Positions 1 through 64,000 of a DNA stretch of 64,000 bases are shown in pieces. Numbering within the stretch: position 1 is the first letter of the stretch; each line of letters begins with the position of its first letter. The notes under the pieces are model-generated. The model had not been told where the DNA came from. It did no database searches and saw nothing but the letters and a program-made list of their open reading frames with translations. The translations under genes and the position numbers were made by a program. The DNA is taken from NCBI GenBank assembly GCA_015491895.1, contig WFVA01000063.1, positions 1 through 64,000 on the forward strand, given 5' to 3'. This stretch comes from Albidovulum sp. (GTDB lineage Bacteria; Pseudomonadota; Alphaproteobacteria; Rhodobacterales; Rhodobacteraceae).

Positions 1-40
1 CCGTCGCCCTGTAAAGCGGTGACAGATCAAAACCACGCAT
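1..40 (-). CDS. Small heat shock protein Hsp20/IbpA, N-terminus only (cut by window start)
   Basis: Only the first 13 codons are inside the window (MRGFDLSPLYRAT). This opening is typical of alphaproteobacterial IbpA/Hsp20 proteins, which continue with a phenylalanine/arginine-rich segment before the alpha-crystallin domain. The family holds denatured proteins in a refoldable state in the cytoplasm. The ATG at 40 has a strong Shine-Dalgarno (GAGGAGG, positions 49-55). Upstream are a sigma-32-like promoter and an RNA that appears to hide this ribosome binding site, both supporting a heat shock gene. The alpha-crystallin domain itself is not visible, so the family call rests on the N-terminal motif and the regulatory context. 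Confidence 0.75.
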   Translation of the reverse strand, partial: MRGFDLSPLYRAT

Positions 41-138
41 TTTCCAATCCTCCTCTCTTGAGCGATTGTCACTGTTGCCCTCCCATGAGGGACGGGCCTT
101 TCACATTGGCCGGATCCGCTTTTGCAGCCTCCGGCCAT
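41..138 (-). promoter_or_regulatory. ROSE-like RNA thermometer in the hsp20 leader
   Basis: The leader between the predicted transcription start (about 138) and the ATG at 40 can fold into successive hairpins. A first stem GGCCGG/CCGGCC lies near 115-138, a second CCCUC/GAGGG near 76-95, and a last one at 45-68. The last stem pairs CAAUC with GAUUG and places UCGCU (61-65) opposite the Shine-Dalgarno GAGGAGG (49-55). U(U/C)GCU opposite the ribosome binding site, with a G-G mismatch in the middle, is the signature of ROSE elements, known from alphaproteobacterial small heat shock genes. Folding was done by eye; no energy was computed. Confidence 0.6.
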
Positions 139-144
139 CTGGTG

Positions 145-174
145 ATATGGGTTTGCAATGGCGCGGTTTCAAGG
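145..174 (-). promoter_or_regulatory. Sigma-32 (RpoH)-type promoter of hsp20
   Basis: Read on the minus strand, CCTTGAA (168-174) is followed after 16 bases by CCCATAT (145-151). This matches the RpoH consensus CTTGAA - 13 to 16 bases - CCCATnT. Its position about 100 bases before the hsp20 start fits a heat shock gene with a long regulatory leader. Confidence 0.6.
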
Positions 175-254
175 CCCGCCATGCCACTTGAGGCCTCGTT
201 TTCACTGGCCTTCCCGTCCGCGCTCCGGTGCCGTGGCCTTCAGGCTGAACGCGC

Positions 255-1070
255 TTACGGGCGCATGAACTTGGCGCCGCCGCTGCTGCGGGTCACGGGA
301 TTGCCGAGACGGCGCACGACGGGCAGGCCATTCGTCACCGCAGCTGCTTCCTCGAGGCTTTTCATGAGGGTTTCGATCTCCCGTTCGACAACCGCCGCAA
401 GCGCCACCTTCTTGCTCCCGAGCTGCGCCTTGGCCGAGATCACCGAGACGACATGCGGGCGGCCGTCCTTCTCCACGAAGACGGGCGCGCCGGAAGAGCC
501 GAAATCCACATCGCAGGAGAGCATCAGCGTGCCGGACTGGCGCGCCAGCACATGGCAGCGCTCCTGCAGGCTCGGGGATTGCGCGCGGTCGCGCGCATAG
601 GAAACCACCTCCACCGGATCCCACTTTCCCGGCCTCTCGGCGAGGTCGAACGGTTTGATCGCCGTGTTGCGGATGGGGCGGACGAGGCGCAACAGCGCAA
701 TATCCTTCTGCACGAGGGAAACGGGCTGGTGCGGATCATAGACATATTCGGGCAGGATCGCCGAGCTCAGCACCCGCGCCTGCGCCCTTGCCCGCCCGTT
801 GCGCCAGCCGGCCAGGAATTCGATCCTCGAGGCCGGGTAGCGCTTGCCGGTTTCCATGTCGAAGAGGCAATGGGCAGCCGTCAGCACGATATCGGGCGCG
901 ATCAGGGCACCGGTGCACATGGCCTCGTCATTGATGTTGAGCCTCCCCACGGCTTCCCAGCCCCGGCTGTCGGCGCCGGTGATCAGCATCCTGAGCGGGC
1001 TGTCGCCCTCGGCGCGCAGCCCTCCGGCCATGGCAAGCAGCATGGAAACACAGATCAGGAAAAGCCGCAT
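255..1070 (-). CDS. Secreted trypsin-like serine protease
   Basis: A 271-residue protein with a Sec signal peptide (MRLFLICVSMLLAMAGGLRA), so it acts in the periplasm or outside the cell. The chymotrypsin-fold catalytic triad is complete: His67 in LTAAHC, Asp123 in KDIALLRL, and Ser193 in GSSGAP (the usual GDSGGP with two substitutions). Cysteines 52/68 and 172/186 sit where trypsin-fold disulfides form. The start at 1070 is chosen because it begins the signal peptide and follows GGAGGGG; an ATG 20 codons upstream would bury the signal. It lies 90 bases behind glcF on the same strand with its own ribosome binding site, so co-transcription is possible. The substrate is unknown. Confidence 0.85.
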   Translation of the reverse strand: MRLFLICVSMLLAMAGGLRAEGDSPLRMLITGADSRGWEAVGRLNINDEAMCTGALIAPDIVLTAAHCLFDMETGKRYPASRIEFLAGWRNGRARAQARVLSSAILPEYVYDPHQPVSLVQKDIALLRLVRPIRNTAIKPFDLAERPGKWDPVEVVSYARDRAQSPSLQERCHVLARQSGTLMLSCDVDFGSSGAPVFVEKDGRPHVVSVISAKAQLGSKKVALAAVVEREIETLMKSLEEAAAVTNGLPVVRRLGNPVTRSSGGAKFMRP

Positions 1071-1160
1071 TACCCCTCCGCGATTCTTCTCTCGGCCCGA
1101 ACGGCCGGGCCGGAAAAGGATGCAATTCATCGCGGTATATATGCAACCCTTGTGGCAGGA

Positions 1161-2456
1161 TTATGGCTTGCCCGCCGCAAGGGCACGCGGCTTCGGCCCG
1201 CCGGTGGCCCAGTCCAGCAGTTCCACCGTATGCACCACCGGAATGCCGGTGCCTGATCCGATCTGCATCATGCAGCCGATATTGCCCGTGGCGATCACGT
1301 CCGGCGCGCGCTCTTCGAGGGTTTCCACCTTGCGCCGCTTCAGCTCCTGCGAGATCTCGGGCTGAAGCAGATTGTAGGTGCCGGCCGAGCCGCAGCACAG
1401 ATGCGCGTCCCTCGGCTCCACCACCTCGAAGCCGGCCTGCTTCAGGAGCTTCTTCGGCGCCGTTTTCACCTGCTGGCCATGCTGGAGGCTGCACGCGGCG
1501 TGATAGGCCACCCGCAGGCCCTTCTCCTCGCCCTCGGGAATTCCGATACGCTCCAGAAGCTCCGAAATATCGAGCGCGAGCCCCGCCACATGCGCGGCAT
1601 CTTCCGCGAGCGGCTCAGTGCGGAACATGTGGCCGTAATCCTTCACCGTGGTGCCGCAGCCCGAGGTGTTGATGACGATCGCATCAAGCCCCTCGCCGCG
1701 CACCTCCGCCATCCATGCGCGGATGTTTCGCGCCGCGCTCGCATGCGCCTCCGCCTCCTTGCCCATGTGATGGGTAAGCGCGCCGCAGCAGCCCATGCCG
1801 CGCGCGATCACCACCTCGCAACCAAGCCTACGCAGGATGCGGATGGTGGCATCGTTGATATCGGTGTTGAGCGCCCGCTGGGCGCAGCCCGTCATCAGCG
1901 CCACCCGCATCCTGCGCGCGCCCAGCGCCGGAAACACCTGCGGATCATCGTTGCGGCTGACCGGCGGGATCTCCTTCGGCGCCATCGCGATCATCGCCCG
2001 CAGACGCTTGTCGGGGATGAAGCGGGCTAAGGGGCGCGCCAGCTTCGCTCCCAGAAGCACCAGGCGGAAGCGATAGGGGTAGGGGATGATCCACGCCAGC
2101 ACCCGGCGCAGCAGGCGATCGGTGAGCGGGCGCTTGTAGGTCTCTTCGATATAGGCGCGCGCTTCGTCCACCAGATGCATGTAATGCACGCCCGAGGGGC
2201 AGGTGCTCATGCAGGCGAGGCAGGAAAGGCAGCGATCGACATGTTTCACCGTCTGCGCATCGGCCGGACGGCCGCTTTCGAGCATGTCCTTTATCAGGTA
2301 GATGCGCCCACGCGGGCTGTCGAGCTCGTCGCCCAGGATCTGGTAGGTAGGGCAGGTGGCGGTGCAAAAGCCGCAATGCACGCAGGCGCGCAGGATACTG
2401 TTGGCCTCGGCAATGCGGGGATCCTCAAGCTGTTCGGGGGTGAAATTCGTCTGCAT
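1161..2456 (-). CDS. glcF: Glycolate oxidase, iron-sulfur subunit GlcF
   Basis: GlcF is the electron-transfer subunit of the membrane-associated GlcDEF complex that oxidises glycolate to glyoxylate. The 431-residue protein has two [4Fe-4S] ferredoxin motifs: Cys25/28/31/35 (CVHCGFCTATCP) and Cys76/79/82/86 (CLSCLACMSTCP). Two cysteine-rich CCG domains follow (GMGCCGALTHH and HLCCGSAGTYNL). This order and length are normal for the family. The gene starts six bases after the glcE stop, showing operon structure. Electrons presumably go to quinone. Confidence 0.95.
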   Translation of the reverse strand: MQTNFTPEQLEDPRIAEANSILRACVHCGFCTATCPTYQILGDELDSPRGRIYLIKDMLESGRPADAQTVKHVDRCLSCLACMSTCPSGVHYMHLVDEARAYIEETYKRPLTDRLLRRVLAWIIPYPYRFRLVLLGAKLARPLARFIPDKRLRAMIAMAPKEIPPVSRNDDPQVFPALGARRMRVALMTGCAQRALNTDINDATIRILRRLGCEVVIARGMGCCGALTHHMGKEAEAHASAARNIRAWMAEVRGEGLDAIVINTSGCGTTVKDYGHMFRTEPLAEDAAHVAGLALDISELLERIGIPEGEEKGLRVAYHAACSLQHGQQVKTAPKKLLKQAGFEVVEPRDAHLCCGSAGTYNLLQPEISQELKRRKVETLEERAPDVIATGNIGCMMQIGSGTGIPVVHTVELLDWATGGPKPRALAAGKP

Positions 2457-2462
2457 CTTCGC

Positions 2463-3569
2463 CTATCCCATCAGGCCGGGGTTCAGGATGCCGCGCGGAT
2501 CGAACTGCCGGCGCAAACCGGCCGAAAGTGCCGCCACCGGCGCGGGCTCGGGGTGAAAGCGGGGCTGTCCGCTGCCACGCACCAGGGTTGCAATGGCCCC
2601 TTCGGGCAGGCGCGCGCGCAGATCGCTCCCCGGCGCCATGAGCGCCCAGATCAGCCCGCCGCCCCAATCAAGGAAGTAATCCTCCGCCCCGATCGCCTCG
2701 GTCACTGCAGGCGCATCCGTGGGCTTGGCATGAACGCGCCACACATCCCCCGCCCGCCCCGCAAAGGGCAGAACATCACGCACCGCCTTCCAGGCTTCGG
2801 CCACCTGCACCCCGTCCGCGTCAATTCGCGCCGCGCCGGATTTCCCCAACGCTTGCGCAAGGCGCCCCGCCCGATAGCTGACCGAGGCCTCGAATCCTTC
2901 GAGCCGCAGCATCACCCGCCCCGTAGCAGGCAGAAAGGCCGCGCCGCTCACCTCGTAAGGCGTGCCGAGCGCCGCCGCCATCGCCACAACGGCCTCCGTC
3001 ACATCCAGCCCCTCGAGCACCACATTCGCCACGGCCTCGGGCGCCGGCAAGAGCTTGAAGCTCACCTCGCTCAACACCCCGAGCGTGCCGTGGCTCCCGG
3101 CCATGAGCTTCACCAGATCGTAGCCGGTCACGTTCTTCATGACCCGCCCGCCGCTCCTGATCACATCCCCGCGCCCGTCCACGAAACGCACGCCGATCAG
3201 GCTGTCGCGGCAGGCCCCGGCGCGAATGCGGCGCGCGCCCGAGGCATTCGCGGCCACAACCCCGCCGATCGTGGGCTCGCCCGATGTGCCCATGAGGGCG
3301 CGCATGTCAGGCGGCTCGAAGGGCAGATACTGCCCCTCCTCGGCCAGCAGCTCCTCGACTTCCGCAAGAGGCGTGCCCGCCTTCACCACCAGCGTCAGCG
3401 CGCCCGGTTCGTAAAGGGTCACGCCCCGCAGCCGCCCTGCGGAAAGGGTTTGCCCCTCTCCCGGCGCTCCGATCCCCCGGGTGCCGCCCCCTTCGATGCG
3501 CAGCGGCCCCGCGGCTCCGCGCAGCGCCTCGGCAAGCTCCTCTTCCGTCTCCGGCTCGATCTTCTTCAT
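2463..3569 (-). CDS. glcE: Glycolate oxidase, FAD-binding subunit GlcE
   Basis: A 368-residue FAD-linked oxidase of the PCMH fold, shorter than GlcD and lacking most of the C-terminal cap, as expected for GlcE. Visible motifs are the FAD-binding TIGGVVAANASG (100-111), KNVTGYD (145-151) and SHGTLGV (159-165). It works with GlcD and GlcF in glycolate oxidation. Two ATG codons stand in tandem at 3572 and 3569. The second is preferred because AGGGA lies six bases before it. The ribosome binding site and start fall inside a copy of the dispersed TATTT repeat. The glcD stop is about 70 bases upstream. Confidence 0.93.
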   Translation of the reverse strand: MKKIEPETEEELAEALRGAAGPLRIEGGGTRGIGAPGEGQTLSAGRLRGVTLYEPGALTLVVKAGTPLAEVEELLAEEGQYLPFEPPDMRALMGTSGEPTIGGVVAANASGARRIRAGACRDSLIGVRFVDGRGDVIRSGGRVMKNVTGYDLVKLMAGSHGTLGVLSEVSFKLLPAPEAVANVVLEGLDVTEAVVAMAAALGTPYEVSGAAFLPATGRVMLRLEGFEASVSYRAGRLAQALGKSGAARIDADGVQVAEAWKAVRDVLPFAGRAGDVWRVHAKPTDAPAVTEAIGAEDYFLDWGGGLIWALMAPGSDLRARLPEGAIATLVRGSGQPRFHPEPAPVAALSAGLRRQFDPRGILNPGLMG

Positions 3570-3597
3570 CATTGGTCCCTGAAATATCCTCGGGGGT
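3569..3597 (-). repeat. Dispersed TATTT repeat, diverged copy at glcE start
   Basis: On the minus strand this reads CCCCCGAGGATATTTCAGGG then ACCAATG, close to the family form GCCTCCGGCGGGGATATTTGCGGACCAGTGATG. The right end is the glcE start region, and the AGGGA inside the repeat is the likely glcE ribosome binding site. It is a diverged member, so membership is probable rather than certain. Confidence 0.5.
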
Positions 3598-3641
3598 GAA
3601 TTGGCCGCGCACCGCGCGGACAAGAGGGGCAGACAGCCCCC

Positions 3642-5090
3642 TCAGGCCGCCGCCGCCCCCGCGCCGCGCCGCGCCGCACTCGCCTCCAGCGGAAACACCT
3701 TCGCGGGGTTCAAGAGCCAGGCGGGATCAAACACATCCTTCACCCGCATCTGCGCCTCCATATCCTCGGGGGTAAACTGCACCCCCATCAGATCGCGCTT
3801 CTCGATCCCCACCCCGTGCTCGCCGGTGAGGCAGCCACCCACCTCCACGCAGAGCCGCAGGATATCGGCCCCCATCGCCTCGCATTTTTCCAGATCTCCG
3901 GGCTTGTTGGCATCATAGAGGATGAGCGGGTGCATGTTGCCATCGCCTGCGTGAAACACGTTGCCCACCCCAAGCCCGTATTCCTTCGAAAGCTCGCCGA
4001 TGCGCTTGAGCACGAACGGCAGTTCGCTCACCGGGATGGTGCCGTCAAGGCACATGTAATCGTTGATCTGCCCCATGGCGCCGAAGGCCGATTTGCGCCC
4101 GAGCCAGATCTTCGCGCTCTCCTCCTCGCTGCGGCTCTCGCGCAGCTCCACCGGATCGTGGCGCTCGGCGATCTCGCGAATGAGGCCAAGCTGGAAATCG
4201 ATCTCTTCATCCGAGCCCTCGACCTCGACAATCAGGAGCGCTTCGCAATCGGGGTAGCCGGGGTGAGCGAAGGCCTCGGTGGCCTCGATGCAGGGGCGAT
4301 CCATGAATTCGATCGCCACGGGCAGAATGCCGGCACGGATGATGTCGCTCACGCAGGCCCCCGCCACTTCGCTTGAATCAAAGCCGATCAGCACCGGGCG
4401 CGCGCCCTCGGGCCTCGGCAGGATGCGCAGCGTGGCTTCCGTCACCACCCCGAGCTGGCCCTCGCTGCCGCAGACAAGCCCCAGCAGATCAAGCCCCGGC
4501 TGCTCGCCATGCGGCCCGCCAAGCTCGATCACCGTGCCATCCATCAGCACCATCTTCACGCCCATCAGATTGTTGGTCGTCACGCCGTATTTCAGGCAAT
4601 GCGCCCCGCCGGAATTCATTGCGATATTGCCGGCAATGGCGCAGGCAAGCTGGCTCGAGGGATCGGGGGCGTAGAAGAAGCCCTCCTCCTCCACCGCCCC
4701 GCTGACGGAGAGATTGGTGCGCCCGGCCTGCACGCGGATGAAACGGTTTTCGCAATCCACCTCGAGCACGTCATTCATGCGCGAAACGCCAAGCACGATG
4801 CTGTCGGCCGTGGGCATGGCGCCGCCGGCAAGCGATGTGCCCGAGCCCCGCGGCACCACCGGCACGCCCTCCTCATGGCAGATCCTCAGCACTGCCGAAA
4901 CCTCCCCGGTGCTCGCCGGAAGCGCCACCGCAAGGGGCGGGCAGCGATAGGCGGCCAGCGCATCGCATTCATAGGCCCGCGTTTCATGCGCGTCCTCGAT
5001 CACGGCATCGGCGGGAAGCACTCCGCGCAAGCGCTCCACGATCCGTGCCTTCTTCGCCAGGATAGCGGGATCGGGAGAAGGTATCTGCAT
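3642..5090 (-). CDS. glcD: Glycolate oxidase, catalytic FAD subunit GlcD
   Basis: A 482-residue FAD-dependent (S)-2-hydroxy-acid dehydrogenase of the GlcD/D-lactate dehydrogenase type. The PCMH FAD domain carries PRGSGTSLAGGA (80-91) and the IAGNIAMNSGGAHCLKYG block (about 152-169). The C-terminal FAD-oxidase domain ends with GEHGVGIEK, which carries a conserved catalytic histidine. It is the first gene of glcDEF, which lets the cell use glycolate, a product of phytoplankton and of phosphoglycolate salvage. AGGAG lies ahead of the ATG. A palindrome resembling a GntR/FadR operator lies just upstream. Confidence 0.95.
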   Translation of the reverse strand: MQIPSPDPAILAKKARIVERLRGVLPADAVIEDAHETRAYECDALAAYRCPPLAVALPASTGEVSAVLRICHEEGVPVVPRGSGTSLAGGAMPTADSIVLGVSRMNDVLEVDCENRFIRVQAGRTNLSVSGAVEEEGFFYAPDPSSQLACAIAGNIAMNSGGAHCLKYGVTTNNLMGVKMVLMDGTVIELGGPHGEQPGLDLLGLVCGSEGQLGVVTEATLRILPRPEGARPVLIGFDSSEVAGACVSDIIRAGILPVAIEFMDRPCIEATEAFAHPGYPDCEALLIVEVEGSDEEIDFQLGLIREIAERHDPVELRESRSEEESAKIWLGRKSAFGAMGQINDYMCLDGTIPVSELPFVLKRIGELSKEYGLGVGNVFHAGDGNMHPLILYDANKPGDLEKCEAMGADILRLCVEVGGCLTGEHGVGIEKRDLMGVQFTPEDMEAQMRVKDVFDPAWLLNPAKVFPLEASAARRGAGAAAA

Positions 5091-5125
5091 GTAGGGAACT
5101 CCTGCTAGGCGGGCAACCGGGACGA

Positions 5126-5148
5126 TTGGTCAGAAAATATAACCAATA
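5126..5148. promoter_or_regulatory. Inverted repeat upstream of glcD, candidate GntR/FadR-type operator
   Basis: ATTGGT (5126-5131) and ACCAAT (5143-5148) form a perfect inverted repeat around an AT-rich 11-base spacer. FadR-subfamily regulators such as GlcC, LldR and PdhR bind TTGGT/ACCAA half-sites, usually with a shorter spacer. The spacer contains TATATT on the minus strand, a plausible -10 for glcD, so a bound regulator could block transcription. It also lies upstream of the divergent gene at 5192. Confidence 0.45.
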
Positions 5149-5191
5149 TATCCGGCTGGCAAGTGCCAAATGCCCGCACTATGATCGCGCC

Positions 5192-5905
5192 ATGACCCTG
5201 CTCGATCAGATATACCATTTCGAGATCATGGATGCGCTTGCGCTCGGGCTCCTGCTCGTGCTCTGGATCGGCTTCGAATGGCTGGTGGAGCGCCCTGCCG
5301 CCCGCCGCCCCTCCGTTTCGGTGCTGATGGCCCAATACCGGCGCGACTGGATGCGTGAATTCATAACCCGCGAAAACCGCATATTCGATGCGAATATCCT
5401 CGCCAACCTGCGCCAGGGCACCACCTTCTTCGCCTCCGCCAGCATGATCGCGATCGGCGGCGCGCTGGCGCTGATCGGCAACCCCGAGCGGCTCTCGGGC
5501 GTCGCGGAAAACCTCTCGCTCGGGGAGAATCCGGTTTCGGTATGGGAAATGAAGCTGCTGCCCGTGGTGCTGCTGCTGGCCAATGCGTTCCTCAAGTTCG
5601 TCTGGTCGCACCGCCTGTTCGGCTATTGCTCGGTGATGCTGGCCTCGATCCCGGAAAATCCCGATGATCCGCGCACATCGGCCCGGGCCGAAAAGGCCGC
5701 GGAGATCAACATTTCCGCCGCCCGCAGCTTCAATCGCGGCCTGCGCTCACTCTATTTCTCGCTTGGCGCCATGGCCTGGCTCCTCGGGGCGTGGGCGCTC
5801 ATTGCCGCCACTCTCATCACCTTCCTCGTTCTGTGGCGGCGCGAATACGGCTCCAATTCGCGCCGGGTGCTCCTGCGCGACGACGAACCGCAAAGGCCCG
5901 CCTGA
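5192..5905 (+). CDS. DUF599 family integral membrane protein
   Basis: A 237-residue protein with about four hydrophobic segments: near residues 11-28, 75-95, 120-140 and 195-222. It matches the DUF599 family in length, in the early DALALGLLLVLWIGFEW segment and in the central FxKFxWSxRxFxYC-like region (FLKFVWSHRLFGYCSVM). Its function is not known. The start at 5192 is chosen because the hydrophobic N-terminus follows directly; upstream in-frame codons run through the glc operator. It is transcribed divergently from glcD. Confidence 0.8.
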   Translation: MTLLDQIYHFEIMDALALGLLLVLWIGFEWLVERPAARRPSVSVLMAQYRRDWMREFITRENRIFDANILANLRQGTTFFASASMIAIGGALALIGNPERLSGVAENLSLGENPVSVWEMKLLPVVLLLANAFLKFVWSHRLFGYCSVMLASIPENPDDPRTSARAEKAAEINISAARSFNRGLRSLYFSLGAMAWLLGAWALIAATLITFLVLWRREYGSNSRRVLLRDDEPQRPA

Positions 5906-5973
5906 GCCCTCACGGCAAGGTGAATCGCGCCATGGCAAAGGCCGTGGCACAAAGGTCTGGAACCAAGGAAAAC

Positions 5974-6336
5974 ATGATGCGAAAACCAGCCCTCGCCGCC
6001 CTCCTCTGCCTCACCGCCCTCCCGGTCCTTGGAGATGAGCCCCTGATCGAAGACGCCGTAGCCCGTCTCGCCACCGATGGCTGGACAATCGCCGTCACCC
6101 TGCGCCACCCGGATACCGGCTGGGATCACTACGCCGACGGCTGGGAGGTGCTCGATCAGGCGGGCAATCGCCTCGGCTTCAGGAAGCTTCTGCATCCGCA
6201 TGTGAGCGAGCAGCCCTTCACGCGCCAGCTGAATGGCGTGCGGATCCCCGAAGGCACCAAAACCGTATTCATCCGGGCCCATTGCAGCGTGGACGGCTGG
6301 GGAAAGCGCGAATACGAGCTTGATCTCACGCCCTGA
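5974..6336 (+). CDS. Conserved hypothetical exported protein
   Basis: A 120-residue protein with a clear signal peptide (MMRKPALAALLCLTALPVLG), so it is exported to the periplasm. The mature part is small, rich in Trp, His and Asp (GWDHYADGW, RAHCSVDGWG), and looks like a compact beta-domain. I do not recognise a functional family. AAGGAA lies before tandem ATGs at 5974 and 5977. It follows the DUF599 gene by about 70 bases on the same strand and may be co-transcribed. Confidence 0.7.
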   Translation: MMRKPALAALLCLTALPVLGDEPLIEDAVARLATDGWTIAVTLRHPDTGWDHYADGWEVLDQAGNRLGFRKLLHPHVSEQPFTRQLNGVRIPEGTKTVFIRAHCSVDGWGKREYELDLTP

Positions 6337-6365
6337 AACTGAGGCGCACCGCCCGGGTGTGACCG

Positions 6366-8519
6366 TCAGGATCTCCTGGCCGTTTCCTCTCGCCCGCTTT
6401 GCATGCCCGGCCGCCGCCCCTCCCAGAGCCAGGCGGCGATCATCAGCACGCCGGCAAGCAGGGCTGCGAGCCATGCCGGCAGGAGGGGAATGCGGGTGAT
6501 GTCGGTCGAAAGATAGGCGTTGCGCGGTGTGATCGCGAGCCAGCCGCGCCCGGCTGCGCGCCGCCCCTCGGCCACCCTTCGCACCAGCGGCACGCCTTCC
6601 TCGATGCGGAAGATCCCGCCGCGGGTGGCAGATACGGCCGGCGAGAGGATATCGCCCGTCGCCAATGTGGCCTCGAATTCGCGCGGCGCGGCGGGGCCGA
6701 GTGCCACCACCGCCTCGCGGATGCCGTCGGAGAGGCGGTAGAGCCCCATTTCTGCTCCTGTATATTCGCCTTTGAAGCGCCCCGGCGCGGCCTCCTCGAG
6801 GCGGAGCGTTTCGCTGCTGCCATCGGGCGCGGTGATCACCACATCGGGAACGCTCTCACCGAGCGTGCGCCGGGTGATGCGCATGTTCTGCCCCTGCGCG
6901 GCGGCGAAAAGCGCTTCCTCCTCAAGCTCAGGCTCCTTCATCAGCCAATGGGCGAGGCGGCGCAGAAGCTCGAGCTGCGGCCCGCCGCCCTCGAAGCCCC
7001 GCGCCCAAAGCCAGGCCTGATCGGAGGCGAGAAGCGCCACCCGCCCCTCGCCCGCGTGATCGAGGAGCAGCAGCGGGCGATCCTCGATCCCCGACATCAC
7101 CACATCCCCGCCCCTGGCCTGAAGCTCGATCTGGCGCAGCCAGCGCCCCCAGGGGGGCGGCGCCTCGGCCGCCCCCCCGGCGGCATCCGCACCCTTGCCG
7201 ACAGCACGCGCCTTGCCGGCGAGGGCTTCGAGCCCCTCGGTCACCGGATGCCGGCGGCCGATATCGGTGACGCGGGGCAGATAGCCCCGCTCGAATACCC
7301 GTGCCGTGGGATCGGCAGGCAGGATGTTTGCCAGGGCGGAATAATAGATGCTCTCGGCCCCGGCGAATTCGGGGCCCGCCGCCACCAGCACGGCGCCGCC
7401 CTTTTCCACGTAGCGGCGGATGTTGTCGAGGTAGATGCCGGGCAGGATGCCGCGCAGGCGGTAGCGATCGAAGATGATGAGATCGAAATCATCGATCTTC
7501 TCCATGAACAGCTCGCGCACCGGGAAGGCGATCAGGGAAAGCTCATCGACCGGCACGCCATCCTGTTTCTCGGGCGGGCGCAGGATGGTGAAATGCACGA
7601 GATCCACGGAACTGTCGGATTTCAGAAGGTTGCGCCAGGTGCGCTCGCCCGGATAGGGCTCGCCCGAAACCAGCAGCACGCGCAGGCGATCGCGCACCCC
7701 GTTGATCTGCACCACGGCGGCATTGTTGCGCCCCGTCAGCTCGCCCTCGGCCTCGGGGGTGGCGAAACGGATCACGTTGATCCCGCCATGGGGCAGCACG
7801 ATCGGCAGATCCAGATCCTCGCCCACGGGCACGCGGAAATGCTGCGCCTCGCCGCCATCGATGCTGATCGTGATCGGCACTTGGCTGACGGGCGCGGGCG
7901 GGCTTCCCTCATCCTCGATGCGCAATGTCAGCACCACTTCCTCGCCGAGGATGGCGAAGGCGGGGGCGTTCTTGACGATCAGGCGGCGATCCCAATCGCC
8001 CTCATGGCCCGTAAGCAGGGCATGAAGGGGCGCGGGCAGTTCGGGCGCGAAAGCGGCGTCATGCACGCGCCCGTCGGTCAGCATGAGAACGCCGGCCAGG
8101 CGGCTGCGGGGGATATCGGCAAGCGCTTCATTGAGGGCACGCATCAGCCGGGTGCCGCTGTCGTCCTCGCCGTCACCCACCCGCACGATGCGAAGCTCCG
8201 TGCCCTTCAGGGCCATTATCCGGGCGCTCAGGGCCGCGAGGGCGGCCTGTGTCTGATCCGCGCGGTCGGCGATCTTCTGGCTCGCGCTCTCATCGACAAC
8301 CACCACCACGATATCGGAAAGCGCCTCGCGCTCTTCCTTCTGCAGCACCGGATTGGCAAGCGCCAGCAGCAGCACCAGAACCGAAAGCGCGCGCAGCCAC
8401 CAGCCGGCGAGGCCCTGGCGCGCGGCGAAGGCAAGAAACGTGAGCGCCAGCGCCCCGAGCCCGGCCAGCACCGGCCAGGGCAGGAGCGGATCGTAGAGGA
8501 TCGAGAGCGCTTCCCTCAT
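6366..8519 (-). CDS. Large membrane protein, last gene of a MoxR-DUF58-DUF4159 operon (glutamine amidotransferase-like central domain)
   Basis: A 717-residue protein with two N-terminal membrane segments (about 15-33 and 42-58) and one near the C-terminus (LPAWLAALLAGVLMIAAWLW). Between them lie a von Willebrand-like region (DIVVVVVDESASQKIADRADQ) and a class I glutamine amidotransferase-like alpha/beta domain (FDLIIFDRYRLRGILPG..., EKGGAVLVAAGPEFAG) seen in such BatA-like proteins. No catalytic Cys is evident, so it is probably a binding or structural domain. The start at 8519 overlaps the stop of the preceding gene as ATGA, implying translational coupling. Its role is unknown; MoxR operons often assist assembly or maturation of envelope or metalloprotein complexes. 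Confidence 0.8.
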   Translation of the reverse strand: MREALSILYDPLLPWPVLAGLGALALTFLAFAARQGLAGWWLRALSVLVLLLALANPVLQKEEREALSDIVVVVVDESASQKIADRADQTQAALAALSARIMALKGTELRIVRVGDGEDDSGTRLMRALNEALADIPRSRLAGVLMLTDGRVHDAAFAPELPAPLHALLTGHEGDWDRRLIVKNAPAFAILGEEVVLTLRIEDEGSPPAPVSQVPITISIDGGEAQHFRVPVGEDLDLPIVLPHGGINVIRFATPEAEGELTGRNNAAVVQINGVRDRLRVLLVSGEPYPGERTWRNLLKSDSSVDLVHFTILRPPEKQDGVPVDELSLIAFPVRELFMEKIDDFDLIIFDRYRLRGILPGIYLDNIRRYVEKGGAVLVAAGPEFAGAESIYYSALANILPADPTARVFERGYLPRVTDIGRRHPVTEGLEALAGKARAVGKGADAAGGAAEAPPPWGRWLRQIELQARGGDVVMSGIEDRPLLLLDHAGEGRVALLASDQAWLWARGFEGGGPQLELLRRLAHWLMKEPELEEEALFAAAQGQNMRITRRTLGESVPDVVITAPDGSSETLRLEEAAPGRFKGEYTGAEMGLYRLSDGIREAVVALGPAAPREFEATLATGDILSPAVSATRGGIFRIEEGVPLVRRVAEGRRAAGRGWLAITPRNAYLSTDITRIPLLPAWLAALLAGVLMIAAWLWEGRRPGMQSGREETARRS

Positions 8520-11314
8520 TGGCCCAGCCTTTCGAGAAGCGCCGGCACATGCACCTGATCGGATTTGTAATTGCCGGTGAGCACATACATCACCAGATTG
8601 ACTCCGAAGCGATAGGCCATCTCGCGCTGGCGCTCGCCCGTATAGCCCCGCCCGACCGGCAGCAGCGGCGCGCCGGAGCGATCCACCGCCCAGGCCCCGG
8701 CCCAATCGTTGCCGCCGATGATCACCGGGCTCACGCCATCATTGAGATTGCGAAAGGGCATCCCCTCCACCTTCTCCGCATCCGGCGGCGCGGCCTCGGC
8801 CCAGATGGGGCGATCGTAACGGCCGGGGAATGTCTGGATCAGATAGAAGGTGCGTGTGAGCACGTGATCCTCGGGCACCGGCTCAAGCGGCGGGATATCG
8901 AGCGGCAGCGCGAGCGCCTGGAGCTTGCGCCCCTCGGGGGTGGACTGGCCGAGGCCGGAAAGATCGCCATCACGGGTATCGAAGAGGATCATGCCGCCGC
9001 GGCGGAGATATTCGTTGAGCTTTGCATAGGCCTCCTTGGAGGGCAGCGGCTGGCTGGGGCTGATCGGCCAGTAGAGCAGCGGGAAGAGCGAAAGCTCGTC
9101 ACGCTCGAGATCCACGCCCATGGGCAGGCCGGGCTCGACGGATGTGCGGCGATAGAGGATGTCGGAGAGGCCGAGAAGCCCGGCCTCGGAGAGGCGGTCA
9201 AGCTCGCTGTCGCCGGTGATCACATAGGCGAGCGTCACCTTCGCGGCGGCGGCGATGGCGCGGGCTTCGGCGTCGTCAGGCGGAGGGGGGGCACCTTCCT
9301 GCGCCCGGGCGGCCGGTGCGGGGGCAAGTGCGCCAAGGCAGAGGCCGAGGAAGAGCGCGCCGGCCGCAAGCCCGCGGCGCGGCCCGCGCAGGCGGCCCGA
9401 TAGCCAAAGCGAGGCCAGAAGATCGAGCAGCAGAAGCGCCAGAGCGGCGGCGAGGAAGGCGCCCTTGAACCCCGTTTCGCGCAAGGCGGCGATCCCTTCC
9501 ACCGGGATGCGGGCGGGCCATGCGGCAGGCGCGAGCACCGCCCCCTCGCCAAGCACATTGACGGCCAGGCTGCGATCCTCGCCCGCATAGAGGCCGGGGG
9601 GGATTTCCTGCCCCGGCTCCACCGTCGCGATCACTTCCCCCTTCACGACGATCGGCTCGGCCGCGTCCGCAAGCTCGCCGAAGCCATCAAGCCGCTTTTC
9701 GAGCCGCCATTCGGTGCCCGCGAGGCTCTCGGCGCCCGGTGCGCCCTTGCGGGCGGAAACGGCGAGCCGCTCCAGCATCTCCACGAACAGCCTGGAAAGC
9801 GGCAGGCTGGACCATTCCGCATTGGCGGTGACATGAAACAGCACCACCTGCCCCCGGCCGATGCGCTTTCGCGTCACCAGCGGCGTGCCGTCGGCAAGCG
9901 AAGCGATCACGCGGGCGGACAGCGTGGGATCGGGCTCGGCAAGCACCTGTGCGCTCACCTCCACATCCGGCGGGATATCAAGGCCGAAGAAGGGGCTTTC
10001 GGGCGCAAATGGGCGCAGCTTCTTCGGCGTGCCCCAGCTCATGGCGCCGCCCACTACCCGCCCGCCGGCTCTGAGGCGCACCGGCATAAGCGGATCTTCC
10101 GCACCCCGGCTCACATCGCTCGCGGCCAGCTGCGGCCCGGCAAAGCGCACCAGAAGCCCGCCTTTCTCGACCCATTCGCGAAGTGCTTCCTCCTCGCCCG
10201 GCGCGAGCTTCGCCACGTCGGCGAGGATGATCACATCGGGATTCGCGGGCAGGATCTCGTCAAGCCCGCCCTCGAGAAGATCGGCGCTCGGCTCCAGCGC
10301 CTTGCGCAGATAGTGGAGCGGATCGAGAAGATCGAGCCCCTCGCGATCGGCCCGCCCCGCGATCAGCGCCACTTCGCGCCGGCGCAGCGCATCATCGGCA
10401 AGCTGCACCGCGCCCGCCGAGCGCAGGCCGGAAATGGCGAAGCGGGTGATGCGGTTGCGCAGCTCCGCGGGCAGATAAAACCGCGCCTCGGCGCTTTCCG
10501 CGCCCGGCTCGAATCCGGCTTCCACACGGGCAAGCTCCCGCGTTACCCCGGCCGGATCCGGCCCGATTGCCGCGATCACCACTTCGAGCGGCCCCTCGGC
10601 GCGGCTCCTGAGCACATCCATCGCGATCTCGCCCTCCTCGAAGCGCACCGCGCCGAGCCCGAGCACCGGGCGCGGGCTTTCGATCACCCGCACCAAACCA
10701 TGCGCCTCGAGCGCGGCAAGGAGAGGCGCGCGGCTTTCGCGGGCGAGGCCGTCGGAAAGCCAGACGGTATCGAAATCGCCTTCATCCGAGAGGGCAGTGA
10801 TCCATTGGGGCGAAGGCGTTGGTGCCCAGGGCGTGGGCTGAAGGCCCGCAAGGCGGCGCTGCCAGGCCTCCGCCCCCTGAAAGGGCAGAGGGCCTTCGGG
10901 CAGATCGGCAAGCATCACGACGGCCACCGGGCGCCCGTCCGCTCCGGCCTCTTCCAGCAGCGCATCCATGCGCTCGATTCGCCGGGCCCAGCCGGCGGCA
11001 TCGGCCCAGGAGCCATCGGCGAGGATGAGGAGCGGGCCGCTCCCGGGCTGCTCGGCGCGCGGATTGAGCACCGGCCCGGCAAAGCCGATGATCGCCGCCG
11101 CCAGCGCCGCCATGCGCAGCAGGAGGAGCCACCAGGGAGTCTTGTCGGTTTCGTTTTCATCGTCTTGAAGGCCGAGCAGAAGCGCGACGCCGGGGAATCG
11201 GCGGCGGATCGGTGCCGGCGGCACGGCGCGCAGCAGGAGCCAGAGGACCGGCAGCAGAAGAAAGCCGAGCAGGATCAGGGGGGCGGTGAAGCCGATGGGG
11301 CCGATCGTGAACAT
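8516..11314 (-). CDS. DUF4159 domain protein with BatA-like N-terminus
   Basis: A 932-residue membrane protein. The N-terminus has a BatA-like hydrophobic pair (about 8-30 and 58-78) and is followed by a long periplasmic or cytosolic region with a von Willebrand-like fold. Two hydrophobic segments lie near 640-690. The C-terminal 250 residues form the DUF4159 domain (VTLAYVITGDSELDRLSEAGLLGLSDIL onward, with YWPISPSQP and FDTRDGD). It is the third gene of the MoxR operon; its ATG overlaps the DUF58 stop as TGATG, and its stop overlaps the next ATG. The precise function is not established for this family. Confidence 0.85.
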   Translation of the reverse strand: MFTIGPIGFTAPLILLGFLLLPVLWLLLRAVPPAPIRRRFPGVALLLGLQDDENETDKTPWWLLLLRMAALAAAIIGFAGPVLNPRAEQPGSGPLLILADGSWADAAGWARRIERMDALLEEAGADGRPVAVVMLADLPEGPLPFQGAEAWQRRLAGLQPTPWAPTPSPQWITALSDEGDFDTVWLSDGLARESRAPLLAALEAHGLVRVIESPRPVLGLGAVRFEEGEIAMDVLRSRAEGPLEVVIAAIGPDPAGVTRELARVEAGFEPGAESAEARFYLPAELRNRITRFAISGLRSAGAVQLADDALRRREVALIAGRADREGLDLLDPLHYLRKALEPSADLLEGGLDEILPANPDVIILADVAKLAPGEEEALREWVEKGGLLVRFAGPQLAASDVSRGAEDPLMPVRLRAGGRVVGGAMSWGTPKKLRPFAPESPFFGLDIPPDVEVSAQVLAEPDPTLSARVIASLADGTPLVTRKRIGRGQVVLFHVTANAEWSSLPLSRLFVEMLERLAVSARKGAPGAESLAGTEWRLEKRLDGFGELADAAEPIVVKGEVIATVEPGQEIPPGLYAGEDRSLAVNVLGEGAVLAPAAWPARIPVEGIAALRETGFKGAFLAAALALLLLDLLASLWLSGRLRGPRRGLAAGALFLGLCLGALAPAPAARAQEGAPPPPDDAEARAIAAAAKVTLAYVITGDSELDRLSEAGLLGLSDILYRRTSVEPGLPMGVDLERDELSLFPLLYWPISPSQPLPSKEAYAKLNEYLRRGGMILFDTRDGDLSGLGQSTPEGRKLQALALPLDIPPLEPVPEDHVLTRTFYLIQTFPGRYDRPIWAEAAPPDAEKVEGMPFRNLNDGVSPVIIGGNDWAGAWAVDRSGAPLLPVGRGYTGERQREMAYRFGVNLVMYVLTGNYKSDQVHVPALLERLGQ

Positions 11315-12192
11315 CAGCGCCTCCGCTCCAGCGCGCCATAGAGCCACAGCAGGGCGGCCGAGGCGGGCGCGTCGGTGTGGTGGCAGAGATATTGCCAGCC
11401 GCTGCGGGCGGCGAGATCGGCGAGCAGGGCCTTGCGGGCGGCGAGGCGTTCGAGATAGCGGGCGCGCAGATTGCCGGCCTTTTTCGTTTCATGGCTGAGC
11501 ACACCGCCCATGCTCTCGAAGATGGTGCGCCCCTCGAAGGGGAAGGCTTCCTCCTGCGGATCGAGGATCTGCAACAGCGCCCCGCGCACGCCGCGCGATG
11601 CCGCCTGCGAGAGGGCAGCTTCGAAGGGCGCGGGATCGCCGAGGAAATCGGAGATCATCACCACGTTGGTATTGGCCCCGAGCCCGTCCATCACGGGCGC
11701 GCCATATTCGCCGCGCTCATCCTGCGAGAGCAGAGCGGCGGCCAGGGGCGTGAGCTGGTGCTCGCCCATGCGCGGCGGGAAGGGGGCCCCGAGAAGCCCC
11801 ACCCGTTCGCCGCCGCGCAGCAGGAGGGAAGCCGCAGCCATCGCCAGAAGCTGCGCGCGCTCCCTCTTGGCGGGCAGATCCGGCGAGGAGGTGAAATCCA
11901 TTGCCCGGGCATCATCGACCCAAAAAAGAACCGTCTGCGCCGCCTGCCATTCCTTCTGACGGATGAAATGCGCATCGGAGCGCGCCGAGCGGCGCCAGTC
12001 GATATGGCGGGCCTCGTCGCCCTCATGGGCGGGGCGGTATTGCCAGAATTCATCCCCCTGCCCGGCGCGCCGCCGCCCGTGCTCGCCCGCAAGCACCGTG
12101 GCCGCGAGGCGCTCGGCATGGGCCAGGAGCGGCGGCAGGCGGGCCGAAAGTTCGGCCGCGTCCCGGCGAAGGAGGGCGGAGGCCTGGCTCAT
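11314..12192 (-). CDS. DUF58 domain protein
   Basis: A 292-residue soluble protein carrying the DUF58 hallmark near residues 52-72 (YRPAHEGDEARHIDWRRSAR). It also has the degenerate von Willebrand A-type core that follows (TVLFWVDDARAMDF, VVMISDFLGD). DUF58 proteins almost always accompany MoxR ATPases and are thought to act as adaptors or substrates in complex assembly. The gene start overlaps the moxR stop by ATGA. Without a transmembrane segment it is the short form of the family. Confidence 0.88.
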   Translation of the reverse strand: MSQASALLRRDAAELSARLPPLLAHAERLAATVLAGEHGRRRAGQGDEFWQYRPAHEGDEARHIDWRRSARSDAHFIRQKEWQAAQTVLFWVDDARAMDFTSSPDLPAKRERAQLLAMAAASLLLRGGERVGLLGAPFPPRMGEHQLTPLAAALLSQDERGEYGAPVMDGLGANTNVVMISDFLGDPAPFEAALSQAASRGVRGALLQILDPQEEAFPFEGRTIFESMGGVLSHETKKAGNLRARYLERLAARKALLADLAARSGWQYLCHHTDAPASAALLWLYGALERRR

Positions 12193-13211
12193 GCGGCCGC
12201 CTCGCCCGCTCCGGTGACGCGATCGGCGGTGCGCTCGATCAGTTCGGAAAGATCGATGCCCTGCGCTCTCGCGGCGAATGTGAGCGCCATGCGGTGCTTC
12301 AGCACCGGCAGCGCAAGCGCGCGCACATCATCGGCATTGGGCGCAAGGCGGCCATCGATGAGAGCGGCGGCGCGCACCATCAGCATCAGCGCCTGCGCCG
12401 CGCGCGGCCCGGGGCCCCAGGCCACATGCTCCTGCACCTCCAGCGGCGCGGTGATGTCGTCCGGGCGGCAGGAACGCACCAGATCGAGGATCAGATCCAC
12501 CACGCTTTCGCCAACCGGCATCCGCCGCAACAGCCGCTGCGCCGCGATCAGCTCCTCGGCGGTGAAAACCTGCTCGGCCGCGCTTTCCTCCGCGCCGGTG
12601 GTGGCGAGGATGATCTCGCGCTCCGTATCGCGATCGGGGTATTGCACATCGATCTCCACGAGGAAGCGATCGAGCTGGGCTTCGGGCAGGGGATAGGTGC
12701 CTTCCTGCTCGATCGGGTTTTGCGTGGCGAACACGTGGAACGGCGCACCGAGGCGGTGATGCTGGCCGGCGATCGTCACCTCATGCTCCTGCATCGCCTG
12801 CAGGAGCGCCGACTGGGTGCGGGGGCTGGCGCGGTTGATCTCGTCGGCCAGCAGCAGCTGGCAGAAGATCGGCCCCTTGATGAAGCGGAAGGCGCGGCTG
12901 CCGTCGGGGCCGGTTTCGAGCACCTCGGAGCCGAGGATATCGGCCGGCATCAGATCGGGCGTGAACTGGATGCGCGCGCCCTCGAGGCCCATCACGGTGG
13001 AAAGCGTATCGACAAGGCGCGTCTTGCCGAGGCCGGGCACGCCCACGAGCAGCCCGTGCCCGCCCGAAAGCAGCGCCGAAAGCGTGAGATCGACAACCTC
13101 TTCCTGACCGATGAAGCGGCGCGCGATGCTCTGGCGTGCCTCGGCGATCTTCCCGCCGAGCGCCTCGATTTCGGCGACAAGATCTTCACCGCCCGCTTTT
13201 TCTTCACTCAT
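12189..13211 (-). CDS. MoxR family AAA+ ATPase
   Basis: A 340-residue AAA+ ATPase of the MoxR/RavA clade. Walker A is GVPGLGKT (57-64), Walker B is LLLADEIN and sensor 1 lies in FATQNPIEQEGTYPLPEAQLDRF, a block diagnostic for MoxR. The C-terminal lid follows (RAAQALMLMVRAAALIDGR). MoxR ATPases act as chaperones in maturing or inserting cofactors into partner complexes, usually with DUF58 and VWA proteins, which are the next genes here. It is the first gene of a four-gene operon with overlapping start/stop codons, divergent from the DUF1285 gene. Confidence 0.92.
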   Translation of the reverse strand: MSEEKAGGEDLVAEIEALGGKIAEARQSIARRFIGQEEVVDLTLSALLSGGHGLLVGVPGLGKTRLVDTLSTVMGLEGARIQFTPDLMPADILGSEVLETGPDGSRAFRFIKGPIFCQLLLADEINRASPRTQSALLQAMQEHEVTIAGQHHRLGAPFHVFATQNPIEQEGTYPLPEAQLDRFLVEIDVQYPDRDTEREIILATTGAEESAAEQVFTAEELIAAQRLLRRMPVGESVVDLILDLVRSCRPDDITAPLEVQEHVAWGPGPRAAQALMLMVRAAALIDGRLAPNADDVRALALPVLKHRMALTFAARAQGIDLSELIERTADRVTGAGEAAA

Positions 13212-13286
13212 GATGGCATTGCTCCCGTTTCAAGGTTATGTTGCCATTAAAGGCCGAAAGGACGCAAAGCACAAACGGCAAAAGCG

Positions 13287-13898
13287 ATGGCGAATGAAAA
13301 GATCGTGAAGGCAGAGCAGAAACCATCCACCGAGAGCCTTGCGGCGGCGGCGAAAGAAGCGGCGACGGCGGCTTCCGGCGGCGGATTGCCGCCGGTGCAC
13401 CTGTGGGATCCGCCGTTTTGCGGCGATCTCGATATCCGCATCGCCCGGGACGGCAGTTGGCATTACCTCGGCACGCCGATCGGGCGGCCCGAGCTGGTGC
13501 GCCTCTTTTCCACCATTCTCAAGCGGGAAGGGGATGCGTATTTCCTCGTGACGCCTGTCGAGAAGGTGCGCATCCGGGTGGACGACGCGCCTTTCGTGGC
13601 GGTGGATTTCACCGCCGAGGGCACGGGGCGCGATCAGGTGATCACCTTCACCACGAATGTGGGCGATGAAACCACCGCCGGCCCCGAACATCCGGTCCGG
13701 GTGGAGCGCGATGAGAAGACGGGCGAGCCCGCGCCCTATGTGCATGTGCGCGCGGGGCTGGAGGCGCTCATCGACCGCAAGAGCTTCTACCGCCTGGCCG
13801 AGATCAGCAGCCATCATGAACTGGATGGCGAAAGCTGGTTCGGGCTGTGGTCCGGCGGGGTGTTCTTTCCGATGATCCCTTCGCGCGAGCTGCCCTGA
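13287..13898 (+). CDS. DUF1285 domain protein
   Basis: A 203-residue soluble protein. After a low-complexity Ala-rich N-terminus, the DUF1285 core begins near residue 38 with VHLWDPPFCGDLDIRIARDGSWHY in which the G-x-I-x-M/A-R-DG-W-Y/F pattern of the family is visible. It continues through the PI-R-E-LVRLFSTILKREGD block and VRIRVDDAPFVAVD. Structures of the family show two beta-domains, but the biochemical role is unknown. The next gene starts two bases after its stop, so the two are likely co-transcribed. Confidence 0.85.
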   Translation: MANEKIVKAEQKPSTESLAAAAKEAATAASGGGLPPVHLWDPPFCGDLDIRIARDGSWHYLGTPIGRPELVRLFSTILKREGDAYFLVTPVEKVRIRVDDAPFVAVDFTAEGTGRDQVITFTTNVGDETTAGPEHPVRVERDEKTGEPAPYVHVRAGLEALIDRKSFYRLAEISSHHELDGESWFGLWSGGVFFPMIPSRELP

Positions 13899-13900
13899 CG

Positions 13901-14656
13901 ATGCCGCTCTTTGCTGCCAATCTCACGCTCCTCTTCAAGGAGTATCCGATGATGGAGCGCTTCGCCGCGGCGCGCGAGGCGGGCTTCGAGGCGGTTGAGG
14001 TGCTTTTCCCCTACGATCACCCCATCCCCGAGATCCGCGCGGCGCTGAGGCTCAACGAGCTTGATCTGGTGCTGATCAACTGCCCCCCGCCCAACTGGAC
14101 AGGCGGCGATCGCGGCTATGCGGCGGTGCCGGGGCTTTCGGAGCGTTTCCGCCGCGATTTCCGCCGTACGATGCGGGTGGCGCAGGCGCTGAAGCCGAGG
14201 CACGTGCATGTGATGGCGGGGCGGGCCAGCGGAATGGTGGCGCGCGCCACCTTCATCGAGAATCTGCGCTGGGCCGCCGACGAGGCACCGGGGCAGAGCC
14301 TCACCATAGAGCCCATAAACACGGGCGACATACCGGGCTATTTCCTCGACGATTTCGATCTGGCGGCGGAAATCCTCGATGCGGTGGAGCGCCCGAACGT
14401 CAACCTTCAGTTCGACACTTACCACGCGCAGATGATCACCGGCGACATGTGCGCCACCTGGGAGGCGCATGGGCACCGCGCGGTGCATGTGCAGGTGGGC
14501 GGGCCGCCCAAGCGCCATGAGCCGAGCGAGGGCGAGATCGATCACGCGGCCTTCTTCGCCCGTCTTGATGCGGAAGGGTATGATGGTTTCGTGAGCGGCG
14601 AATACCACCCGAAAGGGCACACGGAAGAGGGGCTTGGCTGGATCGCCAGCGCCTGA
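13901..14656 (+). CDS. Hydroxypyruvate isomerase-like TIM-barrel protein
   Basis: A 251-residue AP-endonuclease-2 type TIM barrel of the Hyi/OtnI class. Diagnostic blocks are ANLTLLFKEYPMMERFAAAREAGFEAVEVLFPYD at the N-terminus, the metal-site glutamate in TIEPIN, QFDTYHAQMITGD, and GEYHPKG at the end. Such enzymes isomerise hydroxypyruvate/tartronate semialdehyde or related keto-sugar acids. Glycolate oxidation (glcDEF in this window) makes glyoxylate, which can lead to tartronate semialdehyde, so a metabolic link is possible but not shown. The substrate cannot be told from sequence. Confidence 0.85.
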   Translation: MPLFAANLTLLFKEYPMMERFAAAREAGFEAVEVLFPYDHPIPEIRAALRLNELDLVLINCPPPNWTGGDRGYAAVPGLSERFRRDFRRTMRVAQALKPRHVHVMAGRASGMVARATFIENLRWAADEAPGQSLTIEPINTGDIPGYFLDDFDLAAEILDAVERPNVNLQFDTYHAQMITGDMCATWEAHGHRAVHVQVGGPPKRHEPSEGEIDHAAFFARLDAEGYDGFVSGEYHPKGHTEEGLGWIASA

Positions 14657-14689
14657 GGCCCGGCCTCATGGGGGCGGCAAGGGCAGGAT

Positions 14690-14722
14690 GCCTCGGGCGG
14701 GGATATTCATGAGCCAGTGATG
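14690..14722 (+). repeat. Dispersed TATTT repeat copy
   Basis: GCCTCGGGCGGGGATATTCATGAGCCAGTGATG-type copy (33 bases) lying between two convergent genes, the isomerase-like gene and polA. It differs from the best copies at several positions but keeps the GGCGGGGATATT core and the AGCCAGTGATG end. Confidence 0.6.
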
Positions 14723-14731
14723 CGGGCGGGC

Positions 14732-17557
14732 TCAATGGGTCTCGGCCCAGTTCCGCCCGACGCCGGTATCCACCGTGAGCGGCACATCGAGGCGGACGGC
14801 CGGCTGCGGCGCGCCTTCCATCACCTTGCGGGCGCGGGCGATGGTTTCTTCCACCGCCGGTTCCTCGACCTCGAAGATCAGTTCGTCATGCACCTGCAGG
14901 AGCATCTTCGCAGGAAGATCGGCGATGGCTTCGGGCATGCGCACCATGGCGCGGCGGATCACATCGGCCGCCGTGCCCTGGATCGGGGCATTGATCGCGG
15001 CGCGGCGCGCAAAGCCGGCGCGCGGGCCGCGCGCGGTGATTTCGGGGGTGTGGATGCGCCGGCCGAAGAGGGTCTGCACGTAGCCGTGTTCCTTCGCGAA
15101 GGCGATGGTCTCATCCATGTAGCTGCGGATACCGGGGAAACGCTCGAAATAGGTATCGATGAAGGCCTGTGCCTCGGAGCGGGGGATGCGCAGGTTGCGC
15201 GCGAGGCCGAAGGCGGAGATACCGTAGATCACGCCGAAATTGATCGCCTTGGCGCGGCGGCGGATTTCGGGGGTCATTTCCTCGAGCGGGACGTCGAACA
15301 TCTCCGAAGCCGTCATGGCATGGATGTCGAGCCCCTGGCGGAAGGCCTCCTTCAGGGCCTCGATATCGGCGATATGGGCGAGGATGCGCAGCTCGATCTG
15401 GGAATAATCGAGGCTGACGAGCCTGTGGCCCTCTTCCGCCACGAAAGCCTCGCGGATGCGCCGGCCTTCCTCGGTGCGCACGGGGATGTTTTGCAGATTG
15501 GGATCTGTGGAGGCGAGGCGCCCGGTGGTGGCACCGGCGATCACGTAGGAGGTATGGACGCGGCCCGTTTCGGGGTGAATATGCTCCTGAAGCGCATCGG
15601 TGTAGGTGCTCTTGAGCTTGGCGAGCTGGCGCCAGTCAAGCACCTTGGCGGCCAGTTCGGAGCCCTCGGCGGCGAGATCCTCGAGCACGTCGGCGCCGGT
15701 GGCATAGGCGCCCGTCTTGCCCTTCTTGCCGCCCGATAGGCCCTGTTTCACGAACAGGATCTCGCCCAGCTGCCTGGGGCTGGCGACATTGAATTCCTCG
15801 CCCGCGAGCGCATGGATCTCGGCCTCCAGTTCGGCCATCTTCTGCGCGAATGTATTGGACATGCGCGCCAGCACGTCGCGATCGACCTTCACGCCGGCCA
15901 TCTCCATTTCCGCCAGCACCGGCACCAGGGGGCGCTCTTCGGTTTCGTAGATGGTGGTGGCGCGGCTGCGCGCGAGGCGGGGCTTCAGCACATGCCACAG
16001 GCGGGCGGTGATATCGGCATCCTCGGCGGCGTATTTCACCGCGTCCTCCAGCGGGACCTTGTCGAAGGTGATGGCGGATTTGCCGGAGCCCAGAAGCGGC
16101 TTGATCGGGATCGGGGTGTGGCCGAGGTATCTTTCGCTGAGCACATCCATGCCGTGGCCATGCAGGCCGGCGTTCTGGGCGTAGGAAAGCAGCATGGTAT
16201 CATCGATCGGGGCCACGCTGATGCCGTGGCGGGCGAAGATCTTGGCGTCATATTTCATGTTCTGCCCGATCTTCAGGATCGCGGGATCCTCGAGCACGGG
16301 CTTGAGCATGGCGAGCGCCTCGCCCATCGGCATCTGCCCTTCGGCCAGCGCGTCCGAGGCGAAGAGATCCTCGCCCGCGTGGGCCTTGTGCGCAAGCGGG
16401 ATGTAGCAGGCGCGCCCGGGCTCGATACAGAGCGAAATGCCGACAAGATCGGCGCGCATTTCGTCAAGCCCGGTTGTTTCGGTATCCACCGCCACGCGGC
16501 CCGCCTCGCGGATCGCATCGATCCAGGCCTGAAGGGCGGCGGTATCGCCCACATGCTCGTAGCTATCGGGAAAAGGGACATCGGCAGCCGAGGCCCCCGC
16601 CTCCCCGGCCGTATCCTTGCCTTCTGCCTGCGAGCCGGCCTCGCGCACCACCGGCATTTCCGGCGGCTCGAGCCCGAGCCACTTCGCCACCCGATTCGTG
16701 AGCGTGCGGAACTCCATCCGGCCCAGGAAATCGAACAGCACCTCGGGATCGGGCGGCTTCACCTCGAGATCATCGAGGGTGACATGCAGGGGCACGTGAT
16801 CGTCAAGCTTCACGAGTTCGCGCGAAAGGCGGATCTGATCGGCGAAATTGATCAGGGTTTCGCGCCGCTTGGGCTGCCTGATCTCCTCGGCATGGGCGAG
16901 GAGATTGTCGAGATCGCCGTATTCGCGGATGAGAAGCGCCGCCGTCTTCACCCCGATCCCGGGGGCGCCTGGGATGTTGTCGGTGCTGTCGCCCGCAAGC
17001 GCCTGCACGTCCACCACCCGCTCGGGCGGCACGCCGAATTTCGCCTCCACCTCCTCGGGGCCGATCAGCACGTTCTTCATCGGATCGAGCATCTCGATGC
17101 CGGGGCGGATGAGCTGCATCAGATCCTTGTCGGAGCTGACGATGGTGACGCGCCCGCCCGCCTCATGCGCCTCGCGCGCAAGCGTGGCGATGATGTCGTC
17201 CGCCTCGTAGCCCTCCTCCTCGATGCAGGCCACGTTGAAGGCGCGGGTGGCCTCGCGGATGAGCGGGAACTGGGGCACCAGATCCTCGGGCGGCGGGGGG
17301 CGGTTGGCCTTGTATTCCGGGAAGATCTCGTTGCGAAAGGTGACGCCCGAGTAATCGAACACCACCGCCGCATGGGTGGGCGCATCCGGCCCCTCAGCCT
17401 CGATCAGGTATTTCAGCAGCATGTTGCAGAAACCGGCCACCGCGCCGATCGGCAGGCCGTCGGATTTGCGGGTGAGGGGCGGGAGCGCGTGGAAGGCGCG
17501 GTAGATGAAGCCGGAGCCGTCGAAGAGGCGCAGATGGTGGCCCTTGCCGAATGTCAT
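14732..17557 (-). CDS. polA: DNA polymerase I
   Basis: A 941-residue full-length Pol I used in DNA repair and Okazaki fragment maturation. The N-terminal 5'-nuclease domain (about 1-300) has the metal-binding acidic blocks (VVFDYSG, EGYEADDIIA, SSDKDLMQL, GDSTDNIPG). The 3'-5' exonuclease domain retains DTETTGLDE, so proofreading is likely active. The polymerase domain has DYSQIELR (motif A), KAINFGVIYG (motif B) and VHDELIFE (motif C). The ATG at 17557 overlaps the stop of the upstream AAA+ ATPase gene as ATGA, an unusual coupling. Confidence 0.96.
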   Translation of the reverse strand: MTFGKGHHLRLFDGSGFIYRAFHALPPLTRKSDGLPIGAVAGFCNMLLKYLIEAEGPDAPTHAAVVFDYSGVTFRNEIFPEYKANRPPPPEDLVPQFPLIREATRAFNVACIEEEGYEADDIIATLAREAHEAGGRVTIVSSDKDLMQLIRPGIEMLDPMKNVLIGPEEVEAKFGVPPERVVDVQALAGDSTDNIPGAPGIGVKTAALLIREYGDLDNLLAHAEEIRQPKRRETLINFADQIRLSRELVKLDDHVPLHVTLDDLEVKPPDPEVLFDFLGRMEFRTLTNRVAKWLGLEPPEMPVVREAGSQAEGKDTAGEAGASAADVPFPDSYEHVGDTAALQAWIDAIREAGRVAVDTETTGLDEMRADLVGISLCIEPGRACYIPLAHKAHAGEDLFASDALAEGQMPMGEALAMLKPVLEDPAILKIGQNMKYDAKIFARHGISVAPIDDTMLLSYAQNAGLHGHGMDVLSERYLGHTPIPIKPLLGSGKSAITFDKVPLEDAVKYAAEDADITARLWHVLKPRLARSRATTIYETEERPLVPVLAEMEMAGVKVDRDVLARMSNTFAQKMAELEAEIHALAGEEFNVASPRQLGEILFVKQGLSGGKKGKTGAYATGADVLEDLAAEGSELAAKVLDWRQLAKLKSTYTDALQEHIHPETGRVHTSYVIAGATTGRLASTDPNLQNIPVRTEEGRRIREAFVAEEGHRLVSLDYSQIELRILAHIADIEALKEAFRQGLDIHAMTASEMFDVPLEEMTPEIRRRAKAINFGVIYGISAFGLARNLRIPRSEAQAFIDTYFERFPGIRSYMDETIAFAKEHGYVQTLFGRRIHTPEITARGPRAGFARRAAINAPIQGTAADVIRRAMVRMPEAIADLPAKMLLQVHDELIFEVEEPAVEETIARARKVMEGAPQPAVRLDVPLTVDTGVGRNWAETH

Positions 17558-18765
17558 TTGCCGGTTCGCCTTTTCGGTTTGTAGGGTTCGAGGGTGGGCA
17601 GCATGCGCTTCATGAAACCATCGAACAGCGGCACGGTAAAGCCGGTTTCGCCATAACGCGGCGAATAGATCATGCCGGCGGAGATGAGGCTGCGGCGCAC
17701 CGGCGCGAGGCGGGTGCTGGTGGTGGAAAGCGCGGCGGCGATATCGCCGGTGCGGTGGGGGCCGGGGCCGAGCTCGGCCATGGCGCGCAGATATTGCTGC
17801 TCGAGCTCGGTGCAGCGATCGAAGCGCACGCGAAAGAAATTCTGATCGAGATGGGCGATGATCGAGGGGCCGGCGGCGGCAACGTCCTCTTCGGTGATCG
17901 GGCTTTCGCCGGCCGCATCCCAGGTGAACTTGCCCCAGGTCTGCAGGAAATAGGGGTAGCGCTCGGTTTCCTCCAGGATGCGTTCGAGCGCCTCCTCGGT
18001 GAAATCGGCGCCCTGCTGGCGGGCCGGTGCGCGCAGGGCCTCGCGCGCGGCTTGCGGCGAAAGCGCGCCGATCGCGGGGTAGAGAAACAGCCGCTCGGCA
18101 TAGGATTTGGCCTCGCCCGCAAGCGCCGCGATCTGGGGCAGGCCGGCACCGATGAATAGGAAGGGCACGCCTTGCTGCGCCGCCTCGTGGCAGGCGCGCG
18201 CAAGCGCCGAAAGCTCTTCGCGCGTCAGATATTGCACCTCGTCGATGAACAGCGCGATCGCGCTCCTGCGCGCCCCGGCGGCACGCGCCACCGGCATCAG
18301 AAGCTCGGGCAGATCGGTTTCGAGATCGCCGCTGTCGGCGAGGGCGCGGGCGGGCTCGGCGCCGAAGCTGAAGCCCTCGTATTTCACCCGGAACACGGCG
18401 GCGAAATTCTGCAAGGCGGCGGCGGCGAGCTTCAGCCCCTCGCCCGCCTTCTTCAGCCGGTCAAGCCGCTTCAGCACCGCCCCGAGCGCGATCACCATCG
18501 CCGGCGTCAGATGGCCGCCGCGCGCATCCGGCACCTCGAACTTGATGGTTTCCATGCCCCTGGCCTTGGCCAGCGTGACGAGATGATTGAGCAGCACCGT
18601 CTTGCCGACGCCGCGCAGCCCCGTCATGATGATATCGGTGGCGTGGAGGCCGCCGAGCACCCTGTCCATGGCGATCTCGGCGGTTTCGATCAGCTCCCCG
18701 CGGCCGGCAAGCTGGGCGGGGCGCACACCGGCGCCAGGGCTGAAGGGATTGCGGCGGGGATCCAT
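17554..18765 (-). CDS. AAA+ ATPase (Orc1/Cdc6- or STAND-like) with C-terminal winged helix
   Basis: A 403-residue P-loop ATPase. The N-terminus NPFSPGAGVRPAQLAGR is typical of a widespread family annotated only as ATP-binding protein. Walker A is GLRGVGKT (49-56), Walker B is ALFIDE (171-176), and a sensor-like strand FLFIGAGLP lies at 202-210. The last 120 residues look helical with a winged-helix pattern (QQYLRAMAELGPGPHRTGDIAAALSTTSTRLAPVRRSLISAGMI), suggesting DNA binding. It is cotranslated with polA. A palindromic repeat cluster abuts its start codon, which suggests autoregulation. The function is not known. Confidence 0.8.
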   Translation of the reverse strand: MDPRRNPFSPGAGVRPAQLAGRGELIETAEIAMDRVLGGLHATDIIMTGLRGVGKTVLLNHLVTLAKARGMETIKFEVPDARGGHLTPAMVIALGAVLKRLDRLKKAGEGLKLAAAALQNFAAVFRVKYEGFSFGAEPARALADSGDLETDLPELLMPVARAAGARRSAIALFIDEVQYLTREELSALARACHEAAQQGVPFLFIGAGLPQIAALAGEAKSYAERLFLYPAIGALSPQAAREALRAPARQQGADFTEEALERILEETERYPYFLQTWGKFTWDAAGESPITEEDVAAAGPSIIAHLDQNFFRVRFDRCTELEQQYLRAMAELGPGPHRTGDIAAALSTTSTRLAPVRRSLISAGMIYSPRYGETGFTVPLFDGFMKRMLPTLEPYKPKRRTGK

Positions 18766-18766
18766 C

Positions 18767-18825
18767 GTTTATCCGGTTTATCCTGGTTTACATATGACAG
18801 ATAAACAATGGTAAACCGGATAAAC
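18767..18825. promoter_or_regulatory. Palindromic repeat cluster upstream of the AAA+ ATPase gene
   Basis: GTTTATCCGGTTTA (18767-18780) and its perfect reverse complement TAAACCGGATAAAC (18812-18825) flank 31 bases that contain a second nested inverted pair, GGTTTAC (18785-18791)/GTAAACC (18811-18817). In all, at least six GTTTA(T/C) or complementary elements occur in under 60 bases. The left arm touches the ATG (18763-18765), so a protein bound here would block translation or transcription start. The arrangement is typical of an autoregulatory operator; iteron-like binding by the winged helix of the ATPase is an inference. Confidence 0.6.
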
Positions 18826-18846
18826 CCTGCTGTCATCCCCCCGGCT

Positions 18847-19032
18847 TCAGCCAGCGGATTTCAGCACGAATCGGCGGTCGCAATAGGGGCAATCCACATA
18901 ACCCTTCTCGGGCGGGATGGTGAGCCAGATCCGGGGATGGCCAAGCGGGCCCTCGCCCCCGTCGCAGCAGACACGGGTCTGGGCGACCTCGACGATCTCG
19001 GGAACGAATTCTTCGGCGGCTTCGGTGCTCAT
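18847..19032 (-). CDS. Small zinc-finger protein (CHCC, NDUFS6-like)
   Basis: A 61-residue protein with the zf-CHCC pattern: Cys in RVCCDGG, His in LGHPRIWL, and the CPYC pair in YVDCPYCDRRFVL at the end. This is the zinc-binding domain shared with the NDUFS6 accessory subunit of respiratory complex I; alphaproteobacteria carry it as a short stand-alone protein. The start at 19032 gives the usual length; an in-frame ATG lies four codons upstream. A role in complex I is plausible from the family but not shown here. Confidence 0.8.
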   Translation of the reverse strand: MSTEAAEEFVPEIVEVAQTRVCCDGGEGPLGHPRIWLTIPPEKGYVDCPYCDRRFVLKSAG

Positions 19033-19103
19033 TCTATTCTCCATTCTGGGCTGCTCTCGGGTCGGGCACATGATAGCGATCAGGCGCGGGGCGGCAAAGG
19101 CTT

Positions 19104-19484
19104 TCAGCGCGACGAAATCATCGGCCCCAGGGGGCGCCCGCCCAGCACATGCACATGCAGATGCGGCACTTCCTGCACGCCGTGCGATCCGGCATTCGAG
19201 ATCACCCGGTAGCCGCTCCCCCCTTCGCCGGGCCGCACCCCGAGCATCCGGCAGACCTCGCCGATGGCGCGATTGAAATCCACGATCTCCGCATCCGAGG
19301 CCTCAAGCGCGAAGTGATCGTAGCACACGTAAGGGCCCTTCGGTATCACCAGCACATGGGCGGGCGCCTTGGGCATGATGTCGTTGAAGGCGAGCGAATG
19401 CTCCGTTTCCAGCACGGTATCATTGGGGATCTCGCCGCGCAGGATCTTCGCGAAGATGTTCTGATCGTCATATTCATAGGGCAT
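19104..19484 (-). CDS. HIT family nucleotide hydrolase
   Basis: A 126-residue histidine-triad protein. The active site HLHVHVLGG has His108, His110 and His112, and the N-terminal block IFAKILRGEIPNDTVLETEHSLAFNDI is characteristic of the HinT branch. These enzymes hydrolyse adenosine 5'-phosphoramidates and related nucleotidyl conjugates in the cytoplasm. It stands on the minus strand behind the glycosyltransferase gene with only 11 bases between, so it may be read with it. Confidence 0.92.
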   Translation of the reverse strand: MPYEYDDQNIFAKILRGEIPNDTVLETEHSLAFNDIMPKAPAHVLVIPKGPYVCYDHFALEASDAEIVDFNRAIGEVCRMLGVRPGEGGSGYRVISNAGSHGVQEVPHLHVHVLGGRPLGPMISSR

Positions 19485-19495
19485 GCTTCACATCC

Positions 19496-21073
19496 TCAAT
19501 CCGCAAACAGGTAATCGGTCGCGGCTATCTCTCGGGCCTTGTCGGGGGGGATGTCAAGGAATTCGGCAAGGGGGCGGGTGTTTTCCTCGATGCCTGCCCG
19601 CTCGCGCAGGCGGAAGTGATCCGGGAAAGCCGCCTCGCGAATGCGCTCGCTTTCGAATTTCACGTCGTAGCGGATGGTGGGAAGGAGGCTCTCGAGAGTC
19701 TCGGCAGGTGTTGCTTCCCCCGCGAGCCCGACCCGCATCGCATGACCGATCAGATACTCATCGCTGAATTCGCATTCGATTTCCAGAAGGCGGGTCTTCG
19801 AGCGGTCGGAATAGAAATCGTGCAACAGCTCCAGATTGGCAGGATCGAGGCAGATCAGCAGGCGGTCGGTTTCGAAATGGTCGAAAAGCATGCGCATCAG
19901 GGCGCGCCGGTGGCGGGTGCGCTTTTCCAGCGTGCTCTGGATGCCGCCAAGATCCGGCAGCGGCGTGCCTTCCTCATCGAAGAGATAATCGATCGCCGGG
20001 AGGCCCGTCACCTGGCGCACCCGCTCCGCCAGACGCTTTGCCACATGCCATTTCTTGCACACCACGATCATCAGCTCGCGATCACGCCCGAGCGTGCTTT
20101 CGCGCTCCCAGAAGCGCGGGGCAAAGCGCCGCCCCTCGCGCCCACGCCCCGTGAGGAAGCGATAGAGATTGCGCCCTTCGTCGGAGATGGAAAATTCCAC
20201 CCCCCGGCGCTGATAGAGATCCCCGAGCCGGCGCTTCAGATCGTGCGCCTCGGCACTGATCTTGCGGGCGAAGAGAAAATCCTGGCTGAGCAGAAGATCG
20301 TGGTGATCGTTGTAGAACGTGACCGGCATGCCGTAATCGGAAAACATCAGGAAGGTGAGCGTGCGCGAGCGGATTTCGGCCTCGGGCACGAGATGGCGCA
20401 CCAGGGTCTGGAAGAAGGTTTCGTCGGGGATCCATGTGGTGCGGAAGAAACGCATCACGTCGGGGCGCGCGCGGGTGAATTCGAGGATCCACTCTATGGT
20501 GCGCCGGCGCAGGCACCACCACTGGCTGCCGATCATGATCTGGATATCCTTCGGGATGCGGCGCTTCAGGCCAAGCCGCTTCTGGATCCCGAGGCTTGCA
20601 TAAAACAGCCTCCTGTGCCTTCGCTCGTTGAAGAAATGGCGGTATATCAGCCGCTCTTCCTTCAGCCCCGTCTTGATCCAGTCGCTTTTGAAGAAATCGA
20701 AGCTCTCGATGTAATCCGCATCTTCGCGGGAGAGGAAATCATGCGTGTATTCGGCCGTCTTGATCGCCATGCAATCGCCGCTCAGCATGTAGAAATGGCT
20801 GGCCTCGGGAAAGGCTGCCTCCGCCGCCTTCACCGCCTCCAGCGTCGCCTCGACAAGCGACCACTCCCCCCAGCCACAGCGGATGCGCCGGCGCGCGAAT
20901 GTCACCTTCGGATCGTCCGAAAGCGCCTTTTTCAGCCGGGCGAAATCATCGGGATCGGCGCGCCCGTCAAAATGGATGGAGACGCAATCCCCCGCCGCCG
21001 TCAGCTGCCTGGCCTGGCGAATGATCCCCTCGGGATCCTTGTGACAGAGCAAGATATAGGCGATTTGCACCAT
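19496..21073 (-). CDS. Core-2/I-branching type (GT14) glycosyltransferase with DUF5928-like C-terminus
   Basis: A 525-residue protein. The N-terminal half is a GT14 (beta-1,6-N-acetylglucosaminyltransferase-like) domain: it opens IAYILLCHKDPEGIIRQAR, then has VSIHFDGRAD, the core block CGWGEWSLVEATLEAVKAAE, and FYMLSGDCMAIK. The W-x-W-C and PDETFFQTLV motifs follow, as in this fold. The C-terminal 200 residues match the DUF5928 extension seen in Rhodobacterales (QSTLEKRTRHRRALMRMLF, SDEYLIGHAMRVG). It presumably modifies a surface polysaccharide. A sulfotransferase gene is divergently arranged 147 bases away, suggesting that the two act on the same glycan. Confidence 0.8.
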   Translation of the reverse strand: MVQIAYILLCHKDPEGIIRQARQLTAAGDCVSIHFDGRADPDDFARLKKALSDDPKVTFARRRIRCGWGEWSLVEATLEAVKAAEAAFPEASHFYMLSGDCMAIKTAEYTHDFLSREDADYIESFDFFKSDWIKTGLKEERLIYRHFFNERRHRRLFYASLGIQKRLGLKRRIPKDIQIMIGSQWWCLRRRTIEWILEFTRARPDVMRFFRTTWIPDETFFQTLVRHLVPEAEIRSRTLTFLMFSDYGMPVTFYNDHHDLLLSQDFLFARKISAEAHDLKRRLGDLYQRRGVEFSISDEGRNLYRFLTGRGREGRRFAPRFWERESTLGRDRELMIVVCKKWHVAKRLAERVRQVTGLPAIDYLFDEEGTPLPDLGGIQSTLEKRTRHRRALMRMLFDHFETDRLLICLDPANLELLHDFYSDRSKTRLLEIECEFSDEYLIGHAMRVGLAGEATPAETLESLLPTIRYDVKFESERIREAAFPDHFRLRERAGIEENTRPLAEFLDIPPDKAREIAATDYLFAD

Positions 21074-21220
21074 TTTTCTGCCGAATGCCCCGCAATCCGC
21101 AACATTATTAATGCTGATAACGTGAAGGATGATTGAATTGACAGTGTTTCTTTGCTTTTTTGCGGTTGAATGTCATGCCCGCAACAGGCGCGGCACAAAC
21201 AATCAAGGGCAGCAAACAGC

Positions 21221-22039
21221 ATGGGCTTTCCCGGCACCTGGATGACTGAAAGCCAGAGCATGATCTATCGGGTGGTGCCCAAATGCGCCTGCTCCACAAT
21301 AGGCCAGATCCTCTACTATTCCGATCATGGCGAATTCTTCGATGGCGATATCCATGATGCGCGCGAGGGCCTGCACAAATGGGCCCAGGAGAAAAGCCAG
21401 CCCCTGATCGAGAAAAACGTGCGCGAACACGAAACCTACGCCTTCACCTGCGTGCGCAATCCCTACACCCGCATCCTTTCTTCCTTCTTCGACAAGATCT
21501 GCGGCATCCAGCGCAACGGCCAGCGCTACCGGGGCAATCTTGTGCCGCTCCTGATCCAGAAATACGGCATCGAGGTCGGCGGAGAAGACGGCAAGCAGGA
21601 GTTCGATCAGATCAGGAGCTTTCGCCGCTTCCTCCTGTTTGCCCGCGATACCATCCGTTTCCGAAAGCCGATGGATCCCGATATCCACTGGTCGGCGATG
21701 TCGGGCCATGTCTCGACCTTCATCGTCAATGGCGGGCGTTATGACCACATCTTCTTCACCGAGAAATTCAACGAGGGCATGCAGGCGGTGCTCGATGCGG
21801 TGGAAACGCCCCACAAGGTGGATCTCGCCACCATCCCCCGCTTCAATGAATCCGCCGGCCACGGGCCGAAGCGCGCTCATCCGGTGGAGGATTACTTCGA
21901 CGATCTCTCGATGCACATCGTCTATGAGATCTACAAGCGTGATTTCAGGATCTTCAAATACGATTTCGAGAATCCTGCCAACAAGATGCCGATCGGCGAA
22001 ATCGATCTCGATGAAGTGCACGCCAAGCTCGGGGAATAG
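21221..22039 (+). CDS. Sulfotransferase family 2 protein
   Basis: A 272-residue PAPS-dependent carbohydrate sulfotransferase. The 5'-phosphosulfate loop is PKCACST (20-26) and the 3'-phosphate motif is CVRNPYTRILSSFFDK (77-92). It lacks a membrane anchor or signal peptide, as is usual for the bacterial forms. The start at 21221 is chosen because AAGGGCAG lies upstream and an earlier in-frame start at 21170 adds 17 unconserved residues. It faces the GT14-type glycosyltransferase gene and probably sulfates the polysaccharide made with it. Confidence 0.82.
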   Translation: MGFPGTWMTESQSMIYRVVPKCACSTIGQILYYSDHGEFFDGDIHDAREGLHKWAQEKSQPLIEKNVREHETYAFTCVRNPYTRILSSFFDKICGIQRNGQRYRGNLVPLLIQKYGIEVGGEDGKQEFDQIRSFRRFLLFARDTIRFRKPMDPDIHWSAMSGHVSTFIVNGGRYDHIFFTEKFNEGMQAVLDAVETPHKVDLATIPRFNESAGHGPKRAHPVEDYFDDLSMHIVYEIYKRDFRIFKYDFENPANKMPIGEIDLDEVHAKLGE

Positions 22040-22046
22040 GCGCTTC

Positions 22047-22081
22047 CATCACTGGTCCGCAAATATCCCCGCCGGAGGCAT
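22047..22081 (-). repeat. Dispersed TATTT repeat copy (35 bases)
   Basis: This copy is identical over 35 bases to the one at 35566-35600. On the minus strand it reads TGCCTCCGGCGGGGATATTT followed by GCGGACCAGTGATG. It lies between the convergent ends of the sulfotransferase and folD genes. Confidence 0.9.
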
Positions 22082-22128
22082 CCCGCCCGCGCCGCCCGAA
22101 GCGATGGCCGGGCAGGGGCGCAGCCGCC

Positions 22129-23031
22129 TCAGGCCGTCAGCCCCTCCGGCTCCGGCAGGCCATGGATGCGGCAGCAGGCCGTCAGCGTGTTGGCCAGCAG
22201 GCAGGCGATCGTCATCGGCCCCACGCCCCCGGGCACGGGCGTGATCGCGCCGGCCACCTTCGCGGCACTTTCGAAATCCACATCCCCCACGAGGCGGGTC
22301 TTGCCCTCGCCCTTCTCGGGTGCGGGGATGCGGTTTATCCCCACGTCGATCACCGTCGCACCGGGCTTGATCCATTCGCCCTTCACCATCTCTGGGCGCC
22401 CGACCGCCGCCACCACGATATCGGCGCGTTTCACGACGCCCGGCAGATCGCGGGTGCGCGAATGGGCGATGGTCACGGTGCAGCTGTCGCCCAGGAGAAG
22501 CTGCGCCATCGGCTTGCCGACGATATTGCTGCGCCCGATCACCACCGCCCCCATTCCCGAAAGATCGCCATGCAGATCCCGCAGCATCATCAGGCAGCCA
22601 AGCGGCGTGCAGGGCACCATGGCCTTCTGCCCGGTGGCCAGGCGGCCGACATTGAGGATGTGGAAGCCGTCCACATCCTTCGCGGGGCTGATCGCATTGA
22701 TCACCGCCGCCTCGTCCATATGGCCGGGCAGGGGAAGCTGCACCAGGATCCCGTGAACGGCGGGATCTTCATTGAGCCTCTCAATCAGCGCCAGAAGTTC
22801 AGCCTCGGGCGTATCGGCGGGAAGCTTGTGCTCATAGGAATTCATGCCCGCCTCGATGGTATGCCTGCCCTTCGAGCGCACATAGACCTGGCTTGCGGGA
22901 TCCTCCCCCACCAGCACCACCGCAAGGCCGGGGGTGATGCCATGCTCCGCCTTCAGCCGCGCCACCTCCTCGCCCACGCGCCCCCGGATTTCCGCGGCGA
23001 ATGCCTTGCCGTCGATGATCCTTGCACTCAT
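22129..23031 (-). CDS. folD: Bifunctional methylene-THF dehydrogenase/cyclohydrolase FolD
   Basis: A 300-residue cytoplasmic enzyme interconverting 5,10-methylene-THF and 10-formyl-THF. Family signatures are visible: the catalytic lysine region [14 protein letters not shown] (K-x-K/R-x5-G with Tyr), the [26 protein letters not shown] block, and the NAD(P) loop [18 protein letters not shown]. Length is normal. It follows the chorismate mutase gene by four bases and stands in one operon with fhs, the formate entry enzyme of the same pathway. Confidence 0.97.
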
Positions 23032-23035
23032 GGCC

Positions 23036-23359
23036 TCACTCCTTCAGATCCAGATTTCCGGCCCCTGCCGCAGCAAGCGCCCTTTCCTCGCGCGCGATCG
23101 ACCATTCGATCAGCTCGCGCCAGATCCCCTCGGCAAGGGCGGGCTCGAGCCCGTTGCGCCCGGCCTCGCGGCGCACATTGGCCAGCACCTCCGCGATGCG
23201 CGCATCTATGCGCGCCTCCATACCCTCGCCCAGCTTCAGCTCGGCGGCACGATCGATGAGGCGCGCGCGCCGCGCGAGAAGCGCCACCAGCTTGCGATCA
23301 AGCGCATCGATCTCGCTGCGCAGATCAGCCATGGACATGATCTCTTCCGACCTCTTCAT
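23036..23359 (-). CDS. AroQ-class chorismate mutase
   Basis: A 107-residue all-helical chorismate mutase converting chorismate to prephenate for Phe/Tyr synthesis. The family pattern [30 protein letters not shown] gives the first long helix with the catalytic Arg and Lys; the [13 protein letters not shown] segment is the third helix. GGAGGCAGGCG precedes the ATG at 23359. It is placed between fhs and folD, an unexpected partner for folate one-carbon genes but a common arrangement of unrelated genes in compact genomes. Confidence 0.88.
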
Positions 23360-23431
23360 CGCCTGCCTCCGGCTTCTTTCCTCTCCCAGCTTCTGCGCCG
23401 GAAGCCGGCCGGGATCAAGAGCCTTATGGCA

Positions 23432-25108
23432 TCAGAAAAGCCCCTCGATCTCGCCCGCCTCGTTGAGGCGGATATTCTCGGCCGCCGGATGGCGGGGCAG
23501 GCCCGGCATCGTCATGATCTCGCCGCATACAACCACGACGAAGCCCGCCCCCGCCGAAAGCCGCACCTCGCGGATCGGGATCTCGAAGCCGGTGGGCGCC
23601 CCGCGCAGGGCGGGATCGGTGGAAAAGCTGTATTGGGTCTTGGCCATGCAGACGGGCAGATCGCCATATCCCGCCTCTTCCCAGGCCCTGAGCTGATCGC
23701 GGATCTTCTTGTCGGCTACCACACCATCGGCGCAATAGATGCGCTTCGCGATGGTTTCGATCTTCTCGAAAAGCGGCATGTCATCGGGATAAAGGGGGGC
23801 GAAATCGCTTTCGCCGCTCTCGGCGATCTCCGCCACCCGGCGCGCCAGATCCTCCGCCCCCGCGCCGCCAAGCTCCCAGTGGCGCGAAAGGATGGCTTCG
23901 GAGCCCTTCTCGCGGGCAAAATCCATGATCGCCTGCACCTCGGCCTCGGTATCGGTGACGAAATGATTAATCGCCACCACCACCGGCACGCCGAACAGGC
24001 GCAGATTCTCGATGTGACGGCCGAGATTGGCACAGCCCTTGCGCACCGCTTCCACGTCTTCGCGGCTTAGATCCTCCTTCGCCACGCCGCCGTTCATCTT
24101 CATTGCCCGCACGGTGGCCACCAGCACCACCGCATCAGGGGCAAAGCCCGCCTTGCGGCAAACGATATCCATGAATTTCTCGCCCCCCAGATCGGCGCCG
24201 AAGCCGGCTTCCGTCACCACGAAATCGGCGAGCTTCAGCGCCGTGCGGGTGGCAATCACGCTGTTGCAGCCATGAGCGATATTCGCAAATGGGCCGCCGT
24301 GGACGAAGGCGGGGTTGTTTTCCAGCGTCTGCACGAGATTGGGCTGCATGGCATCCTTCAGAAGCACCGTCATCGCGCCATCGGCCTTGAGATCGCGGGC
24401 GCGGATCGGCTGGCGATCGCGGGTATAGGCAACGATGATGCGCCCGAGGCGCTCTTGGAGATCCTCGAGATCATCGGCAAGGCAGAGGATCGCCATGACC
24501 TCGCTGGCCACCGTGATGTCAAACCCCGTCTGGCGCGGGAAGCCGTTGGCCACCCCGCCAAGGGAGGTGACGATATCGCGCAGCGCGCGGTCGTTCATGT
24601 CGAGCACCCGCTTCCAGCTGACGCGGCGGGCATCGATGCCGAGCGCATTGCCCCAGTAGATGTGATTGTCGATCATCGCGCCCAGCAGGTTGTGGGCGCT
24701 GGTGATGGCGTGGAAATCGCCGGTGAAGTGGAGGTTCATGTCTTCCATCGGCACCACCTGCGCGCGCCCCCCTCCGGCTGCCCCCCCCTTCATGCCGAAA
24801 CAGGGGCCGAGCGAGGCTTCCCGGATGCAAAGGGCGGCATTCTTGCCGATGCGATTGAGCCCGTCAGTGAGGCCGACGGTGGTGGTCGTCTTGCCCTCCC
24901 CCGCCGGGGTGGGATTGACGGCGGTGACGAGAATGAGCCTGCCATCCTCGCGCGCCGAAAGCTCCTTGATGAACGCCTGGCTCACCTTGGCCTTGTCATG
25001 GCCATAGGGCACGAGGTGCTCGGGGCCGATGCCAAGGCGCGCGCCGATCTCCTGGATCGGTTTCTTGCGGGCCTCGCGGGCGATCTCGATATCGGATTTG
25101 AAGCTCAT
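23432..25108 (-). CDS. fhs: Formate-tetrahydrofolate ligase
   Basis: A 558-residue enzyme making 10-formyl-THF from formate, THF and ATP. The ATP-binding P-loop is [14 protein letters not shown] (67-80); other blocks are [34 protein letters not shown] and [13 protein letters not shown]. The start at 25108 follows GGGGAAACAG and opens with the family's [10 protein letters not shown]; the GTG 33 bases earlier has no matching homology. It leads an fhs - chorismate mutase - folD operon that supplies one-carbon units. Confidence 0.97.
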
Positions 25109-25255
25109 CTCTGTTTCCCCTGTCAGATGCGGCCGCACCACGGGCCTCTGCCGGGTGCGACATTTCTGCCCAAAGGTGTAGCCCCGGACGATCCGTGCCG
25201 GAAAGCCATTTCCGACACCCCGGCAGGCGAAATCGCCCCCGGCCGGAAGAGCCGG

Positions 25256-25840
25256 TCAGCTTTCCGGCGCCCAGGGCCTTTGCGCGGGAATATGGAGGCG
25301 CAGCACATCGCCGAGGGAAAGCCGCCCCTCGCGCTCGACAGAGGCCGTCACCCCCCGCCGCCCCTTCGCGGCCCGCCTGAAGGCCCGCCCCCTGCCGGGA
25401 AACAGCGCCTCGATCTCGCGCCCGGGCCATTGGCAGGGATGATTTTCCATGTCCACGCACAGGGTGGCGCCCGATGGCCCCTGCAGGCGCGATGCAGGCG
25501 GGATATGGGTGAAATCGGGCAGCCCCCGCAGCACGATATTTGCCCCCAGAAGCCCGGGCGGCAGGGATTCGAGCCCCATGGCGGCAGCGATTGCATCCAG
25601 TTCTTCCTGCGAAACAATGCTGATCTGGCGGGTGTTGCGAATGGGCGTTCCTTTTGGATGCTGCTGCACCACACGCGAGCAGGAAGGCCGCAGAAGGCCC
25701 GCATGGCGCGCACCTTCAAGCCCTTCAAACAGCAGCGAAAGCTCGCTCACGGCATGGCTCTTGAGGCTTTCGGAGCCCTCCCGGCATATCCCGAGCCACA
25801 TCACTTCGCATCTGTATCCGGTGGGCGCGAGGGCGGGCAT
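25256..25840 (-). CDS. MOSC domain protein
   Basis: A 194-residue stand-alone MOSC domain. The conserved C-terminal sulfurase cysteine is in MENHPCQWPGREI, and the blocks TRQISIVSQEELDAIAA, PGLLGANIVLRGLPDF and RGVTASVEREG are typical. MOSC domains bind sulfur and molybdenum cofactor and carry sulfur or Moco to acceptor enzymes; the xanthine dehydrogenase in this window is a possible but unproven client. The start at 25840 is preferred over the ATG at 25846 because AGGAG is then nine bases away. The gene ends right behind fhs on the same strand. Confidence 0.85.
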   Translation of the reverse strand: MPALAPTGYRCEVMWLGICREGSESLKSHAVSELSLLFEGLEGARHAGLLRPSCSRVVQQHPKGTPIRNTRQISIVSQEELDAIAAAMGLESLPPGLLGANIVLRGLPDFTHIPPASRLQGPSGATLCVDMENHPCQWPGREIEALFPGRGRAFRRAAKGRRGVTASVEREGRLSLGDVLRLHIPAQRPWAPES

Positions 25841-25886
25841 GGGCATGAGCTCCTGAATGGAAGAATCGCCCGCATGAAAAGGCGAA

Positions 25887-25917
25887 AGCCCCGGCAGCGC
25901 AACACGCAACCGGGGCT
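25887..25917 (-). terminator. Rho-independent terminator of ftsH
   Basis: AGCCCCGG and CCGGGGCT form a perfect 8-bp stem with a 15-base loop; on the minus strand it is followed by a T-rich run (TTTCGCCTTTTC). It lies 26 bases behind the ftsH stop and just before the MOSC start. Confidence 0.75.
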
Positions 25918-25942
25918 CTGCCGCTTTTCAGCAGGTTCCGGA

Positions 25943-27871
<1,929 letters not shown>

Positions 27872-27925
27872 TGAAATTCTCCTCGATTTCACGGCCTGCA
27901 GAGGACTCGCCCGACCGCTCTGCAT

Positions 27926-27953
27926 AAAATAGGCATTATTCCGGCTTCTTCAA
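27926..27953 (-). promoter_or_regulatory. Candidate sigma-70 promoter of ftsH
   Basis: On the minus strand, TTGAAG (27948-27953), 16 bases, then TATTTT (27926-27931). The -35 overlaps the tilS stop region, which would give ftsH its own promoter inside the larger cluster. Judged by eye only. Confidence 0.4.
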
Positions 27954-29218
27954 TGCGATAAAATGGTTGCGAAATAATGGCCCGCGCCATGCAGAAGCCC
28001 GGCCTGCCATCCACGGCCCTTCCCCGCCAGCGGCGCGGCGAGGAGTTCGCGCCCCCTCCAGACGGCGGGAGAAGCCAGAAGCGAGGCCCTCGGCAGGCCC
28101 GTTTCGCGCCAGTCCGGGCATTGCGCGAGCCCCTCTTCACCAAGCGCCATCACGGCCAAGGCGTTGTCCTGCGCGAGATTTTTCGGGCCGGTAACGATCC
28201 AGCGCCTGTCCCAGGGCTGGCCCGGGAGGGCTTTCAGCCCGCTAACGGCCGCGTGTTCGCGAAAGATGCGGATCTCCGCCCCTTCCCGGCGCATGAGCGC
28301 GCCATGCAGGCTGCGCGTGCGGCCCGCGTTCACATCCGCGAGAGCTTCGATGAGCGGCTGCAGGCGCGGGCGGTAATCGGCCGATGAAACCCAGCAGAGG
28401 CTGTGCGCCACGAGGCGCAGGCGGATTTCCTCGGGCAGGGCGGCAAGCCCTTCGGCGCCGATCAGCACATCGCCCGCCTGCAATCGCGCGATCGCCCGCG
28501 CGGCTTCGTGCGTGTAGTGATCGAGCGCCGCACGCGCCCTTTGCATCCGCTCGGCCGTGGCGGCGATGCCATCCTGGGAGATGCCGAGATCGGCGAGAAT
28601 TCCAAGCGCTTTTCGCACCCGGACGCGCTCGAAGCGGGTATCCTCATTGGAGGGATCCTCCGCCCAGGCGATGCCCCGCGCCCCGAGCCACTCGCGAAGC
28701 TCCGCGCGCCCGATCCGCAGAAGCGGGCGCAGCCAGGCGATCCCCTCGGCGCGGCTTGCCGGCTGCATGGCCGAAAGCCCGTCCACCCCCGAGCCGCGGG
28801 CAAGACGCATGAGAAAGGTCTCGGCCTGATCGTCGCGCGTATGGGCGAGCGCCACCGCCTCAAACCCGTGATCGCGCGCCCATCCGGCAAGCAACCTGCG
28901 CCGCGCCGCGCGCGCCTCGTGCTGAAGGTTGCCCCGCCCCTTCCAGCCGCGCCATTCAAGGATGTCGTGCCCGATACCGAGCCCGGCGCTTTCGCGCCCC
29001 ACCATCGCGGCCTCTGCGCCCGCTTGCCTGCGCAGCCCGTGATCCACCGTGGCGACCTTCAGCCGGATGCCGCGCGCGCGCGCCCAGGGCGCAAGCAGGT
29101 GCAGCATCGCCATGGAATCACCACCGCCCGAGACGGCAAGCCCGAGCGATTTCGGGCGAAGCTCTTCGAGAAGAGCGGTCGCCCTTGCGCTCAGATCGCC
29201 TTCGCCCGCCTCATGCAC
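27950..29218 (-). CDS. tilS: tRNA(Ile)-lysidine synthase TilS (GTG start)
   Basis: A 422-residue PP-loop ATPase that converts C34 of the tRNA-Ile CAU anticodon to lysidine so that AUA is read. The PP-loop SGGGDS (30-35) and the conserved VDHGLRRQAGAEA and HTRDDQAETFLMRLARGSGVDGL blocks are present, followed by the central substrate-binding and C-terminal domains. The start is a GTG at 29218, directly after the cpoB stop, and there is no ATG before the PP-loop. It stands between cpoB and ftsH, the usual Rhodobacterales order. Confidence 0.93.
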   Translation of the reverse strand: MHEAGEGDLSARATALLEELRPKSLGLAVSGGGDSMAMLHLLAPWARARGIRLKVATVDHGLRRQAGAEAAMVGRESAGLGIGHDILEWRGWKGRGNLQHEARAARRRLLAGWARDHGFEAVALAHTRDDQAETFLMRLARGSGVDGLSAMQPASRAEGIAWLRPLLRIGRAELREWLGARGIAWAEDPSNEDTRFERVRVRKALGILADLGISQDGIAATAERMQRARAALDHYTHEAARAIARLQAGDVLIGAEGLAALPEEIRLRLVAHSLCWVSSADYRPRLQPLIEALADVNAGRTRSLHGALMRREGAEIRIFREHAAVSGLKALPGQPWDRRWIVTGPKNLAQDNALAVMALGEEGLAQCPDWRETGLPRASLLASPAVWRGRELLAAPLAGKGRGWQAGLLHGAGHYFATILSH

Positions 29219-30067
29219 TCAGTTACAGCCCAGTTGCCGCATGGTTTCGCGCGCCTGCGCCTCGGGCTCCGTGCCGGGGAAGCGGGCGCCGACCTCGCCG
29301 AGCGTCACGCAGGCTTCCGGGGTCTTGCCCATTTCGCCCAGCATCTTGCCGAGAAGATAGAGCGCCTCGGGCGCGCGCGAGCCCTCGGGATCACCCGAAA
29401 ACGCATTGAGATAGGCGCGCGCCGCGTCCGTTGTCTCGCCCAGCGCCTCAAGGGCATTGCCCCGCAGCATGTAGGCATCCATGCCAAGCGCGCCGCCGGG
29501 GTAATCCTGCACGTAAGCCGCAAGCTGATCGGCAGCGGCACGGTAATCGCCCGCCTCATAGGCGGCTTTCGCCCGCTCGAAATCCTCCCGCTCGCCAACC
29601 GCAAGCTCGGGCGCATCGCCCTCATCACCCCCGGAAGGGGCGGAGCCGCCGCCACCCCCGGCACCCGGCATTTCGCCGCCGCCAAGGGTTGTAGTTTCGC
29701 CGAGCTTGCTGACATCGCCCCCCTCAAGCTCCACCAGCCGGAATTCAAGATCTCCGATCCGGTTGGTGCCATCGCGCACGATGCGATCCACCCGAAGCTC
29801 GAGCGCTTCGGTCTTGGCCGTGAGATCGGCAAGCGCCGCTTCGATGGCATCGAGCCGCTCGAGAGTCGTCTCGCCGCCGATCTGCACGCCCGGCGCGCCG
29901 GTTGTCGAAAGCTCGCGCTTCAGGCGCTGAATTTCGACATAGAGCACGGAAAGCTCCTGGCGGATGTCGGCCAGTGTCTGGGCACGATCATCCTGCGCCG
30001 CGGCGGGCGGAGCAAACGGGGCCATGAAGGCCCCGCACAGGAGAGCGATGAGCAGGAGGCGCGCCAT
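29219..30067 (-). CDS. cpoB: Tol-Pal system protein CpoB (YbgF)
   Basis: A 282-residue periplasmic protein. It has a signal peptide (MARLLLIALLCGAFMAPFA...AAA), an N-terminal coiled-coil trimerisation region (about 30-110) and a Gly/Ser linker with GGGGSAPSGG near 145. A TPR domain follows in the C-terminal half (AKAAYEAGDYRAAADQLAAYVQDYPG, the first repeat). CpoB couples peptidoglycan synthesis with Tol-driven outer membrane constriction at division. It lies downstream of pal with no gap, and tilS starts right behind its stop. Confidence 0.93.
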   Translation of the reverse strand: MARLLLIALLCGAFMAPFAPPAAAQDDRAQTLADIRQELSVLYVEIQRLKRELSTTGAPGVQIGGETTLERLDAIEAALADLTAKTEALELRVDRIVRDGTNRIGDLEFRLVELEGGDVSKLGETTTLGGGEMPGAGGGGGSAPSGGDEGDAPELAVGEREDFERAKAAYEAGDYRAAADQLAAYVQDYPGGALGMDAYMLRGNALEALGETTDAARAYLNAFSGDPEGSRAPEALYLLGKMLGEMGKTPEACVTLGEVGARFPGTEPEAQARETMRQLGCN

Positions 30068-30071
30068 GGGC

Positions 30072-30581
30072 TCAGACCCCGCCACCGGCGGTGATCACCG
30101 TCACCGCCCGGCGATTCTGCGCATAGCAGCTTTCCTCCGAGCAGATCGCGATGGGGCGCTCCTTGCCGTAGCTCACCGTGCTGAGGCGCGTGCCGGCAAC
30201 ACCCCTGGCCACGAGATATTCCTTCACCGCCGCAGCCCGGCGCGCGCCGAGGGCGAGGTTGTATTCGCGCGTGCCCCGCTCATCGGCATGGCCTTCGATG
30301 ATCGCTGAATATTCGGGATTGTCGAGCAGCCATTGCGCCTGGCCGTCCAGCGTGGCGCGGGCCTCGGGCGAAAGCGTGCTTTGATCCACCGCGAAATGGA
30401 CGCGATCGCCCACCGTCTGGCGGAAATACTCGGGCGAGCGCGGATCAGAGGCGGCGCCGCCCAATCCGGCGCCCGCCCCCGCACCAGCTCCGCCGGCGCC
30501 GGGGCCGAAGCGGCCGGGATCGGTGCAGGCGCTCACGCCCAGAACCGCGATGAGAAGCATGATCTTCTTCAGATGTTTCAT
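30072..30581 (-). CDS. pal: Peptidoglycan-associated lipoprotein Pal
   Basis: A 169-residue outer membrane lipoprotein. Lipobox LGVSAC puts the lipidated Cys at 19, followed by a flexible Gly/Ala-rich linker (GPGAGGAGAGAGAGLG). The OmpA-like domain (about 55-165) has the peptidoglycan-binding pattern EGHADERGTREYNLALGARRA. Pal ties the outer membrane to peptidoglycan and is released by TolB. AGGATACC precedes the ATG. It stands in the tol-pal cluster with its own candidate promoter. Confidence 0.97.
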   Translation of the reverse strand: MKHLKKIMLLIAVLGVSACTDPGRFGPGAGGAGAGAGAGLGGAASDPRSPEYFRQTVGDRVHFAVDQSTLSPEARATLDGQAQWLLDNPEYSAIIEGHADERGTREYNLALGARRAAAVKEYLVARGVAGTRLSTVSYGKERPIAICSEESCYAQNRRAVTVITAGGGV

Positions 30582-30660
30582 GGTATCCTGCTCTTTCCTG
30601 TCATTTCACTTGCGCAAACTCTTGCGCATGGCCTGCCTGATTATCGTTGTCATTGGCAGC

Positions 30661-30689
30661 ATTCTAGCATTCCTGCCCGATTTGCGAAA
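30661..30689 (-). promoter_or_regulatory. Candidate sigma-70 promoter of pal
   Basis: On the minus strand TTTCGC (30684-30689), 17 bases, then TAGAAT (30661-30666). The leader that follows contains two copies of TGCGCA (30611-30616 and 30623-30628), which could pair with each other. This gives pal and cpoB their own promoter behind tolB. Confidence 0.45.
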
Positions 30690-30737
30690 CCCGCCCGCAC
30701 CCGGCCCGGACGGCCGCTGTGGCGATCCCAGCTCCCA

Positions 30738-32081
30738 TCACTTCAGAAGCGGCGACCATGCCGGATCGGAAGCCGCCCCCTGCATCGGAACCCGGCGCAG
30801 ATTGCGCCCGCTCGTATCCACCGTGTAAAGCGCCGAGGTGCCGCCCGCGCCGGCGGTTTCGCGGGTGAACATGATCACCCGGCCGTTTGGCGCCCATGTG
30901 GGGCCTTCATCGAGGAAGGAGGAGGTGAGAAGCCGCTCCTCGGTGCCATCGATCTGCATGACGCCGATGTGAAAGCGGCCCTTGTTCTGCTTGGTGAAGG
31001 CGATGAGATCGCCGCGGGGGGACCACACGGGCGTGTTGTAGCGCCCCTTGCCGCGGCTGATGCGGCGCGGCTCCCCGCCGCCTGCGGGCATGATGTAGAG
31101 CTGCGAGGAGCCCGAGCGATCGGAGGTAAAGACGATCTGGCGCCCGTCGGGCGAAAAGCTCGGGGCGATCTCGATCGAGGGCGCGCTGGTGAGGCGGCGC
31201 CGCTTGCCGGTGGCGAGATCGAGGCTGTAGATATCGGTATTGCCGCCGACCGAAAGCGAGAGCAGCACCGTGCGCCCATCGGGCGAAAAGCGCGGCGCGA
31301 AGCTCATCGTGCCGGGCTGCTCATCGAGCGCGCGCCGGCGCAGGGAGCCGAGATCGAGGAGATAGACCCGCGGGAAGCCGCTTTCATAGGAGGTATAGAG
31401 CAGCCGATCGCCGGCGGGCGAAAAGCGCGGCGCCAGAACGAGGGCGCGGCCATCGGTGAGATACTGCACGTTGGCGCCATCGTAATCCATGATCGCCAGC
31501 CGCTTGACGCGCGCGTTCTTCGGCCCGCTCTCGGCGATGAAGGCCACGCGGCTGTCAAAATAGGGGCCTTCGCCGGTGATCCGGCTGTAGACGGCATCGG
31601 CCACCTTGTGGCCCATGCGCCGCCAGCTTGCGGTGGTGCCGGCGAATTGCAGCCCCTTGCCGAGCGGCGCGCCGCTGAACACGTCATAAAGGCGGAACTT
31701 CACCGTGAGCCGCCTGCCGCTGACGCTGACGGCCCCGGTGATCAGCGCCTGGGCATTGATCGCCTTCCAGTCGCCGAACTGCACCGGCGCATCGAAGCTG
31801 GTGACGGAGGAGATGAACGCCTCCTTCGGGATCTCGCGAAAGAGCCCCGTGCCCTGAAGATCGGCGGCAACAATCCGCGTGATGCGCGCGGCATATTCCC
31901 GCGCGGCGCCGTTTTCGGCGATGAAATCCGGCACGGCGAAGGGGAGAGGCTCGATCACCCCTTCATCGATGACGATGCGCAGCGGCCCGGGCCGTTCCTG
32001 CGCCGTGAGTGGCCCGGAGGAAAGGGCGCCAAGGCCCGCGAGGACCACCACCAGAAGGGGAAGAATACGCTTGATGCTCAT
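30738..32081 (-). CDS. tolB: Tol-Pal system beta-propeller protein TolB
   Basis: A 447-residue periplasmic protein: signal peptide ([20 protein letters not shown]), N-terminal alpha/beta domain, then a six-bladed beta-propeller with repeated APRFSPDG-type blades ([58 protein letters not shown]). TolB links Pal to TolA and is recycled by the proton-driven TolQRA complex. Its ATG overlaps the tolA stop as ATGA. Confidence 0.97.
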
Positions 32082-33256
32082 TTGATCCTCATTTTCTCAG
32101 GATTGAAGGTAATTTCAATATCCCGCCAGTGCTCATACTTCTCGATCGGCAGATTGTAGCCACGTGCGCCGCAGCGCAGGATGGCCCGGCGCGCTGCCTC
32201 ATAGGCCTGACGGGCCGCCCCGTCGCTGCCCCCGCTGGCCGAGATCATGCGCAGGCTGGCGGGCTCGGGGCGGCCGTCGCGGGTGAGCGAGAAGCCAACC
32301 GTGACGGTCACGCGCAGCGCTTCGGCCGATAGCGCGCCCACGTTCCAGCAGCGCGAGACGGCGAGGCGGAAGCCCTCCTTTTCGCTGCGCGAAAGCGGTG
32401 GGCCGGCCGCCGCCGCGGGGGAAGAGGCGGCCGGTGCGGGCGTGCTGGCCGCATCCTCCACCGCCGCCGCGATCGCAGCCGCCATGGCATCTTCCGCGGC
32501 TTCCTCCGGCGCAGGCGCCTCGGCCACTGCCACGGGCGGAGCGGGGCGCGCGGGGCGGGCGCGCGGCCTTGGCGAAGAAACGGGCGCGGAGGAAGCCGGC
32601 TTCTCGGCTTCCGTCACGATCTCCGTGCTTGCTTCCGGCGGCGCTGTGGGTTCGGTTTCGGGCTGTTTCTCCGCCGCTTCCGGGCTCTGGCTCACTTCTT
32701 CGCGCAGCACCTCATCGGGCAGGGCCTCGGGCGGAGCGGGCGCGGCCGGCTCAGGCGCGACCCGGGGCGCTTCGCGCGGGGTGGGCGTCTCGGACGGAGG
32801 CTCGGCAAGCGCCAGCGCCTCGGGGGCGGGCTGCTCAGGCGGCGTATCCTCCACTTCCACCACCGGCGACGCGGGCGGGGATTCGATTTCAGGGATATTC
32901 TCTGCCACCGGCTCGGGCGGGGAGAGCGGCGCGGCGGCTGGCGGCGCTACCGGCTCCGAAGGGGCTTCGGCCGGAACGGCCGGCGCGGCCTCCCCCTCGG
33001 GCGCCGGCACCGGGAGGGCGATTGCGGCCCGCGGCACTTCGGGGCGGCTCGCTTCGGGCACCGTCAGCGCGGCAAATTCTTCCGGGGAAATGAGCGATAC
33101 TTCGGTCGTCGCTACCGTGCGAGCGCTGTCGCGGCTCTTGAGAAAGGGCGAAAACAGCACCAGGGCGATGACCCCCAGATGCAGCGCACCGGAGATGATC
33201 ATCCCGGTGCGCGGAAGCGCCTCTTCCCCGAAATCCATGCCCTGGGGGAAATCCAT
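32078..33256 (-). CDS. tolA: TolA-like energy transducer of the Tol-Pal system
   Basis: A 392-residue protein with one N-terminal transmembrane helix (about 17-36). A long Pro/Ala/Glu-rich spacer (about 60-300) is suited to crossing the periplasm. The C-terminal TonB/TolA-like domain (about 300-392) has the [28 protein letters not shown] pattern. The Pro-rich spacer replaces the helical Ala/Lys repeat of enteric TolA, as is common in Rhodobacterales. The start at 33256 has GGAGG seven bases upstream. It is placed exactly between tolR and tolB. Confidence 0.88.
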
Positions 33257-33269
33257 TTCCCGCCTCCCG

Positions 33270-33749
33270 TCAGCCGCCCCGGCCGTCAAGCTTCGGGCCG
33301 CCGGTTTCCGTCACCAGGCCGATATTGCGGAAACCCGCCGCATTAAGCGCGCCCATCACCTCGGCAACGCGCGCGTAAGGCACGGCGCCATCGGCGCGCA
33401 GGAAGATCTTGTCGCCCTCCCGCTCCGCGGCAATGGCTCTCAGCTTCGCGATCAGCTGATCGGCGGGCACTTCGCTCGTCTGGAGCATCACCCTGCCATC
33501 GGCGGTGATGGTGATCGCCAGCGGCGCCTCCTGCTCGGCCGGCAGGGCGCCGGCGGCCGTTTCGGGCAGTTTCACCGGCACGCCGGCCGTCATCATCGGC
33601 GCGGCCACCATGAAGATGACCAGAAGCACCAGCATGACATCGACCATCGGGGTGACGTTGATCTCCGCCATCGGCTTGGTGCGCTGGCGCCGCCCGCGCC
33701 GCGATGCCGCACCGCGCACCCTGCCGGAGATATTTGCCCCGCCCCCCAT
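33270..33749 (-). CDS. tolR: Tol-Pal system protein TolR (ExbD family)
   Basis: A 159-residue inner membrane protein. A basic N-terminus (SRRGRRQRTKPM) is followed by the single transmembrane helix NVTPMVDVMLVLLVIFMVAA, with the proton-path aspartate at 37. A periplasmic ExbD-type domain of about 90 residues completes it. TolR with TolQ forms the proton channel that drives TolA. The start at 33749 is two bases after the tolQ stop. Sequence like the dispersed TATTT repeat lies in the first codons (about 33718-33740). Confidence 0.95.
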   Translation of the reverse strand: MGGGANISGRVRGAASRRGRRQRTKPMAEINVTPMVDVMLVLLVIFMVAAPMMTAGVPVKLPETAAGALPAEQEAPLAITITADGRVMLQTSEVPADQLIAKLRAIAAEREGDKIFLRADGAVPYARVAEVMGALNAAGFRNIGLVTETGGPKLDGRGG

Positions 33750-33750
33750 G

Positions 33751-34446
33751 TCAGCTGTCCAGATGGCGGCTGAGGATGGTGGAAAATTCATCGGCGAAAG
33801 CGGAATAGCCGGTGAGCAGGCGATCGCTGTCGGTCGAGAGCTTGTTGTAGAAGATCACGGCGGGGATGGCCGCGAGCAGGCCAAGCCCGGTGGCGATCAG
33901 CGCCTCGGCGATGCCGGGCGCCACCACGGCGAGATTCGTATTCTGCTGAAGCGCGATCTCCTCAAAGGAATTCTTGATACCCCAGACCGTGCCGAACAGG
34001 CCGACAAAAGGCGCCGTGGAGCCGACGGTGGCGAGAAAATTCAGCCCCCGCGTCACCTTCTCCTCTTCCTTGGCGATCGCCACATCCATGGAGCGATCGA
34101 TCCGCTGCTGCGCCCCGGCGATCAGCTTGCCATCGGCGCGATGCGAACGCCGCCACTCCATCATCCCGGCGGCGAACACGCTCTCTGCCCCGCCACGTGG
34201 CTCGGTGCCGATCCTGTCAAACAGCTCATCGAGCGGCTGGCCAGACCAGAAGGCGCGATCGAATTCCTCCGCCAGCCGCCGCGCCCGGCGGTAATTTATC
34301 AGCTTCTGAATGATGATCGCCCATGACCAGAAGGAAGCGACGATCAGCAGGATCATCACGATCTTCACGGTCAGTGTGGCGCGAGCAAAAAGCGCCAGAA
34401 AGGAGAAATCAATCCCCTGCGCCATCGCAAGTGTTTCGGTTTCCAT
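33751..34446 (-). CDS. tolQ: Tol-Pal system proton channel protein TolQ
   Basis: A 231-residue MotA/TolQ/ExbB-type inner membrane protein. It has three transmembrane segments: about 22-42, 132-152 and 172-192. The conserved block LATVGSTAPFVGLFGTVWGI is present, as is IAEALIATGLGLLAAIPAVIFYN, in which a Thr/Glu pair lines the proton path. It forms the Tol motor with TolR. About 75 bases separate it from ybgC. Confidence 0.97.
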   Translation of the reverse strand: METETLAMAQGIDFSFLALFARATLTVKIVMILLIVASFWSWAIIIQKLINYRRARRLAEEFDRAFWSGQPLDELFDRIGTEPRGGAESVFAAGMMEWRRSHRADGKLIAGAQQRIDRSMDVAIAKEEEKVTRGLNFLATVGSTAPFVGLFGTVWGIKNSFEEIALQQNTNLAVVAPGIAEALIATGLGLLAAIPAVIFYNKLSTDSDRLLTGYSAFADEFSTILSRHLDS

Positions 34447-34522
34447 TGGCCTGCTCGTTTTGCCCGGCCGCTCTGCGGCTCTGATTTCGCTGATCTATAG
34501 CGCAGTTTTCAGGGAAATGCCA

Positions 34523-34942
34523 TCACCTCTCCGCCGACCCGCCCCCGGCCTCCTCCAGCCTTGCGCGAATATCCGCCGGAATGCGCACCGGGCGGCCCTC
34601 GAGGCTCATCAGCACCAGCGTCACCTGCGCCGTGAAAAGGATCTCCTCCCCGCGCATCACCCGCTGCGCCATCACCAGCCGCGCCCCCCCGATCTGCCCG
34701 ATCGCGGTCAGCACCTCGAGGCGATCATCGAAACGCGCCGGCGAAAGATAATCCGCCTCGACCCGGCGCACGGCAAAAACCAGCCCGCGCCCCTCCTTCA
34801 ATTCCACTTGATCGATCCCGAGCGCCCGCACATATTCGCTGCGCCCGCGCTCTATGAACCTGAGATAATTGGCATAATAGACGATCCCCGCCAGATCCGT
34901 ATCTTCATAATAGACGCGCAGGGGAAAGCGATGCTCATTCAT
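34523..34942 (-). CDS. ybgC: Tol-Pal associated acyl-CoA thioesterase YbgC
   Basis: A 139-residue hot-dog fold thioesterase. The family motif RVYYEDTDLAGIVYYANYLRFIERGRSE has the catalytic Asp in EDTDLAG. YbgC hydrolyses short- or medium-chain acyl-CoA and is a constant neighbour of tolQRAB. The start at 34942 is preferred over the ATG at 34948 because GGAGG is then seven bases away. It overlaps nothing but starts two bases from the upstream stop. Confidence 0.95.
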   Translation of the reverse strand: MNEHRFPLRVYYEDTDLAGIVYYANYLRFIERGRSEYVRALGIDQVELKEGRGLVFAVRRVEADYLSPARFDDRLEVLTAIGQIGGARLVMAQRVMRGEEILFTAQVTLVLMSLEGRPVRIPADIRARLEEAGGGSAER

Positions 34943-34944
34943 TG

Positions 34945-35568
34945 TCATGCCTCCATCCGGGCGAAAAGGCGCAGCGCATGCGATGGATCATCCGCAACAT
35001 CCGGCAGCACCGGATCATAGGCCGCCCGCACGATCGCTGCGAATTCGGGGCGCAAGACACCTCCCCCTTCCCCACCCGCAACGAGCGGCGCACGGCCGGC
35101 AAACGCGCCTTCGCCCCAAGGCAGGATCACCCGCAGCGCAAGAGCGAGCGCAATCTCCTCGGCCGGGCGGGAAAGCGCCGCCTCATCCATGCGCAGAAAG
35201 GCGAAACAGGCGCGCACGGCCCCCGCTTCGTCATAACGGAAAAGCCTGTATTGATGCGCACCCGCCTCTCGCAGCCGCGCCACGAGCTCCTCCAGATCCG
35301 GGATCATCCGGCCCAGATTCGCTAGCTCCAGAAGCTCCTCCCATTCCCGCAGGAAGAAGATCATGAGATTGGCGCCAAGCTCGCCATCCATCTGCCCCAT
35401 GCGATGGCCGGCAACCGAAACCACCGCCTCGATCGCCCCCTTGACGATCGCCAGCGTCTCGTCCTCTACCCCGAACACCACAGGCACGATCGGCCGCCCC
35501 CAGCGGGCGAATGCGTAGCTGCCGTCAGGGCGGGCAAAGGCCGCCGCGATCTCTTCGGGTGTCATCAT
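34945..35568 (-). CDS. Unrecognised protein between ruvB and ybgC
   Basis: A 207-residue soluble, acidic protein, mostly helical by composition, with no signal peptide or membrane segment. It contains GRPIVPVVFGVEDETLAIVKGAIEAVVSVAGH, GQMDGELGANLMIFFLREWEEL, and a C-terminal region rich in Ala and Gly. I do not recognise a family. Two ATGs stand in tandem at 35568 and 35565. Both are the tail of the dispersed TATTT repeat at 35566-35600, and there is no usual Shine-Dalgarno. It sits in the ruv-tol run on the same strand and ends just before ybgC, which supports a real gene. Confidence 0.7.
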   Translation of the reverse strand: MMTPEEIAAAFARPDGSYAFARWGRPIVPVVFGVEDETLAIVKGAIEAVVSVAGHRMGQMDGELGANLMIFFLREWEELLELANLGRMIPDLEELVARLREAGAHQYRLFRYDEAGAVRACFAFLRMDEAALSRPAEEIALALALRVILPWGEGAFAGRAPLVAGGEGGGVLRPEFAAIVRAAYDPVLPDVADDPSHALRLFARMEA

Positions 35569-35600
35569 CACTGGTCCGCAAATATCCCCGCCGGAGGCAT
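35566..35600 (-). repeat. Dispersed TATTT repeat copy (35 bases) at a start codon
   Basis: Identical to the copy at 22047-22081. Its right end on the minus strand (AGTGATG) supplies the first ATG of the gene at 34945-35568, and it separates that gene from the ruvB stop at 35621. Confidence 0.9.
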
Positions 35601-35620
35601 AAATCCTTTCATGCCCGGCC

Positions 35621-36664
35621 TCAACCAAAGAGATCAGCGCCGCCGCGGGGGGGCGCGAGCCCCAGATGCGCCCAAGCCCTGGCGGCCAGCATCCGCCCGC
35701 GCGGCGTGCGCTGGATCAGGCCCTGCTGCAGGAGAAAGGGCTCGATCACCTCCTCGAGCGCATCGCGGCTCTCCGAGAGCGCGGCGGAAAGCGTCTCCGC
35801 GCCCACGGGGCCGCCATTGTAATTCTCCGCGATGAGGCGCAGATAGCGCCGATCGGCCCCGTCAAGGCCAAGGTGATCCACGCCAAGGCGGGTGAGGGCA
35901 TCATCGGCGATGGCGCGGCTTATGTGCCCGCCGCCCTCGACAACGGCGAAATCCACCACCCGGCGCAGGAGCCGCCCGGCGATCCTCGGCGTGCCGCGCG
36001 CGCGCCGGGCGATCTCGTGCAGGCCGTTATCATCGGCGCTCACCCCCATCAGCCGCGCACCGCGGCGCACGATCTCGTGCAATTCCTCCACCGAGTAGAA
36101 TTGCAGACGTACCGGGATCCCGAAGCGATCGCGCAAGGGAGTGGTGAGCAGGCCGAGGCGGGTGGTGGCGCCCACCAGCGTGAAGGGCTGAAGCTCGATG
36201 CGCACGGTGCGTGCCGCCGGCCCTTCGCCGATCACCAGATCGAGCTCGAAATCCTCGAGCGCCGGGTAAAGCACCTCCTCCACCACCGGGTTGAGGCGGT
36301 GGATCTCGTCGATGAAAAGCACATCGCCGCGCTCGAGATTGGTGAGAATGGCCGCCAGATCGCCGGCGCGGGCGAGCACGGGGCCGCTTGTCATGCGGAA
36401 ATTGACGCCAAGCTCGCGCGCCATGATCTGGGCGAGGGTTGTCTTGCCGAGGCCGGGGGGGCCGTGGAAAAGCACATGGTCCATGGCCTGCCCGCGCCGC
36501 CGCGCGCTTTCGATGAATACCGCGAGATTGGCGCGCGCTTCCGCCTGACCGATGAACTCGGCCAGCGCCTGGGGGCGCAGCGCGCGATCGGGATCCTCCG
36601 GGCGCAGCGCGGGGCGCATGTCGGGATCGGGGTGGTTTTCTCCTGCCTGGGCTGGCTCTTTCAT
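35621..36664 (-). CDS. ruvB: Holliday junction branch migration helicase RuvB
   Basis: A 347-residue AAA+ motor that drives branch migration with RuvA. Walker A is GPPGLGKT (68-75), Walker B is [22 protein letters not shown], and the family signatures [18 protein letters not shown] and [16 protein letters not shown] are present. The start at 36664 is three bases from the ruvA stop. Length and domain order are normal. Confidence 0.97.
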
Positions 36665-36667
36665 GGC

Positions 36668-37381
36668 TTATCCCTTCGGCGCGAGCAGCTTGAGCGATGC
36701 GCGGATGAGGGCGGGCGTATCAAGCCCGCCGCTTTCGTCTGCGCCAATGACCTCCGCCACGGCCGCCGCCGCCTCCCCCGGCGCATATCCGAGATTCTGC
36801 AGCGCCGAGAGCGCTTCGGCCTGCGTGGCCGCAGTGCGGACGGCATCACCCCCGGCCGGCTGGCCGGGCGATTGCGGCGATTCGGGGGATCGGGCTCTGG
36901 AAGCTGTCTCGGTGCCTGCCTCACCCGCAATCGGCGCGGGCGCCGCGAGGCCCTCGGCCGCATCTCCCATCGCCATGACCACCGGCGCCTTTTCCTTCAG
37001 TTCGTTCACTACCCGCTGCGCGGTTTTCGGGCCCACCCCCTTTGCCGCCCTGATCGCGGCCATGTCACCAAGGGCAATGGCGCGGCTCAGGCCTTCGGCG
37101 CCCAGACTGCCCAGGATGGCAAGCGACGCCTTGGCCCCGATCCCCTGCACGCTCATCAGAAGCCGGTGCCACTCCTTCTCGATCAGCGTCGCAAAGCCGA
37201 AGAGCTGGAGGAGATCCTCGCGCACCAGAAGATCGGTATAGAGCGCCACCGCCTCGCCCGGCGCGGGCAGGCCGGCAAGGGTGCGCTCGCTCACATGCAC
37301 CAGATAGCCAACCCCGCCCACATCGATCAGCACATGATCCGAAGCCTTCAGCAGCAGCCTGCCCGCAATCCGCCCGATCAT
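36668..37381 (-). CDS. ruvA: Holliday junction DNA-binding protein RuvA
   Basis: A 237-residue protein binding four-way junctions as a tetramer. The N-terminal OB fold ([32 protein letters not shown]) is followed by a helix-hairpin-helix domain ([15 protein letters not shown]). The C-terminal RuvB-contacting UBA-like domain ([20 protein letters not shown]) follows an unusually long acidic linker rich in Ala/Pro/Ser at 150-190. It follows ruvC with 13 bases between. Confidence 0.96.
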
Positions 37382-37394
37382 GCCACCGCCCCCT

Positions 37395-37916
37395 TCATGC
37401 CCCGGCCCGCGCCAGCGCCGCGGCGAGATGCCCGGCCGATTGCATGTGATGGGCATGGCAGATCGCCACCGCCAGCGCATCGGCCGCATCCGGCCCCGCC
37501 AGTTCGACCCCGGGAAGCTGCATCCGCACCATGTGCTGGACCTGCTCCTTGGCCGCATGACCCACCCCGACGACGCATTTCTTCACCGCATTCGGGGCAT
37601 ATTCCCCCACAACGAGCCCCACGCGCGCCGGCACGAGAAGCGCGATCGCCCGCGCCTGGCCAAGCTTCAGCGTGCCAGCGCCGTCCTTGTTGACAAAGGT
37701 CTTCTCGACCGCCGCCGCATCAGGCCGGTAACGCTCGAAAACGGCGCCGAGCTGTTCGAAGAGGGAAAGAAGCCGCACCGCCAGATCATCCCCCTCCGAG
37801 CGGCAGACACCATTCGCCACATGGCAAAGCCGCCCCGGCGCGGCCTCGATCACGCCCCATCCAAGCGCCCTCAATCCGGGATCCATTCCGATGATCCGCA
37901 TGCCCTGCCTGCTCAT
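37395..37916 (-). CDS. ruvC: Crossover junction endodeoxyribonuclease RuvC
   Basis: A 173-residue RNase H-fold resolvase. Acidic residues are visible in [13 protein letters not shown] (Asp12), [11 protein letters not shown] (Glu) and [12 protein letters not shown] (Asp pair). It cuts Holliday junctions moved by RuvAB. The ATG at 37916 follows AAGGGCAAC; an alternative ATG at 37901 begins MRIIGMDPG. It is the first gene of ruvC-ruvA-ruvB. Confidence 0.96.
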
Positions 37917-38316
37917 GTTGCCCTTGCCGAAGCCCTAGCACGAAACGCGAACATTTGCCAATCCCGGCTTCGAAGCCCCGCATTTGCAGCGTGCCATGCA
38001 GGATCGGCATATTGGGCATGCAGGGAGAATGCTTGTGCGGCCTCCTCCGCAATACTAACTGCCGAGCGCCGCACAAACCGCTCGCCCCGGGCCGGCAGGC
38101 AACAAACCCGGGCCGCGCGGGCCTGAAGGGCCGGTTTCGCCGGGCCATGCTCCTGAAAGCGGCAATGCAGGGTTCCGCATCCCCGGCCTGTTCCGGGAGC
38201 GGGAATGCGGCCAAAAGCCGGCCACTCACGGAGAAGGCCACCTGTATTTGCTTCAGGTGGCCTTTTTCCTGCTGGATCCTTTGGGCTCCCTCCAGATCCG
38301 GCAATAACCGCAGGTA
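37917..38316. other. Gene-free, hairpin-rich region between ruvC and the small membrane protein gene
   Basis: No open reading frame here looks real. From about 38075 several hairpins follow each other: CCCGGG/CCCGGG with a 17-base loop near 38095-38121, GGCCGG-TTTCG-CCGG near 38131-38146, and CCGCATCCC/GGGAATGCGG enclosing CCGG/CCGG near 38177-38214. The region ends in a strong terminator at 38234-38267 whose T run is on the plus strand. No plus-strand gene precedes it, so a small RNA read rightward is possible. It does not resemble rnpB, tmRNA, 4.5S or 6S RNA as far as I can judge. Confidence 0.4.
38234..38267 (+). terminator. Strong Rho-independent terminator without a recognised plus-strand gene
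   Basis: AAGGCCACCTG (38234-38244), loop TATTTGCTT, CAGGTGGCCTT (38254-38264), then TTT. The stem of 11 perfect pairs with a T run (38263-38267) is the plus-strand orientation; the minus-strand side ends TTCTCC and is weaker. It could also end the minus-strand gene at 38317. Confidence 0.8.
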
Positions 38317-38673
38317 TCAGCGCAGATATGGGCGCACCTGGCCGGAGATCCAGATCGTGAGCGGATCGGCCTGCATGGCCCATGCACCCGCCTTTTCGAT
38401 CACTGTGCCGTTCTGGAGCTTGGCCACGCGCTGATCGTATATCTCCCCTCCGAGCTGTGCGTGGAGGAAGCCCTTGAAGGCAAACAGCGCCATCAGAACC
38501 AGCGCAATCCCCTTCCAGGGAAAACGCATCCGCCGGCGCGGCTTGACGACGATCAGCCCGTCGGGCCCTATTTTCTGGACATACCCGTGTGCAAGCTTGC
38601 GGTGCCGCTTCTGGATCTTTCGCACGCGCTTATCAAAATGCTTGTCGATTCTGTGGAGCGTGGCTCTCGCCAT
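38317..38673 (-). CDS. Small basic single-span membrane protein, function unknown
   Basis: A 118-residue protein. The N-terminal 55 residues are strongly basic (DKHFDKRVRKIQKRHRKLAHGYV, KPRRRMRFPW); a single transmembrane segment follows near 57-75 (GIALVLMALFAFKGFLHA), then a short periplasmic part. Positive charges before the span place the N-terminus in the cytoplasm. GGAGG lies five bases before the ATG at 38673. The family looks specific to Rhodobacterales; I cannot assign a role. It is on the ruv strand but separated by 400 bases. Confidence 0.75.
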   Translation of the reverse strand: MARATLHRIDKHFDKRVRKIQKRHRKLAHGYVQKIGPDGLIVVKPRRRMRFPWKGIALVLMALFAFKGFLHAQLGGEIYDQRVAKLQNGTVIEKAGAWAMQADPLTIWISGQVRPYLR

Positions 38674-38798
38674 TTCAGCCTCCGAACTCATATCACAATT
38701 CCCGTATCCGCGCCCCCGGATATCCCTATAGTAACGCGCGCAAATGTGGCAAATCTAGGGCAAATACGGCAGGCGAAGGGAAAATGATGTTGCAAACG

Positions 38799-39671
38799 TT
38801 ACGTTTTCCTCAAGATCAGCGTCGTCCATTCAACAATTTCACCCCTGTGCACAAGATTGAATCCACTCTGGAAATAGATGCCGACAACCTCATCCGCCTG
38901 TTCGTTCAATATGCCCGAAAGGATTGCATACCCTCCCGGGGCGACCGAATCACCCATCCGCGGGGCGAGGCTGATCAGCGGCCCCTTTAGGATATTGGCG
39001 AACACGAGATCGAAAGGCGCCCTTTCGCGCAGCGCGGGATGATCGAAACCGGCCGCCTCGATACATTCCACCCGCCCCTCAAGCCCGTTGGCCCGCACAT
39101 TCGCCCGCGCCACGTCCACCGCCTGCGGATCGATATCGCTGGCGATCACCGGATCATCCGGCCAGAGCTTCGCCGCCGCCATCGCCAGCACCGCGGTGCC
39201 GCAGCCGATATCGGCCACGTTGCGGCCCGTGAAACCATCCGCCGCAAGCCGATCAAGCGCTTCCAGGCAGCCCTGCGTGGTGCCGTGGTGGCCGGTGCCG
39301 AAGGCCATGGACGCCTCGATCAGAAGGCCCACGGCAGCATCGGGAAGCTTGTCCGCGTCGTGGCTGCCATGGACGAAGAACCGCCCGGCCCTGACCGGCG
39401 CCAGCGCGCGCCTCACCTTCGCCACCCAGTCAACTTCCGGCAGTTCGGATACGGCAAAAGGCGCGGCGCCGAAAGCCGTGCTCAGCAGCATGAGCCCGGT
39501 TTCATCCGGGGGATCGGTGAAATATCCGCCCACTTCCCAGATCCCGGAGCCATCCTCGATCTCGAACACGCCGACACCGATCGGCGCCGGCTCCATGCGC
39601 TCGAGCGCTTCGCCGAGCGATTGCGCCGCCGCCTTGCCGGGAAGGGTCGTGAGTGCGGTGTAAGTGGGCAT
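38799..39671 (-). CDS. prmA: Ribosomal protein L11 methyltransferase PrmA
   Basis: A 290-residue SAM-dependent methyltransferase that trimethylates several sites on ribosomal protein L11. The N-terminal L11-recognition domain is followed by the AFGTGHHGTTQGCL block, the SAM motif NVADIGCGTAVLAMAAAKL and the catalytic-loop motif VFANILKGPLISLAP. GGAAGGAAC precedes the ATG at 39671. It ends shortly before the small membrane protein gene and is preceded by msrA with 20 bases between, probably one transcript. Confidence 0.94.
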   Translation of the reverse strand: MPTYTALTTLPGKAAAQSLGEALERMEPAPIGVGVFEIEDGSGIWEVGGYFTDPPDETGLMLLSTAFGAAPFAVSELPEVDWVAKVRRALAPVRAGRFFVHGSHDADKLPDAAVGLLIEASMAFGTGHHGTTQGCLEALDRLAADGFTGRNVADIGCGTAVLAMAAAKLWPDDPVIASDIDPQAVDVARANVRANGLEGRVECIEAAGFDHPALRERAPFDLVFANILKGPLISLAPRMGDSVAPGGYAILSGILNEQADEVVGIYFQSGFNLVHRGEIVEWTTLILRKT

Positions 39672-39691
39672 GTCGTTCCTTCCGCGCTGCT

Positions 39692-40342
39692 TCACGCCTC
39701 GAGGCCCGTGGGGCAGGCAACGCCGGTGCCGCCGAGCCCGCAATAGCCGGATGGGTTCTTCGCCAGATACTGCTGGTGATACCCTTCGGCAAAGTAGAAC
39801 GGCCCGGCGGGCAGGATTTCTGTCGTGATCGGGCCATGGCCGGCCGCCGCGAGGCGTTCGGCGTAGGCCTCCCGGCCTGCTTCCGCCTCGGCCTGTTGGC
39901 TGGGGGAGAACGTATAGATCCCGGAGCGATATTGCGTGCCAATGTCATTGCCCTGGCGCATGCCTTGCGTCGGATCGTGGCTCTCCCAGAAAAGGCGCAG
40001 CAGATCGCCAAAGGACACCTCGGCCGGATCGAAGATCACACGCACCACCTCGTTATGCCCCGTCCGCCCGGTGCAGACCTCCTCATAGGTGGGATTGGGC
40101 GTGTAACCGCCACTGTAGCCAACCGCCGTCAGCCACACGCCGGGCACTTCCCAGAACCTGCGCTCGGCGCCCCAGAAACAGCCCATGCCGAACATGGCCT
40201 CCTCCATCCCCTCGGGCACGGGCGCCTTCAGGGGGCGGCCCGATACGAAATGCCGCTCGGCCGTCTCGATCGGCTCGGGCCTTCCTGCAAGCGCCTCTTC
40301 GGGGCGCACCATCTGCATCTTTCGCGATCCGCCAAACATCAT
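39692..40342 (-). CDS. msrA: Peptide-methionine (S)-S-oxide reductase MsrA
   Basis: A 216-residue enzyme that reduces methionine-S-sulfoxide in proteins, using a catalytic cysteine (Cys55 in [10 protein letters not shown]). Family blocks [27 protein letters not shown] and [18 protein letters not shown] are present. The start at 40342 has GAAGGGA six bases upstream; a second ATG follows directly. It faces the thiosulfate transporter gene; the 176 bases between the two hold a palindrome. Confidence 0.95.
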
Positions 40343-40463
40343 GGCAATTCCCTTCCCCCAAGGCTTTAGCCTGCTGGATGCGGCGGGGCAATGGGCCTCC
40401 TTCCCACCCGGGGAAACAGGAAACGGACATGCGGCCATCCCACATGACTTTTATCAAGGATTT

Positions 40464-40485
40464 CAATATCCGAATGCGTATATTG
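40464..40485. promoter_or_regulatory. 22-base palindrome upstream of the thiosulfate transporter gene
   Basis: CAATATCCG - AATG - CGTATATTG: two 9-base arms that differ by one base. It lies 34 bases before the transporter start, in promoter position, and in the shared upstream region with msrA. AT-rich ATAT...ATAT palindromes of this size are bound by sulfide-responsive ArsR-type repressors (BigR/SqrR); that assignment is inference. Confidence 0.5.
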
Positions 40486-40518
40486 CCCGGAAAAATCAAC
40501 TTCGAGGGCGCGTGAGAC

Positions 40519-41586
40519 ATGGATTTTCTTTCGATCGTGGAGAGAATCGGGGAGAACCCGACAGCGGCAATCTTCGGGCTTGTGACCGGGATCATATTCG
40601 GCGTGGCCGCGCAGCGTTCGCGCTTCTGCCTGCGCGCGGCGACGATCGAATTCGCCCGCGGCAGGATGGGGCCTTCGGTGGCGGTATGGCTGCTCACCTT
40701 CTCCACCGCCCTCTTCTGGGTGCAGCTGGCCGAACAGATGGGGCTGATGCGCGCCGAGGATGCGCGCATCATGGCCGTGCCCGGCACATGGTCGGGCGCG
40801 ATCATCGGCGGGCTCCTTTTCGGCATCGGCATGGTGCTCGCACGCGGCTGCTCGGGGCGGCTTCTGGTGCTCGCTTCCACCGGCAACCTGCGCGCCGTGG
40901 TTTCGGGGCTGATCGTGGCAGTGGTGGCGCAGATGAGCCTGCACGGCCGCCTGGCCCCCCTGCGCGACAAGCTCGCTTCCCTCTGGCTCACGCCCGATGG
41001 CCGGAACGTGAACATTCTCGATCTCCTGCCGGTGCCCGAATGGGCCGGCGTGGCGCTTGGCGCACTTCTGGCGCTTTTCGCAATCGCCGTTGCCATCTAC
41101 AACAAAATGGGCGCTTCCCGCCTTGTATTCGCTTCCGGGGTGGGCTTTTCGGTGGCTGTCGGCTGGGTGCTCACCTTCGGCCTCAGCCAGGTGAGTTTCG
41201 AGCCCATGAGCATCACCAGCGTGACCTTCACCGGCCCCTCGGCCAATACGCTGATGTTCTTTCTCACTTCCGATACCGTGCTTGAATATGACGTGGGCCT
41301 CGTGCCCGGCGTCTTTCTCGGCGCTTTCATTTCTTCCCTGCTGGCGCGGGAATTCAAGTTCCAGGGGTTTACCAATGAAAGCTACATGCGCCGCTCGATG
41401 TTCGGCGCCATGCTGATGGGCTTTGGCGGCATGCTGGCGGGGGGGTGCGCCATCGGCAACGGCGTCACGGGCGCCTCCATCTTCACCGCCACCAGCTGGC
41501 TTGCGCTGTTCTTCATGTGGGTCGGCGCAATGACGACCGATTACCTTCTCGATCAGCCTGCCCTGCGGCGCACTGCAGCGGCGTAA
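40519..41586 (+). CDS. YeeE/YedE family thiosulfate (sulfur) transporter, TsuA-like
   Basis: A 355-residue polytopic membrane protein with about nine hydrophobic segments. Both conserved cysteine loops of the YeeE/YedE family are present: FGIGMVLARGCSGRLL near 92-107 and GMLAGGCAIGNGVTGASI near 300-317. In the TsuA structure such cysteines line a pathway for thiosulfate uptake. An additional QRSRFCLRAA motif lies near 32-41. It is a two-halves fused form. A palindromic operator candidate is just upstream; msrA is divergent. Confidence 0.88.
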   Translation: MDFLSIVERIGENPTAAIFGLVTGIIFGVAAQRSRFCLRAATIEFARGRMGPSVAVWLLTFSTALFWVQLAEQMGLMRAEDARIMAVPGTWSGAIIGGLLFGIGMVLARGCSGRLLVLASTGNLRAVVSGLIVAVVAQMSLHGRLAPLRDKLASLWLTPDGRNVNILDLLPVPEWAGVALGALLALFAIAVAIYNKMGASRLVFASGVGFSVAVGWVLTFGLSQVSFEPMSITSVTFTGPSANTLMFFLTSDTVLEYDVGLVPGVFLGAFISSLLAREFKFQGFTNESYMRRSMFGAMLMGFGGMLAGGCAIGNGVTGASIFTATSWLALFFMWVGAMTTDYLLDQPALRRTAAA

Positions 41587-41735
41587 GGCGCAAGAGAAGG
41601 CATGGCGGAGGATGGCCGGTGATTGATCGCGACTGCGCAGAGCCCCGGGGCTGGCCCTGAAGCACGGGGAAACCTCGGCTCTCCCCGCTGCCCCGGGACT
41701 GTTGCAGGCCGATTCCCTCCCGAAACGACTTTTCT

Positions 41736-41763
41736 TTGACAGCGCCCGCGCCGCCCGTAGAAT
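41736..41763 (+). promoter_or_regulatory. Candidate sigma-70 promoter of the urease operon
   Basis: TTGACA (41736-41741), 16 bases, TAGAAT (41758-41763): a near-consensus pair. The -10 overlaps the ATG at 41762 used as the first ureD start, so if this promoter is used the translated start must lie further downstream. Confidence 0.5.
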
Positions 41764-42619
41764 GCCGGCGCATCTTCCTGGAACCAGCATCGGCCCCGTG
41801 GCAACAATCACCACCCCTCCATCGCAAGCCGCCCTGCCCCGTGCCCGCGGTGATGTCCGGCTGCGCATCCGGGCACCGGCGGGGCTGGAAGGCTTGCGGC
41901 AATCGGGCTCTCTGCGGTGCCTGTTTCCGCGAAAATACGGGGATTCGGGCGAGGCCGTGCTGATCAATACGGCCGGCGGCATCACCGGCGGCGATCTCTT
42001 TACCATTTCCGCCACCGCCGGCGAAAACAGCGCCCTGACCCTCACGACCCAGGCCGCCGAGCGGGCCTATCGTTCGAACCAGAGCGATGCGGGCCGGATG
42101 GAAACCCGCCTGCGGGCGGCCGGGGGTGCGCGGCTGAACTGGCTGCCGCAGGAAACGATCCTGTTCGAGGGCTGTCACTTCGAGCGGCGCCTGCGGGTGG
42201 ATCTGGCGCCCGGCGCCAGTGCGCTTGTTGTCGAGCCACTGGTTTTCGGACGGGTGGAAATGGGCGAGGCCCTGGAAGATATCCGGTTTCGCGATCGTAT
42301 CGACATCAGGCGGAATGGCCGGCCGCTCTTTCTGGATGCGATGCGGATATCCGGCAACGCCAGGGCCATGCTTTTCCTTCCCCATACCGCGGCCGGGGCC
42401 CGCGCTCTTGCCACGCTCATATTCGTTGCCCGGGAGGCCGAGGGCCTGCTTGAGCCCCTGCGCGGGATGCTGCCCGAAACCGGCGGGGCCAGCCTTGTGC
42501 GCCGGGATGTGCTGGTGTTACGAATGCTGGCGACGGACAGCCTTGCCCTGCGCAAGCATCTGATCCCGATACTCGATCTGCTCACCGGGCAAAAACTGCC
42601 GAAATGCTGGACGCTCTGA
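41762..42619 (+). CDS. ureD: Urease accessory protein UreD
   Basis: A 285-residue (from 41762) chaperone that helps insert nickel into urease apoprotein as the UreD-UreF-UreG complex. Family blocks are [24 protein letters not shown] and [41 protein letters not shown]. The start is uncertain: the ATG at 41762 overlaps a good -10 element and has a poor ribosome binding site, while a GTG at 41798 also fits since conservation begins at about 41840. It is the first gene of ureD-A-B-C-E-F-G, with ureA two bases behind. Confidence 0.9.
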
Positions 42620-42620
42620 A

Positions 42621-42947
42621 ATGAATCTGACCCCCCGAGAGAAAGACAAGCTCCTGATTGCCATGGCCGCCGAAGTGGCGCGCAAGCGCCTCGCGCGCGG
42701 GGTGAAGCTCAATCACCCGGAAGCGGTTGCGCTGATCACCGATTTCGTGGTCGAGGGGGCGCGCGACGGGCGATCCGTGGCCGATCTGATGGAGGCTGCC
42801 GCCCATGTGGTGAGCCGCGAGCAGTGCATGGAGGGCGTGCCCGAGATGATTCCCGAAGTGCAGGTGGAGGCGACCTTCCCCGATGGCACGAAACTGGTGA
42901 CGGTTCACGAGCCGATCCGCCGGGCAGCCTCCGGCGGGGATATTTGA
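42621..42947 (+). CDS. ureA: Urease gamma subunit UreA
   Basis: A 108-residue structural subunit of urease. It matches the family throughout ([24 protein letters not shown]..., [22 protein letters not shown]). Most UreA proteins end at about 100 residues right after this block. The last eight residues (RAASGGDI) are encoded by the start of a dispersed TATTT repeat (42927-42959). It starts one base after the ureD stop. Confidence 0.96.
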
Positions 42948-42959
42948 AGACCAGTGATG
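42927..42959 (+). repeat. Dispersed TATTT repeat copy spanning the ureA stop
   Basis: GCCTCCGGCGGGGATATTTG then AAGACCAGTGATG: differs from the 22047/35566 copies only at two central bases (GAA for GCG). It provides the last codons and the stop of ureA and lies just before the ureB ribosome binding site (GGAGGTGAAG). Confidence 0.85.
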
Positions 42960-42972
42960 AGGAGGTGAAGGC

Positions 42973-43277
42973 ATGATACCCGGAGAGATTTTCCCGGCCG
43001 AGGGCATGATCACGCTCAACGAGGGGCGCCCGGCGATCACGCTTGTGGTGGCCAATACCGGCGATCGCCCGGTGCAGGTAGGCAGCCACTACCATTTTGC
43101 CGAGACCAACCCGGCGCTTGCCTTTGATCGCGAAGCGGCGCGGGGCATGCGGCTCGATATCGCCGCCGGCACCGCGGTGCGCTTCGAACCGGGACAGAGG
43201 CGCGAGGTGCGGCTTGTGCCGATTGCGGGCGCGCGGCGGGTGATCGGCTTCAATCGCCAGGTGATGGGGGAAGTGTG

Positions 43278-43278
<1 letters not shown>
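42973..43278 (+). CDS. ureB: Urease beta subunit UreB
   Basis: A 101-residue beta-barrel subunit of urease. Family block [44 protein letters not shown] with the buried His region, then [47 protein letters not shown] precedes the ATG. Its stop TGA overlaps the ureC ATG by one base. Confidence 0.97.
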
Positions 43279-44987
<1,709 letters not shown>

Positions 44988-45090
44988 GGGATCGGCGAGT
45001 GAGACAGTTGCGAAAACTGCAAGGGCATTGCCCGGCCGCGGGGGGCTTTCGGACGCGGCCCGGCGAGTCCGCCGGGGAGAAGTGGTGAAC

Positions 45091-45540
45091 ATGGCGCTGC
45101 CAACCGCCCACTCCCTCCGCCGCGCCGGCGACTGGTCTGGCGCGGCCGATGCCGTTACCCTCACCTATGAGGCCCGCTTTCTGCGCCGCAAGGTGCTGAC
45201 CACGGCCCGTGGCGAGCGTTTTATTGTCGATCTGCCGCAGACCACCAGCCTGAACCACGGCGATGCGTTCAAGCTGAGCGATGGCCGCCTGATCGAGGTG
45301 ATCGCCGCCAAGGAGCCGTTGATCGAGATCACCGGCCCGGATCTGCCCCGCCTCGCCTGGCATATCGGCAATCGCCACATGCCCTGCCAGATCGAGCCCG
45401 ATCGCCTGCTGATCCAGCGCGATCACGTGATCCGCGACATGCTGGAGAAGCTGGGCGCCACCCTGCGCGACGTCAGCGAGCGCTTCACCCCCGAGGGCGG
45501 CGCCTACGGCCATGGCCGGACCCATTCCCATGCCCACTGA
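45091..45540 (+). CDS. ureE: Urease nickel metallochaperone UreE
   Basis: A 149-residue nickel carrier. The N-terminal domain (LTYEARFLRRKVLTTARGERFIVDLPQTTSLNHGDAFKL) and the ferredoxin-like metal-binding domain (LAWHIGNRHMPCQIE with the bridging His) are present. It ends with a short His-rich tail [11 protein letters not shown]. It transfers nickel to the UreD-F-G complex. The start at 45091 follows GGGGAGAAG. About 100 bases lie between ureC and ureE, a gap in which I see no gene. Confidence 0.93.
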   Translation: MALPTAHSLRRAGDWSGAADAVTLTYEARFLRRKVLTTARGERFIVDLPQTTSLNHGDAFKLSDGRLIEVIAAKEPLIEITGPDLPRLAWHIGNRHMPCQIEPDRLLIQRDHVIRDMLEKLGATLRDVSERFTPEGGAYGHGRTHSHAH

Positions 45541-46177
45541 CGCACAGATCCTCACTCTGGCGCAATGGCTCTCGCCGGCCTATCCCGTCGGTGCATTCGC
45601 CTATTCCCACGGGCTGGAATGGCTGGCGCATTCCGGGGCGGTTTCGGATGGCGAAGCCCTGGCGAATTGGCTCGACGAGGTGCTGCGCTTCGGTGCAGGG
45701 CAATCGGATGCCCTGTTTCTGGCGGCGGCCTATCGCGCGGAAAACCCGCGCGCGCTGAGCCGCATCAACGACATGTGCCGCGCCTTCGCCCCGGCACGCG
45801 AAAGGCTGGCCGAAACGGAATTGCAGGGGATCGCCTTCTGCGAGGTGACGGCGGCCGTTTTCGGCCATGATCTGCCGCCCCTCGCCTTTCCGGTGGCCGT
45901 GGGGCGCGCCGCGGCATTGGAGGGTCTGCCCCTGCGGCTGACGGCCAAGATGTATCTGCAGGCATTTGTCGCCAATCTGGTGGCGGCGGGAACAAGGCTG
46001 ATCGGCATCGGTCAGACCGAAAGCCAGCATCTGATCCGCCGGCTTACCCCGCTGCTGGAAAGCGTGGCGGAAAAGGCAATCACCGGATCGCTGGACGATC
46101 TTTCCGGCACCGCGTTTCTGGCCGATATCGCCGCGATGAAGCACGAAACCCAGCATTCAAGGATATTCCGCACATGA
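45530..46177 (+). CDS. ureF: Urease accessory protein UreF
   Basis: A 215-residue all-helical activation chaperone that bridges UreD and UreG. Blocks [22 protein letters not shown] and [27 protein letters not shown] identify it. The start at 45530 (MPTDAQI) is favoured; an in-frame ATG at 45512 would add six residues. It overlaps the ureE 3' end by 11 bases, and its stop overlaps the ureG start (ATGA). Confidence 0.93.
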
Positions 46178-46782
46178 AGAACGGCCCCCTTCGCATCGGC
46201 ATCGGCGGCCCTGTCGGGGCCGGCAAGACAACCCTCACAGCCGCCCTCTGCGAGGCCCTGCGCGACACGCACTCCATCGCGGTCGTCACCAATGACATCT
46301 ACACGCGGGAAGATGCGGAAGCGCTGATGCGGATGCAGCTGCTGGCGCAGGACAGGATCATCGGGGTCGAAACCGGGGGCTGCCCGCATACGGCGATCCG
46401 CGAGGATGCCTCCATCAACCTGGCCGCCATTGCCGAGCTGAACGCCCGCCACCCCGATCTTGACGTGATCCTGATCGAAAGCGGGGGCGACAATCTCTCG
46501 GCCACATTCAGCCCGGAACTGGCAGACATGACCATCTATGTGATCGACGTGGCCGCCGGCGAGGATATCCCCCGCAAGGGCGGGCCGGCGATCACGCGAT
46601 CGGATGTCCTGGTGATCAACAAGACAGATCTTGCGCCTTACGTCGGGGCGGATCTGGACGTGATGGCGCGCGATGCAGAAGCAGTGCGCGCCGAACGCCC
46701 GACCATCATGGCATCACTTAAGGAGCGGGAAGGCCTGAGCGGGATACTTGCCGCGATACGCGCCATCGGCGGCCTGGGATAG
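46174..46782 (+). CDS. ureG: Urease accessory GTPase UreG
   Basis: A 202-residue SIMIBI-class GTPase. P-loop GPVGAGKTT (12-20), the nickel-site TGGCPHT (CPH) and [20 protein letters not shown], the switch [17 protein letters not shown] and the NKTD guanine motif (INKTDLA) are all present. GTP hydrolysis drives nickel delivery. It is the last gene of the operon; 162 bases follow before the KAP gene. Confidence 0.97.
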
Positions 46783-46813
46783 GGGCCGCGGGGCCGGAAC
46801 CATACGATCTCCG

Positions 46814-46860
46814 CGAAACCTTCACCCTGCCCGGCCCCTCCAGCCAAGAATGATTGCGGC
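46814..46860. repeat. 47-bp direct repeat, left copy (upstream of the KAP NTPase gene)
   Basis: Identical to 48339-48385 over 47 bases. In the reading frame of the right copy, this left copy also reads ETFTLPGPSSQE-stop, but there is no start codon upstream and the frame runs into the ureG end. It is thus a remnant or a target site, not a gene. The bases on either side of the two copies differ. Confidence 0.92.
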
Positions 46861-46910
46861 ACACGGCAGCGGCGTGAGGGGCGGTAAGGGCTGTGCCTTT
46901 TTGAGGGCAA

Positions 46911-46938
46911 TTTACATCATGCCCTTCCCTGCTATTCT
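46911..46938 (+). promoter_or_regulatory. Candidate promoter of the KAP NTPase gene (leaderless)
   Basis: TTTACA (46911-46916), 16 bases, TATTCT (46933-46938). A start seven bases behind the -10 would be at the ATG at 46945, giving a leaderless mRNA, and no Shine-Dalgarno is visible before that ATG. Confidence 0.45.
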
Positions 46939-46944
46939 CACCCC

Positions 46945-48378
46945 ATGCGCCTGAAGATCAAGGAACCAAACATTGACATTGGCAAGGACGGGTTTGCGCA
47001 GCACTGCAAGCTTGGCCGTGCGCCCTATGGAAAGAAGCTTTCGGATCTGGTCGAAAGGATCGACGATCCGCTGGTCATCGCCCTTGATGGCGGCTGGGGG
47101 AGCGGTAAATCCTTCTTCCTGAAATGCTGGGCCGGTGCGCATAAAACAGAAAACCATGGTTCGGCGGAGGTAATCTATTTCGATGCCTTCCAGCATGATT
47201 ATCTGGATGATCCGCTGATCGCGCTTACGGGGATGATAGCTGAAAGATTCGATTCCGAAAAGGGCGTGATCGACCGCGTGAAAAATGCTGTGTTCAAGAT
47301 GGCAGCTCCTTTGAGCCGCATCGCGCTGGCCTACGCAACGGCGGGGGCGAGCAAACTGACGGCAGCGGCGGGCGATGCAGCATTGAAGACTGGCGAGAAG
47401 GAAATCGCCGAGGCCGCTGAAGAATACTGGGAAAAGGAAAAAGGTCGCCGCGCTGCCATGAAGGAATTCAGAGAGGCGCTCAAGAAGCTGACATCACCGG
47501 AAGAAGAAGGAGGAACACCCCGCAAGATCGTCATAATCATCGATGAACTGGATCGCTGCCGCCCGGATTTCGCCCTGGCGCTTCTCGAAGTGATCAAGCA
47601 TTTCTTCTCGATTGATCACATCACCTTCGTTCTCGGGGTGAACCTGACGGAGCTGCAAAACAGCGTAAGGGCACAATACGGGCAGGGCGTGGATGCGGAA
47701 AGATATCTGGGCAAGTTCATCCACCTGCACATGAGCCTGCCACTCTACACACGCCACACAGATGGAAATGGCCGTGAAGATATCGCCATGGCCTATCTTG
47801 AAACACTCTTTGAGGAGCTGGGGATCCCAAATCTTAAATTACGCTATCACGATAAGGTCGAATATGTAAGGATTCTAGATTACTACGAGAATTATCTCAG
47901 ATGTGCGGGTATTTCCCCCTCTCTTCGCGATGCCGAAAGGCTGGCATCGCAAGCCATATTGTTCAGCATGCACAGTGAAGAAATTATCAGGGGCCGCGAA
48001 GGCTTTCTTATCGTAATGATTGGAGCAGCCCTGCTTAAATACTACCACGGTGATCTTTACCGGAAACTACTCGAGGATCCGAACTTCTTCAAGAACAATA
48101 ACAATTTCATCACTTTGGCAAAAGCCCTGGGATTTGTAGATGCATCGCAGGGAGACCCGAGTATCTTCGAAAACAAGGTGCGTTTCGCATGGTCGGCATT
48201 TCTGAACAGATATGGATGGCGTGAAAAAGCACATGAAGAAAGAAAAATGCTGATTGATAATATGTTCAGGGGCACAACGGCTTTACCTGCCGAAACCATG
48301 AAACCGCATGAAATCTCATTCCTCTTCCACGAATATCTCGAAACCTTCACCCTGCCCGGCCCCTCCAGCCAAGAATGA
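46945..48378 (+). CDS. KAP family P-loop NTPase (candidate defence gene)
   Basis: A 477-residue KAP-type STAND-like NTPase. Walker A GGWGSGKS (49-56), then a hydrophobic/Ala-rich stretch (118-142) and a charged helix (150-183) inserted before the Walker B KIVIIIDELDRCRPDFA (194-210), the signature of the family. A helical C-terminal half follows. KAP NTPases include phage-exclusion protein PifA and are common in defence islands. The gene is richer in A/T than its neighbours, uses less biased codons, and is flanked by 47-bp direct repeats whose right copy encodes its last 13 residues (ETFTLPGPSSQE end). No integrase or transposase is adjacent. The start is the only ATG in a good position; see the promoter entry. 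Confidence 0.85.
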   Translation: MRLKIKEPNIDIGKDGFAQHCKLGRAPYGKKLSDLVERIDDPLVIALDGGWGSGKSFFLKCWAGAHKTENHGSAEVIYFDAFQHDYLDDPLIALTGMIAERFDSEKGVIDRVKNAVFKMAAPLSRIALAYATAGASKLTAAAGDAALKTGEKEIAEAAEEYWEKEKGRRAAMKEFREALKKLTSPEEEGGTPRKIVIIIDELDRCRPDFALALLEVIKHFFSIDHITFVLGVNLTELQNSVRAQYGQGVDAERYLGKFIHLHMSLPLYTRHTDGNGREDIAMAYLETLFEELGIPNLKLRYHDKVEYVRILDYYENYLRCAGISPSLRDAERLASQAILFSMHSEEIIRGREGFLIVMIGAALLKYYHGDLYRKLLEDPNFFKNNNNFITLAKALGFVDASQGDPSIFENKVRFAWSAFLNRYGWREKAHEERKMLIDNMFRGTTALPAETMKPHEISFLFHEYLETFTLPGPSSQE

Positions 48379-48385
48379 TTGCGGC
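48339..48385. repeat. 47-bp direct repeat, right copy (3' end of the KAP NTPase gene)
   Basis: Perfect match to 46814-46860. It covers the last 13 codons, the stop and the next seven bases, is GC-rich unlike the gene body, and is 49 bases before the ettA start. With the left copy it brackets about 1.48 kb of unique sequence. Confidence 0.92.
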
Positions 48386-48434
48386 TCGCGCCCGCCTCGG
48401 CTAACACTCCGCCAGAGAATCCCGGAGAGCGAAC

Positions 48435-50090
<1,656 letters not shown>

Positions 50091-50130
50091 AGCCACGGTT
50101 GCCCGCCGCCCAAGCGCGGGCGACCATGCG

Positions 50131-50155
50131 GCCTGCAACCACGCGGCTTGCAGGC
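50131..50155 (+). terminator. Candidate terminator of ettA
   Basis: GCCTGCAA (50131-50138), loop of nine, TTGCAGGC (50148-50155): eight perfect pairs, then GCGATCATTTCTTTTC. The T-rich part starts eight bases later, so efficiency is uncertain. On the other strand it would lie behind tRNA-Phe. Confidence 0.5.
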
Positions 50156-50185
50156 GCGATCATTTCTTTTCTTGCGAGAGAAAAA

Positions 50186-50260
50186 TGGTGCCCGGGGGCG
50201 GATTTGAACCACCGACACGAGGATTTTCAGTCCACTGCTCTACCCCTGAGCTACCCGGGC
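50186..50260 (-). tRNA. tRNA-Phe (GAA)
   Basis: On the minus strand a 75-base tRNA with a 7-bp acceptor stem GCCCGGG/CCCGGGC, the anticodon loop CTGAAAA (anticodon GAA), a T-arm GGTGG-TTCAAAT-CCGCC and encoded CCA. The anticodon stem reads GTGGA/TCCTC, with a T-T mismatch at its second pair (28-42). The D-loop AGGGGTA is short. It is the last gene of the infA-maf-rng-yacG strand; no other tRNA occurs in the window. Confidence 0.93.
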
Positions 50261-50340
50261 ACGGGTGAACGCCTCGGCGTTCGGGTGGCGGCTTTCTAGT
50301 CTTGCTCCGCGCGGCTGTCCAGAGGGGAATCGCGAAAAAA

Positions 50341-50535
50341 TCAGTTGGGGCGGCGGGGCGGCTGATCGGGGTGGTCCGCCCCCCCATCCCCCGGCCCCGT
50401 ATCAGGCGGCGCTTCATTGGTGGGGATGGCATATCTGCCGCTCATCCAGCGCCCGAGATCGATATCGGCGCAGCGCTTCGAGCAGAAGGGGCGGTATTTC
50501 GGATCGCTATCCTTTGCGCAGATCGGGCAGGTCAT
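50341..50535 (-). CDS. yacG: DNA gyrase inhibitor YacG
   Basis: A 64-residue zinc protein. Zinc ligands Cys3/Cys6 (CPIC) and Cys18/Cys22 (CSKRCADIDLGRWM) are in the family pattern, followed by a disordered acidic/Pro tail. YacG binds GyrB and inhibits gyrase. The start overlaps the RNase G/E stop as ATGA. Between it and the tRNA is about 80 bases of spacer. Confidence 0.92.
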   Translation of the reverse strand: MTCPICAKDSDPKYRPFCSKRCADIDLGRWMSGRYAIPTNEAPPDTGPGDGGADHPDQPPRRPN

Positions 50536-51572
50536 ATCTTCAGGTGCTCCGCGATGGGCAGGCGCTCGCGCTTGCGTTGCAGTTCATGATGGCCAAGCGG
50601 CGTCCAGCCGACAAGGGCGGTTTCGATCATGTCGCTCCTGAATGCGGCGCGCAGAGCGTTTTCGAGCGTGCGGCGATCCTTCTTCGCCATGGGCGCGAAA
50701 TCCACCGTGATCTGCCCGCCAAGCCCGAGGACGCGCAGCGCGCGCGGCAGATCCCGGGCAGCCGCGAGATTGGCCTTGAGGCCGGCGGCGGGGCTCGTAT
50801 CACCCCCTGTATTCACATCCACCGCCACCAGCGCGCGGGTGGGCTCGATCCACATGGATGCACCACCCGGGAGCGGCAGGGGGCCTTCGAGAAAGCCGTC
50901 GAGCGCCTCGCGGATGCCGTGATCGGCGAAGGCGCCCGGCGCGTCGGCGAGGATATCGGGCATGGGCCATTCGCGCCAGGCAAGCTCATGGGGGGATGGG
51001 CCCTCAAGCAGATGCTCGGGGCCGCTTCCCTGCGCCTCCTCCATGATCTGCCCGGCCAGATCCCGCATGGCGGTGATGTCTGCCGCGATCTCCTCCTCCC
51101 CGGCTTCGGCGCAGGCGGAGCGCAGGATCAGCCCGAAATCGCTGCCCGCCATCGCCTCATGGGCGATCTCGAGAAGCGCATCGCGCAGATCCTCATCGCG
51201 GATGGCGCGCGAGATGTTTATGCCCGGCGTCTCGGGGGTGACGATCGCATAGCGGCTCTTGAACAGCACCTTTGCCGTGAGCGGCACCGCCTTGCCCGGC
51301 TCCCCGTAACCGGTGACCTGCACCAGTAGCGGCTGGCCGGGAGAAAGCCCCTTCACGCGCCGCAGGAAGCCGCTCTGCCCGCCCGGCAGGCGCATCATCA
51401 TGCCGCCCTGCCCCTTGAGCGGGCGATCGCAAAGGGCGCGAAAGATCGCGCCCGGCGCGGGCGGCGCGTCGCCCGCGGGTTCGATCAGGAAATCCTGAAG
51501 CCGGCCATCCTCCATGAGCGCCGCGGCCTCGCGGCCGTCAATGCGATCCAGGGCAATCACCCGCCCCTTCAT
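50532..51572 (-). CDS. rng: Ribonuclease G/E family protein (short form)
   Basis: A 346-residue RNase E/G-type protein lacking the zinc-link CPxC motif and the long C-terminal scaffold of RNase E. The catalytic region retains the two metal-binding aspartates: [11 protein letters not shown] and ITVDFAPM. The N-terminal S1-like domain is short. Rhodobacterales usually carry this small form in addition to a full RNase E elsewhere. The start at 51572 (MKGRVIALD) overlaps the maf stop. The role in rRNA or mRNA processing is presumed. Confidence 0.82.
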
Positions 51573-52171
51573 GATGCGGCTCCGGCAGGCGCCCTCTGCC
51601 CCACGCCAAGCACGGGATAGCCGGCGGCGCGCAGGAGCCCCGCCGTCTCTGCCAACGGCAGGCCGACGACCCCGGTATAGCTCCCCTCGATCCAGGGGAT
51701 GAACTGGCCGGCCAGGCCCTGGATGCCGTAGCCCCCGGCCTTTCCCTGCCATTCGCCGCTGTCGAGATAGGCTTCGATCTCGGAGGGCTCGAGCCGCTTC
51801 ATCTTGAGGATGGTCACGCTTTCCCCCTCCCACAGCCGATCGCCCCGGCGCACGACAATGGCCGTGACAACCCGATGCCGACGCCCCGACATGCGGCGCA
51901 GGAATTCCGCCGCCTCGGCGCGATCCCGCGGCTTGCCCAGCATCCGCCGGCCAAGCGCCACGATGGTATCCGCGGTGAGCAGGATCTCGTCCGCGCCCAG
52001 CGCGATCGCCCCGGCCTTTTCCCGCGCCAGCCGGCGGCAGTAGGGGCGGGGCAATTCGCCCTTGAGGGGCGTTTCATCTATTTCGGCAGGGCGCACGTCA
52101 TCGGGCACGATCCCGATCTGTGCCAGCAGTTCGGCCCGGCGCGGGCTCGCCGAGCCCAGGATGAGCTTCAT
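51569..52171 (-). CDS. maf: Maf-like nucleotide pyrophosphatase
   Basis: A 200-residue Maf/HAM1-fold protein that hydrolyses (m7/modified) nucleoside triphosphates to monophosphates to keep them from entering RNA or DNA. Signatures: [17 protein letters not shown], the catalytic [15 protein letters not shown], and [24 protein letters not shown]. It lies between infA and RNase G/E, a conserved Rhodobacterales order. Confidence 0.95.
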
Positions 52172-52179
52172 GTGCCCGG

Positions 52180-52398
52180 CTACTTGAAGCGGTAGTTGAT
52201 GCGGCCCTTCGTCAGATCGTAGGGCGTCATTTCAACCTGAACCTTGTCGCCGGCAAGAACACGGATCCTGTTCTTGCGCATCTTTCCTGCCGTATGAGCG
52301 ATGATTTCATGGCCGTTCTCAAGCTCGACCCGAAACGTCGCATTCGGCAGGAGTTCCTTCACGACACCGGGGAATTCGAGCAATTCTTCCTTGGCCAT
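52180..52398 (-). CDS. infA: Translation initiation factor IF-1
   Basis: A 72-residue OB-fold protein, essential in 30S initiation. Family sequence from [19 protein letters not shown] through [19 protein letters not shown] to [20 protein letters not shown] precedes the ATG at 52398. It begins the infA-maf-rng-yacG-tRNA-Phe run. Confidence 0.98.
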
Positions 52399-52504
52399 GG
52401 TCACTCCTGTCTGTTGCTTCCGTGCGACGCCGAAGGCGCCGCTGCGCCTCATTTGGGGGGTTTTGCGCGGAAAATCAAGTAAAACCCTGCCTTCACCACC
52501 CCGT

Positions 52505-53113
52505 TCAGCCGCCAAAACGGCGCATCGCCCGCAACACGCGCGCCCCTGCCGTCAGGGCCGTCAGCAGGGCGAAGAGGGGGGCAAGAGGAGCGAAGGCCGC
52601 GGGCCAGAGCATCACGAGGGTGAAGAAGGCGATGGTTTCGCTCCCTTCGATCAGCCCGGTATCATGATGATGCGCCTTCTCGCCATTCGGACTCGGGCGC
52701 AGATTCCGGGCCTCGGCGAGAATGGCGAAGCCCAGAAAGCTCGCGCCATTGACGAAGAAGCTCGCAAGCAGAATTGCGGCGGGCAGCGCATTGGCATCGG
52801 GATCGAGGAAGGCAAAGCCGAGTGGCAAGGCGGCCCAGGCGGTGAAATCCGCCATGATGTCGAGATAGCCCCCGAGCGGGCGGGGCCCCGTGATCCGGGC
52901 CACGGGGCCATCGAGGCCGTCCAGGAGGCGCGAGAGGAGGAGCAGGAGGAGCGCCGGAAGAAGCCACCCGAATGCCACGGCAAGAGCCGCCAGCAGGCCG
53001 GCGATGAGCCCGGCAAGCGTCAGGCTGCCGGCGCCGATGCCGAGATCCGCAAGCCGGCGCGCGCCCCGCTCCAGGGCATTGTCCATCAAGGGGCGCAGGT
53101 GGCGATCAAGCAT
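52505..53113 (-). CDS. CDP-alcohol phosphatidyltransferase family protein
   Basis: A 202-residue membrane enzyme with about five hydrophobic segments. The family signature is visible at about 63-90: [29 protein letters not shown], with the four metal-binding Asp residues (D-x2-D-G-x2-A-R...G-x3-D-x3-D). It transfers a phosphatidyl group from CDP-diacylglycerol (or a related lipid) to an alcohol. The acceptor cannot be told. It is on the infA strand with about 100 bases between. Confidence 0.88.
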
Positions 53114-53201
53114 GCGGGTTTCCGTGCGTGCGTCGGCGCTTTATCCGGGCGAGAACATATCGCACCGGCGCCGAGAAAACACGGCAAAGCCGCACGGCCG
53201 T

Positions 53202-53549
53202 TCACTTTTCCTTGTCCGCCTTCATCTGATCATAGGCCGCGAGCGCCTTGGCGGCATACATGAGCGCCGGGCCGCCGCCCATCTGAAGCGCCATGGCGAG
53301 CGCATCGGCCACCTCCTCGCGGCTGGCGCCGATACGCACCAGAGCCTCGATGTGAAAGCCGATACAGGGCTCGCAGCCCTGCGCCACGGCGATCCCGAGC
53401 GCAATGAATTCCTTTGTCTTGAAAGGGAGCACCTCGCTTTCCTTCACACTCTTGCCGAGGGTGGCGAAGGCGCGGGTCGTTTCGGGGATAGTCCTGTTGA
53501 GGGCGCGGATGTCATTCTTCATGTCATCCATGTAGGTTTTCCAGTCCAT
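53202..53549 (-). CDS. Carboxymuconolactone decarboxylase/AhpD-like protein
   Basis: A 115-residue protein with the AhpD redox motif CEPCIGFH (Cys59, Cys62, His66) inside the all-helical CMD domain. Such proteins work as peroxidase partners or alkylhydroperoxidase-like reductases with the CxxC as a disulfide. No adjacent peroxiredoxin gene is seen. A good AGGAGCAG-like site precedes the ATG at 53549. Confidence 0.9.
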   Translation of the reverse strand: MDWKTYMDDMKNDIRALNRTIPETTRAFATLGKSVKESEVLPFKTKEFIALGIAVAQGCEPCIGFHIEALVRIGASREEVADALAMALQMGGGPALMYAAKALAAYDQMKADKEK

Positions 53550-53618
53550 GTTCTGCTCCTGTGCTTCAAGGGTTTGCCGGCAGATGGCATCGGCCTGCGA
53601 AAGCCGCCTTGATCAGGG

Positions 53619-54287
53619 TCAAGCGGATCCGGTTTTCCGTGCCGTCATCATGAGATTGGATGCGGGCATCTCATGGCATTCGGGGGCCTCCATGCCCCGC
53701 ACCACCAGCAGATCCATGACCCACCCGACATCCTTGTAGCCAATCCCCGGATCCCGGGCCTTCAGCGAGGCGTGAAACGCCCGATCCCCATCGCTCGCAA
53801 ATCGACCGGCGCGCAGAAACGGCCCGTAGAGGCAGAAAACGCCCCCCGGCGCCAGCGCATCCGCCATATTGGCGAGGATCGCCGCCGCCGTATCATCCGA
53901 AACGAGGTGCAGGAGATTGACGGCGATCACCAGATCGAGATCCTTCAGATCCCGGGGCCAGGGCGCGGCGGCATCAAGAAGGCGGGGATCCGCCACATTG
54001 GCAAGCCCCGAAGCGCGGATCCAGGCCCGCACGCTGGCGAATCTTTCCGCAGCGGCATCGCTCGGCTGCCAGCTGATCTTCGGGCGCGCCTTCGCGAAGC
54101 GGACAATATGCTGCCCGGTGCCGCTCGCGATCTCGAGCGCCCGACCCTCCGGCGGCACCACCCTTTCGAGCACCTCCAGGATGGGGCCGATGTTTCGCTC
54201 GGCCGAGGGCGCAGAGAGGCGGTCATCGGGGGCTGCCCCAGCGATGAGCGCAGCGCTGTCGGGCAGATCGAGGCGCTTGCGGCTCAT
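53619..54287 (-). CDS. DUF938 SAM-dependent methyltransferase
   Basis: A 222-residue class I methyltransferase-like protein of the DUF938 group. SAM motif LEIASGTGQHIVRFAKARP near 49-67, then ISWQPSDA and DLDLVIAVNLLHLVSDDTAAAILANMADALAPGGVFCLYGPF. The substrate is unknown. Its ATG overlaps the DAO-type oxidase stop as ATGA, so the two are translated together. Confidence 0.88.
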   Translation of the reverse strand: MSRKRLDLPDSAALIAGAAPDDRLSAPSAERNIGPILEVLERVVPPEGRALEIASGTGQHIVRFAKARPKISWQPSDAAAERFASVRAWIRASGLANVADPRLLDAAAPWPRDLKDLDLVIAVNLLHLVSDDTAAAILANMADALAPGGVFCLYGPFLRAGRFASDGDRAFHASLKARDPGIGYKDVGWVMDLLVVRGMEAPECHEMPASNLMMTARKTGSA

Positions 54288-55366
54288 CGCCGGAATCTTT
54301 CCGGCGAGAGGGCGGCGACGGCGTCAGCCTCCAGTTCCGGCGGGCGGGCGAGGATCAGATCGGCGGCCAGCCGGCTGGCGGCGGGGGATGTCTGAAAGCC
54401 GTAGCCCCCCTGTCCGCCCAGCCAGAAGAAGCCCTCCGCACCGGGCTCGAAGCCGATCACGAGCGAACGATCGGGCGAAAAGGTGCGCAGGCCCGCCCAG
54501 CTTGCTTCCAGCCGTGTCACCGGCTCGATGACCATTTCCTCGTAGCGCGCAAGCCCCTCTGCGAGCACCATGTCATCCGCCCAGGCATCATGCGGCTCCA
54601 CGGGATCCTCCTCGCTCGGTGAGACCAGAAGCTTGCCCGCCTCGGGCTTGGCATACCAGCTCTCGCAGGCACCGTGCAGCATCGGCCAGCCGCCGGGCTC
54701 ATGCCCCCCCGGGGCCGGGATCTGCGCCATCGAGCGGCGCAGCGGCCTGAAGCCGATCGGCGCGATGCTGGCCATCCGCGCGATCACATCCACCCAGGCG
54801 CCGGCCGCATTCACGATCACCGGTGCGCGAAAGGCGCCTGCCGGGGTTTTCACCTCCCAGACGCTCCCGCACCGCGCGATCTCCTCCACCGGCGCGCGCG
54901 TGAGGATGCGCGCGCCGGCCCTGCGCGCCTTGCCCGCGAAATTCTGAAGGAGCCGGTCCGCATCGAGATCGCGCGCCCAGCTGTTGCCCGCCGCCGCCGC
55001 CACGCGCTCACGCCGCAGGATCGGCACCATCTCGCAGGCCTCGGCAACAGAAACCGGCTCGAGCGCCATCTCCGCCACCTCTTCGCGAAAGCGATCAAGC
55101 TGGTCGGCGCGCGCCACCATCAGGATGCCGCGCGGCGAAAGCACGCCGCCATCCTCATGCGCAAGATAATCCTCGCTCGCATAATTCAGCGCCCTGACGG
55201 TCGCATTGCCATATTCGCGCTCGAACATTGCCGCCGAACGCCCCGAGGCATGGTAGCCAAGGCTCTCCTCCGCCTCCAGAAGCATGACCCCGGCTTCAGG
55301 CGCGAGCCGCGCCGCCGCGCTCAGCCCCGCAATACCCCCTCCGATGATGATGATATCCGTATCCAT
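54284..55366 (-). CDS. FAD-dependent oxidoreductase (DAO, glycine/D-amino acid oxidase type)
   Basis: A 360-residue DAO-family flavoprotein. FAD-binding GxGxxG (IIIIGGGIAGLSAAARL near 5-21), a middle substrate domain, and the C-terminal FAD block FFWLGGQGGYGFQTSPAASRLAADLI. It deaminates or demethylates amino or N-methyl substrates; the exact one is unclear. The start at 55366 begins at the Rossmann fold. It lies behind a terminator at 55400-55426 and is coupled to the DUF938 gene. Confidence 0.9.
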   Translation of the reverse strand: MDTDIIIIGGGIAGLSAAARLAPEAGVMLLEAEESLGYHASGRSAAMFEREYGNATVRALNYASEDYLAHEDGGVLSPRGILMVARADQLDRFREEVAEMALEPVSVAEACEMVPILRRERVAAAAGNSWARDLDADRLLQNFAGKARRAGARILTRAPVEEIARCGSVWEVKTPAGAFRAPVIVNAAGAWVDVIARMASIAPIGFRPLRRSMAQIPAPGGHEPGGWPMLHGACESWYAKPEAGKLLVSPSEEDPVEPHDAWADDMVLAEGLARYEEMVIEPVTRLEASWAGLRTFSPDRSLVIGFEPGAEGFFWLGGQGGYGFQTSPAASRLAADLILARPPELEADAVAALSPERFRR

Positions 55367-55399
55367 GGCGCGCACCCTGCCACGCTGACAGGTAAAGGA

Positions 55400-55426
55400 A
55401 AAGGCCCGCCGGGGCGGCAGGCCTTT
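55400..55426. terminator. Bidirectional terminator-like hairpin behind the BMP gene
   Basis: AAAGGCC (55400-55406) and GGCCTTT (55420-55426) around a GC-rich 13-base loop. It has T-rich sequence on both sides (CCTTTTT on the plus strand, TCCTTT on the minus strand). On the minus strand it ends the purine uptake operon before the DAO gene. Confidence 0.65.
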
Positions 55427-55439
55427 CCTTTTTCCCCTT

Positions 55440-55475
55440 GCCTTCATCTTGGCGGAAATACTCCCGCCGGAGGCA
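55440..55475 (-). repeat. Dispersed TATTT repeat, second subtype (36 bases)
   Basis: Identical over 36 bases to 63104-63139. On the minus strand it begins TGCCTCCGGCGGGAGTATTT and ends CCGCCAAGATGAAGGC. It lies between the BMP gene stop (55535) and the terminator at 55400. The end (AAGATGAAG) differs from the GACCAGTGATG type. Confidence 0.9.
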
Positions 55476-55534
55476 CGAAGTTCTTGATCCGAACGGCAAT
55501 GCCAGGCGCAGCCGCCGCCCGGATCACCTGGGGT

Positions 55535-56611
55535 TCACTGCGGAATTTCGCCCTCGATACCTTCGACATAGAAATTCATCCCGGCCAGCGTGCCATCATC
55601 GGCCACTTCGCCCTCCTTCAGCCAGGGCGTGCCGTCCTGCTTGTTGAGCGGGCCGGTGAAGGGGTGATAGCTGCCTTCGATGATGGCCTGCTTCATGGCA
55701 TCCGCTTCCGCCTGCACCTCGGACGGAACCTTGCTTGAATAGGGCGCAAGCTGGACCATGCCTTCCTTGAAGCCATGCCATGTATCCTGCGATTTCCAGG
55801 AGCCGTCCATTACCGCTCCCACGCGCTCGACGTAATAGGGCGCCCAGTTGTCGATGATGGCGGTGAGCTGGGCATTGGGGCCGAACTGAGACATGTCGGA
55901 GGCCTGCCCGAAGGCCATGATGCCCTTCTCCTCGGCGATGGTCATGGCGGCGGGGCTGTCGGTGTGCTGCATGATGATGTCAACCCCCTGCTCGATCAGC
56001 GCGGTTGCGGCATCGGCCTCCTTGGCGGGATCGAACCACGTGTAGACCCACACGATCTTGAATTCCACATCCGGGTTCACCTTCTTCGCGTGGATATAGG
56101 CCGCGTTGATGCCCCGGATCACCTCGGGGATGGGGAAAGAGGCAATGTAGCCGATCTTGTTGGTCTTGGTCATGCGCCCGGCGATGGTGCCGATCACGGC
56201 GCGGCCTTCATAGAAACGCGCGGAATAGGTCGCCACGTTGTCGGCGCGCTTGTAGCCGGTCGCATGCTCGAATTTCACATTCGGAAATTTCTTCGCCACC
56301 TTCTGCACGGCATCCATGTAGCCAAAGGAGGTGGCGAAGATGATATCGGCGCCGCCGAGCGCCATCTGAGTCATCACCCGCTCGGCGTCGGCCCCCTCGG
56401 GCACGTTTTCGACGAAGGTGGTTTCCACCTTGTCTCCATATTCCGCCTTGACAGCCTGACGCCCCTGATCGTGCTGATATGTCCAGCCGAAATCGCCGAC
56501 TGGCCCCACATAGACAAACCCGGCCTTCATCTTTTCTTCGGCAAGGGCAGCGCCCGCGCCGGCAATCCCGAGCGCAAGTGCCGCGCTGGCCAGAAATGTT
56601 CTGCGTTTCAT
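55535..56611 (-). CDS. BMP family ABC transporter substrate-binding protein (purine/nucleoside type)
   Basis: A 358-residue periplasmic binding protein of the Bmp/PnrA class. The signal peptide begins with an RR pair (MKRRTFLASAALALGIAG), possibly Tat. The family sequence follows: AGFVYVGPVGDFGWTYQHDQGR, DIIFATSFGYMDAV, HTDSPA and PYYVERVGAVMDGSWKSQDTW. The genes of two permeases and an ATPase lie upstream on the same strand, with a K+ channel between. Location beside xdhB/xdhC suggests purines as substrate. The start overlaps the channel stop (ATGA). Confidence 0.9.
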   Translation of the reverse strand: MKRRTFLASAALALGIAGAGAALAEEKMKAGFVYVGPVGDFGWTYQHDQGRQAVKAEYGDKVETTFVENVPEGADAERVMTQMALGGADIIFATSFGYMDAVQKVAKKFPNVKFEHATGYKRADNVATYSARFYEGRAVIGTIAGRMTKTNKIGYIASFPIPEVIRGINAAYIHAKKVNPDVEFKIVWVYTWFDPAKEADAATALIEQGVDIIMQHTDSPAAMTIAEEKGIMAFGQASDMSQFGPNAQLTAIIDNWAPYYVERVGAVMDGSWKSQDTWHGFKEGMVQLAPYSSKVPSEVQAEADAMKQAIIEGSYHPFTGPLNKQDGTPWLKEGEVADDGTLAGMNFYVEGIEGEIPQ

Positions 56612-57426
56612 GTCGTATCTCCCTTCTTGGTGGTTTGAGCAGTTTCTGCGCCGGGCCTCCCGCCCGGATCCTCACCCTCTTCATGGCTCCCGTGCGCCAG
56701 GGTGCTTTCGATCTCCTCGATGGTCTCCTCGATTTCCTCCTCGGTCAGCGCCGCGGTGATGATCGCCGTCGGCACCGCCACGATGCCCAGCCCTATGAAA
56801 AGAACGAAGGTCGTGAAGATGCGCCCCCCCGTGGTGACCGGATACATGTCTCCGTATCCCACAGTTGTAAACGAGACAACAGCCCACCAGAAACTTATGG
56901 GGATCGACGAGAATACATCAGGCTGCGCCTCATGCTCGAAGAGGTATATGCCTACCGCGCTCACATAGATCATCAGCGCAGAAAGGATCAGGAACACCAT
57001 GAGTTCCTGGCGCACCTGCCTGAATGCCGTGAGCAGGCGCCGGGCAGCGGCCGATGTCCGAAACAGCTTCATCAGCCGGATCACGCGAATCAGGCGCAGG
57101 GTGCGCGCTGCCTGCCATTCGGAATTGATGAAGCCAAGGGCGGGCAGGCAGGCCAGGAGATCGATCATCCCCCAGATGCTGAAGGCATAGCGCAGGGGGC
57201 TGGGCGAGCAGGTGAGGCGCAGCAGGTATTCGATCACGAAAACCGAAAGAACGAATGCCTCGAAACGCAGCAGCCACAGATGCAGGCCGGGGGGCAGATC
57301 CGGTATGGTTTCGATCGCGATCGCCACCGCGGAAAGCAGGATCAGCCCATTGAGCGCGAAGGCGATGCCGCGGCCGAATTTCGGATCGGTGCCATCGAGA
57401 ATGGCTATGACATCACTGCGCTTCAT
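56608..57426 (-). CDS. Voltage-gated-type potassium channel (ion transporter)
   Basis: A 272-residue six-span channel. S1-S4 occupy the first 130 residues and the S4 segment is arginine-rich (ARTLRLIRVIRLMKLFRTS). The pore has the K+ selectivity filter in SFTTVGYGDMYPVTTGG. A short acidic C-terminal tail (EEEIEETIEEIE) follows; it lacks an obvious cyclic-nucleotide domain. It is inserted in the ABC transporter operon: 17 bases behind a permease and overlapping the BMP start. Confidence 0.92.
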   Translation of the reverse strand: MKRSDVIAILDGTDPKFGRGIAFALNGLILLSAVAIAIETIPDLPPGLHLWLLRFEAFVLSVFVIEYLLRLTCSPSPLRYAFSIWGMIDLLACLPALGFINSEWQAARTLRLIRVIRLMKLFRTSAAARRLLTAFRQVRQELMVFLILSALMIYVSAVGIYLFEHEAQPDVFSSIPISFWWAVVSFTTVGYGDMYPVTTGGRIFTTFVLFIGLGIVAVPTAIITAALTEEEIEETIEEIESTLAHGSHEEGEDPGGRPGAETAQTTKKGDTT

Positions 57427-57443
57427 CCGCTATTCATAGCCCC

Positions 57444-58376
57444 TCAATGCGTGGCATGGAAGGTGCGTCCGAGGCTGGCCGGCGCATCGAGATTGCCCCT
57501 CCCCTTGCGCGCCGAGATATAGACAAGCACCAGGATGGTGACGATATAGGGCGACATCGAGAGATACTCGACAGGGATCGCAAGCCCCGCCGCCTGCAGA
57601 TTGAGCTGCAGCACGGTGATGCCGCCAAAGAGGTAGGCCCCGAGCAGCACCCGCCAGGGCCGCCAGCTTGCGAAAACCACCAGCGCAAGCGCGATCCAGC
57701 CGGCCCCGGCCGTCATCCCTTCCGTCCATTGCGGCACGCGGATGAGGCTGAGATAGGCGCCGCCGAGCCCCGCGCAGGCGCCGCCGAACATGATCGCGAG
57801 GAAGCGGATGCGCACCACCTTGTAGCCCAGCGCATGGGCGGCATCGTGATTTTCCCCCACCGCGCGCAGAATCAGCCCGGCGCGGGTGTATTTCAGGAAG
57901 AACCAGACCGCGGCGACAAGCGCCAGCGAAACATAGACCATGGGATCATGGCGAAACAGGATCGGCCCGAGCACCGGGATATCCGAAAGCAGCGGGATAT
58001 CGAGGCGCGGAGACGCAGGCGGCTTGATCCCCGCATAGGGCTTGCCGATCAGGGAGGAAAGGCCGAGGCCGAAGAGGGTGAGCGCAAGGCCGGTGGCAAC
58101 CTGATTGGAAAGCAGAATCTGGGTGAGAAAGGCAAAGACCAGCGAAAGCGCGGCCCCCGCGAGCGCGGCGGCGATCAGCCCGAGGAAGGGATTGCCGCTT
58201 TCCACGGCAATGGCGAAGCCGCAGATCGCACCGGTGATCATCATCCCCTCCACCCCGAGATTGAGCACGCCCGCCTTCTCGACGACAAGCTCCCCGATCG
58301 CCGCGAGCAGAATCGGGGTGGCCGAGATCATGAGCGTTGCCAGCAGAAGGGCGGGGTCGATAGCCGAATAATCCAT
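57444..58376 (-). CDS. ABC transporter permease (BMP/nucleoside-type), second subunit
   Basis: A 310-residue permease of the BPD-transp-2 (RbsC/YufQ-like) type with about eight hydrophobic segments. Family features: IGELVVEKAGVLNLGVEGMMITGAI near the N-terminus and AHALGYKVVRIRFLAIMFGGACAGLGGAYLSL in the middle. Its ATG overlaps the stop of the preceding permease by one base (TGATG). With the other permease it forms the import channel for the BMP protein. Confidence 0.92.
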   Translation of the reverse strand: MDYSAIDPALLLATLMISATPILLAAIGELVVEKAGVLNLGVEGMMITGAICGFAIAVESGNPFLGLIAAALAGAALSLVFAFLTQILLSNQVATGLALTLFGLGLSSLIGKPYAGIKPPASPRLDIPLLSDIPVLGPILFRHDPMVYVSLALVAAVWFFLKYTRAGLILRAVGENHDAAHALGYKVVRIRFLAIMFGGACAGLGGAYLSLIRVPQWTEGMTAGAGWIALALVVFASWRPWRVLLGAYLFGGITVLQLNLQAAGLAIPVEYLSMSPYIVTILVLVYISARKGRGNLDAPASLGRTFHATH

Positions 58377-59458
58377 CAGATGGCCTCCTCGCGTCTGAAG
58401 CGCAGGCGATAATCGGTAAACACGTCCATGGCCAGCAGGAAGAAGAGCAGCATCCCCTGGAAAGCCTTGATCGAAGCCGAGGGCAGGCCGAGATTCTGCT
58501 GCGCAATGCCCCCGCCCACCTCCGTAAGCCCCAGGAGCAGTCCCGCGAGCAGGATCCCGAGCGGATGCAGGCGCCCCAGAAAGGCAACGATGATGGCCGT
58601 GAAGCCGTAGCCCACGTTGAAATCGGGCGAAAGCTGGCCGGCCGGGCCCGTCACCTCGAAAAGCCCCGCAAGCCCCGCCAGCGCCCCCGAGACGCCGAGG
58701 CAGATCAGCACCAGCCGATCGGGATCGACCCCCCCAAACCGCGCCGCGCGCGGCGCCTCGCCGCTCAGGCGGATGCGATAGCCGAGGATGTGGCGGGTCA
58801 GCAGCCCCCAGGCCAGCATCACCGCAAGAAGCGCCGCCGCGCCGCCCCAGTGCAGCCCCGTGCCCTCGATCAGATCCATATTGGCGGAGGCGGCGTAATC
58901 ATTGAGGTTGCGCGAGCCGGGAAAGCCGAAACCTTGCGGATTCTTCAGGATGCCGAAGCTCACCGAGCTCAGGATATTCTCCGCCACATAGACGAGCATC
59001 AGCGAAACAAGGATCTCGTTGGTGCCGAATTTCGTGCGCAGGATGGCCGGGACCATGGCCCACAGGAGGCCGCCCAGCGCGCCCGCAAGGATCATCAGCG
59101 GAAAGATATACCACCCTTCGGCCGGGTAGAACGCCAGCCCCACCGCGCCGCCAAGGATCGCACCCATGATATACTGCCCCTCGGCACCGATATTCCATAT
59201 CCCGGCCCGAAAGCCGAGGCTGAGCCCCACCGCGATCAGGATGAGCGGCCAGGCCTTCACCAGGATCTGCGAGCGGTAATAGAAGGCGAATTCCGAAAAC
59301 AGCGGATCCCAGAAGATGGTGCGGACCGCCTCCACCGGATCCTTGCCCAGAAGCGCGAAAAGCGCGCCCCCCGCCAGCATCGTCAGGATCACGGCCAGCA
59401 GCGGCGTCGCCCGCGCCCAGAAACGCGAGGGCACCTTTCTTTTCTCAAGCACCAGCAT
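58376..59458 (-). CDS. ABC transporter permease (BMP/nucleoside-type), first subunit
   Basis: A 360-residue permease of the YufP type with about nine hydrophobic segments. Blocks: GLSLGFRAGIWNIGAEGQYIMGAILGG, TNEILVSLMLVYVAENIL and SGEAPRAARFGGVDPDRLVLICLGVSGALAGLAGLFEVTG. The start at 59458 (MLVLEKRKVPSRF) overlaps the ATPase 3' end by 14 bases. It is the partner of the next permease. Confidence 0.9.
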   Translation of the reverse strand: MLVLEKRKVPSRFWARATPLLAVILTMLAGGALFALLGKDPVEAVRTIFWDPLFSEFAFYYRSQILVKAWPLILIAVGLSLGFRAGIWNIGAEGQYIMGAILGGAVGLAFYPAEGWYIFPLMILAGALGGLLWAMVPAILRTKFGTNEILVSLMLVYVAENILSSVSFGILKNPQGFGFPGSRNLNDYAASANMDLIEGTGLHWGGAAALLAVMLAWGLLTRHILGYRIRLSGEAPRAARFGGVDPDRLVLICLGVSGALAGLAGLFEVTGPAGQLSPDFNVGYGFTAIIVAFLGRLHPLGILLAGLLLGLTEVGGGIAQQNLGLPSASIKAFQGMLLFFLLAMDVFTDYRLRFRREEAI

Positions 59459-60992
59459 CGGCACCCTCCTCCACCTTCGCGCCATGCACGCCGCCAAGCA
59501 TCAGCCCGATTTCCTCCACGCTCAGCCCGCGCGCCGGGCGCGGCGCGCTGAGGCGCCCTTCGTTGAGGGCGGCGAATGTATCGGAGATCTCCATCAGCTC
59601 ATCGAGATCCTGGCTGATGACGATCACCCCCGCGCCCCCTTCCGCCAGATCGAGGATCGCCTGGCGGATCGCCGCGGCGGCCGAAGCATCGACCCCCCAT
59701 GTGGGCTGGTTGACAACCAGCACCTCCGGGCGCTGAAGCACCTCCCGCCCGATCACGAATTTCTGCAGGTTGCCGCCGGAAAGCGCGCGCGCCGGCACCT
59801 CCGTGCCGGGTGTGCGCACATCGAAAACCTCCGTGATGCGCTTTGCGAAGGCGCGCGAACGGGGCCAGTCGATCAGGCCGCGGCGCACCAGGCGCTCGCG
59901 CACGGCACCCGTCAGAAGCGCGTTTTCGGTGAGGCTCATGTCGGGCGCGGCGGCATGGCCGAGGCGCTCTTCGGGAGCCGCCAGAAGGCCGAGCGCGCGC
60001 CGCTCATTGGGGCCGAGCGCTCCGATCTCCTGCCCATTCAGACGGATGGTATCGGCGGCTGTCGGGCGCTCGCCCGAAAGCGCGGCGAGCAGTTCGTCCT
60101 GCCCGTTGCCGGCAACGCCGCCGATCCCCAGCACCTCGCCCGCGCGCAGGCTGAAGCAGATATCCTTGAGCGACGTGCCGAAATGGCTCGTTGCCTGCAA
60201 TGAAAGCCCCCGCACCTCCAGCACCACATCGCCCAATTCCGCCCTTTCGCGATGCGGCGGGGTGAGGATCTCGCCCACCATCAGCTCTGCCAGTTCGCGC
60301 GCGGAATGCTCGCGCGGATTGCAGGTGGCGACCACCTTCCCGTGGCGCAGGATGGTGGCATTCTCGCACAGATCGATGACCTCTTCGAGCTTGTGCGAGA
60401 TATAGAGGATCGCCGTGCCCTCGGCGCTGAGCTTGCGCAGAGTGCGAAACAGGATCTCCACCTCTTGGGGCGTGAGCACGCTCGTCGGCTCGTCCATGAT
60501 CAGAAGCTTGGGATTCTGCAGCAGACAGCGGATGATCTCGACCCGCTGACGCTCCCCCGCCGAAAGCTCGCCCACGATGCGCTCGGGATCGAGCGGCAGC
60601 CCATAGGCCACGCTCACTTCGCGAATGCGCGCCGAAAGCTCGCCCTGGGGCGGCGGATCCTCCATCCCGAGCGCGATGTTTTCCGCCACGTTGAGCGCCT
60701 CGAACAGCGAAAAATGCTGGAAAACCATCGCCACCCCGGCCCGGCGCGCATCGCTCGGCCGGTGCGGCGCATAGGGCCGGCCCTCCAGCATCATTCGCCC
60801 CTCATCGGGCCGCACGAGGCCGTAGATCATCTTCACCAGGGTGGATTTTCCCGCGCCGTTCTCGCCAAGCAGCGCATGCACCTCTCCATGCGCAACGGAG
60901 AAGGACACATGATCGTTTGCCAGCACCCCCGGATAGGCCTTCGTCAGCCCCTCCACCACCAGCAGGGGTGGTTCACCATCCGCTTCGCTCAT
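59445..60992 (-). CDS. ABC transporter ATP-binding protein, two-domain (BMP/nucleoside-type)
   Basis: A 515-residue tandem ATPase of the RbsA/YufO type. The first domain has Walker A GENGAGKST, signature LSAGERQRVEIIRCL and LLIMDEPTSVLTPQE. The second has a degenerate Walker A (GVAGNGQDEL) and ALSGGNLQKFVIGREVL with VVNQPTWGVD, as in this family. The start at 60992 (the second of two ATGs) is five bases behind GGAGG. It lies 14 bases behind xdhC, so uptake and purine oxidation are probably one operon. Confidence 0.92.
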   Translation of the reverse strand: MSEADGEPPLLVVEGLTKAYPGVLANDHVSFSVAHGEVHALLGENGAGKSTLVKMIYGLVRPDEGRMMLEGRPYAPHRPSDARRAGVAMVFQHFSLFEALNVAENIALGMEDPPPQGELSARIREVSVAYGLPLDPERIVGELSAGERQRVEIIRCLLQNPKLLIMDEPTSVLTPQEVEILFRTLRKLSAEGTAILYISHKLEEVIDLCENATILRHGKVVATCNPREHSARELAELMVGEILTPPHRERAELGDVVLEVRGLSLQATSHFGTSLKDICFSLRAGEVLGIGGVAGNGQDELLAALSGERPTAADTIRLNGQEIGALGPNERRALGLLAAPEERLGHAAAPDMSLTENALLTGAVRERLVRRGLIDWPRSRAFAKRITEVFDVRTPGTEVPARALSGGNLQKFVIGREVLQRPEVLVVNQPTWGVDASAAAAIRQAILDLAEGGAGVIVISQDLDELMEISDTFAALNEGRLSAPRPARGLSVEEIGLMLGGVHGAKVEEGADAGA

Positions 60993-61006
60993 CATCCCCT
61001 CCCCGT

Positions 61007-61972
61007 TCAGACCGTTTCCCGCACGGCTTTTGCGCCCGCCGGCCGCCTTCGTGATTCAGCGCTCATCTCCAATAGCCTCCCCGCCACGCCGATCGCAATG
61101 GCTTGGGGGTGCTTGCCAAACGCCCGCCGCCCGATCGGGCAAACGATACGCTCCACATCTTCCGGCGCGTGGCCGAGCGCAACGAGCCGCTTTCGAAAGC
61201 GCGTCCATTTCGTCGGCGAGCCGATCAACCCGGCCCAGCCAAACCCATGTGCGAGCAAACCATGGCAGACCTCGAAATCGAGCCCGTGCGAATAGGTCAG
61301 CACCAGATGCCAGGCCTCCCGCGGCGCAAGGGCGATGGCATCCGCCGGATTGACGGAAGGCAGCACCCGCACTCCCTGCGCCACATCCGGCGGAAAGCGC
61401 TCAGGAGCCGTATCCACCCATGTGATGCGGAAATCGGGCAGGGGCGCCATCACATCCACGATCGCGCGCCCCACATGTCCGGCCCCGAAAATCCAGAGAT
61501 CGCGCCCCGCGCTCCCGATCGGCTCGATCATCCAACCCTTCAGCAGCCGGGGGGCGAGTGCCTCGCCCGCGGCGGCGGAGCGGATCAGCCGCGCAACCGC
61601 CTCCGGCATCTCGTCTTCACTCCCCGGAACCGGCCGCGCATGGCCCCCTTCGCGCGCCAGCCCCTCGAGCCGCTCTGCGTCATATATCTCGCACAGGAGC
61701 GTGACCCGCCCGCCGCAGCATTGCCCGAGGGCGGGCCCGAGCGCGATCCTTTCGATCCAGTCCCGCCCGCTTTCGAGAGCACGGCGCGCCCGCGCGATCG
61801 CGTCAAACTCGAGGCGCCCGCCCCCGATCGTGCCTGCCGTGCCGCCATCCCACACAAGCATCGAGGCCCCCGCCTCCCGGGGCGCGGAGCCTTCATCCTC
61901 TGCCACCACCAGCCGCGCAACGCGCCCATGGGCTTCGATTGCCGCGCTGAGTGCTTCGCGATCAAGGCTCAT
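61007..61972 (-). CDS. xdhC: Xanthine dehydrogenase accessory protein XdhC
   Basis: A 321-residue protein that binds and sulfurates the molybdenum cofactor before its insertion into XdhB. N-terminal XdhC/CoxI motif GSAPREAGASMLVWDGGTAGTIGGGRLEFDAIARAR with the conserved QCCGG Cys pair; C-terminal Rossmann domain LWIFGAGHVGRAIVDVM. The ATG overlaps the xdhB stop (ATGA). Confidence 0.94.
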   Translation of the reverse strand: MSLDREALSAAIEAHGRVARLVVAEDEGSAPREAGASMLVWDGGTAGTIGGGRLEFDAIARARRALESGRDWIERIALGPALGQCCGGRVTLLCEIYDAERLEGLAREGGHARPVPGSEDEMPEAVARLIRSAAAGEALAPRLLKGWMIEPIGSAGRDLWIFGAGHVGRAIVDVMAPLPDFRITWVDTAPERFPPDVAQGVRVLPSVNPADAIALAPREAWHLVLTYSHGLDFEVCHGLLAHGFGWAGLIGSPTKWTRFRKRLVALGHAPEDVERIVCPIGRRAFGKHPQAIAIGVAGRLLEMSAESRRRPAGAKAVRETV

Positions 61973-64000
61973 CCCGCCCCTCCCGCAACGCGCGCCGCCG
62001 CCCGCATGAGCCGCTCGGGCGTGGCCGGTGCATCAAGCGCCGGATAGCCCTCCCCGCAGGCACGGATCGCATCCGAGAGCGCCAGGAATGCAGAGATCCC
62101 GAGCATCAGCGGCGGCTCCCCGACCGCCTTCGAGCGATAGATGGTTTCAGAACGGTTCTCGTTCTCGAACAGATCCACGTTGAAAATTCTCGGCCGATCG
62201 CCACAGGCGGGGATCTTGTAGGTGGAAGGCGCATGCGTCATCAGCCGCCCGCGGCTGTCCCACACCAGCTCCTCGGTGGTGAGCCAGCCCGCGCCCTGCA
62301 CGAAACCACCCTCCACCTGGCCGATATCCAGCGCCGGATTGAGCGAAGCCCCCGCATCATGCAGGATATCCACCCGCAGAATGCGGTTTTCGCCGGTGAG
62401 GCGATCAAGCACCACCTCGCTGACAGCCGCGCCATAGGCGAAATAATAGAAGGGCCGCCCCTCACCGCGCGCCCGATCCCAGCTGATATCGGGCGTGCGG
62501 TAAAATCCCGTGGCCGAAAGGCTGATACGGTTTTCGTAGCAGATCCGCACCGCCTCCTCGAAGGCCAGCACCTCGCCGCCCACATGCACGCAGTCATCTG
62601 CGAACACCACCGTCCCGGCCTGATAATATCCCTTGAGGAATTCGCCCATGCGCCCCCGGATTTCGTCGCAGGCCGCCTTCACTGCCATGCCGTTCAGATC
62701 CGAGCCGCTGGATGCCGCCGTGGCCGAGGTATTGGGCACCTTGCCGGTGTCGGTCGCGGTGATGCGCACCCGCTCGAGCGCGACCCCGAAGCGATCCGCC
62801 GCCACCTGTGCCACCTTCTGGAAAAGCCCCTGGCCCATCTCGGTGCCGCCGTGATTGAGATGGATCGAGCCATCCTGATACACATGCACGAGCGCACCCG
62901 CCTGATTGAGATGCGTCAGCGTGAAGCTGATGCCGAACTTCACCGGCGTCAGCGCAATCCCCCGCTTCAGCACCTCATGCCCGGCATTCCATGCCGCCAC
63001 CGCTTCGCGCCGCTCCCGGTAACGGGCACGCTCGGCGAGTTCCCCCACCAGTTCCCGGATCACGCTATCCTCGACAGGCTGGCCATAAGGCGTGCGCTGC
63101 GGCGCCTTCATCTTGGCGGAAATACTCCCGCCGGAGGCATAAAAGTTCTTCTGGCGCACCTCGAACGGATCAAGCCCGAGCTCATGGGCAACGTGATCCA
63201 TCACCCGCTCGATCCCGAGTATCCCCTGCGGCCCGCCGAAGCCCCGGAAGGCCGTGGCCGATTGCGTGTTGGTGCGCAGGCGATGGCTCTCTATGCGCGC
63301 CGCGGGCAGATAATAGGCATTATCGGCGTGCAACATGGCGCGATCCGCCACCGGCAGGCTCAGATCCTGCGACCACCCGCAGCGCGCGTATTGCACGAAA
63401 TCCACCGCCAGAAGCCGCCCCCCGTCATCAAATCCCACCTCATATTCGATGCGGAAATCATGGCGCTTGCCGGTGATGATCATGTCGTCATCGCGATCAT
63501 AGCGCATCTTGCAGGCCCGCCCCGTCAGCCGGGCCGCCACCGCGCAGGCCACTGCAAGCGCATTGCCCTGGCTTTCCTTGCCGCCAAAACCGCCGCCCAT
63601 GCGCCGCACCTCAACGCGCACCATGGCCATCGCCATGCCCAGCGCATGGGCCACCTTGTGCTGGATCTCGGTGGGGTGCTGGGTGCTCGAATGCACGCGC
63701 ATCCCGCCATCATCCATCGGCTCGGCCAGGGCCGCCTGGCCTTCCAGATAGAAATGCTCCTGTCCGCCGATCTCGATCCGCCCTTTCAGGCGTCGCGGCG
63801 CGGCGGCAAGCGCCCTTTCGCACCCGCCCCGCTCCCAGATCACCGGCCCGCCCTCGAAGCGGCTGTCGGCGGCAAGCGCGTCATCGATGGTCAGGATCGC
63901 GGGCAGTTCCTCGTATTCGATCCGCCCCAGCCGCGCCGCCTTGCGCGCCTCGAGATGGCTTTCCGCCACCACCAGGAAAACCGGCTGGCCGAGGTAATGC
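61969..64000 (-). CDS. xdhB: Xanthine dehydrogenase molybdopterin-binding subunit XdhB (5' end outside window)
   Basis: At least 676 residues of a subunit of about 770; the N-terminal part lies beyond the window end. It oxidises hypoxanthine/xanthine to urate. Moco and substrate motifs: RRMGGGFGGKESQ, TAFRGFGGPQG, HLNHGGTEMGQG, and SKAVGEPPLMLG with the catalytic Glu. A 12-residue segment encoded by a copy of the dispersed TATTT repeat (63104-63139) lies in frame between VRQKNFY and KAPQRTPYG, where family members usually have a short variable loop. It leads xdhC and the transporter genes. Confidence 0.94.
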   Translation of the reverse strand, partial: HYLGQPVFLVVAESHLEARKAARLGRIEYEELPAILTIDDALAADSRFEGGPVIWERGGCERALAAAPRRLKGRIEIGGQEHFYLEGQAALAEPMDDGGMRVHSSTQHPTEIQHKVAHALGMAMAMVRVEVRRMGGGFGGKESQGNALAVACAVAARLTGRACKMRYDRDDDMIITGKRHDFRIEYEVGFDDGGRLLAVDFVQYARCGWSQDLSLPVADRAMLHADNAYYLPAARIESHRLRTNTQSATAFRGFGGPQGILGIERVMDHVAHELGLDPFEVRQKNFYASGGSISAKMKAPQRTPYGQPVEDSVIRELVGELAERARYRERREAVAAWNAGHEVLKRGIALTPVKFGISFTLTHLNQAGALVHVYQDGSIHLNHGGTEMGQGLFQKVAQVAADRFGVALERVRITATDTGKVPNTSATAASSGSDLNGMAVKAACDEIRGRMGEFLKGYYQAGTVVFADDCVHVGGEVLAFEEAVRICYENRISLSATGFYRTPDISWDRARGEGRPFYYFAYGAAVSEVVLDRLTGENRILRVDILHDAGASLNPALDIGQVEGGFVQGAGWLTTEELVWDSRGRLMTHAPSTYKIPACGDRPRIFNVDLFENENRSETIYRSKAVGEPPLMLGISAFLALSDAIRACGEGYPALDAPATPERLMRAAARVAGGAG
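63104..63139 (-). repeat. Dispersed TATTT repeat inside xdhB, in frame
   Basis: A 36-base copy identical to 55440-55475. It stays open in the xdhB frame and encodes ASGGSISAKMKA. Insertion within a coding sequence at a variable loop, without a frameshift, is uncommon for intergenic repeat families. Confidence 0.88.

Follow-up and report, generated by a model that had tools for sequence, protein, structure and literature searches.

The hsp20 gene at the start of the window, by which we mean the whole 64,000-nucleotide stretch of DNA that was analysed, is very probably under double heat control, from a sigma-32 promoter and from a ROSE-like RNA thermometer in its leader. This is supported by the sequence, the predicted structure, its conservation and covariation, the promoter match, the presence of an RpoH gene and the identity of the product. 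Melting of the hairpin, a translational switch and dependence on sigma-32 would be expected by analogy with the known ROSE family, as described in the available parts of PMC3669281 and PMC4166951. In the proposed mechanism, heat would lead to more active RpoH (sigma-32) and to a transcription start about 98 bases upstream of hsp20. At growth temperature, the mRNA would be folded into three hairpins, and UCGCU and its flanks in the third would pair with the Shine-Dalgarno sequence and block ribosomes. Upon heating, this third hairpin, weakened by its bulged G, would loosen and translation would begin.

The window starts at base 1 of contig C63, in a draft genome of 166 contigs, and hsp20 is therefore cut by the contig end after 13 codons (positions 1-40, minus strand, ATG at 38-40; MRGFDLSPLYRAT). 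A complete copy, encoding a 175-amino-acid Hsp20, lies on a second contig of the same genome (G000), C67, whose last 743 bases (75574-76316) overlap window positions 1-742 end to end with 90.6% identity. The C67 protein scored 68.3 bits against PF00011, over the cut-off, and is 52% identical to E. coli IbpA; against the NCBIfam IbpA equivalog it scored 159 bits, below that model's cut-off of 212. Since the C67 copy matches PF00011 and E. coli IbpA, the gene downstream of the leader is, by its sequence, an IbpA-like small heat-shock gene, as had been claimed. The location upstream of a small heat-shock gene, which is one of the marks of a ROSE element, is established through the C67 copy, the window copy itself being truncated by the contig end. 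The names of the 80 best Hsp20 relatives are, as we take them, those of Rhodobacterales or of nothing closer than Alphaproteobacteria, which fits the original placement of this gene in the Rhodobacterales. All coordinates of the original prediction are correct on the minus strand and needed no correction.

C67 ends, and the window begins, with hsp20 and a serine protease gene; the latter precedes hsp20. In the window, this second gene (255-1130, minus strand), which we take from its sequence to encode a trypsin-like serine protease, had no NCBIfam match at E 0.001; it adjoins hsp20 in all four searched genomes of the genus. The hsp20/protease unit is present in one copy each in genomes G002 and G003, both drafts. 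The overlap between C67 and C63 and the shared gene pair fit a tandem duplication split during assembly or an assembly bubble from two strains.

Folding of the predicted 5' leader (41-138, minus strand; about 98 nt, with the transcription start placed from the -10 box) with RNAfold gave three hairpins at -44.1 kcal/mol (z = -4.29), and none of 200 shuffled sequences was equally stable. Hairpin 1 (107-137, minus strand) has an internal GG/A loop in the window, as it does in the C67 leader, whereas most relatives have a single bulged G. Hairpin 2 (77-97, minus strand) has the form GCCC-G-UCCC...GGGAGGGC, with a bulged G, and is supported by the predicted fold and by covariation. Hairpin 3 (45-68, minus strand; CAAUCGCUCAAGAGAGGAGGAUUG), the ribosome-site hairpin CAAUC-G-CUC...GAG-GAUUG, is supported by these and by its pairing register. 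In its predicted form, CAAUC pairs with GAUUG and CUC with GAG, the G of the ROSE motif UCGCU (61-65, minus strand) is bulged, and the Shine-Dalgarno sequence GAGGAGG (49-55, minus strand) is partly covered by pairing with UCGCU and its flanks. This bears out the predicted closing hairpin, in which UCGCU faces the Shine-Dalgarno sequence after two further stems.

Several features expected of a ROSE element are found in this fold. The available text of PMC10474464 gives ROSE-type leaders a length of 60 to over 100 nt and two to four stem-loops, ranges that include the about 98 nt and three stems seen here. The 3' proximal hairpin is predicted to hold U(U/C)GCU in imperfect pairing with the Shine-Dalgarno sequence. 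The bulged G within the motif helix appears in the predicted window fold and in the pairing register of 110 leaders. GC-rich sequence folds readily, and the hairpins might be put down to chance pairing in a GC-rich leader. The z-score of -4.29, the 0/200 shuffles, the held-out model and the covariation described below refute this explanation, to which we assign practically no probability.

Conservation was assessed with 112 hsp20 upstream regions, the window included. Two duplicates (L004 and L077) were dropped before counting, which left 110 distinct leaders (the window, L002 and L005-L113 without L077). The motif UYGCU was found at most 45 nt from the start codon in 110/110. Base pairs were counted with the leaders anchored at two points only, UYGCU and the AGGA (or AGG) nearest upstream of the ATG; 17 of the 110 have more than one possible AGGA, and the last one was used. 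The five core pairs of hairpin 3 are each kept in 107 to 110 of the 110 leaders, and 105 keep the pair just outside them. Taken together, the three outer pairs are paired in 74.5% of cases in register 0, compared to 19-39% in eight slid registers. When the partners were shuffled between sequences, 64% (sd 1.6%) paired and none of 2000 shuffles reached 74.5%. Such shuffles keep the relatedness of the sequences and, therefore, the register control weighs more.

Covariation was measured on a smaller set. RNAalifold on a plain MAFFT alignment of 37 leaders (A1) gave 11 pairs only, as loops of unequal length were misaligned, and the model was therefore based on 19 leaders whose loops are equal in length. 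This choice favours clean structure, and its checks are the held-out test below and the anchored count on all 110 leaders. In the model alignment, both partners have changed in 7 of the 16 pairs, so that compensatory change is found in conserved pairs, with one of five covariation measures not above shuffles. The covariation score of the 19 leaders was above 500/500 shuffles and all six slides; the measure that did not exceed the shuffles was the number of further pair types, which 328 of the 500 reached.

The covariance model, R1, derives from hairpins 2 and 3 of these 19 leaders, with coding bases excluded and with no leader from a genome listed under the window's genus. It matched the window with 29.4 bits (E 1.9e-7, window scope). 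Across the genome the window comes from, where scoring covered 150 of the 800 first-look candidates, the top two matches were the C67 copy of the leader (E 4.1e-6) and the window leader (E 8.4e-6). A third match in this genome (E 0.01) was rejected as it falls inside a coding region that we take to be that of ATP synthase. With held-out leaders, R1 found 89/91 at E 10 and 85/91 at E 0.01; L027 and L031 were missed even at E 10. Across 150 genomes of the family, the window's own included, 134 had a match at E 0.01 and 110 at 1e-4. Among 144 genomes of the class, 27 had a match at E 0.01, most of them outside the family, and the weak ones are at noise level. A Paracoccus hsp20 leader scored 39.7 bits.

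R1 also recognized a proven thermometer, the E. coli K-12 ibpA ROSE element (29.2 bits, E 5.7e-8). The Bradyrhizobium leader gave a partial match (E 0.37) and the Sinorhizobium leader no match at E 10. Covariance-model homology to a proven element was therefore found for E. coli ibpA, but not for the two rhizobial leaders. The Rfam models ROSE, ROSE_2 and ROSE_3 had no match at gathering score in the window, in any of 20 relative loci or in the Paracoccus leader, and the controls were above threshold (E. coli 100.4, Sinorhizobium 59.4 and Bradyrhizobium 55.4 bits). The best score of these ROSE models in the window was that of ROSE_2, which aligned to the right place with 14.6 bits (gathering score 65). 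Under a permissive limit, the 20 relatives gave 15 matches, of which 6, in 6/20 loci, were sub-threshold ROSE-family matches at the leader, a weak but consistent sign. The covariance-model check proposed along with the original prediction thus came out divided: the Rfam models stay below gathering, but the clade model R1 matches, and it matches the E. coli element as well, though not the rhizobial ones. Judged by these scores, the window leader is a ROSE relative beyond the reach of present Rfam models. At gathering score, Rfam 15 detects 0/22 tested loci of this group (the window, 20 relatives and Paracoccus), a gap that a Rhodobacterales ROSE model would close. Taken with the comparison of 110 leaders and the controls (E. 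coli ibpA and the Bradyrhizobium and Sinorhizobium hsp20 leaders), the held-out performance of R1 supports the reading of the leader as ROSE-like.

The Rfam search of the window also returned 5_ureB_sRNA at 43431-43718 (minus strand), with 123.9 bits against a gathering score of 40. This match may reflect only the conservation of a urease coding region.

Upstream of the leader, a sigma-32-type promoter is recognized by its pattern and by its conservation in the leaders. It has the -35 box CCTTGAA (168-174, minus strand) and the -10 box CCCATAT (145-151, minus strand), the latter near the E. coli consensus. Compared with the sigma-32 consensus NNCTTGAA-N13-18-CNCCATAT, as quoted in the available part of PMC3669281, the window promoter has a spacer of 15 and one mismatch, at the first C of the -10 octamer, the consensus being that of E. 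coli. The 64 kb window has a single match to CTTGAA-N14-20-CCCATAT, and none of 100 shuffles has one. CTTGAA starts 133 bases upstream, and the -10 box lies 105-111 bases from the A of the ATG, so that the distance of 100 bases originally given for the promoter is right for the -10 box. Allowing a spacer of 15-19 and at most 2 mismatches in 11 positions, CTTGA/CCATAT was found in 102/110 upstream regions (2.5% when shuffled); with at most 1 mismatch in 11, it was found in 77/110 (0.14% when shuffled). This comparison of 110 distinct leaders supports the predicted sigma-32 promoter with CCTTGAA and CCCATAT. In the 102 promoter-positive regions, the -35 box begins 115-136 nt upstream of the ATG, and the leader is thus just long enough for three hairpins. 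The genome has one RpoH-family match over the curated cut-off. Together these data support a sigma-32-type promoter for the window hsp20, and its dependence on RpoH would be expected from published work on Pseudomonas and other bacteria.

Such strong conservation of the promoter would also suit an explanation in which hsp20 is heat-controlled by sigma-32 only and the hairpins are general features of mRNA stability or transcription. Predicted melting points the same way, as ViennaRNA shows little of it between 25 and 50 C: pairing in the window's hairpin 3 alone goes from 0.94 to 0.90. The leader of E. coli ibpA, a proven thermometer, is also shallow in this prediction (0.93 to 0.78) and, therefore, the ViennaRNA melting neither supports nor refutes a thermometer. 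Against control by sigma-32 only stand the presence of UYGCU in 110/110 leaders, with its pairing register against the Shine-Dalgarno sequence kept, and the recognition by R1 of the E. coli element, itself with shallow predicted melting. We consider this explanation very improbable.

The predicted fold depends on how much of the coding region is included. With 23 coding bases added to the window leader, the best predicted fold pairs GUGACA with codons 6-8 and has no hairpin 3, and the Shine-Dalgarno sequence is paired at only 0.64 to 0.56 (ViennaRNA). Hairpin 3 returns in the prediction when 20 coding bases are added. GUGACA, which the alternative fold with codons 6-8 requires, is absent at that place in the C67 leader.

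The thermometer reading places the switch in hairpin 3, and hairpins 1 and 2 are conserved though away from the ribosome site. The role of such hairpins is called "not fully understood" in the available text of PMC3669281. One explanation would be that the leader chiefly serves to dock Hsp20 itself. As with E. coli IbpA, free Hsp20 would repress its own translation, and aggregates would titrate Hsp20 away, so that temperature would act through protein aggregation besides, or instead of, RNA melting; this is compatible with a thermometer. According to the accessible part of PMC10474464, E. coli IbpA attaches to the leader of its own mRNA and, through this 5' UTR, represses its translation, which needs R93 and positive charge at R97 and K98; R in place of K98 is tolerated, and a possible extension to alpha-proteobacteria is suggested by the authors. 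The C67 Hsp20 has the residues of this autorepression, with R, R and R aligned at R93, R97 and K98 and Y at the aromatic position, Y34. The pattern R-xxx-RR/RK/KR was found in 109/109 relative proteins scanned (the truncated window protein was left out, and residue 34 was not counted). These residues may, however, be kept for chaperone function, and the window's own hsp20 ends before them. In addition, Pseudomonas UTRs give temperature-dependent ribosome binding in vitro, and in these UTRs hairpin II alone suffices for thermoregulation (PMC3669281, in the part available). We regard a leader that serves mainly as a docking site as unlikely, with perhaps a quarter of the weight; self-repression by Hsp20 may, by analogy with IbpA, be a further layer of control. 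Conservation of hairpins 1 and 2 and of the arginine by which IbpA binds RNA makes it possible to test concretely whether Hsp20 represses itself outside the gamma-proteobacteria.

Hairpins 1 and 2 share a structural feature with the motif hairpin. Helices with a 5' bulged G and 7 or more pairs were found in 104/110 second-hairpin regions and 91/110 first-hairpin regions (7.4% and 7.1% when shuffled). When any bulge, on either side, or none was allowed, the best helix had a single 5' bulged G in 102/110 second hairpins and 86/110 first hairpins; in control stretches further upstream, this was so in 7/108, two of the 110 regions being absent as too short. In the third hairpin, the bulged G comes with its motif, and the bulged G of the motif hairpin is what PMC11342760 describes in the text available. 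The E. coli ibpA leader has the bulged-G module in hairpins 1 and 2 too. It is conceivable, though doubtful, that the leader repeats one module three times, each copy made of a helix, a 5' bulged G, a short helix and a loop; only the last copy would be the ribosome-site switch, and the first two would dock Hsp20. If true, one leader would sense both temperature, by melting, and chaperone load, by Hsp20 binding, across a bacterial family.

A second class of hsp20 genes was also examined, made up of one in the window's own genome (contig C119, L003) and 20 genes (L140-L159) hand-picked from a longer list. Their leaders are shorter, with UYGCU against AGG in 21/21. A first hairpin with a bulged G and 7 or more pairs was present in 17/21 (6.9% when shuffled) and a sigma-32-like promoter in 20/21, a count made without a shuffle control. 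The hsp20 on contig C8, read by eye, had no ROSE-like leader of this sort.

Sigma-32 and ROSE double control has been shown for Pseudomonas putida ibpA (PMC3669281, available part), and Waldminghaus 2005, as cited in the accessible portions of PMC4166951 and PMC3669281, is given as the source of more than 40 candidate ROSE elements from alpha- and gamma-proteobacteria. The original prediction hinted that two layers of heat control in such a gene would be new. The two control layers are supported as a reading, but the hint of novelty was too strong, as Nautella sp. R11 and Pseudomonas putida are already in print. Our results suggest that two-level heat control of small heat-shock genes, as it is known in gamma-proteobacteria, extends widely through this family (R1 match in 134/150 genomes at E 0.01).

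Among the known systems, the window leader is like ROSE_2 (RF01832, E. coli ibpA) in having UCGCU against the Shine-Dalgarno sequence, bulged-G hairpins and an IbpA-type gene, and the E. coli hairpin CCUGUCC...GGAAGG is a further likeness. It differs from ROSE_2 in its divergent sequence (14.6 bits vs. the gathering score of 65) and in the longer outer helix of the third hairpin. With the rhizobial ROSE (RF00435) it shares a bulged-G hairpin 1 before CC...GG (Bradyrhizobium and the Rfam consensus), a UUGCUC...GGAGGA hairpin and an hsp20 gene, whereas the middle hairpin of the Rfam model is longer; two Rhodobacterales loci scored 28.9-29.8 bits against RF00435, below its gathering score of 45. 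A further likeness is to ibpA and hspD of Nautella sp. R11, small heat-shock genes of the Roseobacter clade whose ROSE-like leaders the accessible part of PMC3230580 reports briefly, without an analysis of structure or conservation. The Pseudomonas ibpA thermometers also combine a sigma-32 promoter with U(U/C)GCU, and there the double control was shown by experiment (PMC3669281, available part). These short thermometers have two hairpins, in contrast to the three in the window, and the second hsp20 class looks similar to them in this respect. The window leader is a good, correct example of the known ROSE kind.
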